Origin: Clostridiales bacterium
Lineage (GTDB): Bacteria; Bacillota; Clostridia; Peptostreptococcales; Anaerovoracaceae
DNA: 64,000 nucleotides
Assembly (NCBI GenBank): GCA_009776955.1
Contig: WRMW01000007.1
Location: 1 to 64,000, forward strand
Direction of reading: 5' to 3'
Shown here: positions 1 through 64,000 of the stretch, piece by piece
How the letters are laid out: each line of letters begins with the position of its first letter
Numbering within the stretch: the first letter of the stretch is position 1
Notes under the pieces: model-generated
The model's database searches: none
Told to the model about the DNA's origin: nothing
Seen by the model: only the letters and a program-made list of their open reading frames with translations
Translations under genes and position numbers: made by a program

Positions 1-143
1 GTTATGTCCTCGAAGGACTCGTCCACGGCCACGTACGGGTCAGTGTCGCTGTATGCCGCGCCTGGAAAGAGCGTGAACACAAGCGCCGCCGCCACGAAGA
101 TCGCTGTCCAGCCTGCTCGTTTTCCGGCTCTCATACCGTACAT
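1..143 (-). CDS. Secreted/membrane protein, N-terminal fragment (runs off window start)
   Basis: Reverse strand reads MYGMRAGKRAGWTAIFVAAALVFTLFPGAAYSDTDPYVAVDESFEDI, a signal-peptide-like start continuing past base 1. Confidence 0.55.
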   Translation of the reverse strand, partial: MYGMRAGKRAGWTAIFVAAALVFTLFPGAAYSDTDPYVAVDESFEDI

Positions 144-435
144 AAAAGACGCCCCTCTCTCTGCAATGCGCTCACTGGCCAGCACAAACAAATCACGGGC
201 ACAGTATACCACGCACTGTAACGGTTTTGTAAAAATATACGCTCTTGTCGGCGAAAAAGTCGAAGTGGGACGGCCAGGCTTGATGCTTACGGTTTTACGC
301 TTGCATAGGCACCGTCAGGCTTTTCGCTTACTTTTCAAAATTGGTTTCAACCATCATATCCTATTTTAAAAAGTGGCATGAATCTTGGGGGGTCACACAG
401 TTTATAGCTTTGCCCAATTGGGCATCTGATGCATG

Positions 436-1728
436 TCACAGTTCGCAGGCGGTCATTTCGGCCAGCGTTTGGCGACGGACTATGAGGCGGGCGTCGGCGC
501 CAGCGACGAGGGCCACGGCGGGTTTGGGCATTTTATTGTAATTGTTCGCCATGGAATAGCCGTAGGCGCCGGTCGCAAAGACGCATAGGGTGTCACCACG
601 CTCGGGGGACGCAAGGGTGATGCCGTCTATGATGCGGTCGCCCGATTCACAGAGTTTGCCGCAGATGGTGACTGTCTCGGCCTCGAACTGGTGTTCGTTT
701 GCCTTGTTGGCGATAATGGCTTCGTACTTCGCGCCGTAAAGCGCCGGACGGATATTGTCGCTCATGCCGCCGTCGATCGAGACGAAGGTGGTGCCGCCCG
801 GAATGCGCTTGATGGTACCGACGGTGTAGAGCGTAGCCCCGGCGTCTCCGACGATGCTGCGGCCCGGCTCGATGCCGATGCCTATGGGCTGGATGCCGCG
901 CCTCTCACAAAATTCCCCCACCCTCTGCATAACGGGGTCGAGGAAGTATGAATAGGGCTTGCGTTCCTCGTCTGTATATCGGATGCCGAAGCCGCCGCCT
1001 ATAATCAGCTCGGATATGGCGTAATCGAACCTATTGTAAATCTCGCTTGCGGTTTCGAGCACTTTGTCCGTTGCCTTTATATATGGGTCGGCATCAAAGA
1101 GTTGCGAACCGATATGGTAGTGCAGCCCTTTGAAGTCGATATGCGGGCTGTTGATCGCTTTCTCCACAAGCGGGTAAAGTATGTGCTCGTCCACCGGTAT
1201 GCCAAACTTGGAATCGCGCTGGCCGGTGGTGATGTGGATGTGGGTGTCCACCTTTACCTCGGGCGTGATGCGGAAAAGCGCAGTCTGCACCCTGCCGTGC
1301 TTCGCCGCGATTTCCTCTACGATGTCTAACTCGTCAAGACCGTCGATGACGATGCGGCCGAGGCCCGCGCCTATCGCTTCGTCGAGTTCATCATATGTCT
1401 TGTTGTTGCCGTGGTAAATGACGCGCTCCGCAGGGAAGCCCGCTTTCATGGCAGTGTAAAACTCACCTGCTGACACTACATCAAGATGAAACCCTTCTTC
1501 GTCTGCGATGCGGCATATCGCCGGAGTCAAGAAAGCCTTGCCCGCATAAGTGGCAAACGAGCCATTGTGTTTTTCTAAAAACTCTGCCCTTACCTCGGCG
1601 CAGCGACTGCGGATAAGCGATTCGGACAACACGTACAGGGGGGTGCCGAAACGCTCCGCCAATTCCGTTGCGCGAACGCCCTCGATATAGAGCTCGCCGT
1701 CGTTTACGTTGAATGTGTTATTTTCCAT
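436..1728 (-). CDS. lysA: Diaminopimelate decarboxylase
   Basis: PLP-dependent fold III decarboxylase; motifs YAGKAFLTPAI, HYHIGSQ, GGGFGIRY, EPGRSIVGDAG. Confidence 0.95.
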   Translation of the reverse strand: MENNTFNVNDGELYIEGVRATELAERFGTPLYVLSESLIRSRCAEVRAEFLEKHNGSFATYAGKAFLTPAICRIADEEGFHLDVVSAGEFYTAMKAGFPAERVIYHGNNKTYDELDEAIGAGLGRIVIDGLDELDIVEEIAAKHGRVQTALFRITPEVKVDTHIHITTGQRDSKFGIPVDEHILYPLVEKAINSPHIDFKGLHYHIGSQLFDADPYIKATDKVLETASEIYNRFDYAISELIIGGGFGIRYTDEERKPYSYFLDPVMQRVGEFCERRGIQPIGIGIEPGRSIVGDAGATLYTVGTIKRIPGGTTFVSIDGGMSDNIRPALYGAKYEAIIANKANEHQFEAETVTICGKLCESGDRIIDGITLASPERGDTLCVFATGAYGYSMANNYNKMPKPAVALVAGADARLIVRRQTLAEMTACEL

Positions 1729-1793
1729 GTCGTAAATTTAACTACACCGCTATACATTTTGTCAATGTAATGCGCGAATTTTTTTGTGGAGCA

Positions 1794-4148
1794 TTACCGT
1801 ACTGGGCAGACGCCGTTCTCGCACCCATCACTCCCCACATCTATCTCCGCTTCCTCTCGCTCGTACTTCGATATCAGCGACGGGATGAACGGCTTCATCG
1901 CGACCGTGCGCCGCTCATATTCCTCCTGCGAAATCTCCTCGTACGGCAGCAGCTCGTAGAACGAGTCATCGTAAGAGATAAACGACACGCCCACCACATC
2001 GTCCCAATTGTCCCAGACCCACTGGCAGGCCCCATCCCACTCGTCCTCGCGGACATGCACGGTTATCGAGCAATTGTGGTCGACATAGTGCTCCATGAAC
2101 ATCTTGTATATCTCAAGCTGCTCCACCGCCGTGACGTCGCCTTTTATCTTGCCCGCCGGCGCCTTTATCGGAAACTCGACCACCTTTACGGAGGGGTTTG
2201 ACTTTGGCTGGCCTACCTCTGGGTAGACGGGGTAGCCTAGCTCTTCGCAGACCTTGACGAGCGGATCGCCTGCCGAGATGCGTATGCGACGCACGTAGTA
2301 CGGCGCGTGCGAAAAATGCACGCCGCTGGAGACGACGGGCAGGAGCGAAAGCGTGCCCTCCGGCTTGACGGTCGTGACAAGCAGGGGCGTTTCAAAGCCT
2401 AGCTCTGCCGCATAGTCCCTAGCAGATTTTTGCGCTACCTCCCTAAGGTCTTTCAGCAGGCTTATCTGCGCATCTTTGTCCAGCCCCGCAGCGTTGACCA
2501 TGTCCTGCCACCCTGTCAGGGAGCAGCCGAGCAGCCGATCGCGGCGCTGCGTTGAGTTCCATTCCGGTATCTCAAGCTCCGTACACGTCATTCGCAGGGC
2601 TGCACGAGCGGAAAGCCGCTGCGCGCCGAGCATGCCGTCACGGTCGATCTTACCTGACTCATCCACGAACGCCATCACGTTTATCGTCGTCAGATTGCAC
2701 AACCCTTTGCTGTCGAGCAGAATTTCCGCGCATGGGTTGACGCCGGAAAAATTGGGACGGCGCTTCTTGCCCGCTTCCTCGTTGACCCATCCAGGCTCGC
2801 CTGAAAACCGCATCTGCTGGAAGTGCCTGTCCAAAAATTCGCGTGTGGGCTTGCGTGTGTAATATATGGAATTGTTGCTCATCATGCGGTGCGACAGTTC
2901 GGGGTCGATGACCCATTGCTCGCCCTCTTTTTTGTAGAGCTCGCTTTTCGCCTCGATACATTCTTCGTCGTCCTGGTCTACCAAGCATATCTCCGCAGTC
3001 CTGCGGACACCGCCCACCACGACGTTCTCTCCTATTATATTGGCTATGTCCATGCAGTCTATCGGGAGGAACTGGATGCGTTCGGTGCCTTGGCGGATGG
3101 CCGCTTTCTCGACTATGCGGGCGATCTTCTGGAACATGTTCTTCATGCTTTGGTGGCCGCTGGCCGTGCCGCCGAAGGTCTGGAGGCGATCGCCTCTGGG
3201 CCGCACATGGTCATAGTTGAGGATGACGGTGCAAATCTTGCGGTACTCCGCGCTCCAAAATATGCGCAAGAAGTATTCAAGCGCTTGCACCCAGCCTTCC
3301 TTGCTGTCCCCGACAGTGATCTTGACAGTGTCGCCGTGCGAAAATTCAAGCGATGTGCTGTCCTGCCTGAGCGTCCTGAGGATGGGCGTGTAGCTCTCGT
3401 GGATCACTTCGATATCGGTGCGTATGGGCGGCAGCTTTTCGACATCGGCCTTGAGCACGCGCACGCCCACGCCGGAACCCACCATCAATAGATAGAATAT
3501 ATCGCGGAACGCTGAAAAATTGTCAATCACCTGAAAGGCGCAGTTGAAGTTCGCCATGGGGTAATACTTGGAGACGTCCGTGGAACCGACCCAGAATGTG
3601 CGCCCCGAAAGGAATTGCTTCAGCTCAAAGACGTTTCTGTAAAGCTGCTCGGCCTCGGCCTTTGCGGTCGGCACCAAGGAGCAATTGTACTCGACGGCAC
3701 GGCGTACGCTCTCCCACCAGTATTCGCGGCGCTTCTCCTCCGGCGCCCAACGCGAATAAGTGCGATAATATACGAAGCTTCCGAGCTGGTTCATCGGGTT
3801 GGGCATATGCTTGAAGCGGCTGACAAACTCCTCGCTTAGGAGGCGCCCGTCGCGCCGCTTGCGGGCATCCCTGGATTTGTCGCGCTCGTATCTGTATATG
3901 ATGAATTTCTTGGCGGCGGCTTTGCAGCCGGCTTCCATAAGAAAATCCTCTACGAGGTCCTGAATGTCCTCGACATTGACGCTTTCCGGGCTACGGGCCA
4001 CCTGCTCGCCCACCTGCCTCACGATGTCGGCTGCAAGGAATTGGTCGATGCCTGTCGTGGTTTCGAGCATGGCATTTTCGACAGCCGCCTGTATTTTCGC
4101 CCCGCTCCAGTCGACTAGGGTTCCGTCCCGTTTGATTATTTTGGTCAT
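1794..4148 (-). CDS. nrdJ: Adenosylcobalamin-dependent (class II) ribonucleoside-triphosphate reductase with N-terminal ATP-cone
   Basis: ATP-cone-like N-terminus (MTKIIKRDGTLVDWSGAKIQAAVENAM), RTPR-like core (LMVGSGVGVRV, NPCAEILLDSKGLCNLTTIN), C-terminal Cys pair CENGVCPVR. Confidence 0.85.
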   Translation of the reverse strand: MTKIIKRDGTLVDWSGAKIQAAVENAMLETTTGIDQFLAADIVRQVGEQVARSPESVNVEDIQDLVEDFLMEAGCKAAAKKFIIYRYERDKSRDARKRRDGRLLSEEFVSRFKHMPNPMNQLGSFVYYRTYSRWAPEEKRREYWWESVRRAVEYNCSLVPTAKAEAEQLYRNVFELKQFLSGRTFWVGSTDVSKYYPMANFNCAFQVIDNFSAFRDIFYLLMVGSGVGVRVLKADVEKLPPIRTDIEVIHESYTPILRTLRQDSTSLEFSHGDTVKITVGDSKEGWVQALEYFLRIFWSAEYRKICTVILNYDHVRPRGDRLQTFGGTASGHQSMKNMFQKIARIVEKAAIRQGTERIQFLPIDCMDIANIIGENVVVGGVRRTAEICLVDQDDEECIEAKSELYKKEGEQWVIDPELSHRMMSNNSIYYTRKPTREFLDRHFQQMRFSGEPGWVNEEAGKKRRPNFSGVNPCAEILLDSKGLCNLTTINVMAFVDESGKIDRDGMLGAQRLSARAALRMTCTELEIPEWNSTQRRDRLLGCSLTGWQDMVNAAGLDKDAQISLLKDLREVAQKSARDYAAELGFETPLLVTTVKPEGTLSLLPVVSSGVHFSHAPYYVRRIRISAGDPLVKVCEELGYPVYPEVGQPKSNPSVKVVEFPIKAPAGKIKGDVTAVEQLEIYKMFMEHYVDHNCSITVHVREDEWDGACQWVWDNWDDVVGVSFISYDDSFYELLPYEEISQEEYERRTVAMKPFIPSLISKYEREEAEIDVGSDGCENGVCPVR

Positions 4149-4243
4149 TTCAAAGCTTCTCCGTCTTTTCGTGTTTTCTGGCTGCGGCCTTCATTTTGTG
4201 ATTACTTTGTATATATTTGAAATAATGGGAAATTATTTCATTA

Positions 4244-4257
4244 TACTATATATTGCG
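4244..4257. promoter_or_regulatory. NrdR-like box 2 (TACTATATATTGCG)
   Basis: About 12/14 match to the NrdR box pattern CACwAtATaTwGTG; 32 bp from the other box; upstream of the RNR gene. Confidence 0.6.
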
Positions 4258-4275
4258 CCTTTGTCGGGCAGTAGG

Positions 4276-4289
4276 CACATTATACTGTG
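4276..4289. promoter_or_regulatory. NrdR-like box 1 (CACATTATACTGTG) overlapping a minus-strand TATAAT -10
   Basis: About 12/14 match to the NrdR pattern; contains the minus-strand TATAAT at 4284-4279. Confidence 0.65.
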
Positions 4290-4343
4290 GTATTTTGGCG
4301 AATGCAAGTACCACAGGGGGTATTTTTTGAGTTTTTTGCTTTT

Positions 4344-5381
4344 TTAGAGGGGAAGGGTGGCGTGGGCGTCAAGAGCGAGGCTATCCGTAAGGCCAGCAAC
4401 GTACTGGTAGTGCCCTGCGCAGGCTATCATGGCGGCGTTGTCGGTGCAGAGGGGAGGCGTGGGGATGAAAAGACGGACGCCCGTCTGCTCCGCGACCGAC
4501 TTCATACGAGCCCGCAGGGCGGTGTTCGCCGCAACGCCTCCCGCGAGCGCGAGCTTTTTATGACCCGTCAGAGCGAGCGCCTTGCGTGTTTTGGATGCTA
4601 GGACGTCTATCACGGCCTCCTGGAAGCTCGCCGCCACATCGGCCTCATTTAAGGGGGCGTTCGCCTGACGTTCAGTGTTTATATAATTGAGGACGCCAGT
4701 CTTGAGCCCGCTGAAGCTGAAGTCTAGGCTGTCGTCATCCAGCATCGCGCGTTTGAAAGCGATTGCGGCGGGGTCGCCGCCTTTGGCGAGCGCGTCTACC
4801 TTGGGGCCACCGGGATAGCCCAGACCGAGCACGCGTGCCACTTTGTCGTAGGCTTCGCCCGCCGCGTCGTCGCGTGTGCCGCCAAGCACGGTCATTGTGC
4901 CTGGCTCGCCGGACAGACCACGTACGTCCACAAGCGAAGTGTGGCCGCCCGAAACGACGAGCGCAAGGAACGGCGGATCAAGCTCAGGATGCTCCATAAG
5001 CGCCGCGCAGATATGGCCGCGTATATGGTGGACGCCGACAAGGGGTTTGTTTAACGCAAAAGCCATAGCCTTCGCCGTTGCCAAGCCTATAAGGACTGCC
5101 CCGACCAGGCCTGGGCCTTTCGTGACGGCGATGGCATCAATCGTTTTGATTGACACTCCCGCCTCGGTCAGCGCCGCATCCACGATGCCGTTGATCGTGG
5201 CCAGGTGGTGGCGTGAGGCGATCTCCGGCACAACGCCGCCGAATACCTTATGCACATCCGTCTGTGACGCAATCACATTTGAAAGCGCCGTGCGACCGTC
5301 ACGGACGACAGCCGCCGCCGTTTCGTCGCAGCTTGTCTCTATCCCCAGGATAAGCGTGCCTGTCGTGTCCGCCCTCATCAT
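4344..5381 (-). CDS. tsaD: tRNA N6-adenosine threonylcarbamoyltransferase TsaD
   Basis: ILGIETSCDETAAAVV, SGGHTSLV, ALAGGVAANTALR; ATGA overlap with the upstream gene. Confidence 0.95.
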   Translation of the reverse strand: MMRADTTGTLILGIETSCDETAAAVVRDGRTALSNVIASQTDVHKVFGGVVPEIASRHHLATINGIVDAALTEAGVSIKTIDAIAVTKGPGLVGAVLIGLATAKAMAFALNKPLVGVHHIRGHICAALMEHPELDPPFLALVVSGGHTSLVDVRGLSGEPGTMTVLGGTRDDAAGEAYDKVARVLGLGYPGGPKVDALAKGGDPAAIAFKRAMLDDDSLDFSFSGLKTGVLNYINTERQANAPLNEADVAASFQEAVIDVLASKTRKALALTGHKKLALAGGVAANTALRARMKSVAEQTGVRLFIPTPPLCTDNAAMIACAGHYQYVAGLTDSLALDAHATLPL

Positions 5382-6634
5382 ACAACCCCCGTGCATCCCT
5401 GCGGCTCGCCCCCGTGCCGCCACATGATAAGCGCGTCCTCGCGCTCGCCGCCAGAAGCCGGGTAGTATCCCTTGCGGACGCCTTCCGTCTTGAACCCGTG
5501 CTTTTCATAAAAGCCCACCGCCGCTTCGTCGCCCGCCCTTACCTCAAGCGTGAAGTCCCTTACGCCTTTAGCCTCGGCCTGCCGAACCAATTCGGTGAGA
5601 GCGGCGCCTCCGGCGCCGCTCCTCCGCACACTCGGATGCACCGCAATATTTGTGATATGCCCTTCGTCAAGTATGATGTGCAGACCTGCGTACCCTAGGA
5701 TAAAACCTTCTTTTTCGCAGACCACGTAATCGCTGTACTCAAGGCGGAGGTCGCTGCGTATGCTGTCCTCCAGCCAGGGCTCGCCGAAGCTGAGCCTTTC
5801 GATGACGGAGATGCCGTAGACGTCATCTTCGTTTGCAGGACGCAGCATGAACGGCACGGCGGCCACGCCCGATTCGGCGGCAGCCTTTTCGTCAAGGCGG
5901 CGCTGCGCTTCGGCCTTGCGGATATATATGGGTTCGAGTTCTTCAAAACCGATGGGGATGCCATGTGCAAGCGACCACGCGAGGGTCGCCTTTGCATCTT
6001 GCACCGCCCCCTCGACAATTTTGACATCTGCCCTCACACCCGCCACGAAAACATCAATCCGCTCGCGAAAGACGGGCAGGCCGTCGCCCATCATCAGGCA
6101 GGCGACCTCTGTATCCGAGCCGTCCATTCGCTCCACCAGCTTTTCCAACGCCGCTACCGCCGCGCCAAGCGACGCAAAATATTCTTCCGGGCTGTAGGCG
6201 TCGCCCTTCACAAGCGTCATTATGCGACCGTCCTTTTCAAGCATATACGCCCCTGCGTACATCTGCTCCCTGCGTGCGTCAAAGATAGGACAGCAGACGG
6301 TATACGGGCGCTCGTCCTCCGGCAGATAGACGAAGGTTTCGAGCGTCGGCACTTTCACGACCGGCACTCTTAGCGTCTGCGCGAACGCCCTTGCGGTGGC
6401 GATGCCTATGCGCATGCCCGTAAACGAGCCCGGCCCCGCAGACACCGCTATCCTCTCCAGTTTTCGCGGTGCCATGCCTGCTTCGCCTAGCACATCCTCC
6501 ACCATAGGCATAAGGGACGTCAGGTGCATCAGCCCCTCCCTGCTCGCCCTATGAACCACCCGCCCATCGCTGGCAAGCAGCGCCACTGAGCAGATGGGGC
6601 CAGTAGTCTCTATCGCAAGCACAGACCCGCTCAT
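5378..6634 (-). CDS. tsaB-rimI: Fusion of TsaB (t6A biosynthesis) and a RimI-like GNAT acetyltransferase
   Basis: N-terminal TsaB motifs (LAIETTGPICSVAL, AGPGSFTGMRIGIATARAFA); C-terminal GNAT domain (NIAVHPSVRRSGAGGAALTELV, EVRAGDEAAVGFYEKHGFKTEGVRKGYY). Confidence 0.92.
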   Translation of the reverse strand: MSGSVLAIETTGPICSVALLASDGRVVHRASREGLMHLTSLMPMVEDVLGEAGMAPRKLERIAVSAGPGSFTGMRIGIATARAFAQTLRVPVVKVPTLETFVYLPEDERPYTVCCPIFDARREQMYAGAYMLEKDGRIMTLVKGDAYSPEEYFASLGAAVAALEKLVERMDGSDTEVACLMMGDGLPVFRERIDVFVAGVRADVKIVEGAVQDAKATLAWSLAHGIPIGFEELEPIYIRKAEAQRRLDEKAAAESGVAAVPFMLRPANEDDVYGISVIERLSFGEPWLEDSIRSDLRLEYSDYVVCEKEGFILGYAGLHIILDEGHITNIAVHPSVRRSGAGGAALTELVRQAEAKGVRDFTLEVRAGDEAAVGFYEKHGFKTEGVRKGYYPASGGEREDALIMWRHGGEPQGCTGVV

Positions 6635-7056
6635 GGCGTCAAGACCTCCCGCATGCCCGCATCCTCCGTATGCCTCAGCTCAATCCGGATCGCACCGTTC
6701 GGCATCAGCCCCCCTGCCATATCCGCCCACTCGACCACGCATACACCGCTGCCGAAAAAGTATTCGTCACAACCCAGGTCCTCTATCGCCCCCGCATCTT
6801 CTCCAAGGCGGTACAAATCAAAATGATAGAATGGCAGCCGGCCAGACATATATTCGTTTATCAGCGTAAATGTCGGGCTGGTCACAGGCTCCGCCACGCC
6901 AAGCCCCTCTGCAATGGCCTTCGCCAACGTGGTCTTGCCCGCACCCAGCTCTCCCGTAAGCGCCACCACAGTGCCCGGCGCAAGCCGCCCGCCAAGCCCC
7001 CGACCATACTCCTTCAATTGTTCCTCATTAAATAACATCTCCATATGATTATACAC
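6631..7056 (-). CDS. tsaE: tRNA threonylcarbamoyladenosine biosynthesis ATPase TsaE
   Basis: GELGAGKTTLAKAIAEGLG, SPTFTLINEY, HFDLYRL. Confidence 0.93.
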   Translation of the reverse strand: MYNHMEMLFNEEQLKEYGRGLGGRLAPGTVVALTGELGAGKTTLAKAIAEGLGVAEPVTSPTFTLINEYMSGRLPFYHFDLYRLGEDAGAIEDLGCDEYFFGSGVCVVEWADMAGGLMPNGAIRIELRHTEDAGMREVLTP

Positions 7057-7075
7057 TAAGTAGGGACAGCCACGT

Positions 7076-7104
7076 TTGACAGACCCACGATACTTCGCTA
7101 TTAT
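7076..7104 (+). promoter_or_regulatory. Promoter for riboswitch/ribU (TTGACA-17-TATTAT)
   Basis: TTGACA at 7076-7081, 17-bp spacer, TATTAT at 7099-7104, just upstream of the FMN riboswitch. Confidence 0.7.
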
Positions 7105-7121
7105 GAATACCGTTAGTTAAT

Positions 7122-7243
7122 GTTTCAGGACGGGGTGAGAGTCCCCACCGGCGGTGAGGCGCACATTGTTGCGACAAGTCCGCGAGCCGAAAGGCAGAGC
7201 CGGTCAGAATCCGGCACCGACGGTCATAGTCCGGAAGGGAGGA
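7122..7243 (+). ncRNA. FMN riboswitch (RFN element)
   Basis: Conserved RFN blocks: TTCAGGACGGGGTGAGAGTCCCCACCGGCGGTGA...CAGAGCCGGTCAGAATCCGGCACCGACGGTCATAGTCCGGAAGGGAGG. Confidence 0.95.
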
Positions 7244-7251
7244 ACTATATC

Positions 7252-7803
7252 ATGGAAAATCTTAACGTCAAATCAAATACGCTGAAACTCGCCAAGATGG
7301 CTCTTCTGACCGCCATCGCATTCATCTGCTCGTTCGTTCATTTTCCGCTGCTATTTGCATTCCCATTTTTGGAATATGAGCTTTCAAGCATCCCCTTGCT
7401 GATAGCTGGATTCGTTTTTGGGCCGATTCGCGGGATGATAATCGCCGTTGTCGTCGTCGGGCTTCGCGTGGTCACAGGGACGGCTCCCAATGTACCATAC
7501 GGGCCGATTATGAATATCATAGCTGCTTGTGTCCTTGTGCTTGTCTCGGCTGCGATCTATCAAAAGTTCAAGACCAAGAAATGGGGGCTTATCGCCTTGA
7601 TCGTCGGCGGCCTCTGCGCAACGGCGGCCATGGTGCCAGCAAACCTTATCTTCACGCCGCTGTTCATGGGCGCCCCGCTCGAAGCGGTGAAGGAATTGAT
7701 CCTGCCGGCAATCATACCGTTCAACCTACTAAAAGCAGCAATAAACACCGTGGTCGTGTTTTTGCTGTATAAGCGGCTTTCGCCATTTTTGCATAAGTGG
7801 TAG
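7252..7803 (+). CDS. ribU: ECF transporter S component, riboflavin (RibU family)
   Basis: Start ATG after GGGAGG; multi-TM S component; directly downstream of the FMN riboswitch. Confidence 0.9.
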   Translation: MENLNVKSNTLKLAKMALLTAIAFICSFVHFPLLFAFPFLEYELSSIPLLIAGFVFGPIRGMIIAVVVVGLRVVTGTAPNVPYGPIMNIIAACVLVLVSAAIYQKFKTKKWGLIALIVGGLCATAAMVPANLIFTPLFMGAPLEAVKELILPAIIPFNLLKAAINTVVVFLLYKRLSPFLHKW

Positions 7804-7834
7804 ACCGCATACGGGCGGCCGCCCCCTGTCGCCC

Positions 7835-8812
7835 CTACTGGGTTTTCAAAAGCAAATCGGCGCCGTAGATAATAAGCCCCGCCAGCTCCAGATCCAATAT
7901 CCAGTCTGGCGGTATCTCCAGGCTGCCTGCTATGCAGCCGACGATGTTCCCGACCGCCGCCGGCACGCCGTCCGTATTGCCGGAGAAATCCGTGGCTGCG
8001 TGTATCGCGGCCTCAAAATCATTTTCATACCGCAGGGCTATGTATGTCGCTATGGCGGCAGCCTCTGGAGCTATCCACCCCTCCCCGATGGACTCTATCG
8101 CCTTGTCCGGCTTCTTCTTCGTCCCCGCCAAGTCTATCGCCCGCCGAATCAGCTCGGCCGGCAGCGTATCGCCAAGCATGCTTTGGTCCAGCCTCGCCAC
8201 CGCAGCCTCCACCGCATCCGCAAGCGGCTTGCCCTGCACAAGATTTGCGATCAGGGCTGCCATATACCCGGACGACACGATGGCCTGCGTATGTCCGTGC
8301 GTCAATGCCGCGCTGTCGCAACCCATGCGGTATGCCATCTCCGGATCGTCTGCGAAATAAAGGCCTATCGGCGCTGTACGTATTACGCAGCCCGGCCTGT
8401 TCAGGTTGTTGATACGGCTCTCAACCGTGCCATAACTATTCTTGATGGAGGATGCGAGCGCATTCAGGCTTGTCACGCCTTCGCCACGACGTGCAAAAAG
8501 CTCATCGTATTGCAATATCTCGCCGCCCATAATAAATTCATAGGCCTTGTCTGCCAGCCCGCCCGTCTGTGTGTAATACCATTTTTGATATGAATAAAAT
8601 AGGCACGGAACGTAAGCATAGACGCCCTTTCGTTTCGCCCGTGCGTCAGCCCAGATAATCCCGTCAGCCGAAAAGATGGACTGCTGCGTATTGTCCGAAA
8701 TCAAATCCTTGCCGCCCTCGCGTACGCCGTACCCCTTCGCATCGCCGGTCGCGCCGCCGAGCAGACAGCCTCTGAAATGGTCTTTGCCCAGTTTCATCGC
8801 CTTAACCCCCAA
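7835..8812 (-). CDS. ADP-ribosylglycohydrolase family protein (DraG-like)
   Basis: FRGCLLGGATGDAKG, ALTHGHTQAIVSSG, FSGNTDGVPAAVGNIVGCIAGS. Confidence 0.85.
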   Translation of the reverse strand: MGVKAMKLGKDHFRGCLLGGATGDAKGYGVREGGKDLISDNTQQSIFSADGIIWADARAKRKGVYAYVPCLFYSYQKWYYTQTGGLADKAYEFIMGGEILQYDELFARRGEGVTSLNALASSIKNSYGTVESRINNLNRPGCVIRTAPIGLYFADDPEMAYRMGCDSAALTHGHTQAIVSSGYMAALIANLVQGKPLADAVEAAVARLDQSMLGDTLPAELIRRAIDLAGTKKKPDKAIESIGEGWIAPEAAAIATYIALRYENDFEAAIHAATDFSGNTDGVPAAVGNIVGCIAGSLEIPPDWILDLELAGLIIYGADLLLKTQ

Positions 8813-8820
8813 TCACTTAC

Positions 8821-10176
8821 TTATCTTAGCCTGTCCTCAATCAATCGTACAAGCCGATCTGCTATGCGGGAAAGCTCCCTTTTGTCCCCGCCTTCGAGCA
8901 TCACGCGCACCAAGGGCTCAGTGCCCGACGGACGTATCAGCAGCCGACCCTTGCCTTCCATTTCCCGCTCGATCTCGGCTATCGCGCCTGAAATCCGCTC
9001 GTCTTTGTCAAAGCTGTATTTGTTCTCGTCTTTCACCTTGGCGTTCTTGAGCACCTGCGGGTATATCTTCACGTCAGCCGCCATTTCGGACGCTCTGAGC
9101 CCGCTTCGCTTCAATGCCTCCAAAAATCGCAGCGCCGCAAAAATGCCGTCCCCCGTGGTATGTTCCTCAAGAAATATCAAATGCCCTGATTGCTCGCCTC
9201 CAAAGACAGACCCTGTCCTCTGCATCATCTCCAGCACATAGCGATCCCCGACGTCTGCACGCTGCAGCCCTATCCCCTCTCGCTCAAGCGCTTCCGCAAA
9301 GCCATGATTGCTCATCACTGTGGCTGTCAGAAGGCCGTTCCCGAACTTGCCACGGCGCTTCAGCGACTTCGCAAGGGCGAACATCAGTTTGTCGCCATCT
9401 ATCAAGTCGCCTTTCTCGTCCGCACATATAAGCCTGTCCGCATCCCCGTCGAAAGCCAGCCCTACATCGGCGCCCTCTTTGACCACGCGCTTCTGCATGG
9501 CCTCTGGGCTTGTCGAACCCCTGGATTTGTTTATGTTCGTCCCATCCGGCTTCGCCCCCATATACGCAGCTTTTACGCCTAGCAGGCCGAAAAACCGTCG
9601 TGCGACCTTGTGGGCCGCCCCGTTCGCACAGTCGACAACGACGCGAAGGCCGCTGATGTCCTCATGCACATGGCTTCTCAGAAACTCGACATACGCCTTC
9701 TGCGCCTCGTCCTCGCAGATTTCCAAACGCCCAAGCAACACACCTGTGATATGGCTGCTTACGTCCTTCCGCTTCATGACGATTTCCGCTATCTCGTCCT
9801 CGACCTCATCGGCCAGCTTGAAGCCGTCCTTGTTGAACAATTTTATGCCGTTGTATTCAAAGGGGTTGTGCGATGCCGAAATGACGACGCCCGCCGCCGC
9901 ATCTGTCGTCCGCGTCAGATAGGCCACGCCCGGCGTGGGCAACACGCCCGCAAGCCTCACGTCGCAACCCATCGAAAGCAGCCCCGCAGCCATTGCCTGC
10001 TCGAGCATGTCGCCGGAAATACGAGTGTCCTTCCCAATAAGCACGCTCGGCTTCCTGCCCTTGACCTCTTTGCCCAGCACGTACCCGGCCGCAACGCCAA
10101 GCGCATAGGCGAGCTCACCCGTGAGTTCCTTGTTCGCTATCCCTCTGACGCCGTCCGTCCCAAACAATCTTCCCAA
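8821..10176 (-). CDS. glmM: Phosphoglucosamine mutase
   Basis: MGRLFGTDGVRGIAN, GVVISASHNPFEYNGIK, DGDADRLI, RPSGTEPLVRVM. Confidence 0.96.
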   Translation of the reverse strand: MGRLFGTDGVRGIANKELTGELAYALGVAAGYVLGKEVKGRKPSVLIGKDTRISGDMLEQAMAAGLLSMGCDVRLAGVLPTPGVAYLTRTTDAAAGVVISASHNPFEYNGIKLFNKDGFKLADEVEDEIAEIVMKRKDVSSHITGVLLGRLEICEDEAQKAYVEFLRSHVHEDISGLRVVVDCANGAAHKVARRFFGLLGVKAAYMGAKPDGTNINKSRGSTSPEAMQKRVVKEGADVGLAFDGDADRLICADEKGDLIDGDKLMFALAKSLKRRGKFGNGLLTATVMSNHGFAEALEREGIGLQRADVGDRYVLEMMQRTGSVFGGEQSGHLIFLEEHTTGDGIFAALRFLEALKRSGLRASEMAADVKIYPQVLKNAKVKDENKYSFDKDERISGAIAEIEREMEGKGRLLIRPSGTEPLVRVMLEGGDKRELSRIADRLVRLIEDRLR

Positions 10177-10202
10177 TTACACCATTCTCCATTCACCATT
10201 CA

Positions 10203-11417
10203 TCATTCCCTGATAATCGTCACCCGAACCATTATAGGTTCTATTGATATCTCCTTTATCTCTATGTCGTATTCCGCAAGCACTTCCATTTCGATGGCGC
10301 TGCCTGGCCTGATCGTTTCCTCGGCGTCGACGTAGAGCCTGATGTCGTCCTGCATAATATCATCAATGATGTCGCGTGGCGCAAGGACTGTCACGACGAC
10401 GCTGCCCGTATTGACATGCCCCGATAATGATGGCGCCAAGTTCCTGATTTCTATCATGTCCGCCGTGTACCGGAACTCTTTTCTTGCGATGCCCTGGACC
10501 TCGATCCTGACAGAAAGGTTTGCCGACGCATTTGCGACCTCGATGCCCTCCGGCAGATCCAGATATAGGTCGTCGATGGACAATTCCACGGTGGAGGTGA
10601 TGCTAGAAAGATCGACCGGCCGGCCTGTGACCTCCTCTATGCCCTCAATGTCCGCCGCCGCGCCCCTTATAGTGATAAAGTTCGGGATGAACATGTATGT
10701 GACTTCCACGCTTTCATGCGGCTCCCCGATGGTTTCGATATGCAGAGGCACCCTCTTGGTGGTGCAGAGCGCCCCTGTCACCTCAATCAGGCGCTGTGAG
10801 AGGCTAACGTTGTAGACGGGCTGCCCTTCCCTGTCTATCGCAACCACTTCGACTCGGAATGTGGACAATTCCTCAGTCAGAGCCCCTTCAGGCACGAGCG
10901 CACGTATATAGTCCACTGTGTCCACAGCTTCCGCAACGCCCACAACCGCCATTTCGACAGGCGTGACCTCTATAAACCCTGGCTCTGTACCAAAGCTGAA
11001 GCTTTCCTCAAATTCAAGGTGTACAGGCTTGAATACAGTAATGAGATCTACGACCTCGACCTGGACTGCCTCTGGCCGAATCTCGACAAGCTCAATGTTG
11101 TTCGGCGTATAGACAGTGACGGGCACGGTTGCAGTACCCTTGCTGTATCCAGCCACGTCGGCCGTGGCGCGAAAATCCGTCCACGTCAGCCTCGCGACCT
11201 CGGAGCGGGCCCCTGCCACGACTATTTCGATCTGTGGGGGTGTGACATCGCTGTCCGTAAAGCCACGATCGTTGAGCGCCTCGATGTTTATAAGCTCCAC
11301 GGGGATATTCGCTATCGTGCGTTCGGTCTCGGGATTTATGACCGTGGTGATATACGCCCAAAGCACTATCGCGCAGACGATGGATATAAGAAGGTTGAGC
11401 TTATTGTTTTTTAACAC
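10203..11417 (-). CDS. cdaR: YbbR-domain protein (CdaR, c-di-AMP cyclase regulator)
   Basis: N-terminal TM (LKNNKLNLLISIVCAIVLWAYI) and repeated YbbR-like domains; GTG start at 11417 after AAAGGGGGCTGG; next to cdaA and glmM. Confidence 0.85.
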   Translation of the reverse strand: MLKNNKLNLLISIVCAIVLWAYITTVINPETERTIANIPVELINIEALNDRGFTDSDVTPPQIEIVVAGARSEVARLTWTDFRATADVAGYSKGTATVPVTVYTPNNIELVEIRPEAVQVEVVDLITVFKPVHLEFEESFSFGTEPGFIEVTPVEMAVVGVAEAVDTVDYIRALVPEGALTEELSTFRVEVVAIDREGQPVYNVSLSQRLIEVTGALCTTKRVPLHIETIGEPHESVEVTYMFIPNFITIRGAAADIEGIEEVTGRPVDLSSITSTVELSIDDLYLDLPEGIEVANASANLSVRIEVQGIARKEFRYTADMIEIRNLAPSLSGHVNTGSVVVTVLAPRDIIDDIMQDDIRLYVDAEETIRPGSAIEMEVLAEYDIEIKEISIEPIMVRVTIIRE

Positions 11418-12246
11418 CCCAGCCCCCTTTCTCGAATGCGCGGAATATGCCTTTCTGTATCGGCTCCGAATCGTGCAGGTATAGATCGAGCAAAGCTTTT
11501 TCAAGGGTCTTGACGTCAAGGAAGCGTGTCAGGCGGCCATCGCGCGCCGTTGAGATGATGCCCGTCTCTTCAGAAACGATTATGGCATACGCATCGGAAA
11601 CCTCGGTGATTCCAAGCCCTGCGCGGTGCCTCATGCCGAGCTCTGGCGCCAAATCCTTGCTGCGCGTAAGCGGCAGGACGCAGGACGCAGCCCGTATTTT
11701 GTCACCGGATATGATAGCCGCGCCGTCGTGAAGCGGCCCTCCCTCGAAAAAGATGCTCTCCAGCATTTCAGAACTCAAATCACATCCGAGCGAGACGCCT
11801 GTCTCCACAAAATCGGTCAGCGACACATCGCGTTCGATAATGATGATTGCGCCCACACGATTCGTCGAAAACCGTTCGACTGTTCTGATAATGTCCGCAG
11901 TGACAACCTTTGCCCTCTCTTTGTCGCCGCTCTGCAGCTTTCCGTGAAAGAACTTGCTGCGGCCGAGGTATTCAAGAGCGCGCCGTAGCTCCGGCTGAAA
12001 AACGATGACGAGCGCAATAAGGCCGAACTGCATGAAGTTTCTGAGCACCCAGTTGAGCGTATAAAGCTGAAGATAGCCCGAGACAATCATCACGATAATC
12101 AATATCAACAGGCCTTTGACAAGCTGCTCGGCGCGCGTCTCGCGAATAAACCTCAGTATCTGGTAGATAATAAATGCGATAATCGCGACATCGATAAAAT
12201 CTGTCGGCCCTATCTGCGATACAAGTGTTTTAAAAAATTCTTGCAT
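11401..12246 (-). CDS. cdaA: Diadenylate cyclase CdaA
   Basis: TM N-terminus and DAC domain: FFEGGPLHDGAAII, GMRHRAGLGITEVSDA, VSEETGIIS. Confidence 0.93.
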   Translation of the reverse strand: MQEFFKTLVSQIGPTDFIDVAIIAFIIYQILRFIRETRAEQLVKGLLILIIVMIVSGYLQLYTLNWVLRNFMQFGLIALVIVFQPELRRALEYLGRSKFFHGKLQSGDKERAKVVTADIIRTVERFSTNRVGAIIIIERDVSLTDFVETGVSLGCDLSSEMLESIFFEGGPLHDGAAIISGDKIRAASCVLPLTRSKDLAPELGMRHRAGLGITEVSDAYAIIVSEETGIISTARDGRLTRFLDVKTLEKALLDLYLHDSEPIQKGIFRAFEKGGWGVKKQ

Positions 12247-12265
12247 CTTCTACACCGAACCTGCC

Positions 12266-12598
12266 TTACTCCGGCACTTCCTCGAAGCGAATCGACTTGT
12301 TGTCTTTGTGACGGTCCGATGTTTTGCCCTTAAACTTGCTTATCTGGCCGCTGAGCTTGTCCACGACGCGGTCAATGCCGTTATATGCGTCTTGCGTGGT
12401 CTCCTCAGCACGAAAAGCAGTGCCGTCCGCATTTATTGTGGCCTCTATTTTTTGGCGACCCTTCTCCATGGAGAGCGTCACATTTGTTTCGACTTCACTT
12501 GAAAAGTATTTGCCCAGCCTGGAAAGCTTGCTTTCGATCATATCCGTTAAGCGGTCGCTTGCGTTGAAATTTTTGGTGGAAATAACTATCTTCATATT
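12266..12598 (-). CDS. hpf: Ribosome hibernation-promoting factor / RaiA, short form
   Basis: MKIVISTKNFNASDRLTDMIESKLSRLGKYF...; no C-terminal HPF dimerisation domain before the stop. Confidence 0.8.
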   Translation of the reverse strand, partial: NMKIVISTKNFNASDRLTDMIESKLSRLGKYFSSEVETNVTLSMEKGRQKIEATINADGTAFRAEETTQDAYNGIDRVVDKLSGQISKFKGKTSDRHKDNKSIRFEEVPE

Positions 12599-12781
12599 GT
12601 ATGCCCCTTTCAAAAAGACTCTATAGGATTATAACACAACTTCCTGTCGTTTTCTGCCCCGCACGGAAGACCGCCCGCTGACCTGGTCTTTGACCCCACA
12701 CCTGCCCGCAGATCCCGCAAGGGAGCCGTCGGGACTTACTCCTAAACTGCGCCATGCTCGCCGCCGCCATTGGCAGACGGT

Positions 12782-13594
12782 TTACGTGGGTCCTTTTGCC
12801 CGCAGCTGGCTTGGACTTTCAACCACAGCCGGGCGGTCTTCCGCACGGGGCACGTCGGCTCCTGTTGCAAAAACAAAGACGTCCACACTCTCCGCGCCCG
12901 CATCAAGCAAAGCATCAGTGCAGGCGTCTGCCGAGCTGCCTGTCGTATACACGTCGTCTGCCAGCAACAAGCTTTTACCCGCCACAATGTTTATCATATC
13001 ACAGGATACGGCAAACGCGCCTTCAAGGTTTTGCCGCCGCTCATCGCCTGACAGGCTGCTCATAACACTTGTCTCCCGAACACGCATCAGCGCGCCGCCA
13101 AGATATGGGACGCCAATCTTGCGGGACAGCCCCCGGGCAAGCAAGGCCGCCTGATCGTAACCCCGGAAAGACTTCTTCTTTGCGCTCATCGGGACAGGCA
13201 TAACGTAGTCGTAGTACGGCAGTTCGCCGGTCTCGGGGTCGGCAATCGAAAAATACCTCGCTGCCATCAACGCGGCGAGCGTATCAGCATGCCATGACTT
13301 GCTTCGGTACTTCATGTCACGCACCAGCTCTGCGGCGTTGCCTGCATACATTGCGCAGGCGTAGCCTTTTCGGAACACATGTTCTGCATCCGTGTCGCAT
13401 TCCCGACATTTTCTTTTCGGGTTTTCACCTGAAAGGGGCTTTCCGCATTTTTCGCAAGCCCTGCCCGTGACCCAATCTATCTCGCCCGCACACTGCGCGC
13501 AAAGCGCAAGGCTGCCCTTATCCTGTGACGGCAATGGCCTGCTGCAAGCGGCGCAATAAAGGTCCTTGGGGAAAATCAAATCCAAAACGCTCAT
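12782..13594 (-). CDS. comF: ComF family phosphoribosyltransferase-like protein
   Basis: N-terminal Cys zinc-finger pattern; PRTase motif SLLLADDVYTTGSSADAC. Confidence 0.85.
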   Translation of the reverse strand: MSVLDLIFPKDLYCAACSRPLPSQDKGSLALCAQCAGEIDWVTGRACEKCGKPLSGENPKRKCRECDTDAEHVFRKGYACAMYAGNAAELVRDMKYRSKSWHADTLAALMAARYFSIADPETGELPYYDYVMPVPMSAKKKSFRGYDQAALLARGLSRKIGVPYLGGALMRVRETSVMSSLSGDERRQNLEGAFAVSCDMINIVAGKSLLLADDVYTTGSSADACTDALLDAGAESVDVFVFATGADVPRAEDRPAVVESPSQLRAKGPT

Positions 13595-15819
13595 ATGCCC
13601 GTTGACTCCTTTGCGAGCCTCAGAAAGTCCGCGAGCGCGGAGTGGCGGCTTTCAATCCCGACGTTTTCGACCATAAGGCGCAACCTCTCCTCGCTGCCGA
13701 CAAGCACGACAAGCTCCTTGCCCCGCGTGACGGCCGTGTATAGCAGATTGCGCGTAGCAAGTATCTGCGGCACATACATCATGGGCATCACAATGCAGCG
13801 GTATTCGCTGCCCTGGCTCTTGTGGACGGTGATGGCGTAGGCAAGCTCGACGTTTTCAAGCCCTTCCGCATCGTAGCGCACAAGGCGCGTCCCATCGTAC
13901 AGCACCGACACAAGCCCTGCATCGTCATCTATGCTCTGGACAAAGCCTATGTCGCCGTTGAAAATGCCTTCCCCTGTTTCGAGTGTCTGCATATCCACCC
14001 ACGAAAGCCCGTAATCGTTTTTTATCTGCATCACCTTGTCGCCCTCGCGGAACACACGACGCCCATGAGGCCGCTCCCGCTTGTCGGGCGCTGGCGGATT
14101 GAGCGCCGCCTGCAGCTCTTCGTTGAGGCTTATCGTGCCGAGACGACGGTTCTTCATAGGGGTCACGACTTGGATGTCCATCAAGACAGCCTTGTCGCTG
14201 AGGCTGAGGTAGGCCGGCAGGCGTTCCGCGCAAAGCTCCTTGACAGTCCGGCATACTTCTTCCTCGCTGCCTTTTCTGTGCAGATAGAAATTGCCGTCCT
14301 GTACATTGGCCTCCGGCATCTCGCCACGATTGATGCGGTGCGCGTTGGTCACAATAAGGCTCTCGCCTGCCTGCCTGTAAATCTCGGTAAGCCTCTCGAA
14401 CTCCATACGTTCGGACTCTATGATGTCGCGAAGGACATTGCCGGGGCCGACCGGCGGCAATTGGTCTGCATCGCCCACGATGACAAGGCGCACACCCGAC
14501 GGAAGCGCGTCAAGAAGCGCCTCCATAAGCACGACATCAATCATAGAGGCCTCGTCCACTATGAGCGCGTCGACCTCGAGCGGATTCATGCTGTCACGCC
14601 CGAAGTACATTCTTTCGCCGTCCGGATCGGAGCTGTATTCGAGCAGGCGGTGAATGGTCTTTGCCTCGTAGCCTGTGGCCTCGGTGATACGCTTGGCGGC
14701 ACGCCCCGTAGGCGCGGCGATGGCAAGCTCAAATTCGCAGGATACAAGTATGTCCGCCACAGCTTGAATGATGGTGGTCTTGCCCGTGCCGGGACCGCCC
14801 GTTATGACAAAGACGCCGCACGAAAGCGAGGCCTCCACTGCGGTTTTTTGCTCGTCGGACAACTCAATGCCCTTGCGAGCCTCCGTCTCAGCGATAAGGC
14901 GGGAGACCTCCGCGCGAACAGGCTTCAAAGCCGCACAGGAAAGTCGCTTGAGGTCGTTGGCAACGCTTTTCTCCGCAAGGTACAAGGACGAAAGAAACCA
15001 ATGCTCGCCGCCTGACAGCTTCTCGCGCTGCACGCTCCCTCCCAGTTCAAGGTGAAAGGCCGCATCCTCGATCTCTTCGCCCATTACGTCTAGCAAGGCA
15101 CGGGTTTTTTCTATGGCTTCAGCAGCCGGCAGGCAGGTGTTGCCCTCCTGGGCCTCCTGGCTCAATACGTACAGCACGCCCGCACCGACGCGCTTCTCAT
15201 CGTTTTCGGCGAGGCCGAGCCGCTGGGCTATAAGGTCTGCCGTACGAAACCCGATGCCCTCCACCTCGTACACAAGCCTGTACGGGTCTTCGTTGACTAT
15301 TGCAGGGGCATCCACGCCGTAATTTTTGTAAAGCCTCATGGCGGCGGAACGGGCTATCCCGAGCCGCACGAAATGAAGCACGATGTCCGTGACCTCTTTA
15401 TGCTCCTTGTATGACTCGATTATCGAGTCGAGTTTTTTCTCGCCGATGCCAGGGATGTCGAGCAATCTGTCAGGCTCGTTCTCAATGATGTCAAAAGTCC
15501 CGGCACCGAATCTTTTCACTATTACCGCCGCCGTCTTGGGCCCTATCCCCCTTATGATGCCGGAGCCGAGAAAGTCTTCCACCCCCTGCTCGTCCGACGG
15601 TTCTGATGCTTCGTAGTCCTTCACGGAGAACTGCTCCCCAAACCGGCCGTTGACTTCAAAAGAGCCGTGCAGAACGAGGCGCATGCCCGCACGCACGTCC
15701 GGCATCAGGCCGACAGCCCGTGCCTTTTGCTTCCCGTCCGCCTTGACATCGATGACGGCAAACCCGTTCTCGTCGTTGCGGAATACCACTCGCTCCACAT
15801 TGCAAACAAACTCTGTCAT
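13591..15819 (-). CDS. recD2: ATP-dependent RecD-like DNA helicase RecD2
   Basis: HhH repeats (GSGIIRGIGPKTAAVIV), Walker A GGPGTGKTT, DEASMID, VHKSQGSE. Confidence 0.93.
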   Translation of the reverse strand: MTEFVCNVERVVFRNDENGFAVIDVKADGKQKARAVGLMPDVRAGMRLVLHGSFEVNGRFGEQFSVKDYEASEPSDEQGVEDFLGSGIIRGIGPKTAAVIVKRFGAGTFDIIENEPDRLLDIPGIGEKKLDSIIESYKEHKEVTDIVLHFVRLGIARSAAMRLYKNYGVDAPAIVNEDPYRLVYEVEGIGFRTADLIAQRLGLAENDEKRVGAGVLYVLSQEAQEGNTCLPAAEAIEKTRALLDVMGEEIEDAAFHLELGGSVQREKLSGGEHWFLSSLYLAEKSVANDLKRLSCAALKPVRAEVSRLIAETEARKGIELSDEQKTAVEASLSCGVFVITGGPGTGKTTIIQAVADILVSCEFELAIAAPTGRAAKRITEATGYEAKTIHRLLEYSSDPDGERMYFGRDSMNPLEVDALIVDEASMIDVVLMEALLDALPSGVRLVIVGDADQLPPVGPGNVLRDIIESERMEFERLTEIYRQAGESLIVTNAHRINRGEMPEANVQDGNFYLHRKGSEEEVCRTVKELCAERLPAYLSLSDKAVLMDIQVVTPMKNRRLGTISLNEELQAALNPPAPDKRERPHGRRVFREGDKVMQIKNDYGLSWVDMQTLETGEGIFNGDIGFVQSIDDDAGLVSVLYDGTRLVRYDAEGLENVELAYAITVHKSQGSEYRCIVMPMMYVPQILATRNLLYTAVTRGKELVVLVGSEERLRLMVENVGIESRHSALADFLRLAKESTGI

Positions 15820-15834
15820 GTCTGATTGTTTGCT

Positions 15835-16815
15835 CTATTCACTGTACTTTTTGACGTCTGTGGTCGCCTTGTACAAGCGACGGCCGTCAAGCGTCCGTAT
15901 CCAGTCGGTAAACCCGCCAGGTATCACGGGCGCAAGAGCATCCTCAAAATCGTACAGCTTTGAGTCTATCATGTCGATATAATGCAACGCCTCCGCCTCA
16001 GGGAAGATAGGCTTCTTAGGGCTTCCATAATCGGGCTCGTAGTGATGCGAAATTATCATATGCTCAAGCATGACGGCTTTTTCCACCGAAAGCCCTATCT
16101 CATCCGCAAGCCTGTCTATTGTGCGAACCCCCATGACAAGGTGGCCAAGCATCTGCCCCTCAAAGGTATATTCGCTCACCACGCCGCTTTCGTCCGCGTT
16201 CATTTCATTGAGCTTTTCGATATCGTGGATAATGACACCCGTCAGCAGCAAGTCACGTGACAGCGAATCGTAGACCTCGCACATACGCTCCGCAAGCATC
16301 AGCATGCGCGTGATATGGTAGAGCAGCCCGCCGTATATGGCGTGGTGGTTCTGCTTGGCGGCGGGATAGTAGAGCAGCCGCTCCATGTTGCGTTCGAGCA
16401 GGGCAAGCGCCACCTCCCTGAACTCATCGTCCTCTATGGACTCAGCTTTTTCTGTTATGTATGCGTACATACGCTCGGGCGACTCGGGAGCGGCCTTGAT
16501 ATAGTCGCTCCTGTCGATGACGTCGCTGTCCGAAAGCCCGCGTATTTTCTGCACCCTCAGTTGCGGCGTACCGTTCCACTCGCTGACAAGCGCCTTGATC
16601 TTTATGACGTCACCAGCCTTATGCCTGGAAAGCGCTTCTTCCTCAGGGCCGTCGACGTCCCATTTCTTGGCCGAAATCTCACCGGTCTTGTCGCCGAGCA
16701 AGAGGTCGAAGTATTGCTTGCCGTTGGAGCCGATCTTGAGCTCTGCACGCTTCGCTATGAAGAAGTCGGTGACTTCCTCGCCGATGATCAGGTCTTTGAT
16801 GTAATGTTTCTTCAT
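15835..16815 (-). CDS. 3'-5' exoribonuclease YhaM-like (OB fold plus HD domain)
   Basis: GDKTGEISAKKWD OB-fold motif; HHAIYGGLLYHITRML, VIIHDIEKL HD motifs. Confidence 0.85.
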   Translation of the reverse strand: MKKHYIKDLIIGEEVTDFFIAKRAELKIGSNGKQYFDLLLGDKTGEISAKKWDVDGPEEEALSRHKAGDVIKIKALVSEWNGTPQLRVQKIRGLSDSDVIDRSDYIKAAPESPERMYAYITEKAESIEDDEFREVALALLERNMERLLYYPAAKQNHHAIYGGLLYHITRMLMLAERMCEVYDSLSRDLLLTGVIIHDIEKLNEMNADESGVVSEYTFEGQMLGHLVMGVRTIDRLADEIGLSVEKAVMLEHMIISHHYEPDYGSPKKPIFPEAEALHYIDMIDSKLYDFEDALAPVIPGGFTDWIRTLDGRRLYKATTDVKKYSE

Positions 16816-16868
16816 GCCACCTCCCGTGTAGTTTGCCTATGATTGCATAATAGCACAGACTTGTATGT

Positions 16869-16897
16869 ATGGTAATGGAATTAATCTATAATGTCAA
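16869..16897 (-). promoter_or_regulatory. Putative promoter for yhaM-recD2-comF (TTGACA-17-TACCAT)
   Basis: Minus-strand TTGACA at 16897-16892, 17-bp spacer, TACCAT at 16874-16869. Confidence 0.5.
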
Positions 16898-16942
16898 GAA
16901 TTATTTTCAAATTTTGTATATAATTTCTATTTCGTTCAATAT

Positions 16943-16956
16943 GTGACACGTGTCAC
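16943..16956. repeat. Perfect 14-bp palindrome GTGACACGTGTCAC
   Basis: Self-complementary; overlaps the stop codon of the ABC permease gene. Confidence 0.7.
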
Positions 16957-18473
16957 TCGTGACGTATCGCTTCCAAGGACGATATCCGCATGGCACGGTT
17001 CGCGGGCGCGAGTCCCGAAAGAAACCCTACGCCGGCCGCGAAAGCAAGCGCCGCGAATATAAGCCATATCGGGATGACCGAAAGCGCCATTTCCGGCATC
17101 TGGCTCGCAAGCCCGCCAAGCCCGAAGAAGCCCGCAAGGTCGATATCGCTTTCTATGCCGAGCGCCATCAATATATGCGGCAGATTGTTCAGAAGCAAGC
17201 TTATCAATATGCTGACGCCGCACCCGACCAAGCCGCCGATAAACCCGATAAACCCCGCCTCGATCAAGAACATCCGCCGGAGATCTTTAAGCCGGCAGCC
17301 TAGCACCTTCATAACTCCTATCTCACGCGTCCGCTCAGTTATCGCCATGGTCATGGTGTTCATTATATTGAGAGCCGCGACGAAAAGCGACACCGCCGCA
17401 AGCCCGCCTAGCATAAGCTGTGTCTGCGCCACCTGCCCCTGAAGCTGGTTGCGCGTCTCGCTCATAGAGCTTATCTGGTAGCCAATCTGCTTGATGGCGA
17501 TCTCGACGCTCTCGACGTTCCTTACGTCATCCACTTTCACATAGACCGTTTCGTAGCCATCCACCGTCGTTGTTCCGTCCCCGCTGCCGCCGCCACCATA
17601 CCCGCCATACCAAATGTCACGGCCGCCGCCACCACCGGGTCTGTTTCCAGTTTCCCTGCGGTAGTCGACCTCAAGATCCCGCATGCTTTCAAGGCTCATT
17701 ATTATGCCGCCTGAAACCATCCAGTCCCTGCTGTCGGCCGCAATCATGCCGACCGGGACAAGCTCATAATTCCTGTATTTCGGTTCGTCGGTCGTATCGT
17801 CATATCCGACTTGCATCATATATGTCAGCTTCGTGTTCATCATATCGACGAAAAAATCATCTGGGTTGAGAAGCACCCCGTCCTCATCGTATTGCGGAAG
17901 GTTGATGATGTAAGACCATGTATCGTCCCATTGCTGATACTTATATACATCCGGCGACGACCAGCTCTTTTTTGAATCCCTGAAGCTGAACGGCGTCTGC
18001 TGACCGATAAGCACAGGCACCTTGTTCCTGCCAAGATTGACATCCAAGTCAAAGGAGCCGGTCACAAGCTCGTAGCCCATAGGCTCGATGGAGTCCGCTA
18101 TCACACCGACAAGCTGCACGCCATCCATTATATAGCGGTCGCCAGGACCGGCGACAAGCTGACCCCCAAAATCCCGGGTGGTGTACATCGGCGTCGATGC
18201 CACGACATGGGGCATCGCCTTAAAAGTCTCGATCATCTTGTCGTCAAGGTCTGGCGTCCCCTGCTGCGCCCCCCAGGACATGACGCTGACTTTCGTCAGG
18301 TCGCCCCAGTTCTGCAGCATCGCATCGGTCGCGCGGTTGACTGCTATCCCCAAAGAGACCATCACAACGATGGCGCACACGCCAACCACGACGCCGATGA
18401 TGGTCAGGACGGTACGGCCCTTGCGGCGTCTGAGGTTGTCTAATGAAAACTTGAATAAATCAAACCTTGTCAT
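16953..18473 (-). CDS. ABC transporter permease, MacB/FtsX type
   Basis: N-terminal TM, large extracytoplasmic domain, C-terminal FtsX domain (MAITERTREIGVMKVLGCRLKDLRRMFLIEAG). Confidence 0.88.
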   Translation of the reverse strand: MTRFDLFKFSLDNLRRRKGRTVLTIIGVVVGVCAIVVMVSLGIAVNRATDAMLQNWGDLTKVSVMSWGAQQGTPDLDDKMIETFKAMPHVVASTPMYTTRDFGGQLVAGPGDRYIMDGVQLVGVIADSIEPMGYELVTGSFDLDVNLGRNKVPVLIGQQTPFSFRDSKKSWSSPDVYKYQQWDDTWSYIINLPQYDEDGVLLNPDDFFVDMMNTKLTYMMQVGYDDTTDEPKYRNYELVPVGMIAADSRDWMVSGGIIMSLESMRDLEVDYRRETGNRPGGGGGRDIWYGGYGGGGSGDGTTTVDGYETVYVKVDDVRNVESVEIAIKQIGYQISSMSETRNQLQGQVAQTQLMLGGLAAVSLFVAALNIMNTMTMAITERTREIGVMKVLGCRLKDLRRMFLIEAGFIGFIGGLVGCGVSILISLLLNNLPHILMALGIESDIDLAGFFGLGGLASQMPEMALSVIPIWLIFAALAFAAGVGFLSGLAPANRAMRISSLEAIRHE

Positions 18474-19993
18474 TTTTCGGTGTCAGTATCGCTTTCGATG
18501 TCAGCGTCATCGTCATCATCGTCATCATCGTCATCATCGTCGAGCGCCGCAGACGCTTTCGCCGCTTTTTTCTTCTTGTGCCGACGCACCAAAAGCGTCG
18601 CAACCACCGCAGCAACAGCCCCTATCACGATCCAGAGCCACAGCCCCGGACCAACGCTCCCTCCATTATGCATACCCGGGTCGTCATAGCCTGGGTCGTC
18701 ATAGCCTGGGTCGTCAAAAGGTTCCTCTGCAATTACATTCACCTCAAACTCGTGCTCCAGAGTCCTTAGCTCGCCCCTTACGTTTTCGTAAGTGACCAAC
18801 ACTTTCGCGTTCATAAACCCGGGCTCATTTCCCATAAGGTTGAAGTCCGCCGACTTCTGCTCGCCGCCGCCTACATTGCCGACAAAGATTCTGCCCGCTT
18901 CGAGATAAAGGCCGTCACCGATGATATCGAACGTGACATTGCCCACAGCGCCACGGCCTTGATTTACAAGGGTGACGCTGCCGTATCCCATGCCTGAGTC
19001 CATGCCCGCCGTAATATCGGAAGGAAGCTGGGTGTTGAATATCTCAAAACGCTCAGGCTGCAGTATCGGCATGGAAATGGTCATATGCGCCGACACGGGG
19101 GCACCCGTCTGGGCGTTTACGCCGGTCACGTCGATCCCTACCGTATAGCTCCCCTCCTGAATGTTCGCGCTCGGCAGCAAAACCGCGCTTGCGGGAGAGG
19201 TGGCGCCCGGCGCCATGGTCCCGATATAGACGACGCTCGACCCATCCGCGAAAGTCAGCTGCTCCGGCGGGGAGAACGCCACCGACACATTCTCGACCGC
19301 ATGGTCGCCGTTGGTCGCGAGTATCACAGCGCTCAGCGTAAAGACCTGCCCGGCGTAGATCGGGTCTCCGTTTGCGTCGCCGTAGCGGGCCTCCCTCAGG
19401 ATAAATCCCGTCCCTTTGACGTTGACCTCCGGCTCAGGCGTTGGCGCAGGAGGCGGGGGTGTAGGCGAGGGCGAGGATTCGACGCATTGGTTCAGGGTGA
19501 TACCCACCCTTTCCGTCGCAAGCGGCGATGTCAGCCCCGTGTACGACGCATCAAAGCCCAATTCCTTGCCCGTCCCCCTGTAGGTCAAGCTTCGGAACCT
19601 GATACTGTAAGAATATCCGTTCGCCGCAACAGATTGGTTCGTAACCTCGATATTGCTCTGGTTCGGGATCGTGAACGATGCCGTGTTGAGCCTCACCGTG
19701 GTAGGTGGAGGATTTGTGGTGACATTTGCGGTCGTGACGCGCTCGTCAAGCACGGTCACGTCGATGGTGACCACGTCATTCCTGGTGATCCGCCCAGTGT
19801 ACGCCGTGGTGGTGGAAGTCCCCCTGTACACCGTATACCCCGTCACTTTCAATAACGACGGGGGCGGTGGCGGGTCAGGCTCGCTCGCATACGCTCTTTC
19901 GCCTGCCCCCAAAGGCCCTGCCGCCAGAAACACAAGCGACGCCATCACTATCGTAAGCCCCCAGACCGTCAGTTTTGTCCATATAGTTTTCAT
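18470..19993 (-). CDS. Secreted, membrane-anchored CARDB/COG1361-like protein with poly-Asp cytoplasmic tail
   Basis: Signal peptide, Pro-rich linker, CARDB-like beta domains, TM (LWLWIVIGAVAAVVATLLVRR), tail DDDDDDDDDDDDADIESD. Confidence 0.75.
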   Translation of the reverse strand: MKTIWTKLTVWGLTIVMASLVFLAAGPLGAGERAYASEPDPPPPPSLLKVTGYTVYRGTSTTTAYTGRITRNDVVTIDVTVLDERVTTANVTTNPPPTTVRLNTASFTIPNQSNIEVTNQSVAANGYSYSIRFRSLTYRGTGKELGFDASYTGLTSPLATERVGITLNQCVESSPSPTPPPPAPTPEPEVNVKGTGFILREARYGDANGDPIYAGQVFTLSAVILATNGDHAVENVSVAFSPPEQLTFADGSSVVYIGTMAPGATSPASAVLLPSANIQEGSYTVGIDVTGVNAQTGAPVSAHMTISMPILQPERFEIFNTQLPSDITAGMDSGMGYGSVTLVNQGRGAVGNVTFDIIGDGLYLEAGRIFVGNVGGGEQKSADFNLMGNEPGFMNAKVLVTYENVRGELRTLEHEFEVNVIAEEPFDDPGYDDPGYDDPGMHNGGSVGPGLWLWIVIGAVAAVVATLLVRRHKKKKAAKASAALDDDDDDDDDDDDADIESDTDTEK

Positions 19994-20736
19994 GCTTTTT
20001 CCTCCGCTACCTTTGCTTTCTTCGTTTCCTTTACGTTCTCCTCTGATTTTTTAAGATATTCGTCTTTGATGATTTTCCCGTCGCTAAGCGTCACTATCCT
20101 ATCGCCGCACGCCGCGATGCTCGGCTCATGCGTGACCATCACGAGCGTTATGCCGTATTTTGAGATACGCCCAAGCATGGCTTTCAGCACCTGTTCAGTC
20201 GTCTGCGTGTCCAGATTGCCCGTGGGCTCGTCCGCGAATATGACCTTGGGGCGGGTCACAAACGCGCGCGCTATGCCAACGCGCTGCTGCTGCCCCCCGC
20301 TCATCTCCGTGGGACGGTGCGAAGCGCGTTCAGCCAAGCCTACCATTTTAAGCTCGCGCATGGCCCGTTTTTCGCGTTTCACCTTGTCCATGCCCGAAAA
20401 CATAAGAGGTATCGCGGCGTTCTCCACCGCCGTGAGCTGCTGCAGCAAAAAATAGCTCTGGAATATAAAGCCCAGATTGTTCTGGCGGAAAATAGCAAGC
20501 TCTTCCTCGTCCATATGGGAAATCTTCTCGCCTGCAATGGTTATCGAACCCTTCGTGGGCTTTTCAAGCCCCGCAAGCATATTGAGCAGGGTGGACTTGC
20601 CGCTGCCGCTCTGCCCGACGATGCAGCATACCTCCCCTTGTTTTATCTCAAGATTTATTCCGGCGAGGGCCGCCACCTTCTCATTCCCCACCCTATATAT
20701 TTTCTTGAGCCCCTCTGTGCGAATCATAGTTCCCAT
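19990..20736 (-). CDS. ABC transporter ATP-binding protein, LolD/MacB type
   Basis: [48 protein letters not shown]. Confidence 0.93.
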   Translation of the reverse strand: MGTMIRTEGLKKIYRVGNEKVAALAGINLEIKQGEVCCIVGQSGSGKSTLLNMLAGLEKPTKGSITIAGEKISHMDEEELAIFRQNNLGFIFQSYFLLQQLTAVENAAIPLMFSGMDKVKREKRAMRELKMVGLAERASHRPTEMSGGQQQRVGIARAFVTRPKVIFADEPTGNLDTQTTEQVLKAMLGRISKYGITLVMVTHEPSIAACGDRIVTLSDGKIIKDEYLKKSEENVKETKKAKVAEEKA

Positions 20737-20829
20737 ACTCGGATATTATACCACGCATTATTGTGTTATAATTGGTTTCGTTGTTTTGATTTTTTGTAGT
20801 GGTAGTATTTGAAAAACGGAGGTTGTTTG

Positions 20830-21417
20830 ATGAAAGAGAAGATGGAAAAGACTTTTGACGATGTTACTCAGAAGGTGACAGGAGGAAGCAAGGCGGGCGC
20901 TATCGTCGTCGCCGTGATAATGATAATACTCGGGCTATTGTTTATAGCCTGGCCGTTTGGTACAGGCCTTTTGATGATGGCGGTCGCGACAGTCGGGTTT
21001 GTAATCTATGGGATATACAAGATCGTTTCGTATATTTCCGCCAAAAGCGACGAGCGCAAGGGCTGGGACCTGGCAAGCGGCATTATTTTTGCTATCATAG
21101 GCTTGCTGATCATGGTCGAGACACCGGCGGGCATGATGGTGACTTTTGCTTTCGTCCTTGGATTTATCGCGATATCCGGCGGAATAAACAGCATTGTGGC
21201 CTCTTCGGAAATACGCAAGGCAGGCGAGAAGGGCGGCGGCTGGGTAATGACCAGCGGCATAATAAACCTTATTATAGGCGGGTTTTTCCTGTTCGCGCCG
21301 TTTGGCACATGGCTTGTGTTTGACTATGTGCTTGGGATATTCCTTATGGTGGCCGGGGCAGCCTTCCTGATAGAGAGTCTGTCGGGCGGAGGGAAGAACA
21401 GGCCGAAGGCGGCGTAA
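20830..21417 (+). CDS. DUF308/HdeD-like membrane protein
   Basis: ATG after GGAGGT; repeated TM helices with HdeD-like composition. Confidence 0.65.
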   Translation: MKEKMEKTFDDVTQKVTGGSKAGAIVVAVIMIILGLLFIAWPFGTGLLMMAVATVGFVIYGIYKIVSYISAKSDERKGWDLASGIIFAIIGLLIMVETPAGMMVTFAFVLGFIAISGGINSIVASSEIRKAGEKGGGWVMTSGIINLIIGGFFLFAPFGTWLVFDYVLGIFLMVAGAAFLIESLSGGGKNRPKAA

Positions 21418-21421
21418 CCCC

Positions 21422-22102
21422 TCAAGGTTTTAGGGCGATGAAGTGGTAGATGGGCATTCCAAGGACACGGAAGCGCTCCTCGTATTCGGTCGGGGTTGAA
21501 ATGGCGCGGGTGGCTATAGGGTCGCTTGTGGAAGTGATGCAGAAGCCCGCTTCGGTGAAAGTCCTAAGTGAATAATTATATAATGCTTCGCCGTCTGTTT
21601 TGACGGCGGCGAAGCCGCCAGGGTCGAGGATATGAAAATATGCCTCGGCCTTTTTTTGCGCAGTGAGGCGGCGAGAGGCATGGCGCTCTTTAGGCCAAGG
21701 GTCGGAGAAGTTGAGAAAGATGCCAGCGATGGAGGCCTCATCGAAAGCGGTTGTGGCGTCATTTATGAAGGCATCGATATAGAGCACGTTCGCGAGGTTT
21801 GTTTCGCGGGTTTTTTTGAGGGCAGACAGAAGGATGCTTTTGCAGCCTTCAACGCCGATGTATAGAGCTTCGGGGTCTGCGGCGGCGAGGGTGTTGATGA
21901 ACTGGCCACGGCCACAGCCGAGTTCGACGTAGGTGCGGGGGAAGCCCGCAGGGAGGAGATAGCGGGAGGAGGGGCGTTCGTACCACCGAAGGTGATGTGA
22001 CGGGCGTTCGACGCGAAGACCCGTTTCTTCTTCCGCTGGAAGCAGGAGGTCGACGTAGGCGGCTATTTTTTCGTTGGCTTGGGTGACGCGACGCTGTCTC
22101 AT
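21422..22102 (-). CDS. trmB: tRNA (guanine-N7-)-methyltransferase
   Basis: VELGCGRGQFI, FLNFSDPWPKERHASRRLT; start at 22102 overlaps the ecfT stop. Confidence 0.92.
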   Translation of the reverse strand: MRQRRVTQANEKIAAYVDLLLPAEEETGLRVERPSHHLRWYERPSSRYLLPAGFPRTYVELGCGRGQFINTLAAADPEALYIGVEGCKSILLSALKKTRETNLANVLYIDAFINDATTAFDEASIAGIFLNFSDPWPKERHASRRLTAQKKAEAYFHILDPGGFAAVKTDGEALYNYSLRTFTEAGFCITSTSDPIATRAISTPTEYEERFRVLGMPIYHFIALKP

Positions 22103-22899
22103 GTCAAGGTGCGTTCCAAGATGATAAGGCCTGTGAAGGCGCAAAAGATGATTACCGCCAGGGTGTCGCGGCGACGCCACTCAAAGACGTGGAGCTTGGT
22201 ACGCCCTTCGCCGCCACGGTAGCAACGTGCCTCCATGGCCATGGCGAGGTCTGATGCCATGCGGAAGGCGCCTACTATAAGCGGTATGAAGATGGGGATA
22301 AGCGCCTTGGCGCGGCGGAAGAAGGAGCCTGTTTCGAAGTCTGCGCCACGAGCCTGTTGTGCCTTCATTATCTTGTCCGTTTCCTCCAGAAGGGTCGGAA
22401 TGAAGCGCAAGGCTATGGTCATCATCATTGCAAGCTCATGCGCAGGCAGGCCGAAGCGGGTGGCCGGCTTGAGCAGGTATTCTATTCCGTCGGTAAGCTT
22501 GACAGGCTTGGTGGTGAAGGTGAGCATAGAGGCGCCCAGTATGAGGAAGATGATGCGCAATGCCATATAGCACGCTGTGTATATCCCCTCTGCCGAGATT
22601 GTCAGCGGGCCGAGCGAGGCGATGGGCTCGCCTCTTGTCATAAACAGGTTTAACGTAAAAGTGAACGCAAGTATGATGAACAGCGGCTTGAGCCCGCGCA
22701 GGATAAAGCGCGGCGGGACTTTCGAAACAGCTATGACGGAAGCGAGAAAAACAAACACTATCGCGTAGCCGACGAAACTGCTGACCAGAAAAACCACTAC
22801 CATGTATGCCAGCACAAGGATGATCTTGAGCCGCGTATCGAGCTTATGAATGACGCTATAGCCAGGGTAGTATTGACCTATTGTGATGTTACGAATCAT
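22099..22899 (-). CDS. ecfT: ECF transporter transmembrane component EcfT
   Basis: Multi-TM protein with QQARGADFETGSFFRRAKALIPIFIPL and MAMEARCYRGGEGRT coupling motifs. Confidence 0.93.
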   Translation of the reverse strand: MIRNITIGQYYPGYSVIHKLDTRLKIILVLAYMVVVFLVSSFVGYAIVFVFLASVIAVSKVPPRFILRGLKPLFIILAFTFTLNLFMTRGEPIASLGPLTISAEGIYTACYMALRIIFLILGASMLTFTTKPVKLTDGIEYLLKPATRFGLPAHELAMMMTIALRFIPTLLEETDKIMKAQQARGADFETGSFFRRAKALIPIFIPLIVGAFRMASDLAMAMEARCYRGGEGRTKLHVFEWRRRDTLAVIIFCAFTGLIILERTLT

Positions 22900-24665
22900 T
22901 GGGACAAAGCCTCCAATAATTCCTGGGTGGAGAGTATGACGCCAGGCAGATGCAGGCCGCCACGTGCGAGCCGCCCTGCGAAGCTCGTAGCCTTCGGGAC
23001 GCCAAGGCCTATGCTTTTCAGAATCTCTTCATCTGCATATACTTCTCTGGGAGTGCCAGATTTCACGATTCTGCCAGCCGCCATAACAAGAATGCGGTCT
23101 GCGAGCCTGGCAACGTCGTCCATGTTGTGCGAAACTATCACGATGGTGCTGCCAGTCCGTTCGTGTATGCTCTCGATAAGCTCAAGCGTTTCCTCATGCG
23201 ATCTTGGATCTAGGCCTGCCGTAGGCTCGTCGAGCACAAGCACTTCGGGGCGCATGGCCAAAACGCCGGCGATGGCGGCCTTGCGTTTCTGCCCGCCCGA
23301 GAGCTCGAAAGGCGAACGCTCTGCAATCTCGTCATAGTCCATGTTGACCAGGGATATCGCTTCTTTGACACGCTCGGCTATCTCTTCCTCGGGCACGCCC
23401 AAATTGTTCGGACCGAAGGCGATGTCTTTGTACACAGTTTCCTCGAATAGCTGGTATTCGGGGTATTGAAAGACCATGCCGATTTTTTTGCGCATTTCCA
23501 CGGTAGTGGCGCCTTTGGCGGAAACGTTTACGCCACCGACCGTGACGGTGCCTTCGGTAGGCTTCAAAAGGCCGTTCAGATGCTGGATAAGGGTTGACTT
23601 GCCGGAACCTGTGTGGCCGATGATGGCGACGTATTCGCCGGTGGAAATCTCGAAGCTTACGTCGGCGACGGCGTGGGTTTCGTAAGCCAGACCAGGGTTG
23701 TAAGTGTGTGAGAGGCGGTCGACGGTGATGATGGGGGCGGCGGAGGGGGAGGCTGAGCCAAGCGAAGCCATAGCGAGCCTTTCGGTAGAACCCCTGCGGA
23801 CGCTCGCGAGTCCCCGACTTTCCGCTGACACCGTTTCGGCAAGTTCGGCTTCCACCAGGACAGGCTCTCCTGGCGGCAATACACCCTTCTCCCGCAACCC
23901 TTCGGCGAGTTCCACTGCGAACGGGAGTTTTAGGCCTAATGCCTTTAGCTCCTCTGCACGGGCGAAGATATCGCGGGGCGGGCCGTCCATGCAGATACGG
24001 CCGCCGTCCATTATTATTATACGGTCGCTGCCTACGGTTTCCTCCATAAAGTGAGTGATAAGCAACACCGTGATGCCTTCTTGGTTAAGCCGTGCCGCGA
24101 TTTCCAGCGCCTCGGCCCGCCCCTCTGGGTCAAGCATGGCTGTCGGCTCATCGAAAATGATGATGTCCGGCTTCATAGCCACAACGCCAGCTATGGCGAC
24201 GCGCTGCTTCTGGCCGCCCGATAGAAGGTGCGGCGCCATCTTGCGGTGTTCATACATACCGGTCGCCTCGAGCGAAATGCGTATGCGGTCTATTATCTCG
24301 TCACGCGGCAAGCCAAGGTTTTCCGGCCCGAAGGCTACATCGTCCTCCACAACCGCGCTCACAAGCTGGTTGTCCGGATTCTGGAAGACCATCCCTGCCA
24401 TTCGCCGTATCTCCCAGATATACTCCTCGTCTTGCGTATCGTACCCGCCCACAATCACGGTCCCGCTTGTTGGCGTCAGCAACGCGTTGATGCACTTGGC
24501 CAGCGTAGACTTGCCGCTGCCGTTGCGCCCTATGACAGACGTGAAAGTGCCGCACTCTATATCAAGACTTACGTCTTCAAGGGCGCGGACACTGCCGTCG
24601 TCGCTCAGGTACTCGAAAACGAGCCCCTCTATATTGATTATGCTTTTGTCGAAATCCTTGTTTAT
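22896..24665 (-). CDS. ecfA: Fused energy-coupling factor ATPase EcfA-EcfA (two ABC domains); 5' end from manual extension, AUA start is tentative
   Basis: In-frame extension past the listed TTG (24482) reads [67 protein letters not shown], giving the first Walker A; second ABC domain has GHTGSGKST and LSGGQKRK. Confidence 0.85.
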
Positions 24666-25006
24666 TTTACCAACTCTAAATAGACTTCTTCCGCATTGTC
24701 GCCGCGGCGGGGCCCAAGCTTGAGTATCCTTGTGTAGCCGCCCTGCCGATCCTCATAAGTAGGAGCGATTTCCTCAAAAAGCTTTTTTACGACGTCTTCG
24801 TCAAAGATATACGCGAGCGCTTGGCGTCTGGCATGGAGATCCCCGCGCTTTCCGAGCGTTATCATTTTTTCGGCCATGCGCCTTGCCTCTTTCGCGCGCA
24901 TCTCTGTCGTCGTAATCCGGCCTTCGCGGAGAAGATCCGTCACGAGATTTCTAAGCATCGCCTTTCTATGCGATGCCACCCTGCCAAGCTTTCTATATCC
25001 AGGCAT
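24662..25006 (-). CDS. rplQ: 50S ribosomal protein L17
   Basis: [26 protein letters not shown]. Confidence 0.96.
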
Positions 25007-25022
25007 ATCTATCCCTCCGTTT

Positions 25023-25979
25023 CTATTCGTCGTCGACTCTAAGGCCGAGGCCGAGCCCTTCTAGCTTTATCTTGATCTCCTCAAGCGATTTGCGCCCTAG
25101 GTTGCGTACGTTCATCATATCGGCCTCTGTCTTGTTTATAAGGTTTTCGACCGTATTTATATTGGCCCTTTTCAGGCAATTGAACGAGCGGACTGAGAGC
25201 TCGAGGTCGTCAATCGGCATTTTTTCAAGGGTTTTCGCCCTCTGGTCTTCGCCCTTTTCCACCATGATGTCTTCAAGGTCGGCGGCGTTCTCGTATAGCC
25301 CAATAAACAGATTCAGGTGCTCACGCATGATACGCGCGCCCATTGCGACGCTCTCTACGGGAGAGATGCTGCCGTCCGTCCATATTTCCAAAGTCAGCTT
25401 GTCGTAGTCCGTAACCTGCCCTACACGGGTGTTGTCGACGACAAAATTGACTTTTTTGACAGGCGTATAAATGGAGTCTACCGGTATGACGCCAATAGGT
25501 GTCGCTTCGTTTTTGTTTTGGTCGGCTGTAACATAGCCCCTACCGCGCGAAAGGTTTATCTCCATATATATGGAGGCGCCTTCCTCGAGCGTCGCGATAT
25601 GCAAATCCGTATTGTATATCTCGACGTCCGTGCTGGCTTTGATGTCGTCCGCTGTTACGTCCACCGGGCCTTTGGCCTCGATAATAACGGTTTTTTCGTC
25701 GTCGGACTGTACGCGCACCGCAAGCCCTTTGAGGTTCAATATGATTTCTGTAACATCCTCTTTGACTCCTGGAATGGTCGAGAACTCGTGCATGATCCCG
25801 TCGATTTTAACGCTGGTCACCGCACTGCCAGGCAGCGAACTCAAGAGAATGCGCCTGAGGCTGTTGCCGAGCGTAGTGCCGTAGCCCCGCTCTAGCGGCT
25901 CAATCACAAACTTGCCGTATGTTTCATCTCCCTCGGCGGAAATGATATCTATTGTTGGTCTGTCAATTTGCTGATTCAC
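25023..25979 (-). CDS. rpoA: DNA-directed RNA polymerase subunit alpha
   Basis: [29 protein letters not shown]-terminal alphaCTD. Confidence 0.97.
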
Positions 25980-26003
25980 AGTCCTTCCTCCTTCTGCTTC
26001 GAA

Positions 26004-26624
26004 TTACTTCGAATATAGCTCGACGATAAGGTGCTCGGAGATGGGAGTATCGATCTCCTCCCGCCTTGGAAGAGCCAACACTGTTCCCTCAAGATTGGAA
26101 ACGTTGACGCTAATCCACGCAGGAACGCTTATCTGCATATCCTTGATCTCTTCAAACTTGGGCGATTTGTGGCTACGCTTTTTGACCGCCACCACACTGC
26201 CCGGGACCACCTGCATCGACGGGATATCCGCTTTTTTGCCGTTTATGGTGAAATGCCCGTGGTTGACGAGCTGCCTTGCCTCTTTGCGCGACGACGCGAA
26301 CCCCATGCGAAATACAACGTTGTCAAGGCGCGTTTCGAGCATTATAAGCAAGTTGTCGCCTGTGATGCCTTTTTTCTTCGCTGCTTTCAGAAATGTATTG
26401 TGGAACTGCTTTTCGAGCATGCCATAAAAGCGCTTTGCCTTTTGCTTCTCTCTTAGCTGCACCCCATAGTCGGAGGTCTTTTTCCTGCCCTGGCCATGCT
26501 GACCCGGAGGATAGGCTCTCCGTTCGAGCGCACACCTCGGCGAATAGCAGCGGTCGCCTTTCAAGAAAAGCTTTTGGGCTTCCCGCCTGCACAGTTTACA
26601 CGATGCGTCTGTATATCTTGCCAC
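26004..26624 (-). CDS. rpsD: 30S ribosomal protein S4
   Basis: [37 protein letters not shown]4 domain. Confidence 0.96.
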
Positions 26625-26635
26625 TTTGTCCCTCC

Positions 26636-27034
26636 TTATACACGCCTTCTCTTAGGCGGTCTGCACCCATTATGCGGGATAGGGGTGATGTCCTTTATCA
26701 TTGTGATCTCAAGTCCCGCTGTCTGAAGCGCCCGGATAGCGGCCTCGCGGCCAGAACCCGGTCCTTTGACATAAACCTCTACATTTTTGAGTCCGTGCTC
26801 CATGGCTGCCTTCGCTGCGGCTTCCGAAGCCATCTGAGCCGCAAAAGGCGTCGATTTACGCGACCCCTTGAAGCCCAGCGAACCCGCGCTCGACCAAGAC
26901 AGGGCATTGCCGCTCTGGTCTGTGAGCGTGACGAGCGTGTTGTTGAACGTGGCCTGGATGTGCGCCTGGCCGCGCTCTATATTTTTCCGCTCTTTTCTTT
27001 TTTTCCTTACCGATCCTTTTTTGGCCGTTGCCAT
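26636..27034 (-). CDS. rpsK: 30S ribosomal protein S11
   Basis: [38 protein letters not shown]. Confidence 0.97.
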
Positions 27035-27054
27035 AGTTTTTTACCCTCCTGAGA

Positions 27055-27429
27055 CTAGTTGCCTTTTTTCTTTCTGCCGACCGTCTTCTTTGGCCCCTTG
27101 CGAGTCCTGGCGTTGGTCTTTGTGTTTTGGCCGCGAACGGGAAGCCCCCTTCTGTGGCGGATGCCGCGATAGCAGCCAATTTCCATCAAACGCTTGATGT
27201 TGAGGCTGACATCTCTCCTGAGGTCGCCTTCCACACTGTAGTCGGAGTCGATGATTTTGCGGATCTTACCGGCATCTTCTTCGGAAAGGTCTTTCCCCCG
27301 AATATCGGGGTCGACGCCCGCCTTTACGAGAATGTCGCTCGCCGTCTTGCGACCTACTCCGTAGATGTGGGTAAGGCCAATCTCAATCCTCTTGTCCCTC
27401 GGTAAGTCTACGCCTGCTATACGTGCCAT
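27055..27429 (-). CDS. rpsM: 30S ribosomal protein S13
   Basis: [26 protein letters not shown]. Confidence 0.97.
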
Positions 27430-27444
27430 CCTATTCTTTCCTTT

Positions 27445-27558
27445 CTACCCCTGACGCTGCTTGTGCTTGGGGTTCTCGCATATAACCATCACCCTGCCGT
27501 GGCGTTTGATGATCTTGCATTTCTCACAAATCGGTTTTACCGATGCTCTGACTTTCAT
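27445..27558 (-). CDS. rpmJ: 50S ribosomal protein L36
   Basis: Below the ORF-track cutoff; translates to [37 protein letters not shown]. Confidence 0.95.
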
Positions 27559-27620
27559 AATGTCACTCCTTCTAAACCCAATCTTTTATTATACTGCTTT
27601 TCCGGCGTTATGCAAGGTTT

Positions 27621-27839
27621 CTACTTGTCGCGCCAGATGATACGGCCTTTTGTGAGGTCGTAAGGCGACAATTCCATCTTGACCTTGTCGCCAGGCAGGA
27701 TGCGGATGAAGTTCATCCTTATCTTGCCTGAGATGTGGGCGTTGACGCGGTGGCCATTGTCGAGTTCGACTACGAACATCGCGTTAGGCTGGGACTCGAT
27801 GACCTTGCCCTCTACCTCTATCACATCTTTCTTTGCCAT
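27621..27839 (-). CDS. infA: Translation initiation factor IF-1
   Basis: [53 protein letters not shown]. Confidence 0.97.
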
Positions 27840-27842
27840 ACC

Positions 27843-28613
27843 CTATACGTCCCTTTCATCTCCTTCGTAGAGCGTGATGACAAGCGGCTCGGCGTCTGTC
27901 ACAATCACCGTGTTTTCGTAATGCGCCGCCAACTTGCCGTCTTCCGTTGCAACCGTCCATCCGTCCGAAAGCACCTTCACAGCCGCTACGCCTTCGTTTA
28001 TCATCGGCTCGATTGCAAGCGCCATTCCCTTCGCGAGCATTGGGCCCTTGCCGGGTTCTCCGTAGTTTTTCACCTGTGGGTCCTCGTGCATATGCCTGCC
28101 GATTCCATGGCCTACATAGTCGAGTACCACCGAAAACCCTTCCGCCTCTACATGGGTCTGGATCGCATGGCCAATGTCTGTCAGCCTGTGCCCTGCCCTG
28201 CATACCTTGAGGCTCTCGAAAAAACTTTCCTTCGCGGCTCTTATGAGCCGCTCTGCGGTTTCTGACACCGTACCGACCGCATAGGTTCGCGCCGCATCGC
28301 TTACCCAGCCTTTGTGCGTGATGCCGATGTCCACGGATACGATGTCCCCTTCCTTCAGCACGCGGGCTTCGTCCGGTATCCCATGTACGAGTTCCTCGTT
28401 GACCGAGACGCACGCATTAGCGGGAAAGCCGTTGTAGCCCTTAAATGTCGGCTTCATCCCCTCCGCGAGGATGGCCTCCTCGACGAAGCGGTCGATGTCT
28501 TTCGTTGTGGCACCCGGGCGTACCAGCTTTTCAAGCTCGTACAGGATACGTCCCGTCACTTTTCCGGACTCGGCCATAAGGCCAATCTGCTCGTCCGTCT
28601 TGAGTTTTATCAT
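27843..28613 (-). CDS. map: Type I methionyl aminopeptidase
   Basis: GYNGFPANACVSVNEELVHGIP, YVGHGIGRHMHEDP. Confidence 0.96.
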   Translation of the reverse strand: MIKLKTDEQIGLMAESGKVTGRILYELEKLVRPGATTKDIDRFVEEAILAEGMKPTFKGYNGFPANACVSVNEELVHGIPDEARVLKEGDIVSVDIGITHKGWVSDAARTYAVGTVSETAERLIRAAKESFFESLKVCRAGHRLTDIGHAIQTHVEAEGFSVVLDYVGHGIGRHMHEDPQVKNYGEPGKGPMLAKGMALAIEPMINEGVAAVKVLSDGWTVATEDGKLAAHYENTVIVTDAEPLVITLYEGDERDV

Positions 28614-29260
28614 GCCAATCCCAAAGCTTTGTCTATCTGCCCCTGCAAAACCTCGACGCTCTGCGTGCCGTCAAGTTCTAGCAAGATGCCTTTCTTTGTA
28701 TAGTAGTCGATGAGCGGCTTGGTTTGTGCCTTGTACACATCAAGCCTTTTCTCAACCGTTTTGGGATCGTCGTCCGACCGCTGGATCAGCTCCGCGCCGC
28801 AATGGTCGCATATGCCGTCCTGCAGGGGCTTTCGCCCGTTCATATGGTAGGTGAGCCCGCATGTCGGGCATACCTGCCGGTAAATGATGCGCTCAATAAG
28901 CACCTCTCTGGGGGCGTTCAGGAAGAATACACCTTCCAGCTCCCTGCCTTTTTCCGCAAGGTAGGCGTCCAGCATGTCCGCCTGCACTATGGTGCGTGGA
29001 AAACCGTCCAGCAAATAGCCTTTTTCCACGTCTATTTTTTCAAATATCTGTTTGACCAATTCTACGATTATTTCGTCCGGTACCAACATGCCTATGTTCA
29101 TATAGGCTTTGGCCTCGACTCCAAGCGGCGTTTTCGCTTCAATGTTTTCGCGCAAAGCGTCACCTGTGGAAATAGCAGGTATGCCGTAGGTCCGCGTTAT
29201 CATTGCGGCCTGCGTGCCTTTGCCGGAACCCGGCGGGCCTAGCAACATTACCCTTTTCAT
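28610..29260 (-). CDS. adk: Adenylate kinase (Cys4 zinc-binding lid)
   Basis: MKRVMLLGPPGSGKGTQA, DGFPRTIVQAD, lid CPTCGLTYH...CDHCG. Confidence 0.96.
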   Translation of the reverse strand: MKRVMLLGPPGSGKGTQAAMITRTYGIPAISTGDALRENIEAKTPLGVEAKAYMNIGMLVPDEIIVELVKQIFEKIDVEKGYLLDGFPRTIVQADMLDAYLAEKGRELEGVFFLNAPREVLIERIIYRQVCPTCGLTYHMNGRKPLQDGICDHCGAELIQRSDDDPKTVEKRLDVYKAQTKPLIDYYTKKGILLELDGTQSVEVLQGQIDKALGLA

Positions 29261-29261
29261 T

Positions 29262-30539
29262 CTACAAAAACCCCTTGTAATTGCGCATTACCATCTGGTT
29301 CTCAATCTGTTTCATAAGATCAAGGGCGACGCCGACCGCGATAAGCAACGCCGTGCCGCCAAATGATATCCGCAACTCGGTAACCTGCTGAATCAGATAC
29401 GGCATTGACGCAATCAATGCAAGAAAGACCGCACCGACAAAAGTGATACGCATCATTACATTGTTCAAATACTCTATCGTAGGCCTGCCAGGTCGGATAC
29501 CGGGCACAAAGCCGCCATTCGCCCGCATATTTTCTGCGACGTCTACGGGATTGAAGGTGATGGCTGTGTAGAAGTATGTAAAAAATATGATAAGAATCAC
29601 ATTTATGCTGACATATATCCAGACTCCAGGGCTGCCCGTGGGAGAAAGGTATGTGTTGACAAAATCTTCGAGTGCGCCGCCTGGGAAGAAGTACGTGATG
29701 GTCAGCGGGAACTGCATAAGCGAAAGGCCGAAAATGACGGGGATGACGCCCGCCTGGTTGACCTTGATCGGGATATGCGTGCTTTGACCGCCGTACATCT
29801 TGCGTCCCACGACACGCTTCGCGTACTGCACCGGTATACGACGCTGACCCTGCTGAACCATGATGACGCCAACGACGACTGCAAGCGCAAAGAGGCAGAA
29901 CAGGATGAGCGAGATAACGGAGACAGCGCCCGCACGATAACTGACCAAGGCGCTGTTTATGTCTGCAGGGAAGCGACAGACGATACCCGCAAAGATGATC
30001 ATGCTGATGCCGTTGCCTATGCCGTACTCGTTTATCTGCTCACCGAGCCACATCAGGAAGGCTGTACCCGCCGTCAACGTGAACACTATGACTATAATCA
30101 TGAAAATGTCGCCTGGGTCCTGAAGCGCGTTCCTGAACAGCCCGAACGTGAATCCTACTGCCTGAAGCAAGGCGAGAACGACTGTGAGATAACGCGTGAT
30201 CTGCGTCATCTTCTTGCGCCCTTCGGTGCCTTCTTTCGCAAGGTTTTCGAGATATGGCACCGCTACGGTAAGCAGGTTGATTATAATTGAAGCTGTGATG
30301 TAAGGCGTTATCGAAAGCGCAAATATGGTGAAGTTCTGGAACGCGCCGCCTGAAAACAGGTCGAAGAGCTCAAAAAGCCCCTGCCCCGTGAACGCCTCCG
30401 CAAGGACAGACCTGTCAATGCCCGGCACTGGGATATTCGAGCCAAGCCTGAACACAATAAGCATCAGCAAGGTGAACACTATCTTGCGTCTGATATCGGG
30501 TATCTGCCAGGCTTTGCCCAGTGTTTCAAACATTCCCAT
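29262..30539 (-). CDS. secY: Preprotein translocase subunit SecY
   Basis: RLGSNIPVPGID, GIGNGISMIIFAGI, PGIRPGRPT. Confidence 0.97.
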   Translation of the reverse strand: MGMFETLGKAWQIPDIRRKIVFTLLMLIVFRLGSNIPVPGIDRSVLAEAFTGQGLFELFDLFSGGAFQNFTIFALSITPYITASIIINLLTVAVPYLENLAKEGTEGRKKMTQITRYLTVVLALLQAVGFTFGLFRNALQDPGDIFMIIVIVFTLTAGTAFLMWLGEQINEYGIGNGISMIIFAGIVCRFPADINSALVSYRAGAVSVISLILFCLFALAVVVGVIMVQQGQRRIPVQYAKRVVGRKMYGGQSTHIPIKVNQAGVIPVIFGLSLMQFPLTITYFFPGGALEDFVNTYLSPTGSPGVWIYVSINVILIIFFTYFYTAITFNPVDVAENMRANGGFVPGIRPGRPTIEYLNNVMMRITFVGAVFLALIASMPYLIQQVTELRISFGGTALLIAVGVALDLMKQIENQMVMRNYKGFL

Positions 30540-30979
30540 TATATTACCTCGGCTTTGCCGCCGGCCTTCTCTATAGCTTCAGCGGCGGATTTGCTGAACT
30601 TGTTTGCTTTGACGGTAAGGGTCTTCTCGAGCTTGCCCTCTCCCAGCACCTTCAGTCCGCTGCCTGGCTTTTTAATAAGGCCCTTTTCCGCAAGGTCTTC
30701 GGCCGTGACTTCGGCGCCATCGTCAAAGACGTTAAGGTCGCCGATGTTCACTATCTCCAGCTCTTTGCGCCAGATGTTTGTGAAACCTCTTTTGGGGATA
30801 CGACGATAGAGCGGCATCTGGCCGCCTTCAAAACCGTACTTGGCGCTGCTTCCGGCACGCGAATTCTGCCCGTTCATGCCGCGGCCGGATGTTTTGCCCT
30901 GGCCTGCCGCAATACCGCGCCCCTTGCGTTTGGGGGGGCGTGAAGAACCCGGCACAGCTTTCATTTCATGCAGTTTCAT
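30539..30979 (-). CDS. rplO: 50S ribosomal protein L15
   Basis: [28 protein letters not shown]. Confidence 0.96.
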
Positions 30980-31006
30980 AATGACTTCCCTCCTGCGTCC
31001 TTAACA

Positions 31007-31186
31007 CTAAGCCTCGCTTACCGTGACGAGATGCGAAACTTTCGCAACCGCCCCGCGCGTCGCCGGCGTGTCGTCAAGCTCCACCGTCTGGTGCATCTTG
31101 CGAAGCCCCAGCGCTTGCACTGTCTTGCGCTGCTTAGGCTGCGCGCCGATGGTGCTTTTCGTAAGTGTGATTTTTATTTTTGCCAT
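31007..31186 (-). CDS. rpmD: 50S ribosomal protein L30
   Basis: Below ORF cutoff; translates to [59 protein letters not shown]. Confidence 0.94.
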
Positions 31187-31232
31187 AATTCTATTCTCCG
31201 TTCACCAGCGATTTACCGACCTTCTCTTATTG

Positions 31233-31736
31233 CTATCCGAGTATTTCTTCCGGTGTCTTGCCGCGAAGCTTGCATACTTCTTCAATGGTTTTAAGGCCTC
31301 TGAGGCCTTCTATGGCAGCATATGCCATATTGCCCGCGTTGTTTGAGCCTATGGACTTGGCACGCACGTCCTTGAGGCCTGCAAGCTCGAGCACGGTACG
31401 GACGGACGAACCCGCAATAACGCCGCTTCCCTCGCGACCCGGCATCAAAAGCACTTTGCCAGCCCCGAAAACCCCGAGGTTTCTGTGCGGAATGGTTGTG
31501 CCTACCATAGGTACGAAGATAAGGTTTTTCTTCGCATTCTCTATGGCCTTGCGGACGGCCTCGGGAATCTCACGCGCCTTGCCGAGTCCTACGCCTACAT
31601 GGCCTTCCTCATCGCCCACGACGACAGTCACGGAAAAGCGCATATTGCGCCCGCCCTTGACCGTCTTGGCGACTCGCCTTATGTTTACGATGGATTCTTT
31701 CATTTCCATTTTGGATGCGTCGATTGTCTTTTGCAT
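31233..31736 (-). CDS. rpsE: 30S ribosomal protein S5
   Basis: [36 protein letters not shown]. Confidence 0.96.
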
Positions 31737-31751
31737 ATCGTACTTCCTCCG

Positions 31752-32117
31752 TTAAAACTTCAGGCCGGCTTCGCGCGCGCCGTCGGCCAGTTCCTTTACA
31801 CGCCCGTGATAGAGGAATCCGCCTCTGTCAAACGCAACCTCTTCGACGCCCAGCCCGATTGCTGTCTTGGCAATCTTGTCGCCGACGAGCTTCGCGGCCG
31901 CTTTGTTGCCGCCGTATGCCGCCTGCGCTTTTATATCCTTGTCGAGCGTCGAGGCAGCCGCTAACGTCCTGCCGTCTCCGTCGTCGATAAGCTGTGCCGA
32001 GATATTGTTCAGGCTGCGGTAGACGCAGAGCCTCGGCTTGGCCGAAGTTCCCGAAAGGTTTTTCCGGACGCGCTCATGCCGCGCGAGCCGCATATCGTTC
32101 CTGCTTCTTTTTGACAT
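31752..32117 (-). CDS. rplR: 50S ribosomal protein L18
   Basis: [44 protein letters not shown]. Confidence 0.96.
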
Positions 32118-32132
32118 CCTTCGCTCCTTTCC

Positions 32133-32678
32133 CTAGGCCTTTGCTCCGGCCTTGCCCTCTTTGCGGCGGATCTTCTCGCCAGAATAGCGGATGCCCTTGC
32201 CCTTGTAAGGCTCCGGCGGCCTCCACGCGCGGATGATGGCTGCATAATTGCCAACGACCGCCTTATTGATGCCTTTGACAAGTATCTCGGTGGCGCTCGG
32301 CACCTCTGTCGTGATCCCTTCGGGATCGGGCAGCTCTATCGGGTGCGAGTAGCCAAGGTTTAGCACCAGCTTGTTTCCCTGCTTGTCGGCCTTGTAACCG
32401 ACGCCTACTATTTCGAGCTTGCGTTCAAACCCGTCGGACACACCCGTTACCATATTTCCGACAAGAGTGCGCGACAGACCGTGCAACGAACGGCTTTGCT
32501 TTTCGTCATCGCTACGCGTCACGTATAGCACGCCGTCTTCGATTTTCATTGTTATTATCGGGGATATCTGCTCGGACAGCTCGCCCTTGGGGCCTTTCAC
32601 CGTCACAAAGTTGTCGTCTCCGATCTTTACTTCTACGCCGGCAGGTATCGTTACCGGAACTTTTCCTATTCTAGACAC
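32133..32678 (-). CDS. rplF: 50S ribosomal protein L6
   Basis: [33 protein letters not shown]. Confidence 0.96.
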
Positions 32679-32690
32679 TCCGTTTCCCTC

Positions 32691-33089
32691 CTACCAAACG
32701 TAACAGATTACTTCGCCGCCGACGCCGATGCGCCGTGCATCCTTATCGCTGACGACGCCTCTGGACGTGGAAATGATTGCTATGCCGAGGCCGCCAAGCA
32801 CACGCGGCACATCGTCCGCCTTCACATACACTTTGAGCCCTGGCTTTGAGATGCGACGGAGCTGGCTTATGACGCGCGTCTTGTTAGGCGCGTATTTCAT
32901 CGCGATCTTGATGACGCCTTGCTTGCCGTCGTCTACGAACTCATAATCCTCGATATACCCTTCCTCTTTGAGGATGGATGCGATGGATTTTTTCATTTTG
33001 GACGCGGGAATCTCGACCGCCTGATGACCGGCGGTATTCGCGTTCCTAATCCTTGTGAGCATATCCGCAACGGGATCTGTCATAGTCAT
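32691..33089 (-). CDS. rpsH: 30S ribosomal protein S8
   Basis: [45 protein letters not shown]. Confidence 0.96.
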
Positions 33090-33108
33090 GCTGCTTTCCT
33101 CCTCGTTA

Positions 33109-33294
33109 TTACCAACTTGCTTTTCTTACCCCAGGTATCTCGCCCTTGTAAGCGAGTTCCCGGAAACATATTCTGCAAACGCCGTACTTCCTGAGCACTG
33201 AGTGCGGCCTTCCGCAGATACGGCAGCGCGTGTATGCGCGTGTCTTGTATTTCGGTTTGCGGGCCTGCTTTACCTTGAGAGATGTCTTTGCCAT
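33109..33294 (-). CDS. rpsZ: 30S ribosomal protein S14 type Z
   Basis: 61 aa with zinc ribbon [38 protein letters not shown]. Confidence 0.96.
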
Positions 33295-33303
33295 GTGTCC
33301 CTC

Positions 33304-33846
33304 CTATTTCTCAAACGGCATTCCGAGCAACCGTAAGAGTTCGGCGGCTTCTTCATCCGTTTTTGCCGTAGTCGTAAAAATCACGTTCATTCCCTTGACC
33401 TTGTCTATATTGTCGTAAATGATTTCAGGGAAAATGGACTGCTCCTTCAGGCCGAGGCTGTAATTGCCGCGTCCGTCGAACGAATTTTTTGACACCCCGC
33501 GGAAGTCGCGCACACGAGGCAGGACGATGTTGAAAAACTTGTCCGCAAACACGTACATGTTCTGGCCGCGCAACGTCACCTTGGTGCCGACAGGCATGCC
33601 CGTACGCACTTTGAAGTTCGCAACGGATTTTTTGGCCTTGGTGACGACGGGACGCTGGCCGCTGATAAGCGAAATCTCCTCCACGGCGCCTTCCATAAGC
33701 TTTGCGTTGTCTTTCGCGTCGCCAAGCCCCATGTTGATCGTGATTTTTTCCAGCTTCGGCACTTCCATCGGATTTTTGTACCCAAACTTCTCCATGAGGG
33801 CGCCGAATGCGTCGGTTCTGTACATTTCCAGTAATCTTGCTGTCAT
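33304..33846 (-). CDS. rplE: 50S ribosomal protein L5
   Basis: [38 protein letters not shown]. Confidence 0.96.
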
Positions 33847-33857
33847 TGCTCCCTCCT

Positions 33858-34163
33858 TTAATCTATTGTTTCTCCGGACTTTTTTGAGTACCGGAGCTTT
33901 TCGCCGTCTTCAACGCGATAGCCGATGCGGGTGCCGGTTCCGGCTTTTGCGTCGTAGTACATAAGGTTCGAAACATCAATGGGGCCTTCTACGTGCTTGA
34001 TATCTGCACGCTCTTTGCGCGTCTGCTTTTGATGCTTCGTCTGGACATTGACGCCCTCAACCAGCGCTTTCCCTTTGGACGGAAACACTTTGAGCACCTG
34101 GCCTCGCTTCCCTTTGTCCTTGCCCGTGATGACAACCACGGGATCGCCTTGTCTTATATGCAT
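33858..34163 (-). CDS. rplX: 50S ribosomal protein L24
   Basis: KOW motif [23 protein letters not shown]. Confidence 0.95.
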
Positions 34164-34172
34164 GGCTCCCTC

Positions 34173-34541
34173 CTAAAGCACTTCCGGCGCGAGCGACACT
34201 ATCTTCATAAAGCTCTTTTCACGGAGCTCGCGGGCTACAGGCCCGAAGATGCGCGTACCTACCGGTGTTTTATCTTCCTTGATGATGACCGCCGCATTCT
34301 GGTCAAACTTCACATATGAGCCGTCGCTCCTGCGCGCGCCTGTCTTGGAGCGCACTATGACAGCCCGCACAACCTCGCTCTTTTTCACAACGCCGCCCGG
34401 CGTCGCGACTTTGACGGTACACACGACTATATCGCCTATATTGGCGTATGCCCGGTTTGTGCCGCCGAGAATACGTATGACCAGGACCTCTTTCGCTCCT
34501 GAGTTGTCCGCGATTCTCAATCGTGATTCGCTTTGTATCAT
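34173..34541 (-). CDS. rplN: 50S ribosomal protein L14
   Basis: [27 protein letters not shown]. Confidence 0.97.
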
Positions 34542-34558
34542 TTCCTTCGGACGCCTCC

Positions 34559-35017
34559 TTACTTAGCTCTTTCCACTATTTCGGCGAGACGCCAGCATTT
34601 GTCCTTGGACAGCGGCCTCGTCTCCATGATTCTTACTTTGTCGCCGACGTTGCAGGTGTTTTCCTCGTCGTGCGCCTTGAACTTTTTCGTGCGCTTTACG
34701 GCTTTCCCGTAAAGGGGGTGGCGGACAAAGTCCTCGACCGAAACCGTGATGGTTTTTTGCATTTTGTTGCTGATGACCAAGCCGACGCGGGACTTTCTAT
34801 GGTTGCGTTTTTTTGGCTCGGGCTCAGGCTCGGGCTCAGGTTCGGCGAGGGGTTCGTCCTCGTCGGCCGGCTCTTCCGTCACTTCGGGCTCTTCCGTCGT
34901 TTCGGGCTCTTCCGTCGTTTCGGGCTCTTCCGTCGTTTCGGGCTCTTCCGTCGCTTCGGGCTCTTCCGTCACTTCGGGTTCTTCCGTCACTTCGGCATTT
35001 TTTTCGTTCTCTTGCAC
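34559..35017 (-). CDS. rpsQ: 30S ribosomal protein S17 with a ~65-aa acidic repeat N-terminal extension
   Basis: S17 core [66 protein letters not shown] after [EVTEEP]n and [13 protein letters not shown] start with GGGAGG RBS. Confidence 0.93.
34868..34993 (-). repeat. In-frame 18-bp tandem repeat (about 7 copies) in rpsQ encoding E-[VAT]-T-E-E-P
   Basis: Repeated TCTTCCGTCGTTTCGGGC-like units on the + strand. Confidence 0.93.
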
Positions 35018-35034
35018 GTTATGTCCTCCCTTCC

Positions 35035-35247
35035 TTAGCCCGTTGCCTGCTCGCGGGCAAGCTCGTTTTCGCGGATTACGGTCTTGATCCGAGCGATATC
35101 GCGCTTGACGTCTCTCATGCGAATCGGGTTTTCGAGCTGGCCGGTTACATGCTGGAAACGCAGATTGAACAGCTCATTTTTCATTTTCTTGAGTTCGCCG
35201 TCGAGCTCCTTGTCCGTGAACTCTCTTATTTTCGTTATTTCTATCAT
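35035..35247 (-). CDS. rpmC: 50S ribosomal protein L29
   Basis: [40 protein letters not shown]. Confidence 0.96.
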
Positions 35248-35681
35248 TTCGCCTCACCGTCCTTTTTGATCTCTTCGCCTTTGACGGCAAATTTGGTTTT
35301 GACGGGCAGTTTATGTGACGCCAGACGCATGGCTTCCTTTGCCGCCGCAAAGCTGACACCCTCGATCTCGAACATTACGCGGCCCGGCTTGACGACTGCC
35401 ACCCAAAATTCGGGGGCGCCCTTGCCGGAACCCATGCGGACTTCGGCGGGCTTTTTCGTGACCGGCTTGTGCGGGAATATCTTGATGAAGACCTTGCCGC
35501 CCCTGCGAATTGACCTTGTCATCGCGATACGGGCCGACTCGATCTGATTGGATTTGATCCAGCCGGCTTCCTCGGCGATAAGGCCGTAGGTGCCGTAGGT
35601 TATGCGGTTGCCCCTTGAGGCGACCCCTTTCATGCGTCCTCTGTGGACGCGGCGGCGTTTTACACGTTTTGGCATTAACAT
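35244..35681 (-). CDS. rplP: 50S ribosomal protein L16
   Basis: [49 protein letters not shown]. Confidence 0.97.
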
Positions 35682-35684
35682 AAT

Positions 35685-36692
35685 TTATACTTCTCCTTGT
35701 GTTTCGAGCGTTTCGACCGCCTCTACCACGGGTTCTTCCACGGCCACTGGCGTTTCCTCCACGGGTGGGGGCGCGGGCTCGCGTTCCTTCTTGGGGGCAG
35801 GCGGGCGCTTGCGTGGGTTGATGGCCCTAGGTACCTCCGGGTCTTGCCCGCGACCACGGCCTCTGCCGCCAGGGCCGCCGCCCGGACCTCCAGGGCCTCT
35901 GCCGCCAGGACCGTCCCTGCGGTCACGACGCGGACGGTCGCCGCCTTCGCGATCCCCCCTGTCACGATCACGATCCCTATCACGACGCGGGCCTCTGCGG
36001 TCACCGCGATCGCCGCGGTCCTGACCTGGTCTTTCTTCTGGAATCGGACTCATCAGCCCTTTTTCAAGGCGTTCGCCCTGGTTGATCCATACTTTGATCC
36101 CTATCTTGCCATATTGCGTGTCAGCCTCCGCAACGCCGTAGTCTATGATAGCCCTAAGCGTATGCAACGGCACGTTACCTTCATTGTATTTCTCGCTCCG
36201 TGCAATCTCGGCGCCGCCAAGGCGTCCCGCGACCACGACCTTGATGCCCTTTGCGTTGGCACGCATTGTGCGGCCTATCGCCTGCTTCATGGCCCGCCTG
36301 AACGATATGCGCTTTTCAAGCGCCTGAGCTATGCTCTCTGCAGTAAGCGTGGCATCAAGCTCCGCACGCTTTACTTCTATTATGTTAAGGCGGACGGTCT
36401 TGCCCGTCATCTGCTCAAGCGCCTTGCGTATCACGTCTACGCCGGAACCGTCACGACCGATGATGATGCCAGGTTTGTCGGTCATAACAGAAACCTTGAT
36501 CTGGTTGTCCGCTGCGCGCTCGATGACTATCTTGCTGATGCCCGCCGCATAAAGCTTGCGCTTGACGTATTCCCTTATCTGGTTGTCTTCGACCAGATAG
36601 TTCGCGAAATTCTTTTTGTCGGCATACCATTTGGAATTCCAATCACTTATGATACCGACCCTAAACCCGTTTGGGCTTACTTTCTGACCCAT
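35685..36692 (-). CDS. rpsC: 30S ribosomal protein S3 with a ~115-aa low-complexity C-terminal extension
   Basis: [36 protein letters not shown] core; tail rich in [47 protein letters not shown]. Confidence 0.95.
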
Positions 36693-36704
36693 GCGCGGAA
36701 CCTC

Positions 36705-37040
36705 CTATTCCTTTTCCCTGAGCGTCACGCCGATATGGCTGGTTCTTTTCAGTATGGGGAACGCCCTTCCCTTCGACCCTGCACGCCATCTTTTCATGGT
36801 AGGGCCTTTGTGGGCAAAAACCTCGGCGACAAATAGGTTTTCGGGGTCCATTGAATGATTGTTTTCCGCATTGGCCGCAGCTGACTTCACGACCTTCTCG
36901 ATGGCCTCGGAACCTCTGCCAGGCGTGAACTTGAGAATGGTCAACGCCTCATTAAGGTCTTTGCCACGAACGAGAGCCGTAACCGGCTGGAGTTTGATCG
37001 GTGAAATCCTTACATATTTCGCAATCGCTTTTGCTTCCAT
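36705..37040 (-). CDS. rplV: 50S ribosomal protein L22
   Basis: AIAKYVRISPIKLQPVTALVRGKDLNEALTILKFTP. Confidence 0.96.
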   Translation of the reverse strand: MEAKAIAKYVRISPIKLQPVTALVRGKDLNEALTILKFTPGRGSEAIEKVVKSAAANAENNHSMDPENLFVAEVFAHKGPTMKRWRAGSKGRAFPILKRTSHIGVTLREKE

Positions 37041-37055
37041 GTTGGGCTATCCTTT

Positions 37056-37436
37056 CTACTCAGCGGGCGCTTCCGATGCGGCTGCAGGGGCTGCCTCGGC
37101 TGAGGCTGCAGGCGTGGCGCTGTCCGTCGTAGCCACAACACCCGCATCGACCTTGGTCTTTTTCACCCTCGTGCTCCTGTCGGAACCATGGCCACGATAC
37201 GTGCGCGTGGGCGAAAACTCGCCGAGCCGATGGCCTACCATGTCTTCCGTGATGTAGACGGGAACGTGACGGCGGCCGTCGTGCACCGCAATCGTATGCC
37301 CTACCATCTGCGGAAAGATGGTCGACGCCCTAGACCAGGTCCTGAGGATCTTCTTTTGATTGGCATCGTTGAGAGCGTCAATCTGCGCAAGCAGCTTTTT
37401 CTCGACGAATGGGCCTTTTTTCAATGATCTGCTCAT
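37056..37436 (-). CDS. rpsS: 30S ribosomal protein S19 with a ~35-aa Ala-rich C-terminal extension
   Basis: [24 protein letters not shown]...[21 protein letters not shown] then [26 protein letters not shown]. Confidence 0.95.
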
Positions 37437-37454
37437 ACTGTGCTGTTCCTCCTG

Positions 37455-38288
37455 CTACTTCTTGCCGCGCTTTTTGACGATGTACTTGCTTGACGGCTTG
37501 TTTTTCTTGCGAGTCTTGAAGCCTAGCGCGGGCTTGCCCCACGGAGTGACCGGGCCATCTCGCCCTATGCCGGCTTTGCCTTCGCCGCCGCCGTGTGGGT
37601 GGTCGTTGGGGTTCATGGCCGAGCCTCGCACTGTAGGCCTGATGCCCATATTGCGCTTGCGCCCCGCCTTGCCGATCTTGATATTGCCGTGTTCTTCGTT
37701 GCCGACTTCGCCAATTGTCGCCCTGCATTCGGTACGCACCATGCGCACTTCGCCAGACGGCAGGCGCACCTGTGCGTAATTGCCGTCCTTTGCCATAAGC
37801 TGCGCCTTGACGCCAGCCGAACGCACCATCTGGGCGCCCTTGCCGGCTTTGAGTTCGATGCAATGTATGACCGTACCGACCGGAATGTTTTTCAGCGGAA
37901 GAGCATTGCCGTCAACGATGTCCGCAGTTTCACCTGACACGACGGTGTCGCCCACCTTGAGCCTTCTGGGTGCGATGATGTAACGCTTTTCGCCGTCCGC
38001 ATAGGCAAGGAGCGCGATGTTTGCGCTGCGCCCGGGATCGTACTCTATGGTCTTGACCTTGGCGGGTATGCCGTCCTTGTCGCGCTTGAAGTCTATGATG
38101 CGGTAACGCAGCCTGGTGCCGCCGCCACGGTGACGAACGGTAATCTTGCCGTGCGCGTTGCGTCCAGCGTGTTTTTTCATGGTGACAGTCAGGCTTTTTT
38201 CAGGCTTGCTTACCGTGATGTCCGCAAAGTCGGAAACCGTCATGCCTCTAAGGCCGGGAGTTGTTGGATTGTATTTTCTGATTCCCAT
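37455..38288 (-). CDS. rplB: 50S ribosomal protein L2
   Basis: [39 protein letters not shown]. Confidence 0.97.
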
Positions 38289-38303
38289 ATTTTATGCTCC
38301 TTC

Positions 38304-38594
38304 TTACAAGCCCTGGAAGAATTCTATCTCTTTGCTGGTGGGCTTCAGAGTCACGATGGCTTTTTTCCTGGCGGATGTCATGCCCTCAGTGCGGCCTTGA
38401 CGCTTTTTCTTGCCGGGCACGTTCATAATGTTCACTTTTGATATCTCAATATCGAAAATCTCTTCGAGCGCGTGCTTGACCTGCGTCTTGTTGGCGCCCA
38501 AAGCCACGTTGAAAGTGTATTTGCGCGATTGCGCTTCGTCCATGCTCCGCTCTGAGATAACGGGCTTCAAGATGATATCGTATGCCGTTTTCAT
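38304..38594 (-). CDS. rplW: 50S ribosomal protein L23
   Basis: [37 protein letters not shown]. Confidence 0.96.
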
Positions 38595-39217
38595 GCCGAA
38601 TACACCTCCTCAATCTTCTCAACCGCTTCTTTTGTGACGATGAATGTCGTGTGATTGATGATCTCGTAAGCATTCATGCGGCCCACATAGGTGGTTTCGA
38701 CGCCAGGTATGTTTGACGCGGACTTCACAACGCTTTCGTCCTTGCCGGCCGTCACGATAAGCGCCTTTTTCGCCGCCCCGACAGCCGATAGGAACTTGAC
38801 CATCTCTTTCGTCTTGGGACCCTCGAACGCAAGTTCGTCAATCACGATCATCTCGTTTTCGTTGACTTTGGAAGTAAGAACCGAGAGCATCGCGAGCCTT
38901 TTGACCTTCTTGGGCAGGCTGTAACGATAATCCCTCGGCTTGGGCGCAAACACTATGCCACCGCCCACGAAGTTCGGGGCTACGCGCGAGCCTTGGCGAG
39001 CGCGACCTGTACCTTTTTGACGGTAAGGCTTGGCGCCGCCGCCGCGCACTTCGCCGCGTGTCTTTGCGGACTGTGTGCCTTGACGTTGGTTTGCCAGATA
39101 GTTTTTTACGGTTTCGTGGACAGCATTTTGGTTGACTTCGATACCGAAGATATCATCGTTGAGTTCGATCTTTCCGGTTTCGCTACCGTCCATCTTATAC
39201 AATGTAAGAGTTGCCAT
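38591..39217 (-). CDS. rplD: 50S ribosomal protein L4
   Basis: [47 protein letters not shown]. Confidence 0.97.
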
Positions 39218-39237
39218 TTTTGCTGCGCCCCCCTTTC

Positions 39238-39870
39238 CTATTCGCCCTTGACGGCGTACTGCACGCGCACGACGCTTCCGCGTATGCCAGGGACGGCGCC
39301 CTTTACAAGCATGACATTGCGTTCGGGAATGACTTTAACGAGTTCCAGGTTTTGGACGGTCACAGTTTCGTTGCCCATGCGGCCGGGGCCTTTATTGCCC
39401 TTGAACACGCGCGACGGCGCAGCGGCGGCGGCAAGCGCGCCAGGAAGCCTTTTGTGCTTCGAACCGTGACTCACCGGCCCTCTGTGATGACCATGGCGCT
39501 TGATGTTGCCCTGCGTGCCTTTGCCCTTGGATGTGGCAGTGACATCGAGCTTCTTGCCTTCCTCAAAATCCGCAACCGTGATTTCCTGTCCGGCCTCGTA
39601 GGATTCGCCTTCATCAAGACGGATTTCCGCCAGATGTTTTTTGAGCGGAGCCCCCCATTTTTTGAAGTGGCCTTTGACTGGCTTGTTGGCCCTGTTGTCT
39701 TTGAGATCCGCGTAGCCTATCTGCACGGCATCATAGCCATCGCTTTCCTTTGTCTTTATCTGGACGACCGCGTTTGGGTTTGCTTCAATCACGGTGACGG
39801 GAATCATCGTCCCTTCTTCCGTGAATATCTGGGTCATGCCGACCTTTTTGCCTAATATCGTTTTTGCCAT
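39238..39870 (-). CDS. rplC: 50S ribosomal protein L3
   Basis: [42 protein letters not shown]. Confidence 0.97.
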
Positions 39871-39881
39871 TGTGCTTTCCT

Positions 39882-40193
39882 CTACAGTTTTATCTCTATA
39901 TCGACCCCGGCGGCCAGGTCGAGATTCATCATCGCGTCCATGGTCTTAGGCGATACATGCGACAGAACGATGAGCCGCTTGTGGGTACGCTGCTCAAACT
40001 GTTCGCGGCTGTCCTTATACTTATGCACAGCGCGCAGAACCGTCACGATCTCTTTTTCGGTCGGGAGCGGAACAGGGCCCGATACATCAGCTCCGTTGCG
40101 CTTCGCAGTCTCTACGATATCCGCCGCCGCTTTGTCGAGCAATGCGGGCTCGTAAGCCTTGAGCTTGATCCTGATCTTTTGTGTTTCTGCCAT
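39882..40193 (-). CDS. rpsJ: 30S ribosomal protein S10
   Basis: [63 protein letters not shown]. Confidence 0.97.
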
Positions 40194-40268
40194 TTATAGA
40201 CCTCCTGAGTCCTTGCTCTTTGCCGTTCACTTGCACGCAACACAGCCCGTTTTTGCGCAAGCTTGCCC

Positions 40269-40298
40269 ATTATATGTGAAAGGGAATATATTTGGCAA
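40269..40298 (-). promoter_or_regulatory. Putative S10 operon promoter (TTGCCA-18-TATAAT)
   Basis: Minus-strand TTGCCA at 40298-40293, TATAAT at 40274-40269, upstream of rpsJ. Confidence 0.65.
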
Positions 40299-40425
40299 GC
40301 GTTTTTTTCATTTTTTTTGTGATTTTTGAAGTTTTTTTTGAAAAATTTGTTGATGTTCCAAGGTTTGCACACAAGATGTGCGTACACGCTATCTGGCGTG
40401 CTGTGCAAAAGGGAAACCGACAGCC

Positions 40426-41337
40426 CTACATTGCGCCTTTATGGGTTACGGCGGCTGCGCCTGCATTGTTGGCGAAGCTGAGCGATTCGCCAAGGGCGGC
40501 AGGGTCAAGGCATTCTGCGAGGGGGCGGCCAAGAAAGCGGGACAGGATAGCACCGTTGAACGCGTCGCCGGCGCCCGTCGTGTCGACAGCCTTTACGGCG
40601 ATGCCTTTTACGGATGTGTAGTAGTTCGGCAAATAGGCCGCGGCGCCGTCGGCGCCGCGCGTCACGAAAAAGACCGAGACCCCTTTCCGAAAACAATAAG
40701 CTGCCGCCGCTACTTCTTCGTCCGTGCCGAAGATGACCGGCATTTCGTCGGAGCTGACCTTTACGATGTCCGCGTAAGGCAAAAACTCCAGTATCGTTTC
40801 CCTGAGCACGTCCTCGCAGTCCCAAAGTGGAAGCCTTACGTTTGGGTCGAAAGACACGAGCGCCCCAGCTTCCTTCGCCGCAAGTATCGCCTTTAGGTGC
40901 GCCTTTTTGGATGGCGAGCCTGGGACTAGGCCTAGTGAGCCAAAGTGAAGAATGTCCCCGGGCCTGAACAGGCCGTCCAAGATATCGCTCTCCCCAAGCA
41001 TCATGTCCGCGCCAGGCTTCCGTGCAAAAGTGAACTCACGTTCGCCGTCCGGTGCGAGCGTTACGAAGGCCATGGTCGTGCAGGCGGCTTCCGTCATGGT
41101 CATAAAAGAGGTATCGACGCCGTAGCCCCCCATCACCTCCACAAGCTTTCGCCCGAAGCCGTCCGCCCCGACCTTGCCAATAAACGCCACCTTCGCGCCA
41201 AGCTTCGCAGCGGCCACGGCCGTGTTTGCCGCCGCCCCGCCCGGCATTGGCGCAAGCAGGGCGTCCCGTGCCCCATCATCCCCGTCCGCCGGCATAAAGT
41301 CTATCAACGCCTCTCCGATGCAGTAGATTGTTTTCAT
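40426..41337 (-). CDS. PfkB-family carbohydrate kinase (fructokinase-like)
   Basis: IGEALIDFMPADG, PGGAAANTAVAAAKLGAKVAFIGKVGADGFG, DTTGAGDAFNGAIL. Confidence 0.9.
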   Translation of the reverse strand: MKTIYCIGEALIDFMPADGDDGARDALLAPMPGGAAANTAVAAAKLGAKVAFIGKVGADGFGRKLVEVMGGYGVDTSFMTMTEAACTTMAFVTLAPDGEREFTFARKPGADMMLGESDILDGLFRPGDILHFGSLGLVPGSPSKKAHLKAILAAKEAGALVSFDPNVRLPLWDCEDVLRETILEFLPYADIVKVSSDEMPVIFGTDEEVAAAAYCFRKGVSVFFVTRGADGAAAYLPNYYTSVKGIAVKAVDTTGAGDAFNGAILSRFLGRPLAECLDPAALGESLSFANNAGAAAVTHKGAM

Positions 41338-41376
41338 AAACCTTACCATATCACATTTCTATGGTAGAATAAACGC

Positions 41377-42246
41377 ATGAGATACGAGGGAAATGTATAC
41401 AGGCCGCCGAGCGAGGCCCATAGCCTGATAGTGCAGACGACCATAGGGTGCGCGCATGGCAAGTGCAGGTTTTGCAGCATGTACAAGGCCGACAATTTTC
41501 GTGTGCGTCCTTTGGATGAAGTGCTTGAGGACTTTCGCATGGCGAGGGAAGCGTACCGCAGCGTGGGGCGCGTTTTCCTCGCCGATGGCGACGCCATGGT
41601 GCTTGGCACGGACACGCTACTCACTATTTTAGGCGAAATAAGCGCCCTCTTCCCGGAGTGTGAGCGCGTTTCGATATACGGTACGCCGCGTGACGCCTTG
41701 CGGAAAACGCCGGAGGAGCTAAGGGCGCTTGCGGAGGCGGGGCTGGCCATAGTGTATATCGGCGCGGAGTCCGGCGACGATGAGGTCTTGCGACGCGTGG
41801 AAAAGGGCGCGACTGCGGACGAAATCATAGAGGCGATACGCAAGCTTGAGGAAGCTGAGCTTGCGGCCTCAGTCACATTTATCTCAGGGCTTGGCGGAGC
41901 GGAACTTTCGGAGCAGCACGCCCTCGGCTGCGCACGGGTCATCACGGAGTCGCGCCCGTCCTTTGCGGCTTTGCTCACGCTTCTGCTCGACCCCGTCGCA
42001 CCGATGTACAAAGACCTACAGGCCGGCACTTTCGAGTTTATGACGCCAGAAGAAATAGCCGAAGAAACCCTGTTGCTGCTAGAGCACGCACGACCAAAAA
42101 CGGACTGCGTATTCCGCAGCAACCACGCATCGAACTATGTGCCGCTAAAGGGCACGCTTCCTCACGACAACGAACAGCTTATTGAGACCCTACGCAAGGC
42201 GCTCGCAAGCGGGGCGTTCAAGAGCGACCACTTCCGAGCGCTGTGA
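41377..42246 (+). CDS. Radical SAM protein, COG1032-like
   Basis: TIGCAHGKCRFCSMYK (CX4CX2C cluster motif), YIGAESGDDEVLRRVEKGA. Confidence 0.85.
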   Translation: MRYEGNVYRPPSEAHSLIVQTTIGCAHGKCRFCSMYKADNFRVRPLDEVLEDFRMAREAYRSVGRVFLADGDAMVLGTDTLLTILGEISALFPECERVSIYGTPRDALRKTPEELRALAEAGLAIVYIGAESGDDEVLRRVEKGATADEIIEAIRKLEEAELAASVTFISGLGGAELSEQHALGCARVITESRPSFAALLTLLLDPVAPMYKDLQAGTFEFMTPEEIAEETLLLLEHARPKTDCVFRSNHASNYVPLKGTLPHDNEQLIETLRKALASGAFKSDHFRAL

Positions 42247-42249
42247 TTA

Positions 42250-43494
42250 TTACCTCACTCCGTATGTAAACACCGTCTCAAACATCGCCTCGATGTTTTC
42301 CGGCTTGGCGTCGTCCACCATCGTAGCGGTGTCCACTATATAGCCGCCGCCGGGCGCACAGGTGTCTATCAGCTTCTTTACGCAATCGGCGGTTTCTTCC
42401 GGGGTCCCGTACGAAAGCGTGAACGACGGCACGTTGCCCATGATGCAGGAATGCCCGCCCAGCACTTTCTTCGCCTTCGCCATGTCTATATACTCGAAGT
42501 TGTAGATGACCTTGCCCTTTGGGACTTCCAGCAGATGCTCGAGCCGCGTATGGTACTTGCCCTCGACATAGACCATCGGGGTCAGCCCCGCCTCGGCCAC
42601 CTCGGTCAGATAGCGTCGCAACGACGGCCAGTAGAACTTGGCAAATTGCTCATCGGACATAAACTCGTCAACGCCCTTATGGAGCCAGAACCATACATAG
42701 GGCGTCGCCTTGCCCGAACAGCCCGCTATGGTGTCCTTTATCGCAAAGTCGGTCACCACGTCGATAAGCGCAAGAAGCTCGTCAGGGCGGTCGTGCATGT
42801 CCATAAGGATGTCGATGGTGCCGCGCATGCTGTCACCGATCATATCGAACGGCGCATACGCAAAGCCCGCATAGAGCGGCGGCATTCCGTACTTCTCTTT
42901 CATATGCGCCTGATACCCGCCGAGATACACAAACCAGTCCATAAGCATCTTGCCCGAGTCCGCAAGGGTCTCAAACGCGCTTATTACCTCTGGATCCGAA
43001 AACGCCGCAAACGCCCCCATATGCCCAAACCACATGGTATTGCGGAAATCGATCTTTGACAGGCCTGAAAGGTTGGAGAAACTACGCGGCAGCCATTTGT
43101 TCATCATAAATTTCGTGATGTCGTGGATGGCCTCGGGATACTCATCCTTTTTCATATACTCCCCCTCCATGTATTGGTACATGATATTGGGGTTGTCGTA
43201 GTGCTTGCCCGGCCAGCGGAACCAGGTCAGCCCGGCACGCTCCATATAGTTCGATGGGAAGAAGAGAATGGGGTCCCAACCCATGTCGGGCTGGTAATGG
43301 TCGTAGAGATGGTCGTAGACCTCCGTGCATTTGGTGTAGTCAGTCATAAGGTCCTGGATGGTCCACTTGTTCATAAAGTATACTGGGAACGCCTGGAACA
43401 CCGGCACTATCGGCACCCTGTCCGGCTCTTTGAGCTGCACGGCGTCCGCAACCCGCTTTATCCTGGCATCATAGATCTCCTGCATATTGGCCAT
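42250..43494 (-). CDS. Uroporphyrinogen decarboxylase (URO-D)-like family protein, possibly a methyltransferase
   Basis: URO-D-like fold; EPDRVPIVPVF N-terminus, GNVPSFTLSYGTPEETADCVKKLIDTCAPGGGYIVDTA; ATG at 43494 after AAAAGGAGG. Confidence 0.75.
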   Translation of the reverse strand: MANMQEIYDARIKRVADAVQLKEPDRVPIVPVFQAFPVYFMNKWTIQDLMTDYTKCTEVYDHLYDHYQPDMGWDPILFFPSNYMERAGLTWFRWPGKHYDNPNIMYQYMEGEYMKKDEYPEAIHDITKFMMNKWLPRSFSNLSGLSKIDFRNTMWFGHMGAFAAFSDPEVISAFETLADSGKMLMDWFVYLGGYQAHMKEKYGMPPLYAGFAYAPFDMIGDSMRGTIDILMDMHDRPDELLALIDVVTDFAIKDTIAGCSGKATPYVWFWLHKGVDEFMSDEQFAKFYWPSLRRYLTEVAEAGLTPMVYVEGKYHTRLEHLLEVPKGKVIYNFEYIDMAKAKKVLGGHSCIMGNVPSFTLSYGTPEETADCVKKLIDTCAPGGGYIVDTATMVDDAKPENIEAMFETVFTYGVR

Positions 43495-43573
43495 AACAAA
43501 CCTCCTTTTAATCAATAATCATTGCTTGCAAACTACATTATATATAACTATATCAAATCGGGGTGTTTTTTCG

Positions 43574-44545
43574 CTACCTGCTTTTTGACCCGATATTGCT
43601 TACAAAGACCGCCCCGACAATAATGGCGCCGAGCACGATGTATTGGTAGAACGAGGCCACGGAAAGAAGGTTCAGGGCGTTCGATATTACCCCTATCAAT
43701 ACGGTCCCCAAAAACACGCCCCATATATTGCCCCTGCCCCCAGACAGCGTGACGCCGCCTATGACCGCCGCCGCTATAGCCTGCATCAACAATGCGTCGC
43801 CCATAACGGAGTTCGCGGAACTCAGGCGCGACAGCATTATCATGGAAGCGATGCCTAGCAGCCCGCCGTTCAGCGCATAGACATATATCTTGTTGCGTTT
43901 GATTTTTATGCCGGAAAGAAACGCCGCCTCTGTGTTGTTGCCTATCGCGTAAGTCCGCCTCCCAAACTTGGTATATTTCAATATGAAATACACTGCGATA
44001 TATACCGCCGCCAGGAAAATCACAGGTATTGGCAGTATGTCGCCTATCCTGTCCCGCCCAAAGGTGAACTCCGAAGAAGCCGGCAAGTTCATGCCGCCTG
44101 TCACAAGCAATGTCAATCCTGTGTACACGCTCATCATGCCTAGCGTCACGATAAACGGCTCGGCCTTGCTCAAAACGATCAACGCCCCGTTGAGCGTCCC
44201 GCACCCTATCGCCACCAGCATCCCGACAAACACCGAAGGACCGACGCCATACCCCGCTCCCATCATTGCGGCGGTCACGCACCCAGACAGGGAAATTATA
44301 TTGCCGAGGGTCAGGTCTATGCCGCCGGATATCATCACTATCGCCGCGCCTGCTCCTGCTATGCCGAGCGCCGTGATCTGCGTGAGTATGTTCATGATGT
44401 TTCTGGTCTGGTAAAAGCGGTCGGTCGCAAAACACATGAAGATAATGATGACTGCCAGAGCGATGCCCAGAAGCAGTATCTGCGACGTCGATTTGTTTTT
44501 CATTATTTTTTTAAGTCCATCAAGGAATCTGCTGCCTAAAGCCAT
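43574..44545 (-). CDS. Ribose-type (CUT2) ABC transporter permease
   Basis: RbsC-like: GIAGAGAAIVMISGGIDLTLGNIISLSG, YAIGNNTEAAFLSGIKIKRNKIYVYALNGGLLGIASMIMLSRLSSA. Confidence 0.92.
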   Translation of the reverse strand: MALGSRFLDGLKKIMKNKSTSQILLLGIALAVIIIFMCFATDRFYQTRNIMNILTQITALGIAGAGAAIVMISGGIDLTLGNIISLSGCVTAAMMGAGYGVGPSVFVGMLVAIGCGTLNGALIVLSKAEPFIVTLGMMSVYTGLTLLVTGGMNLPASSEFTFGRDRIGDILPIPVIFLAAVYIAVYFILKYTKFGRRTYAIGNNTEAAFLSGIKIKRNKIYVYALNGGLLGIASMIMLSRLSSANSVMGDALLMQAIAAAVIGGVTLSGGRGNIWGVFLGTVLIGVISNALNLLSVASFYQYIVLGAIIVGAVFVSNIGSKSR

Positions 44546-44548
44546 CGC

Positions 44549-46045
44549 TCAACCTCCTATTGATGCGGTAAGTATTTTTTCTTCGTTGATGTCTGAGCCC
44601 GACAATTCCGCGACAAGCCTTCTTTCTTTCATAATAAGAACCCTGTCGCTCAGCGCGACCAGCTCAGGCATGTCCGAAGAAATCATTATGATGAATTTCC
44701 CTTCGTGCGCCAGTTCGAGCATAAGCTTGTATACATCCTCTTTTGCGCCTATGTCTATCCCCTTGGTCGGCTCGTCGAATATGACGACTTCGGCGTTTGT
44801 GTGCAGCCATTTTGACAGTACGACCTTTTGTTGGTTGCCGCCGGAGAGGAACCTTATCTCCTGCTCAGGCCCTTGGGTCTTTATCTGGATGCGACCAATA
44901 TAGTCCTCAAGGACTTTGTTTTCTTTCTGCTGACGCAGAAGCATCCCCTTTTCTTTATTGATGATGGCGGACACAAAATTCCAGCCCACGCTATGGTCGA
45001 GGAACATGCCGCTGTGCTGCCTGTCCTCGGTGATAAGGCATATGCCGTTCTTTATTGCGGTATACGGGTCTTTTGAGGTGACGTCCGTGCCGTTTATCAG
45101 AACTTCGCCGCCGTCTGGGGACACGACCCCGAATAGCAGGCTTACAAGCTCCGTTCGCCCAGAGCCGACCATGCCCCCTATGCCCAGTATCTCGCCCCGA
45201 CACATCGTGAACGACGCAGGCTCTATATAATTTTTCTTGTACAGCCCTTTTACTTCCAGCAATCCGTCTTTTAGCTGCACCGCTTCACGTTTGTAGAAAA
45301 GGTCTGCGTCGCGACCGACCATGTCCCTTATCAGTTGCTGTTCGGTAATCTCGTCACGCTCGTAGCAGGCGATTTTCTTTCCGTCACGGATGATGGTCAC
45401 GCGGTCCGCAAGCTCAAACACCTCGTCCAGATGGTGCGATATGTATATGACGCCTATCCCTTTTGCGGCGATTTTCTTTACAAGTTTCAAGAGGGCGGTC
45501 TTTTCCCTCTTGCCGTAGGAGGCCGTCGGCTCGTCGAGTATCAGCACCTTTGCTTCCTGGGCGAGCGAGCGCGCTATCTGCACCGCCTGCCGCTCCGTGA
45601 TGTCGAGCTCGCCAAGCATCCTCGTCGGGTCTATGTCCATTTCCGTTTCGGCAAGCACCTTCTCCGCTTCCTCCACCAATTTTTTATAATTCATAAAGCC
45701 CTTCTTCCCCGCGGCGAAGTCCCCCATAAAAATATTCTCCGCCACGGAGAGGTCGGGCATCAGAAATTGGTTTTGGTAAATGGTCTGCACCCCCATCGCT
45801 TTCAAAACGTCGGGGTTGAAGTTCTTCACCTCTTTGCCGCAGATAAAAACCCTGCCGGAATCAGGCACGTATGCGCCGGACAGTATCTTGATGAACGTCG
45901 ATTTCCCCGCTCCGTTCTCGCCCACCAAGCAATGTATCTCGCCCGCAACAAGGTCGAATGACACACGGTCAAAGACTGTGACGCCGGAAAAGCTTTTGGT
46001 GCAATCCTCTACATGGACTACTATGTCAGAGGCTTTCTTATTCAT
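44549..46045 (-). CDS. Ribose-type ABC transporter ATP-binding protein (two ABC domains)
   Basis: RbsA/MglA-like: GENGAGKSTFIKILSGAY; second domain FLSGGNQQKVVLSKWL, VVIFDEPTKGIDIGAK. Confidence 0.92.
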   Translation of the reverse strand: MNKKASDIVVHVEDCTKSFSGVTVFDRVSFDLVAGEIHCLVGENGAGKSTFIKILSGAYVPDSGRVFICGKEVKNFNPDVLKAMGVQTIYQNQFLMPDLSVAENIFMGDFAAGKKGFMNYKKLVEEAEKVLAETEMDIDPTRMLGELDITERQAVQIARSLAQEAKVLILDEPTASYGKREKTALLKLVKKIAAKGIGVIYISHHLDEVFELADRVTIIRDGKKIACYERDEITEQQLIRDMVGRDADLFYKREAVQLKDGLLEVKGLYKKNYIEPASFTMCRGEILGIGGMVGSGRTELVSLLFGVVSPDGGEVLINGTDVTSKDPYTAIKNGICLITEDRQHSGMFLDHSVGWNFVSAIINKEKGMLLRQQKENKVLEDYIGRIQIKTQGPEQEIRFLSGGNQQKVVLSKWLHTNAEVVIFDEPTKGIDIGAKEDVYKLMLELAHEGKFIIMISSDMPELVALSDRVLIMKERRLVAELSGSDINEEKILTASIGG

Positions 46046-46140
46046 GGTTCGATTATATGGCGGTGGTAAATCCTTGTCTTTTATCACACTACAGAAAGGC
46101 CTTCTTTTGTTTGCCTAAACGACATTTTGGGACTATGCAA

Positions 46141-47298
46141 TCAATGGCCGCAGGTCTTGCGGTATTCTTTCGGCGTCATGTTTGTGTATTTCTTGAACAG
46201 GACGGAGAAGTATTGGGAGTTCGGGATGCCGACGGCCATCGCCACCTGGGATATTTTCTGACTCGGATCCGCAAGCAGCTCCTTGCTTTTTTCGATTCGC
46301 CGCTTGTATGTGTACTCCATTATGGAAGTGTTCATATGGTTTTTGAACAATAGCATAAGGTAGCCGGAGCTCAGATGTACGGCATCCGCGACCATTTTTG
46401 GGGAGATGGGGTTTTCGAGGTTTTCGTTGATAAAGTCTATGGCGTGCTTCAAGTAGACTGCCAAGTTACCATTGTTCTCGATGGCTTTTGAAAGCTCAAA
46501 ACCCTCACCTTCCTCGCTCTCCCGTTTCAGTAGCTCTAGCCGATCCACGGAAATCTCGTCGTAGCCGACCATGTCACGGACAAGCGCCGTCAAGTCAAAC
46601 GATTTCCGCTGCACCACGCATATGCGACGTCCGTCCCTAAGCACCGTGATACGGTCGGAAATCCTGATGGCATCTTCGACTATATGAGTGAAGTACACGA
46701 CGCCTATCCCGTTTTGCGCCATTTCCCTAAGTATCTCAAGTATCTGCTGCTTCTGCCCGTCGGAGAACAACGACGCTATATTGTCGGCAAGCACGATGCC
46801 GGCCTTGTTGGCGTAGACGCGAGCCATTTGAACGACCTGTTTCTCGAACTCCGTCAGGTTGACCGGAAGCATATCAGAGTTTATGGGGACTTTCAGGCGC
46901 TCAAAGATTTCCTCTGCATGGTATTTTAATTTTTTGTAATTCAATATGCCCGCGCGGTTCGCTATATACTCGCCCATGAAGATATTCTCGGCGACCGTCA
47001 GATCCTGCATAAGGTATTGCTCCTCGTACAGCGACTGCATATTGTTTGAACGGGCAAACGACGGGTTGTGGCTTCGCGGCCTTTTGCCGTAAATCTCAAG
47101 ATATCCAGAGTCGATGGAGATGGCGCCCGAAAACACTTGGTGCATTGCGGTCTTGCCTGCGCCTTTTGTCCCCAAAACGGTATGTATCTCACCTTCGTTC
47201 AGGGAAAAGTCCACCGCGTCCAAAGCCTTGGTGTGCCCGAACTGTTTTGAGATGCCTATTGCTTTCAAACAAACCTGTGAATCCGCCATGGTCATCAC
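46141..47298 (-). CDS. Degenerate ABC-ATPase domain fused to a C-terminal AraC-family helix-turn-helix domain
   Basis: N-half parallels RbsA first ABC domain (GTKGAGKTA; QYLMQDLTVAENIFMGEY; IVLADNIASLF; GVVYFTH); C-half AraC HTH (ENLENPISPKMVADAVHLSSGYLMLLFKNHMNTSIMEYTYKRRIEKSKELLADPSQKISQVAMAVGIPNSQYFSVLFKKYTNMTPKEYRK). Confidence 0.9.
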   Translation of the reverse strand: MMTMADSQVCLKAIGISKQFGHTKALDAVDFSLNEGEIHTVLGTKGAGKTAMHQVFSGAISIDSGYLEIYGKRPRSHNPSFARSNNMQSLYEEQYLMQDLTVAENIFMGEYIANRAGILNYKKLKYHAEEIFERLKVPINSDMLPVNLTEFEKQVVQMARVYANKAGIVLADNIASLFSDGQKQQILEILREMAQNGIGVVYFTHIVEDAIRISDRITVLRDGRRICVVQRKSFDLTALVRDMVGYDEISVDRLELLKRESEEGEGFELSKAIENNGNLAVYLKHAIDFINENLENPISPKMVADAVHLSSGYLMLLFKNHMNTSIMEYTYKRRIEKSKELLADPSQKISQVAMAVGIPNSQYFSVLFKKYTNMTPKEYRKTCGH

Positions 47299-47395
47299 CC
47301 CTTATACAAACAATTCTATCCTATACAAAGAGAGACTGCAAACGCAGCCTCTCACAAACAATTATTGTCATTCCCCTAGTTGTCGCCCTACGCTT

Positions 47396-48475
47396 CTATC
47401 TGGAGGCAAAATACTCGTCAACGCGGGATGTCGCCCATACTTTGTCCCATGTGACAAGATTGGGGTCGTTCACGTTGGTGGAGTCGATGATGAATATAGG
47501 CGAGTCATAGGTTTCCGGAACCGCTTCCCCATCGAACCACTTCAATATCTGCACGACCACGTCGCCGCCGACATAAGAGGGGGGATTGGCGCAAGTGGCA
47601 AGCACCTGGCCGTTCCCGATCATCTCGATGCCGGGGTCGGAGCCGTTGAACGTGACGACCTGTATCTGGCCAAGCACACCGTTCTCCTCTAGGACGTTGA
47701 CGACGCCGGCGCACATATCCTCATTGTGGACAAGCACCATATTGTAGTCTAGGTCGGACATCAGCGTATCCTCTGTTATGGAGATGGCTTCCGCACGCAC
47801 CCAGTTCGCCGTCTGGCGGAAGATGACCTCTATGTCGCCACGTCCGATTGTCGCAGCCTCAAAGCCCTGTGAGTGCGGCTCGGCAACGCCTTGCCCAAGC
47901 TGCCCTTGTATTTCCAGCACCCTCAGCTCGCCCGGCACATTGTTGGCGACCCATTGGCCTATCTCGTAACCCATGTCATAGAATGAGTTTCCTATGGTGC
48001 TGGTCGCCTTTGCGGGGCCTTCTGCGGCAACAGAGCTCATCAGAAAGAGCGGGATGCCCGCTTCCTCACATAGCTGGGCGTTTATCTGAGCCGTTTCGCT
48101 GGATACGGAGAACACCGCGATGGCGTCAACGCCTTGGGCGATCAAGTCCTCGACATTTGAAATCTCCTTCTCCGAACTGTACTCCGCCAAAAGCGCGGTG
48201 ACTGTCATGCCCGCATACTCCGCAGCCATCCTTACGCTGTCTGCAAAGCTTTGGTAGTAGAACTCCGGCCCAGGCTGTATGAGGCCCAGGTGGTAGTTGT
48301 ACGTGCCAGGGCCGTCGTGCGTGTTTCCAGCCGGAGCGGGCGCCGCTGGAGCGGGTGCGGGCGCCGGCGTGTCCTCGGCCGGCGCGGACGGCTGCGATGT
48401 GCATGCCGCCAGCATAGATACCAGCAACACCATGGCTGCCAGCACTGCGATTATTTTAGTTCTTTTTGTCAACAT
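47396..48475 (-). CDS. Ribose-type ABC transporter substrate-binding lipoprotein
   Basis: Signal/lipobox MLAAC; Peripla_BP_4-like fold; start ATG at 48475 after AAGGAGGAA. Confidence 0.9.
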   Translation of the reverse strand: MLTKRTKIIAVLAAMVLLVSMLAACTSQPSAPAEDTPAPAPAPAAPAPAGNTHDGPGTYNYHLGLIQPGPEFYYQSFADSVRMAAEYAGMTVTALLAEYSSEKEISNVEDLIAQGVDAIAVFSVSSETAQINAQLCEEAGIPLFLMSSVAAEGPAKATSTIGNSFYDMGYEIGQWVANNVPGELRVLEIQGQLGQGVAEPHSQGFEAATIGRGDIEVIFRQTANWVRAEAISITEDTLMSDLDYNMVLVHNEDMCAGVVNVLEENGVLGQIQVVTFNGSDPGIEMIGNGQVLATCANPPSYVGGDVVVQILKWFDGEAVPETYDSPIFIIDSTNVNDPNLVTWDKVWATSRVDEYFASR

Positions 48476-48584
48476 TGATAGTTCCTCCTTGTTGGTAGAA
48501 TAATATCTTTTGCGTAGGGCAAAATCTTCTATCAAACTGACTTTATCGCATCAAATGTTTGCAACGACGATATTATTCAAGAAC

Positions 48585-48602
48585 GCAAAACCTTGGTTTT
48601 GC
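48585..48602. promoter_or_regulatory. Operator-like inverted repeat GCAAAACC-TT-GGTTTTGC
   Basis: Perfect 8-bp arms with 2-nt spacer, upstream of the binding-protein gene. Confidence 0.5.
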
Positions 48603-48675
48603 CAGTAAATATTTCCGGCAGTCATATAGTGCGTAAAAATGTTTGTCCTTGATATATTTTTGAGTGTGTGACGTT

Positions 48676-49575
48676 TTAGGCGGGTTTTTTCGTTTTCTGG
48701 AGTTGCGACAAGATGATGCCGCAAAATATCAAGGCGCAGCCGAAGTATGCGCGGCCGGTCATGGCCTCGTTTATAAGGATGACGCCGCCCACCACGGAAA
48801 ACACGGATTCTAATGAGAAAATGACCGAGGCCTTGGCGGGGGCGACGTAGCGCTGGCCAACCACCTGGAGCGTGTACGCCACGCCGATGGAACCGATGCC
48901 CCTATAGAGCAGAGGGGCTATGCCCATAAGCATATAGGCTGGCACGACGGGCTCCGTCAGCACGGCAAAGATCATGCAGAGAGCGCCGCAGATGACGAAC
49001 TGGATCATGGAGAGCCTAAGGGCGCTGACCTTTGGCGCAAACCTGTCTATCGCGATGATATGCGCCGCCCAGAAGCAGGCGCCGAGAAGCAACAGGCCAT
49101 CGCCAAGCATAAGGCTGCCCAAGCCGTCCTCCACGCAGAGGAAGTACATGCCGACCACCGCGATGCCCGCGCCCGCCCATATAAGCTTTCCCGCAGGCCT
49201 TTTCATAAAGATTCCGGCTATCGGCACTATTATTATATACAGCCCGGTGATAAACCCGGACTTTCCGGCGGAGCCCGTCAAGTCCACGCCGAATTGCTGA
49301 AGGTTGCCAGCGAAAAAGACGAGCAGGCCGCAGACCGCACCGTACTTCCATAGCGTCCGCCGCATCGCGGCGTCCGGCTTCGCCCTGTCGAAAATCAGAG
49401 TGATAGGCACAAGCGATGCAGCCCCTATAAGGAACGATAGACCGTTGAACAGGAACGGCCGCATATATTCCATGCCGACCACTTGCGCAACAAAAGAAAC
49501 CCCCCAAATGATGGAGGTTAGAAAGAGCAGAATTGTAGCTTTTAATTCTTTTGATGCCATTGCTTTTGCCGTCAC
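48676..49575 (-). CDS. EamA/DMT-family transporter
   Basis: Ten-TM-like protein; [60 protein letters not shown]. Confidence 0.88.
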
Positions 49576-50360
49576 AGAATGCTTTTCAGGAATTGGCGGG
49601 CACGCGGGTTCTGCGGGTTGGTGAAAAATTCGTCCGGCGTGCCAGTTTCGCCTATCTCGCCCTCTACCATAAAGATGACGCGGTCTGCCGCCTCACGCGC
49701 AAAGCCCATCTCGTGCGTGACGACAAGCATGGTCATGCCGCTTTTCGCGAGGTCTACCATCACCTCCAATACGTCCCCGACCAGTTCAGGGTCGAGGGAA
49801 CTGGTCGGCTCGTCAAAGAGCATTATCTCCGGCTCCATCGCAAGCGCCCGCGCTATGGCGACACGCTGCTGCTGTCCGCCGGAAAGCTTGGATGGGAACT
49901 CGTCGAACTTGTCTGCGAGCCCGACCTTGGCAAGTATCTCTTCGGCTATTTTCGAGGCTTGCTGCTCGGGCATTTTCTTTACGTGGATGGGGGCGAGCAT
50001 AACGTTTTCCTTGGCGGTCTTGTGCGGAAATAGGTTGAAGCGCTGAAAGACCATGCCCGTTCTGAGCAATATCTGTGCGCGACGCTCCCTTGACATATGT
50101 ACGTGCTGATGGCCGTTCACCCGTTTTTCAATAAGTTCGTCGTCAATATAAATCTCGCCATCCGAGATGGTTTCGAGGCCGTTAATGCAACGCAAAAAAG
50201 TGGACTTGCCCGAACCCGACGGCCCGATGATAGCGACAACCTCGCCCAAGTCAACGGTCAAACTGACGTTCTTGACTGCCTCGACTATCGCGAAGGTCTT
50301 GCATATATCAACGGTTTTTATTACCGACATTATATCCTGCCCCTCTTCTTCATCATTCAT
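49572..50360 (-). CDS. Polar amino-acid ABC transporter ATP-binding protein
   Basis: [55 protein letters not shown]. Confidence 0.94.
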
Positions 50361-51012
50361 ACAACGAATATTTCTTTTCGAGCCTGTTGAATACGTACGT
50401 GAATACTCCGGTCAAAACCAAATATATCGCCAGCGTCGGGATAAAAACAAGCGCGCTTGCCCTGTTTGATGATATCATCCTGGCCTGGAACGTGAGGTCG
50501 TTTAGCGCGATGATGGACACGAGCGCCGTGTCTTTCAGCACCATAATAAACTCGTTGCAAACCGGCGGTATCATGCGCCTGTACGACTGCGGTATAATGA
50601 CAAGCCTCATCGCCTGCCCGTAAGAAAGGCCAAGCGAGCGCGCCGCTTCTAGCTGTCCTTTGTCTATCGACTGTATCGCCGCCCTTATTATTTCTGCAAG
50701 ATAAGCCGCGATATTGAGGGAAAAGGTGACATACGCTGCCGTAAAACGACCCATTGTAAAGCTGTCATCGATAAGAGGCAGACCAAAATAAACGATGAAC
50801 AATTGCAACAAAAGCGGCGTACCGCGAAAGAAGAACACGTAGGCGGTCGCCGGTTTGCTGATAAGCGGGTTCTTGGATATTTTCCCTAGAGCCAGAAAGA
50901 CGCCGAGCACAAGCGCCGTACACACCGACGTAATCGTCAGTGTCAGCGTCGTGCCCGTCGCCTCAATGAGTACGGGCATCCATAGGAATATTTGGTCGAG
51001 CGATTCTTTCAT
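50353..51012 (-). CDS. Amino-acid ABC transporter permease
   Basis: [55 protein letters not shown]. Confidence 0.94.
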
Positions 51013-51861
51013 CTATTCGTTTCGTACTACGATGGACAAAGCATTTGACACATAGGGCTCAGTCAGAAGATACCTTTCCTTGCGCGGCTCCGTGATGGAC
51101 ACGGACGAAATGATGATGTCGTACTCTCCTCTTTCGAGCGCGAAGAAGATGCCGTCCCATGCGGTGTTGACAAATTCGACTTCTAGGCCAAGGAGCTCGC
51201 CGAGGCGATATGACACGTCGATATCAAAGCCTATGGGCGTACGCCCGTCTTCCGCAAGGTATTCCATTGGCGGGTAGCCCACTTCCACACCAACCAAAAG
51301 CTTGCCTTCGGCTATCGTGGTGAAGTCCATCGGGATGGTGGGCGCTGACGAAGGGTTGCGAAGCCCTGCCGTGAAATCCTCGCCGAAATGCTCCACCGCG
51401 ATCCTGGACATGGAACCGTCAAAGAACATGGTATCAAGAGCCGCCTCGACAGCCGCAAGAAGAGCGGTTGACTCTTTTGCGAGGCAAAGCCCCAGAGGCT
51501 CGCCTTCATCGTTGACCCAAGCAAGCCTGTACTTGTCGCCGCCCGACAAGTAGTACCCAGCCACGACGCTGTCCACATAGACCGCATCAACGCGTTCAAG
51601 CGCAAGATCGTCAAAGCATTGCGTGACTTTCTCGTAGCGATGGACGGTAACGCCCGTCATGCCATCTTCGATCATCTCGTCGATACTGATGGCCGCCGTC
51701 GTATCGACCTGCACCGCAATCTCGTGACCCGGGAAGTCTGCCGGCGAATTGATAGCGCCTCCGCCTCCGCTTGAAGTCCCGCCGCCGCAGGCCGCCAGAA
51801 TGAGCGCCAGACATACAGCCAGTGAGATTGCAATAGTTTTCTTCATATTCATGATTCGCAT
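51013..51861 (-). CDS. Amino-acid ABC transporter substrate-binding lipoprotein with apparently circularly permuted SBP_bac_3 halves
   Basis: Lipobox LILAAC; C-half-like segment (INSPADFPGHEIAVQVDTTAA...VDAVYVDSVVAGYYL...) precedes N-half-like segment (EGKLLVGVEVGYPPMEYLAEDGRTPIGFDIDVSYRLGELLGLEVEFVNTAWDGIFFALERGEYDIIISSVSITEPRKERYLLTEPYVSNALSIVVRNE). Confidence 0.88.
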   Translation of the reverse strand: MRIMNMKKTIAISLAVCLALILAACGGGTSSGGGGAINSPADFPGHEIAVQVDTTAAISIDEMIEDGMTGVTVHRYEKVTQCFDDLALERVDAVYVDSVVAGYYLSGGDKYRLAWVNDEGEPLGLCLAKESTALLAAVEAALDTMFFDGSMSRIAVEHFGEDFTAGLRNPSSAPTIPMDFTTIAEGKLLVGVEVGYPPMEYLAEDGRTPIGFDIDVSYRLGELLGLEVEFVNTAWDGIFFALERGEYDIIISSVSITEPRKERYLLTEPYVSNALSIVVRNE

Positions 51862-51954
51862 AACCTCCTATTCAAAATTGAATTTTCATTATACCATTTA
51901 TTTAACTTTGTCCAACTTTTTTTGTAGATTAGGTTTTTGGGGATTTTCGCGTGC

Positions 51955-53610
51955 TCAAGGCCCTTGCTTACCCCATGAGCTTTTAAGACCAATTATCTGG
52001 TTAAAGACTTTGGGGGCGCCTTGCTTCGAATCTGTAAGCTTTGAGTCGGCGATATAATAGCCGTGGCGGAAAAACTGGAAGCGCTCGCCGGGAAGGGCGT
52101 GGGTGAGCGAGGGCTCTGCTTGGCATGTTTTTATGGTTACGGAGTTTTTTGCAATGGTTTGGGTGCCGTCTTCGGCTTCGTCCATCAAGTAGGAGTATTC
52201 GCGTACGGTGACGGGAACTGACGTTCGCGCGTCTACCCAATGTATCGTGCCTTTGACCTTGCGGCCCTCAAACCCTTCACCGCTCTTTGTCTCAGGGTCG
52301 TATGTACAGCGAATCTCTGTAATCTTTCCTGCGGCGTCCTTGATGACTTCACGAGCGGTTATGAAGTACGCGCCTTTGAAACGCACCTCGTTTCCGGTAA
52401 AAAGGCGGAAGTATTTTTTTGGCGGATCCTCCATAAAGTCTTCGCCGTCTATCCAAAGCTCACGCGAAAACGGCACAGCCCGCTCGCCCATTTCGGGAAT
52501 CTCGCGGTTGTTTTCCATTATGGCTTCCTCTGTAAGGTCTTCGGGGTAGTTTTCGATAACGACCTTGATGGGATCGAATACGACGTTGCGGTTTTCCACT
52601 TTTTCCTTTAGGTCCTCGCGGACAAAATGCTCAAGGAACTCTATGTCCACCGTGCTGTTCGCCTTTGCCACGCCTATTTCCTCGCAAAAGCGGCGGATGG
52701 CTTCGGGCGTGTATCCGCGCCGCCTTATCCCTGCCAAGGTCGGCATTCTGGGGTCGTCCCAGCCTTCGACCGTGCCATCGTCTACAAGTGATTTCAGATG
52801 GCGTTTGCTCATAAGCGTATGGGTAAGATTCAGGCGGGCAAACTCTATCTGGCGGGGCGGCGCAGGCCAGTCAAGAGACTCAAGCACCCATTCGTAGAGC
52901 GGCCTGTGGTCCTCAAATTCTATGGAGCAGAGCGAGTGAGTGATGTTCTCTATGGCGTCCTCGATGGGATGCGCGTAGTCGTACATCGGGTAGACGCACC
53001 ATTCGTCCCCCGTATTGTGGTGCGAAGCGTGGGCTATGCGATAGATGACCGGGTCGCGCATATTGATGTTCGGCGAGGCCATGTCTATCTTCGCCCTGAG
53101 AACCATTGCGCCGTCTGGGTGCTTGCCTTCCTTCATGTCACGGAAAAGGCGAAGGCTTTCTTCGGGCGGCCTATTTCGCCAAGGGCTTTCCTTGCCCGGT
53201 TCGGTCAGCGACCCGCGGGCGGCGCTTATCTCGTCGGCGCTTTGCTCGTCCACATAGGCGAGGCCTTTTTCGATAAGGTATTCCGCGCCCTCGTACATAC
53301 GCGGAAAATAGTCCGAGGCAAAACGCAGATCGTCCCATTTGAAGCCGAGCCAAGCCACGTCCTCTTTTATCGACTCGACGTATTCGGTGTCCTCTTTGAC
53401 CGGGTTTGTGTCGTCAAAGCGTAAGTTGCAAAGACCGCCGTACTTCTCGGCGGTCGTGAAGTTGATGCATATGGCTTTTGCATGCCCTATGTGCAGATAG
53501 CCGTTGGGCTCCGGCGGGAAGCGTGTATGAATGGGGCGGTCGTAGCGCCCGTTCTTGACATCTTCGTCAATGAAGCTGTGGATGAAATTGCTGCCCTGCG
53601 ATTCCGACAT
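51955..53610 (-). CDS. glnS: Glutaminyl-tRNA synthetase
   Basis: [40 protein letters not shown]. Confidence 0.94.
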
Positions 53611-53618
53611 CTGCGACC

Positions 53619-54794
53619 CTATCTCTTGACGATAAGGGCAGTCCCCTGGCCGCCACCGATGCAGAGCGTGGCAAGGCCGGTCTTGGAATCCCTGCGTGCC
53701 ATTTCGTGAAGCAATGTCACAACGATGCGGGCGCCAGAAGCTCCTATGGGATGGCCGAGCGCTATGGCGCCGCCGTTGACGTTTGTCTTTTCCGGATCGA
53801 GCTTCAGCTCGTTGCCGACCACGACAGCCTGTGCTGCAAATGCCTCGTTTGCTTCGACAAGGTCAATATCGTCTATTGTCATGCCTGCTTTTTCAAGCGC
53901 CTTGCTCGAGGCGGGGATCGGGCCTGTGCCCATGATTGCGGGATCCACGCCCGCCGAAGCGTAGGACACTATGGTGGCAAGGATTTTCAGATTGTGCTTC
54001 TCGGCGTATTCTTTGGATGTCACGATGACAGCGGCTGCCCCATCGTTGATGCCCGATGAATTTGCGCCCGTTACCACGCCGTCGTCCTTGAACGCAGGCT
54101 TGAACCCTGCAAGGCCCTCGGCAGTCACGCCGGGTGTATAGTGTTCATCTGTGTCGAACATGGCGAACTCGCCCTTGCCCTTGGGTATCTCGACAGGGAC
54201 TATCTCGTCCTTGAAGCGCCCGCTCGTGATGGCCGCTTCCGCACGCTGCTGCGAACGAGCCGCATACTCGTCAACCTGCTCTCTTGTCAGCCCCCATTGC
54301 TCGACTACGTTTTCCGCCGTGATGCCCATATGGTAGCCCTCGAACGCATCGCTTAGCCCATCGGCGATCATTGCGTCGACAAGCACCGTGTCGCCATAGC
54401 GTATGCCCCATCTGGCTTTAAGAATGTAGTTTGACTGGGTCATGTTTTCGGCGCCGCCCGTCACTATCACGTCTGCGTCGCCCGCCTTGATGATCTGAGC
54501 CGCAAGGCTGATCGCCCGCATGCCCGACCCGCAGACTTTATTTAGCGTAAAAGACGGCACTTCCTTGGGTATGCCCGCATGAATCATCACCTGACGCGCC
54601 AGGTTCTGCCCAAGGCCGCTCTGTAGGACACAGCCGAAGATGCCCTCGTCAACTTCTTCGGGGCTGATGCCCGCCCTTTTCAGCGCCTCCTTGACAACAA
54701 GTGTGCCAAGCTGCGCCGCTGTTGTATTCTTCAGGCTTCTGTTGTATTTCCCTATTGGTGTGCGTACTGCGCTAACGATAACCGCTTCTCTCAT
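53619..54794 (-). CDS. thlA: Acetyl-CoA C-acetyltransferase (thiolase)
   Basis: [48 protein letters not shown]. Confidence 0.94.
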
Positions 54795-54993
54795 TCTTCA
54801 CTCCTTTATTTGTGTTTTTCTGCTTATTCCCAGAGATTTACCTACTGATAATACGATGTTTTGGGCACGATTTCAATGTGAACCATGTAAGTTTTTATAA
54901 GTTTTTACGTGACATCGCACAAAGAGCATATTTCCCCTCGATGCTTCTATGATATTTCACAAAGGATTTGCAGCCGATGCAGTTGGTGCGGCG

Positions 54994-55998
54994 CTACTTG
55001 AGCATGACCGTGTATTTTTCGACGAACTTGACGGGGTTGTAGGAGAGCTTGGCCTTGCGAAGCCCAGGAATGCCCATGTCTTCCTCGCGGTTGATGCGCT
55101 TTACATTCGATGCCATCGCCTTGCAAAATTCGTTGTTGATGGCTTGGTAGAGGCCGCGGTACTCCGTGTTGGCCTTTTCGATATGCACAACCACGGTTCT
55201 CGTGCCGATGCGGCCGCCTATGCTGATCGCTTCGATCTTGCCGTCTATGCGTATGCAGCCGGACAGGTACCCTATATTATCCAGATTCAAAATCGCGTCA
55301 TGTATGGCGGTTTCTTCGTATTTCAGCTGCTCGCGTTCGCGTGGGTTCTGCAAATCTTTCCGCTCGTTGAACGCATGGATGAACGCCATGACGTCGTCCG
55401 CCATATCAGAGGTCATTTCGCTGTATTCATATGAATGATTTCTTTGGAAATAATTGAGGTGGTTCTTTTTGGAGTGATAGGCTCGTCCCTTGAGCTCGAT
55501 AAGGTCCTTTGTGTCGTATAGATAGTCGAAGTTTGGACGGTCTGCCTCGAACGTCAGTTCTCCGGGCATGGCTTTTTCCAGGATTTCGAGCATATGGAAC
55601 GGCACCAGCCTCATGCTGAAAGGGCTTTTGTTTGATGCGAATATCTCTCTGGCGTCCAAAATTGTCTGGCGGAGGCTTTTCGGGTCGTACTCGCCGGTTC
55701 GCGTCAAAGGGACAAACATAAACGGATTGTCGCCGTTGAAGTAGAGGTTGTCAGAGCCTGTGAGGCAAAGATATTCGCCGATCTGCTCCCAACGGAAATG
55801 GTTTATGCTTTGCCACATAAAAAGGGAGGTGTAGGTGAGGCCGCTTGCTTTGTAGTCGAAACCGTTCAGAAAGGATTCCAAAAGGGCTCTGTCTTCGAGC
55901 GTTATGCGGCCGCTGAATAGGTGCACGGGAGGGGGGGGCTCAATGGGAGCGGATGTCGTAATGGGAAGGGGGGTGATTTCCATTATTTTCCATTCCAT
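54994..55998 (-). CDS. DUF2156 / phosphatidylglycerol lysyltransferase C-terminal-like protein
   Basis: KGRAYHSKKNHLNYFQRNHSYEY, VHIEKANTEYRGLYQAINNEFCK, NREEDMGIPGLRKAKLSYNPVKFVEKY. Confidence 0.8.
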   Translation of the reverse strand: MEWKIMEITPLPITTSAPIEPPPPVHLFSGRITLEDRALLESFLNGFDYKASGLTYTSLFMWQSINHFRWEQIGEYLCLTGSDNLYFNGDNPFMFVPLTRTGEYDPKSLRQTILDAREIFASNKSPFSMRLVPFHMLEILEKAMPGELTFEADRPNFDYLYDTKDLIELKGRAYHSKKNHLNYFQRNHSYEYSEMTSDMADDVMAFIHAFNERKDLQNPREREQLKYEETAIHDAILNLDNIGYLSGCIRIDGKIEAISIGGRIGTRTVVVHIEKANTEYRGLYQAINNEFCKAMASNVKRINREEDMGIPGLRKAKLSYNPVKFVEKYTVMLK

Positions 55999-56873
55999 AT
56001 ATTGCGGAGGGAGTCGAGGCTGCGGTGGGCCGTCAGGTCGAAGTGCAAGGGGGTAATGGTCGCATAGCCAAGCCCGTTCGCGATGATGTCGCTCTCGTCA
56101 GGGGCGGATTCGCCAATTATCTGCGGCGCACCCGAATAGTGGTAGCCCGTGCGGCCTTCGCCGTCCGTCTGCTCATGGAACCATTCATCGTATGCGCGAT
56201 AGGAGAGCGGGCAGACCTTGGGGCCTTTGATTTCATCTGGCGGCAGGTCGGGCACGTTCACGTTGAGGATAACGTGCGGCTCGTGGATGAAATGGATGTC
56301 GAGCGATTTTGGGTCTTTGGCTATTCGTTTTGAGAAAGGCTCGGAGCGGGCGATTTTTTGCGCCAGTTCCATGGCTTTGCCGAAGTTGGTGGGCGTGCGG
56401 TGGAACGACAGGTTTGAGCTGATGGACATCGCTGCCGCCGGCAGCCCGCAGAGCGCCCCTTCGACGGCCGCCGAGACCGTACCGGAATACAGCGTGTCCG
56501 TGCCGAGGTTCATGCCGTGGTTGAAGCCGGAAAATACCATGTCTATTTCGACGCCCCGGTCGCGGTAAATCTCTATACCTATCTTGACGCAATCGGCGGG
56601 CGTGCCTTCCATGGCGATGGCATGCTTCGCCTCGGGAAAAGGGACGTCCTCGATGTTGACGAGGCGACCGATGGTGATGCCGTGCCCGCTTGCGCTCTTT
56701 TGCGTATGGGGGGCACAGATGTATACGTCGCCGACTTCGGAGAGGGCTTTCGCAAGCTTGTGCATGCCGAGGGCGTCAATGCCATCGTCATTCACGACCA
56801 GGATGTTTTTGCCGTGGTTTGTGCTTTTGCCGTGGTTTGTGCTTTTGATATGTTCAGGTGTACCTATGTCCAT
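55983..56873 (-). CDS. surE: 5'/3'-nucleotidase SurE
   Basis: ILVVNDDGIDALGM, APHTQKSASGHGIT, VFSGFNHGMNLGTDTLYSGTVSAAVEG. Confidence 0.92.
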   Translation of the reverse strand: MDIGTPEHIKSTNHGKSTNHGKNILVVNDDGIDALGMHKLAKALSEVGDVYICAPHTQKSASGHGITIGRLVNIEDVPFPEAKHAIAMEGTPADCVKIGIEIYRDRGVEIDMVFSGFNHGMNLGTDTLYSGTVSAAVEGALCGLPAAAMSISSNLSFHRTPTNFGKAMELAQKIARSEPFSKRIAKDPKSLDIHFIHEPHVILNVNVPDLPPDEIKGPKVCPLSYRAYDEWFHEQTDGEGRTGYHYSGAPQIIGESAPDESDIIANGLGYATITPLHFDLTAHRSLDSLRNIWNGK

Positions 56874-57002
56874 CGTTTGATTTTAACAGAAGGGGGGAAG
56901 GTTGGCTAGGGGGCGTTGCGAGTTGGGTGGGGACGATGTATGATATAGGTGATATACGACATGGTAACAATGGTGGCAGCAAGGTGAAAGGAGATATGCA
57001 GC

Positions 57003-57785
57003 ATGAAAGATTATTCTACATTGGTGTTTGAGCAAAAGGGCAGGATCGGCATTGTGAAGGTCAACAGGCCAGAGGCGCTGAACGCGCTTAATGCGACCGT
57101 GCTTGAGGAGCTTTCCGATATTTTCGGGGAAATCGAGGCGGACGATTCCATCGGGATCGCGATCTTGACGGGCGAAGGGCGCGCGTTTGTTGCGGGCGCC
57201 GACATCGCGGCGATGAAGGAAATGAGCGCGCTTGAGGGGCGGGCCTTTATGATCAAGGGGCAGGCGGTGATGAACAAGATTGAGGGGTTGAGCAAGCCTG
57301 TCATCGCGGCGGTAAACGGGTTTGCCTTGGGCGGTGGCTGCGAGCTTGCGATGGCCTGCGACTTCCGCTTCGCTTCGGACAAGGCTAAGTTTGGGCAGCC
57401 AGAGGTCAACCTTGGAATCATCCCTGGTTTTGGTGGTACGCAGCGCCTGCCGCGTCTTGTCGGCAAGGGGATGGCGAAGATGCTTATTTTCAGCGCCGAA
57501 ATGATAGGCGGCGAGGAAGCGAAGGCGATAGGTTTGGCAGAGAAAGTATTCCCGGCGGATGAACTGATGGCGGAAACGGAGAAGTTTGCGGAGCTTATTC
57601 TGTCGAAAGCGCCCATAGCCGTTTCGCTCGCCAAGGCAGCGATCAACAATGGCGTGAACGTCGATTTGCTTACAGGCGTGAACTTCGAGGCGGAGGCTTC
57701 GGTTGCGCCGTTTGGGTCGGAGGATCGGCAAGAGGGCATGGGGGCGTTTTTGGAGAAGCGGGCTGCGGGGTTTGCGAATAAGTGA
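57003..57785 (+). CDS. Enoyl-CoA hydratase/crotonase
   Basis: VKVNRPEALNALNATVLEEL, AFVAGADIAAM, GGGCELAMACDFRFAS. Confidence 0.93.
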   Translation: MKDYSTLVFEQKGRIGIVKVNRPEALNALNATVLEELSDIFGEIEADDSIGIAILTGEGRAFVAGADIAAMKEMSALEGRAFMIKGQAVMNKIEGLSKPVIAAVNGFALGGGCELAMACDFRFASDKAKFGQPEVNLGIIPGFGGTQRLPRLVGKGMAKMLIFSAEMIGGEEAKAIGLAEKVFPADELMAETEKFAELILSKAPIAVSLAKAAINNGVNVDLLTGVNFEAEASVAPFGSEDRQEGMGAFLEKRAAGFANK

Positions 57786-57875
57786 TGGCGTAGGATGTAC
57801 GTTTGTTGTGTACGCCGACGGTCTTGGTGCCGGTATGATTAGCAGCGGCACGCAATTCCGCAGTGTACATCTGTT

Positions 57876-58054
57876 GTGTACGCCGATAGTCTCGACTTTG
57901 GTGCGGCTCGCCCCGACTGGTCCTCTACGATTTGCCGGTGCTCGACTGCAGGTTCAGAGAATAGTAAGTGTGACGGAGCCATTGTGGCCTCGCAATGCAA
58001 ATCTAGGGAGGACAGTCGGCTGCGAGCCGCAAGGAACGGACTGTCGGCGTACAC
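57876..58054. repeat. MITE-like palindromic element with ~58-60-bp imperfect terminal inverted repeats
   Basis: Left arm 57876-57935 (GTGTACGCCGATAGTCTCGACTTTGGTGCGGCTCGCCCCGACTGGTCCTCTACGATTTGC) matches the reverse complement of right arm 57997-58054. Confidence 0.75.
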
Positions 58055-58099
58055 TCGTAAGTGGTTATTGTGCATAGGTCTGTTGCAAAGTGTGAGAGT

Positions 58100-59143
58100 G
58101 TGATTGTTGACAGGTGGATTGCGGAGAAGATAGGGCTGGCGTCGAGGGAGGGGCTTGGGCGTGAGGCGCTTGAGGCGTGGCAGCTTGAGAGGCTGCGCGA
58201 GACTGTTGGGTTGGCGGTCGAGCGCAGCTCTTTTTATCGGGAAAAGTTGGGGGGGGGTGTCGGCGGAGGCGGGGAGCCAGGTGGGGCATCGCTGCAGGGC
58301 GAGCTCGCGAGGCTTCCGTTTACGATGCCGAGCGAGCTCGCGGAACATGGGGCGGCTATGGTCTGCGTCCCTGCTTCGCAGGTGAGCCGCATCGTGACTC
58401 TGCAAGCTACGTCGGGTACGACCGGGCCGCCTAAGCGCGTATGGTTCACAGAGGCGGATCAGGAGCTTATGGTCGACTATATCCACCACGGGCTGAGGGT
58501 GATGACAGGGCCGCAGGACGTCTTTTTGGTGCTGATGCCTTGCGAGCGGCCTGGGTCGGTCGGTGACCTTGTGGCGATAGGCGTTGAACGCATAGGCTCG
58601 CGTGCCATCCGCATAGGGGCTATCCCGCAGGACGGAAGCCGCGACAGTGAGATAATTGAGCTGATGCGGCGCGAGCGGGTGAGCACGGGGCTTGCGACGG
58701 GGGCCACCGCCGTGCGCCTCGCTGCGTTGAGCGCCGCCGACCCCGAAATAAAAACCAATATGCGTACCATCCTTCTCTCGGCGCAGTACGTGTCCGAAGC
58801 GGACAAAAAAACCATAGAGAGCTCATGGGGCTGCACGGTCTACGAACACTACGGCATGACAGAAATGGGGCTCGGCGGCGCGATGGCTTGCGAGGCGCGC
58901 TTAGGTTATCACCCTCGTGAGGCCGACCTGCTCTTTGAGATAATAAACCCCGACACAGGCGAGCCCCTGCCCGAAGGCGAATACGGCGAAATAGTCTTTA
59001 CCACCTTGACGCGACGGGCGATGCCGTTCATCCGTTACCGCACGGGGGACTTCAGCCGGTGGCTGCCGGAGCTATGTCCCTGCGGCAGCATCCTAAAGCG
59101 CCTCGACAAAGTCGGCGACCGCGCTGAACGAAAGAGTTATTGA
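58100..59143 (+). CDS. AMP-dependent CoA ligase (PaaK-like adenylate-forming enzyme)
   Basis: TLQATSGTTGPPKRVWFT, YEHYGMTEMGLGGAMAC, RYRTGDFSRWLPELCPCGSILKRLDKVGDR; start uncertain. Confidence 0.85.
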   Translation: MIVDRWIAEKIGLASREGLGREALEAWQLERLRETVGLAVERSSFYREKLGGGVGGGGEPGGASLQGELARLPFTMPSELAEHGAAMVCVPASQVSRIVTLQATSGTTGPPKRVWFTEADQELMVDYIHHGLRVMTGPQDVFLVLMPCERPGSVGDLVAIGVERIGSRAIRIGAIPQDGSRDSEIIELMRRERVSTGLATGATAVRLAALSAADPEIKTNMRTILLSAQYVSEADKKTIESSWGCTVYEHYGMTEMGLGGAMACEARLGYHPREADLLFEIINPDTGEPLPEGEYGEIVFTTLTRRAMPFIRYRTGDFSRWLPELCPCGSILKRLDKVGDRAERKSY

Positions 59144-59145
59144 CT

Positions 59146-59805
59146 ATGGATATGTGGATAAAACCCATGGATAAGTCCAGAGATTACACAGCTGTCGTGA
59201 TAGCAGCAGGCCTCTCGTCACGGATGAACGGCTTCAAGCCGCTGCTCGACATCGGAGGAAAGCCCGCACTTTTCCGCCTGCTCGATACGATACAGGCCGC
59301 AAATATTAAACATGCCTTCATCGTGACAGGGTACGGACACACCGCGATCGAGGATGCCATGCTCCGTTACGGCAGCCCTCAAGTTACCACCCTACACAAT
59401 GAAGATTATGAGAGCGGGATGTTCAGCTCTGTACAGGCGGGCATCCGCCACATATCCAAAACTTATAAAACCGACGCTTTGCTCTTTCCCGTGGACGTGC
59501 CGCTTGTCGCCGCCCATACCATCGTAGGATTGATTGAGGCGTATGAGAGCGACGTCACGCATACAGGGGCCGGACACTTCGCCGTCCCCGTCCACAAGGG
59601 CAGAAACGGCCACCCATTATTGATCCCAAAAAACCATTATTCCGAAATAATCGACTACAATGGCGACGGCGGCCTTAAAGCCATCCGCAACAAATACGAC
59701 GCAGGCATGGTAAGATATGAAGCGGAGGACATGGGCTGCGTCCTCGACATGGACACCCAGGAGGATTATGAGAAAATTCTTGAATACCACAAAGAAAGCG
59801 CCTGA
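59146..59805 (+). CDS. NTP transferase (MobA-like)
   Basis: VVIAAGLSSRMNGFKPLLDIGGKPALF, LFPVDVPLVAAHT. Confidence 0.88.
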   Translation: MDMWIKPMDKSRDYTAVVIAAGLSSRMNGFKPLLDIGGKPALFRLLDTIQAANIKHAFIVTGYGHTAIEDAMLRYGSPQVTTLHNEDYESGMFSSVQAGIRHISKTYKTDALLFPVDVPLVAAHTIVGLIEAYESDVTHTGAGHFAVPVHKGRNGHPLLIPKNHYSEIIDYNGDGGLKAIRNKYDAGMVRYEAEDMGCVLDMDTQEDYEKILEYHKESA

Positions 59806-60430
59806 CCCCCGCATTTTTCTTGTGCGGCACGGCAAACCCGAGCAACACAGCGGGAAGATTTTTCTCGGCCAGCTTGACGTGCCGCTCTCGTACAAAGGCA
59901 GGCATGAGGCCTCTCTTGCCGGGCGTGCGCTCGTAGCCAGCGGTGCATGTGCGAATCGCATATACACAAGCGACCTTATGCGCGCCAAGGAAACGGCGGA
60001 CATCATAGCCGAGGAGCTTGGCGGTCTTACCGTCGTGCCCGACAAGCTTTTCCGCGAAATGGCTATGGGCGCTTGGGACGGCGAGCTTATCGAGGACATC
60101 AAAAAAAAGTTTCCGGAAGAATACGCCAAGCGCGGGGATGACCTGCGTAATTACCGCGTGCCTGGCGGCGAAAGCTTTTACGATCTCAGGGGGCGTGTCA
60201 CACGCGAGTTTTACCGCATATTTGAAAGCGACATCCTTGGCGTGGCGGGCAGCCCAGACGAAAGCCCCTGCGACCTTATAATAGTCGCGCACCTCGGCGT
60301 CGTGACAGCCCTGACGGAAGAACTTGACCCAGAAAAGTACCCGCCGGGCGAGCCCAAATTTTTCGACACCGGCTCCGTGACGATGTGCAAGGTTCCAGAC
60401 TGGCTGTGGTCTGGCGGGAGTCCGCAATGA
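59768..60430 (+). CDS. Histidine phosphatase family protein
   Basis: IFLVRHGKPEQHSGKIFLGQLDVPLSYKGRHEA, YTSDLMRAKETA; ATG after AGGAGG. Confidence 0.9.
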   Translation: MRKFLNTTKKAPDPRIFLVRHGKPEQHSGKIFLGQLDVPLSYKGRHEASLAGRALVASGACANRIYTSDLMRAKETADIIAEELGGLTVVPDKLFREMAMGAWDGELIEDIKKKFPEEYAKRGDDLRNYRVPGGESFYDLRGRVTREFYRIFESDILGVAGSPDESPCDLIIVAHLGVVTALTEELDPEKYPPGEPKFFDTGSVTMCKVPDWLWSGGSPQ

Positions 60431-61182
60431 AACCCGCAATGAAGATAGACATACTGACGCTGTTCCCCGAGATGTTTGAGGGCGTGCTTTCGGCGGGCGT
60501 GATAGGCCGCGCGGCGGAACGTGGGCTTTTGGAGTTCTCAGTGGCCGACATAAGAGAGCACACGGCGAACAAACATCGCAAGGTTGATGACTACCCGTTC
60601 GGCGGCGGAGCGGGGCAGCTTATGGCTGTGCAGCCGATTTTCGACTCGCTACGGAGCCTGAGCCCTCTCCCGCCCCGCCTTATCTACCCATCACCGCGGG
60701 GACGCCCGCTCGACAGAACACTCGCCGAGGAACTTGCGAAAGAACCCTCGCTCGTCCTGCTCTGCGGGCATTACGAAGGCGTGGATCAGCGCGTACTCGA
60801 CCACTTCGGCTTCGAGGAGATATCCATCGGCGACTATATACTCACCGGCGGCGAGCTGCCGTCAATGGTTTTGATTGACACCGTATGCCGCCTTGTCCCT
60901 GGCGTCCTCGGTTCGGATGACTCCCATGCCGAGGAGTCCATATACTCCGGCCTGCTCGAATACCCGCAGTACACGCGCCCTGCATCCTTTGAGGGCATGG
61001 ACGTGCCGGACGTGCTCATTTCAGGTGACCACGCCAAGATCGCCCTCTGGAACTTCGAGCAGTCGCTGCGTCTTACTGCCGAACGCCGCCCTGACCTCCT
61101 ACGTTCTTGGCTCGCCGCAAATTACGACGGCCTCGACAAAAAACGCAAAGCCCTCACCGCCCCGTATCACGACTCCCTGTAA
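60427..61182 (+). CDS. trmD: tRNA (guanine-N1-)-methyltransferase
   Basis: MKIDILTLFPEMFEG, DDYPFGGGAGQLMAVQPIFDSL, LCGHYEGVDQRVLDHFGFEEISIGDYILTGGELPSMVLID. Confidence 0.95.
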   Translation: MKPAMKIDILTLFPEMFEGVLSAGVIGRAAERGLLEFSVADIREHTANKHRKVDDYPFGGGAGQLMAVQPIFDSLRSLSPLPPRLIYPSPRGRPLDRTLAEELAKEPSLVLLCGHYEGVDQRVLDHFGFEEISIGDYILTGGELPSMVLIDTVCRLVPGVLGSDDSHAEESIYSGLLEYPQYTRPASFEGMDVPDVLISGDHAKIALWNFEQSLRLTAERRPDLLRSWLAANYDGLDKKRKALTAPYHDSL

Positions 61183-61227
61183 AGCCCCGCAACCCATAGC
61201 CAAAAGCCCCTATTGTGGCCAGCCGCC

Positions 61228-62496
61228 TTATTCCCTCAAACACCCTGCCGGAACCACTAAAACACCGCTCTCCATCGTGTAAGCCATCTCCGTCCCCGTT
61301 ACAATCATCAAGAACTCCGGCTCGCCAAGTTTTTTGTCGTTCTCCATGATAAGATTTTTCAGCGTTATCAGGTGTTCTTCCGCTTCTTTTATCTTGCTTC
61401 CGCCGAGCTTCACCTCGACCAACGCAAACTTGCCGTTGTGGAAGTGGATTACATTGTCGCACTCCAGGCCAAATCTGTCCCTGTAGTGTTTCAGGCTGCC
61501 GCCGATGGATTGCACGTACACGCTCAAATCTCTGTTCACCAAGTTTTCAAACAACAAGCCGAAGGTCTTTATGTCGAGCATAAGCTCTTTGGGGGAACAG
61601 CCCAGAGCGGCAACCGCCAAAGATGGATCCACCAAGCTCTTTTTCGGAGACGTCCTGATTGATGTCCTCGACCTGATATTTGGGTTCCACGCCTCGATCT
61701 CCTCGATGATGAACAGCTTTTTCAGCGTTTCGATATAATCCATGATGGTCTTGTCGCTTATTTCTGAATAATTTGCCCGTATATCCTCATAAAGCGCTTT
61801 GTTTGAGTCTATAGTGGATACCTGCCGAGCGTATGATTTCAGGATTGACCTTGCCAATGCCGGGTTCCGCTTTGTGCCATCAACCTTGGATATGTCGTTT
61901 TCGAACAACACGTCCAGATAGTTTTTCGGCACATCAAACGCTTTTTTCCCTGTCAGCTTGATGGCGCTCGGCCATCCACCTCTGCAAAGGGCGTGCGCGA
62001 TTTTTTCATATGTCAAACTGGTCTGTATGCCGTCGATTTTCGCCATTCCAATCAGCAGATCTGTCAGCGACACTGAGCCGTTTGATTCGCCAGACTCGTA
62101 GAGGGTCATCGGCTTCATGGTAATGAACGCAAACCTGCCCGTGCCGCTGTGCAAAGTATCGTCCTCCACCGGGGTGGCGGAGCCGGTCAAGATGTATTGC
62201 GAGGGCTTGGCAGACTTGTCGACTGAGTATCTGACCGCATTCCATATCCTTGGCGCGATCTGCCACTCGTCGATCAGGCGCGGCTTGTCACCTTCAAGCA
62301 ACAATGACGGCTTTGTGGCGGCAAGCTCTAGGTAGTTTTCCTGCAAGTCGGGATTTTGCATCTCAAGGACGCTCTTTGCGACCTGCATCGCGCTGGTCGT
62401 CTTTCCGCACCATTTTGGGCCCCTTATGAGCAAAGCTCCGGATGCGGATAGTTTTTCCCTTATTTCCTTGTCAATAATCCTCTCAATATAGGCCAT
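61228..62496 (-). CDS. AAA-family ATPase with DUF4143 domain
   Basis: LIRGPKWCGKTTSAMQVAKS, LIDEWQIAPRIWNAVRYSVD, C-terminal NFxxV...FALVEVKLGGSKIKEAEEHL. Confidence 0.88.
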   Translation of the reverse strand: MAYIERIIDKEIREKLSASGALLIRGPKWCGKTTSAMQVAKSVLEMQNPDLQENYLELAATKPSLLLEGDKPRLIDEWQIAPRIWNAVRYSVDKSAKPSQYILTGSATPVEDDTLHSGTGRFAFITMKPMTLYESGESNGSVSLTDLLIGMAKIDGIQTSLTYEKIAHALCRGGWPSAIKLTGKKAFDVPKNYLDVLFENDISKVDGTKRNPALARSILKSYARQVSTIDSNKALYEDIRANYSEISDKTIMDYIETLKKLFIIEEIEAWNPNIRSRTSIRTSPKKSLVDPSLAVAALGCSPKELMLDIKTFGLLFENLVNRDLSVYVQSIGGSLKHYRDRFGLECDNVIHFHNGKFALVEVKLGGSKIKEAEEHLITLKNLIMENDKKLGEPEFLMIVTGTEMAYTMESGVLVVPAGCLRE

Positions 62497-62543
62497 AATT
62501 TTATTGCTCTTTCTTTATAAAAATTGACTGCCGTTGTTTTGGG

Positions 62544-62572
62544 ATTATACCTCAAATTCCAACGACAGTCAA
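62544..62572 (-). promoter_or_regulatory. Promoter for the DUF4143 ATPase gene (TTGACT-17-TATAAT)
   Basis: Minus-strand TTGACT at 62572-62567, 17-bp spacer, TATAAT at 62549-62544. Confidence 0.75.
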
Positions 62573-62584
62573 GACTTGTTTCTA

Positions 62585-62670
62585 ATATTTGGAGTGTTTT
62601 ACTTCTGATATTTGGAGCGTTTTACTTCTGATATTTGGAGCATTTTACTTCAGACATTTGGAGTGAATGG
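62585..62670. repeat. 23-bp tandem repeat (3 full copies plus a partial)
   Basis: ATATTTGGAGTGTTTTACTTCTG / ATATTTGGAGCGTTTTACTTCTG / ATATTTGGAGCATTTTACTTCAG / ACATTTGGAGTGAATGG. Confidence 0.95.
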
Positions 62671-64000
62671 CGGGAGCATGACGGTGGCTTTGAACAGGTC
62701 GCCGTCGATGGATATGTCGAACCAGCCGCCTTGGAGGAGGACGAGGTCCTTGGCGATAGCAAGGCCGAGTCCGCTGCCCTCCGTGGTGCGTGCCTCATCG
62801 CCGCGCTTGAATCGCTCCATCAGCTCCTCTGGCGGGATGTTGAGTTTTGTCGCCGATGTGTTCTTGATTTCGAGGGTCACCATCTTTTGGTGCTCTTTCA
62901 GATTGATATAGACGCGGGTGCCGGACTGGGCGTATTTTCGCACGTTGCGAAGCAGGTTGTCCACGACTCGCCAGAGGAGCTGGCTGTCGGCCTCTGCATA
63001 GTAGCACCCGTCTTCCGCGTCGATGACCACTTCAAGGCCCGATGCAGCAAAACCGCCGTTTATCTCCGCGATCTCCTGATTGACAAGTTCAAGCAGATCC
63101 ACCCGCTCCTTGCGTACGTTCATGGCGCCGCTCGATGCCTTGGCAGCATCGAAAAGGTCTTCCGTCAGCTTCTGCAGCCGCTGCCCTTTTTCGTCTATCA
63201 CCGCAAGGTATTCCTCTGCGTTCTTGCTTTTAAGCCCCTCGGTCTTTAAGAGGTCTGTGTATGTAAGTATTGACGTAAGCGGCGTCTTGAGGTCGTGGCT
63301 GACATTTGAGATAAGGTCGGTTTTGAGCCTTTGGTTTTTTAGCTCGTTCTGTATGGCTGTATTTTGGGCGGTGCCGAGCTCGTTGACCAATGCCGATAGC
63401 TTGTCAAACTCGTTTTTGCCGTCGCCCTCTATATCAATCCTATAGCCCAAATTTCCGCTCGATATTTCTTCGATGCCTTTGCGAAGCCGCCCATAACGCT
63501 CCACCCACTTGCGGGTAAGGTAGATGGACCCCCCAAGCACAAGCAGAAGCAAGGCCAAGAAGATGGATGCCACGGCTCCTTCAAGCATAAGTGCAAGCCC
63601 ACAAACCCCTGCAAGAAACGCCGTGATTACCCAAAACACGATTACAAAAATGAGAGTTTTTGCGAGCGGGTTTGTCCCGTCATAGCCTGTTTTGATGGCG
63701 TCGCCGAGCCTCTTGCAAGGGCCATTGGCGAAAATCGCAATAAGCGAGCGTTCCGCAAAAAGCCCCGCTTTTCCGATACGCACAAGCGACAGCACAAACC
63801 ACAGAACGACGGCAGAGCACGCAAAGCCCAACGCGGAGTAAAAAGCGATATACAGGTTGTTTTGCAGAATGTCTACGCCTTGTGTGTTGTTCCAATATAC
63901 CCTGGAGCCCTCCGACACTATGAAAAGCCCGACGGTGAGCACTATTGCCATAAGGACGACCTGGAACTCCACGAAGATTTTGTCGAGCGCCCAGAGCTTG
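62650..64000 (-). CDS. Sensor histidine kinase (5' end likely beyond the window)
   Basis: HAMP-like region, ISNVSHDLKTPLTSILTYTDLLKTEG H-box, VVDNLLRNVRKYAQ, EGSGLGLAIAKDLV; frame stays open to the window end. Confidence 0.92.
   Translation of the reverse strand, partial: KLWALDKIFVEFQVVLMAIVLTVGLFIVSEGSRVYWNNTQGVDILQNNLYIAFYSALGFACSAVVLWFVLSLVRIGKAGLFAERSLIAIFANGPCKRLGDAIKTGYDGTNPLAKTLIFVIVFWVITAFLAGVCGLALMLEGAVASIFLALLLLVLGGSIYLTRKWVERYGRLRKGIEEISSGNLGYRIDIEGDGKNEFDKLSALVNELGTAQNTAIQNELKNQRLKTDLISNVSHDLKTPLTSILTYTDLLKTEGLKSKNAEEYLAVIDEKGQRLQKLTEDLFDAAKASSGAMNVRKERVDLLELVNQEIAEINGGFAASGLEVVIDAEDGCYYAEADSQLLWRVVDNLLRNVRKYAQSGTRVYINLKEHQKMVTLEIKNTSATKLNIPPEELMERFKRGDEARTTEGSGLGLAIAKDLVLLQGGWFDISIDGDLFKATVMLPPFTPNV

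Follow-up and report, generated by a model that had tools for sequence, protein, structure and literature searches.

An ABC nucleotide-binding domain joined to an AraC-type DNA-binding domain in a CUT2 transporter operon: a candidate transport-sensing regulator

What could be the role of a protein that is encoded in the middle of a ribose-type transporter operon and joins an ABC ATPase domain to the DNA-binding domain of a transcription regulator? Where transporters are known to signal their activity to promoters, several proteins take part, as with MalK and MalT in E. coli, where the ABC ATPase subunit holds the regulator at the membrane when the transporter is idle and thereby silences transcription (PMC10427625). 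The gene considered here lies in a stretch of 64,000 nucleotides from a Clostridiales bacterium (hereafter the window). A preliminary description saw in its product a nucleotide-binding but probably catalytically impaired paralogue of the transporter ATPase that may dock on the permease or sense the state of the transporter and directly regulate transcription, a one-protein transporter-to-promoter device. In its strongest form, with a hydrolysis-dead copy of the transporter's own first nucleotide-binding domain (NBD1) that sits on the permease, follows the transport cycle and itself controls the operon through its AraC domain, the proposal strikes us as rather doubtful. What we tentatively prefer, with confidence a little short of even, is that the fusion is a local regulator of the CUT2 operon that senses via a hydrolysis-dead NBD docked on the permease or RbsA, with its AraC part on the promoter. 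If this were true, one gene, encoding motor and DNA-binding domain in a single chain, would suffice to test transport sensing, and a route from a dead enzyme copy to a signalling part would come into view.

The gene, its operon and its two domains

The fusion gene is real and occupies 46141..47298, as first described, on the minus strand. Its frame, read from 47298 to 46141, stays open as a single frame over 385 codons with no internal stop. A Shine-Dalgarno sequence, AAGGGG, read directly 8 nt 5' of the ATG at 47289, overlaps the annotated GTG, and the start is therefore probably this ATG, which gives 382 residues. Within this one chain Pfam places ABC_tran at residues 26-173 (E 4.4e-15) and HTH_18 at residues 304-381 (E 2.2e-18); HTH_AraC is matched as well (E 7.3e-18). 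Since HTH_18 scores 66.7 bits against a cut-off of 33.6, the chain ends in the double HTH typical of AraC/XylS regulators, and instead of the two NBDs of a CUT2 ATPase it has a single ABC_tran stretch with HTH_18 in the second half. The ABC half spans 46549..47271 (minus strand; residues ~10-250), and the double HTH 46156..46389 (minus strand). The architecture proposed earlier, an ABC domain followed by an AraC-type double HTH where the second NBD would stand, is thus present in one intact frame. For residues 2-250 the best NCBIfam models are those of the CUT2 ATPases YtfR, XylG, AraG and RbsA, with scores that the lack of a second domain keeps far under the full-length cut-offs. GC3 is 0.66 and 0.71 in the two halves and 0.65-0.75 in the neighbouring genes.

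Pfam and NCBIfam calls of the neighbours bear out the location inside a ribose-type operon, all of it on the minus strand. The fusion gene lies between the gene of a substrate-binding lipoprotein (SBP; Peripla_BP_4, 47396..48535, whose ATG at 48475 has an AGGAGG) and that of the two-domain RbsA-type ATPase of the CUT2 family (44549..46087). A CUT2 permease (BPD_transp_2, 43574..44545) and a URO-D/MtaA-like protein (42250..43515) follow, the latter being the last gene of the same-strand run. By Pfam, no other regulator is encoded among the genes of this operon. The closest transporter, that of genome G037, has an SBP 47% identical to the one here and an RbsA and a permease that are each 64% identical to their counterparts.

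Three sequence features might be regulatory. A perfect palindrome, GCAAAACC-N2-GGTTTTGC (8-2-8; 48585..48602), precedes the SBP start by 110 nt and has no second exact copy in the window. The 64 kb contain 10 palindromes whose arms measure 8 bp or more, with spacers of at most 6, and by arithmetic the chance of one falling in the ~140-bp gap upstream of the SBP gene is about 0.02, which is mildly unexpected; it may be an operator, to be bound by the fusion protein or by some other regulator. A direct repeat (TTTGTATAg/TTTGTATAa, 19 bp apart; 47302..47329, minus strand) immediately precedes the fusion start and may be an AraC site, as a weak candidate for which chance could also account. The third feature, in the gap that separates the SBP gene from the fusion gene, is a hairpin of 10 bp with TTTG after it (47330..47353, minus strand), presumably an attenuator or the end of the SBP message.

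The HTH of the fusion is intact, being 43-47% identical to the nearest AraC proteins over ~100-115 residues. The closest, at 47%, belongs to a cupin-AraC protein found by a GTDB contig scan in another Clostridia genome (L010:1207-3314), where the gene after cupin-AraC begins with MNNRENVLRALRRNSPESVPFDF, a start that resembles URO-D-type proteins. The fold of the other half was modelled with AlphaFold2 from a three-row alignment, whole-fusion alignments with AraC rows having misplaced the ABC part. Mean pLDDT is 72.9; the model scores well for the greater part of residues 6-245, moderately for 330-385 and poorly for 246-321. The NBD fold itself lies mostly at 75-94, and Foldseek against the PDB matches it with ABC NBDs such as BceA, MalK and PotA. 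The model supports the presence of a folded NBD in the fusion; on docking it is silent.

Descent of the ABC half and the residues it has kept

Where does the ABC half come from? The N-terminal ~250 residues had been likened to the first ABC domain of the adjacent RbsA, with which BLAST aligns residues 17-247 at 36.8% identity, and the motif pairs quoted between the two proteins are all present. Identity is 37-38% to this RbsA and to its G037 orthologue, and the alignment with NBD1 of RbsA/AraG/XylG/MglA-type ATPases extends over residues 8-248. When 18 CUT2 ATPases were divided into their domains and placed in one tree, the ABC half grouped as an NBD1, within a clade of eight that includes this RbsA (support 100/99), and was sister to this RbsA plus the G037 RbsA (93/83; 82/70 in a second tree of NBD1 only). 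No other NBD1 row ends in so long a branch. Placement and branch length together indicate that the ABC half descends from the RbsA lineage of this operon and evolved fast; that it was copied recently from this RbsA alone is less likely (p-AU 0.056). Tree and motifs thus support the idea of a degenerate NBD1 paralogue of this lineage joined to an intact AraC domain.

Which of the functional residues have survived? The P-loop reported earlier, GTKGAGKT, does retain the Walker A GxxGAGK (G43, G46, G48 and K49), and Walker B Asp172 and the H-loop His205 are also kept, so that the Walker A Lys and Walker B Asp of an active ABC ATPase are both in place (K49 and D172). Among columns fixed in the relatives, the fusion has lost the catalytic Glu (E173N), the Q-loop Gln (Q92E), and P174 and T175 (P174I, T175A); an active ABC ATPase needs both the catalytic Glu and the Q-loop Gln, and 18/18 relatives have them. 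The Asn after the Walker B Asp had been recognised from the start, whereas the Gln-to-Glu change at residue 92 is a further loss that had been missed. The signature region does read LTEFEKQ without LSGGQ, but this is not distinctive: the NBD1 of RbsA here already has LDITERQ, its G037 orthologue LDVADRQ, and most CUT2 NBD1s an LSVAQQQ-like sequence, and the missing LSGGQ is, judging by these motifs, inherited in part from RbsA NBD1. The notion of a nucleotide-binding but catalytically impaired paralogue accordingly stands as regards the retained binding residues and the lost Glu, while nucleotide binding itself is a prediction from sequence. RbsA at 44549-46087 has a degenerate NBD1 signature of its own and an NBD2 with LSGGNQQK and a Walker A Lys-to-Arg change; one degenerate ATP site has already been described in RbsA proteins of Bacillus subtilis (PMC11466899).

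Retention adjusted for column conservation was also compared region by region, with circular shifts as the yardstick; the figures are hints only, because the regions, eight in all, were picked by motif once the alignment had been seen. Residues 93-110, after the Q-loop, retain 13/18 against 7.6 expected (nominal 0.016, uncorrected for the eight regions). The Walker B/D-loop region retains 2/13 against 6.1 and the H-loop region 1/9 against 4.7 (circular-shift fractions 0.020 and 0.012, both nominal with eight regions tried). There are hints, then, that the permease-facing side of the NBD was kept above expectation and the catalytic loops below it. In ABC importers, as in MalK, the stretch after the Q-loop meets the coupling helix of the permease, and it is because the retained stretch corresponds to this contact that docking of the fusion on the transporter appears plausible.

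Other genomes and related loci

Does the fusion occur elsewhere? A second ABC_tran-AraC fusion was not found in ~1,200 distinct genomes, which returned RbsA-type ATPases only; they came from overlapping sets (100 relatives, 396 of the order, 352 of the family, 348 of the phylum and 388 of the class), searched with E limits of 1e-40 to 1e-45 that a very diverged fusion could escape. No plasmid or phage record covers 80% of the fusion query, and IMG/VR holds no match to the fusion. The gene is absent from the three genus mates searched (83-86% complete), and six related CUT2 loci that were inspected (G037, G407, G902, G938, G916 and contig C9 of the same genome) contain no fusion; the last four surround the remaining members of the RbsA clade. 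Nor did we find a description of such a fusion in the open-access literature, which does not prove its absence. Two candidates were set aside: a short frame in G1161 runs into the end of its contig, and in the GTDB contig scan the ABC match of L035 is a full RbsA, the remaining matches being HTH-only.

G037 belongs to the same family and another genus. Its SBP, RbsA, permease and URO-D genes follow one another as they do here, except that no fusion separates the first two, and a pair of genes for sugar enzymes, Gfo/Idh and xylose-isomerase-like TIM barrel proteins, precedes the SBP gene. Further upstream of this orthologous operon (L043:7104-9353, contig C51), a 749-aa protein with a LacI HTH carries a C-terminal SBP_bac_1 domain. 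G407 has a LacI regulator and a CUT2 transporter whose RbsA is 47% identical to that of the window. URO-D/MtaA-like proteins recur beside CUT2 transporters; in G407 (L044:4448-6997) two stand in tandem, one of them 82% identical to the 42250-43515 protein.

What the fusion might do

How might such a protein work? Economy favours a local regulator whose sensor is the dead NBD, formed when a duplicated RbsA NBD1 was fused to the DNA-binding C-terminus of an AraC-family protein and replaced the ligand-binding sensor found there as a rule. The NBD would probably still bind ATP without hydrolysing it, and its transporter-facing surface may let the fusion sit on the permease or RbsA, to be held or released according to the transport state. 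The AraC part would then act on the operon promoter, its DNA target and the direction of regulation both being presumed. These thoughts find some support in the two Pfam domains of one intact frame, the descent of the ABC half, the pattern of kept and lost residues, the intact HTH, the same-strand position in the operon, the fitting GC3, the candidate operator palindrome and the MalK-MalT precedent. Against them count the restriction to one genome with no orthologue, the closest transporter (G037) that does without the fusion, the nominal character of the region comparison, a palindrome that may belong to another regulator, and the low confidence of the model in the linker and first AraC helices (246-321).

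Would contact with the transporter be needed at all? The NBD might serve solely as a dimerisation or nucleotide/energy-sensing module, a non-hydrolysing ATP sandwich setting AraC on DNA. Retention of the Walker A Lys, Walker B Asp and H-loop His with loss of the catalytic Glu would suit this, AraC regulators often dimerise via their N-terminal domain, and the direct repeat upstream of the gene has its copies 19 bp apart. A symmetric ATP sandwich, however, needs signature and D-loop, of which the first is the non-canonical LTEFEKQ and the second is eroded, and the repeat may be due to chance, so we consider this reading unlikely. We give little credence to a dead NBD that mainly blocks or tunes the transporter, with the AraC part secondary. 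The retained post-Q-loop region and the gene's place next to RbsA on the same strand would agree with such a competitor subunit, yet CUT2 transporters have one two-domain RbsA per permease dimer and hence no obvious empty seat, and the HTH is the better conserved half. The complex RbsAC2B has been modelled (PMC11466899).

Alternatively, part of a duplicated RbsA might have been joined to a piece of an AraC protein and now be decaying or without function. That its branch exceeds all others in the NBD1 tree, that many invariant NBD residues are lost and that no relative turned up in ~1,200 genomes might be read in this way, but a neutral copy at such divergence should presumably be broken, whereas here 385 codons without stop or frameshift come with a good Shine-Dalgarno sequence, neighbour-like GC3, a conserved HTH and a predicted NBD fold; decay is improbable. 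An assembly chimaera of two loci, which occurrence in a single genome and absence from three genus mates (83-86% complete) might suggest, is very improbable, given a contig-internal gene flanked by same-strand operon genes in the G037 order (SBP, RbsA, permease, URO-D), an in-frame join, even GC3 and an ABC half that copies no RbsA found (38% at most). Decay and chimaera alike lose ground because frame, composition and HTH are intact.

How does the local regulator that we prefer compare with known systems? With RbsA/AraG/XylG/MglA-type CUT2 ATPases it shares an ABC half within their NBD1 clade, and it departs from them in its single NBD, the lost catalytic Glu and Q-loop Gln, and the AraC domain that replaces NBD2. 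Its C-terminal double HTH is that of AraC/XylS regulators (cupin-AraC, YesN-like), in front of which stands an ABC NBD and not a cupin, response-regulator or other sensor domain. The likeness to MalK-MalT lies in the idea of an ABC ATPase subunit coupled to a transcription regulator; there, in contrast, two proteins are involved, of which MalT is a STAND ATPase and MalK works as the ATPase of the transporter itself. There are already regulators into which a transport component has been swapped, the G037 LacI-SBP_bac_1 protein being one, and in the material searched none with an ABC NBD in that place was found. That protein resembles the fusion in joining a transport component to a DNA-binding domain near the same type of transporter, and differs in that the former is a binding protein and the latter LacI.

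Follow-up and report, generated by a model that had tools for sequence, protein, structure and literature searches.

Natural circular permutation of an SBP_bac_3 lipoprotein in a Clostridiales bacterium

Natural circular permutation of proteins is usually treated as rare. Among the solute-binding lipoproteins of ABC transporters, TpMglB-2 (Tp0684) of Treponema pallidum was described as a natural circular permutant of the type I sugar-binding kind, for which the name 'Type Ic / Cluster Bc' was proposed; this type occurs in treponemes and in Gram-positive gut bacteria, and the authors suggested membrane tethering as a cause of the permutation (PMC4990184). Permutation of binding proteins by engineering, for use as biosensors, is also known, as indicated by a reference cited in PMC7683729. 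In GlnBP, the large domain consists of residues 5-84 and 186-224, the small domain of residues 90-180 and the hinge of residues 85-89 and 181-185, and Thr70 and Arg75 contact the backbone of the amino-acid ligand (PMC7400645); the domain limits of GlnBP are also given in PMC13229503. Our search of open-access journal papers found no report of a natural permutation in the family-3 (type II) solute-binding proteins (SBPs). Natural permutation of this very common family seems not to have been reported before, and its recurrence, described below, seems to be the most surprising part.

Half-domain order of the window protein

The window, a stretch of 64,000 nucleotides from a Clostridiales bacterium (contig WRMW01000007.1, positions 1 to 64,000), contains a gene for a circularly permuted SBP_bac_3 lipoprotein, in which the C-half of the domain is followed by the N-half, at 51013..51861 on the minus strand. 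The initial annotation had placed the gene at these positions, which were correct; the strand is minus, and the gene is read as a single unbroken ORF from 51861 to 51013, with a product of 282 amino acids. The start is the ATG at 51861 or the ATG at 51852, the latter being better spaced from AGGAGG (complement of 51864-51869). The lipoprotein signal peptide and lipobox LAAC (residues 22-25, with Cys25; 51787..51861, minus strand) are followed by a Gly/Ser linker, the C-half (residues 36-163; 51373..51756, minus strand), a seam (residues 164-184; 51310..51372, minus strand) and the N-half (residues 185-282; 51016..51309, minus strand).

The results of our Pfam search showed a match to SBP_bac_3 (PF00497) of 101.8 bits, above the curated cut-off of 26.4, in two stretches, positions 1-92 of the profile (the N-half) mapping to residues 188-281 at the C-terminus of the protein. 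A match to Peripla_BP (type I fold) was absent from this search. Comparison with AncQR (4zv1) by phmmer showed that residues 185-280 correspond to residues 9-103 of the chain (i-E 4.5e-15) and residues 33-161 to residues 105-233 (i-E 5.1e-11); both halves are complete, in reverse order, and each match is significant alone. The half-domain HMMs identified the same C-half and N-half, and the canonical order, N-half then C-half, was not found in the window protein by Pfam, phmmer or these HMMs. Since homology to PF00497 is certain and the order is reversed, we filed the protein as a topological variant and not as a canonical member. These alignments upheld the earlier proposal of a true permutation, with a complete C-half ahead of a complete N-half in one continuous ORF. 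Among solved chains, neither the sequence profile (for the chains listed) nor the fold search with Foldseek revealed a permuted SBP_bac_3.

Alignment to GlnBP identified PYVSNA as hinge 1 and LSIVVRNE as the strand with which lobe 2 begins. The protein had initially been said to end at the usual hinge; by the GlnBP limits the hinge is PYVSNA itself, and LSIVVRNE lies past it, so that the cut is in lobe 2, just past the hinge. The C-half contains most of lobe 2 (residue 36 to about 118), hinge 2, the return helices of lobe 1 and Asp97 of the amino-acid pocket, and the N-half holds the beginning of lobe 1 together with hinge 1, the C-terminal LSIVVRNE and the pocket residues Ser255 and Arg260. 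As read from the sequence, the mature N-terminus would enter lobe 2 at the element after the LSIVVRNE strand, and both hinge crossings would be kept. The idea that the cut removes one hinge crossing and makes each lobe contiguous was dropped, because the GlnBP limits show that both crossings remain.

The pocket residues were assigned by alignment only, Ser255 corresponding to Thr70 of GlnBP, Arg260 to Arg75 and Asp97 to Asp157, which we take to be a contact of the amino-acid backbone as well. Cys25 and Asp97 were invariant and Arg260 nearly so in the alignment of 14 permuted orthologues, and the pocket Arg and Asp were invariant in an alignment of 20 diverse permutants.

At the seam, the former C-terminus TAGLR is followed by NPSSAPTIPM and by the former mature N-terminus DFTTIAEG, the protein reading ..DFTAGLR-NPSSAPTIPM-DFTTIAEGKLLVG.. 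across it. Comparison with normal-order sisters, which end in ..DITAGVRK (or similar, in several) and start with ..LTTVTPGVLKVG, showed that about 10 residues connect what used to be the C-terminus with the former N-terminus of the mature protein.

Orthologues, predicted structure and gene neighbourhood

Permuted orthologues were found in three MAGs (L003-L005) and in 10 of the 199 genomes from the same family as the window, a count that includes the genome of the window itself. Two copies were present in G133, which is apparently the same record as L003, and two tandem copies in G145. The 14 permuted proteins that we aligned, drawn from about a dozen separate assemblies, showed 49-67% identity to the window protein over the full length. 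The window genome (2.03 Mb) has one other SBP_3 above the Pfam cut-off, in normal order. The nearest normal-order relatives (L006-L009, L049, L062 and others) carry the signatures GYPPMEYLAEDG, TAWDGIF and DKVMNCFDELKL, or near variants of them, and the normal-order sisters keep the same SBP-permease-ATPase order.

Sequences were restored to canonical order before tree building, and the long-branch C-N rows L056 and L058_3886 were excluded from the careful tree. The window clade was supported at 100/98, its grouping with the normal-order sisters at 99/80 and the whole subfamily at 100/100. Trees of each half alone also placed the window clade and nine normal-order sisters in one group, with a support of 88 for the N-half and 99 for the C-half; their agreement indicates a true permutation, since unrelated halves brought together in a chimera would be expected to fall in different groups. 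In two close pairs of the window clade (L042/L043 and L041/L042), dN was about 0.05-0.17 and dS 0.65-2.0 in both halves, which shows that both are under constraint.

The AlphaFold model of the window protein, built with the 14 orthologues, was confident (pLDDT 89.4, pTM 0.79; 93-97 at the seam), and its element order was that of the normal-order sister L008 with the C-half block shifted to the front. Together with homology, this model suggests that the two halves pair natively within one chain. As Foldseek aligns in sequence order and is blind to permutation, a normal-order sister was run as a control; it matched TTC0807, ArgBP and AncQR at E of about 1e-24 with TM of 0.87-0.91, whereas the best E of the permutant was 2e-7 with TM of at most about 0.5 over the full length. 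The N-half of the permutant matched the isolated domain 1 of TmArgBP. The initial annotation had put the lipid anchor on the opposite lobe, and mapping onto the GlnBP domain boundaries and the predicted order of secondary-structure elements support this; the lipidated N-terminus would be shifted from lobe 1 to lobe 2, with a probable change of anchor geometry.

The SBP gene is directly adjoined by the cognate permease gene (PF00528, HEQRo_perm_3TM; 50353..51012, minus strand), which is overlapped by the gene of the cognate GlnQ/TcyN-like ATPase (49572..50360, minus strand). The fourth gene of the conserved cluster encodes an EamA/DMT-family transporter (PF00892; 48676..49575, minus strand). 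The SBP gene of the window is thus linked to a HAAT-type permease and ATPase, and the same order was found behind the permuted orthologues examined, the second copy of G133 not being clearly so placed. The EamA gene came next in most permuted loci, and some normal-order relatives also have it behind SBP-permease-ATPase. The window protein most likely has the ordinary task of capturing amino acids for an ABC importer. The best curated ligand models (cystine and Lys/Arg/Orn) scored far below their cut-offs for this protein, and the Rfam search of the operon found no riboswitch hinting at the ligand. Glutamine, considered because of a GlnRS gene just upstream, was dropped as a ligand since GlnRS is not a conserved neighbour.

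Elsewhere in the window, Rfam identified an FMN riboswitch (7117-7250, plus strand) and a raiA RNA (12669-12838, minus strand). A gene at 46141-47298 (minus strand), adjoining a normal sugar ABC transporter set, encodes a fusion protein, possibly a transporter-derived regulator, in which a sugar-type ABC ATPase domain (PF00005) is followed at the C-terminus by an AraC-type DNA-binding domain (PF12833/PF00165). The signature region of the ATPase domain, LTEFEKQVVQMARV, is unusual. A URO-D family protein (42250-43515, minus strand), possibly a methyltransferase-like member, also adjoins a sugar ABC transporter.

Other permutants and number of origins

Permutants were sought with permuted profiles. 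Raw single-stretch C-N matches were rejected as a sign of permutation, since they can be false in normal N-C-N-C tandem fusions (e.g. L146) or in-frame tandem genes (L176, L177), and because of these false positives the order was classed on whole ORFs with half-domain profiles. The NCBIfam StpK7 match in one stretch may be such a tandem.

Three natural cut sites were found in the family. Each lies in lobe 2 and would thereby take the lipidated N-terminus away from lobe 1 and place it on lobe 2. A total of 49 ORFs, some of them orthologous, scored as plain C-N and belong to type A (C-half then N-half, as in the window), and about 9 ORFs (e.g. L122-L128) belong to type B, cut in the lobe-2 loop ahead of the last lobe-2 strand. 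The type B order is lobe-1 return segment, N-half and most of lobe 2 (L122-L128, L130, L147). Type C, in which the cut follows the first beta-alpha unit in lobe 2, was represented by one clade (L069, at 1396-2271 on the minus strand, L142, L143 and L149). No lobe-1 cut, which is expected to appear as a C-half with a partial N-half match, was seen among the permutants found. A full-span type-A match was present in at least 26 of the 391 genomes of the class (checked at the ORF level for part of the 26). In the phylum to which the Treponema MAG L006 belongs, 9 of 149 genomes had a type-A ORF. Both genome counts were obtained with profile-biased searches, and some permease fusions are among them.

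Some permuted SBPs were fused to a permease, in frames of 501-779 amino acids. Alternating C-N-C-N fusions were observed at L141:571-2907 (plus strand), L058:1513-3831 (minus strand) and L057:1304-3553 (plus strand). All three have a permease domain at the end, and C-(N-C)-N is another possible reading of such chains. The ORF at L179:721-3681 (minus strand) has three C/N pairs and also matches the permease.

The results of our AU tests, in which the sub-groups were mostly chosen once a first tree had been seen, rejected a single clade for all type A (p=4.8e-5) and for all type B (p=1.7e-5), as well as the grouping of the window clade with L089 (p=7.6e-6), with the large type-A clade (p=6.2e-5), with L092 (p=2.3e-6) and with the L111 group (p=9.2e-10). 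Normal order, being general in the family, was assumed to be the ancestral state. The careful tree gave 11 changes for type A, at least 7 of them forced by well-supported branches, and 6 for type B, at least 5 of them so forced. Some of the changes of either type could be reversals. The permutation arose separately several times in gut-type bacteria of the Bacillota and Spirochaetota, and the survey of its spread revealed further cut sites and the survival of close normal-order relatives.

Interpretation and comparison with known systems

We estimate at roughly 0.87 the probability that the window protein is a genuine circular permutant of an amino-acid-binding lipoprotein of family 3 (type II, GlnH/HisJ/ArgBP-like), anchored through lobe 2, capturing for the adjacent permease and ATPase and derived from a single ancestral event. 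A short linker would now connect the original N- and C-termini, the two of which lay in lobe 1, and new termini would have been opened in lobe 2 after the post-hinge-1 strand. In solution, the two lobes and both hinge crossings would still form and the backbone grip of Arg, Ser/Thr and Asp would be retained, so that amino acids would be captured by Venus-flytrap closure and handed over to the permease and ATPase. The permutation of the window clade would be a single event in the ancestor of the clade, and by the simplest route the gene would have been duplicated in tandem, the copies fused in frame and the outer halves lost, leaving C-N. Two normal SBPs stand in tandem, in frame and 18 nt apart, in G1162 and G1210, and such pairs would be the kind of precursor for this route.

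A domain-swapped dimer, in which each C-half would pair with the N-half of the partner chain and for which the permutation was tolerated or selected, is unlikely: such a dimer is described for the normal-order relative TmArgBP (PMC4022495), but the seam of about 20 residues, predicted at a pLDDT of 93-97 in the single-chain model, is long enough for the termini to be connected inside a single chain, and there was no positive sign of a dimer. Slightly less probable still is a role as receptor or sensor, or in feeding the EamA exporter, instead of in uptake; the conserved fourth place of the EamA gene speaks for it, whereas the permease and ATPase trail the SBP gene in the permuted orthologues examined as they do in ordinary importers.

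SBP_3 genes are abundant and often in tandem, and the C-half of one could have met the N-half of an unrelated one and thereby mimic a permutation. We consider this chimera very improbable, as the N-half-only and C-half-only trees both place the clade in the same normal-order subfamily. A misassembly or a decayed, non-functional gene is hardly credible. The window genome is a draft of 22 contigs, but the 14 proteins, most of them from independent genomes, share the permuted order and their genes have the same downstream neighbours in an intact operon, and dN was far below dS in both halves.

With a true permutation as the preferred reading, one of the commonest bacterial protein families has been permuted repeatedly. 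It is possible, though we hold it doubtful, that lobe-2 anchoring is advantageous in some Bacillota and Spirochaetota and that selection repeatedly made lobe-2 permutations at the three sites; such tethering-driven convergence might then have a parallel, equally tentative, in the permuted sugar-binding proteins that these groups of bacteria also have. The tethering idea of the TpMglB-2 authors becomes testable in an independent fold, and the presence of close normal-order relatives makes before-and-after pairs comparable for folding, hinge motion, anchoring and transport. For annotation, permuted members give only partial Pfam matches and escape a sequential fold search.

The window protein shares with SBP_bac_3 proteins (GlnH, HisJ, ArgT, TmArgBP and AncQR) the half-domains, the pocket residues, lipoprotein export and an adjoining HAAT-type permease and ATPase. 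However, the canonical members have their termini in lobe 1, whereas its halves are circularly shifted and its termini are in lobe 2. The known GlnPQ is a normal-order SBP-permease fusion, N-C-N-C-TMD (as L146), whereas L057, L058 and L141 are C-N-C-N-TMD. TpMglB-2, the nearest precedent, is, like the window protein, a naturally permuted ABC solute-binding lipoprotein. In TpMglB-2, the permutation adds a fourth hinge crossing and the moved part is 13% similar to the original (PMC4990184), whereas in the window protein both crossings are kept and both halves are clearly homologous.
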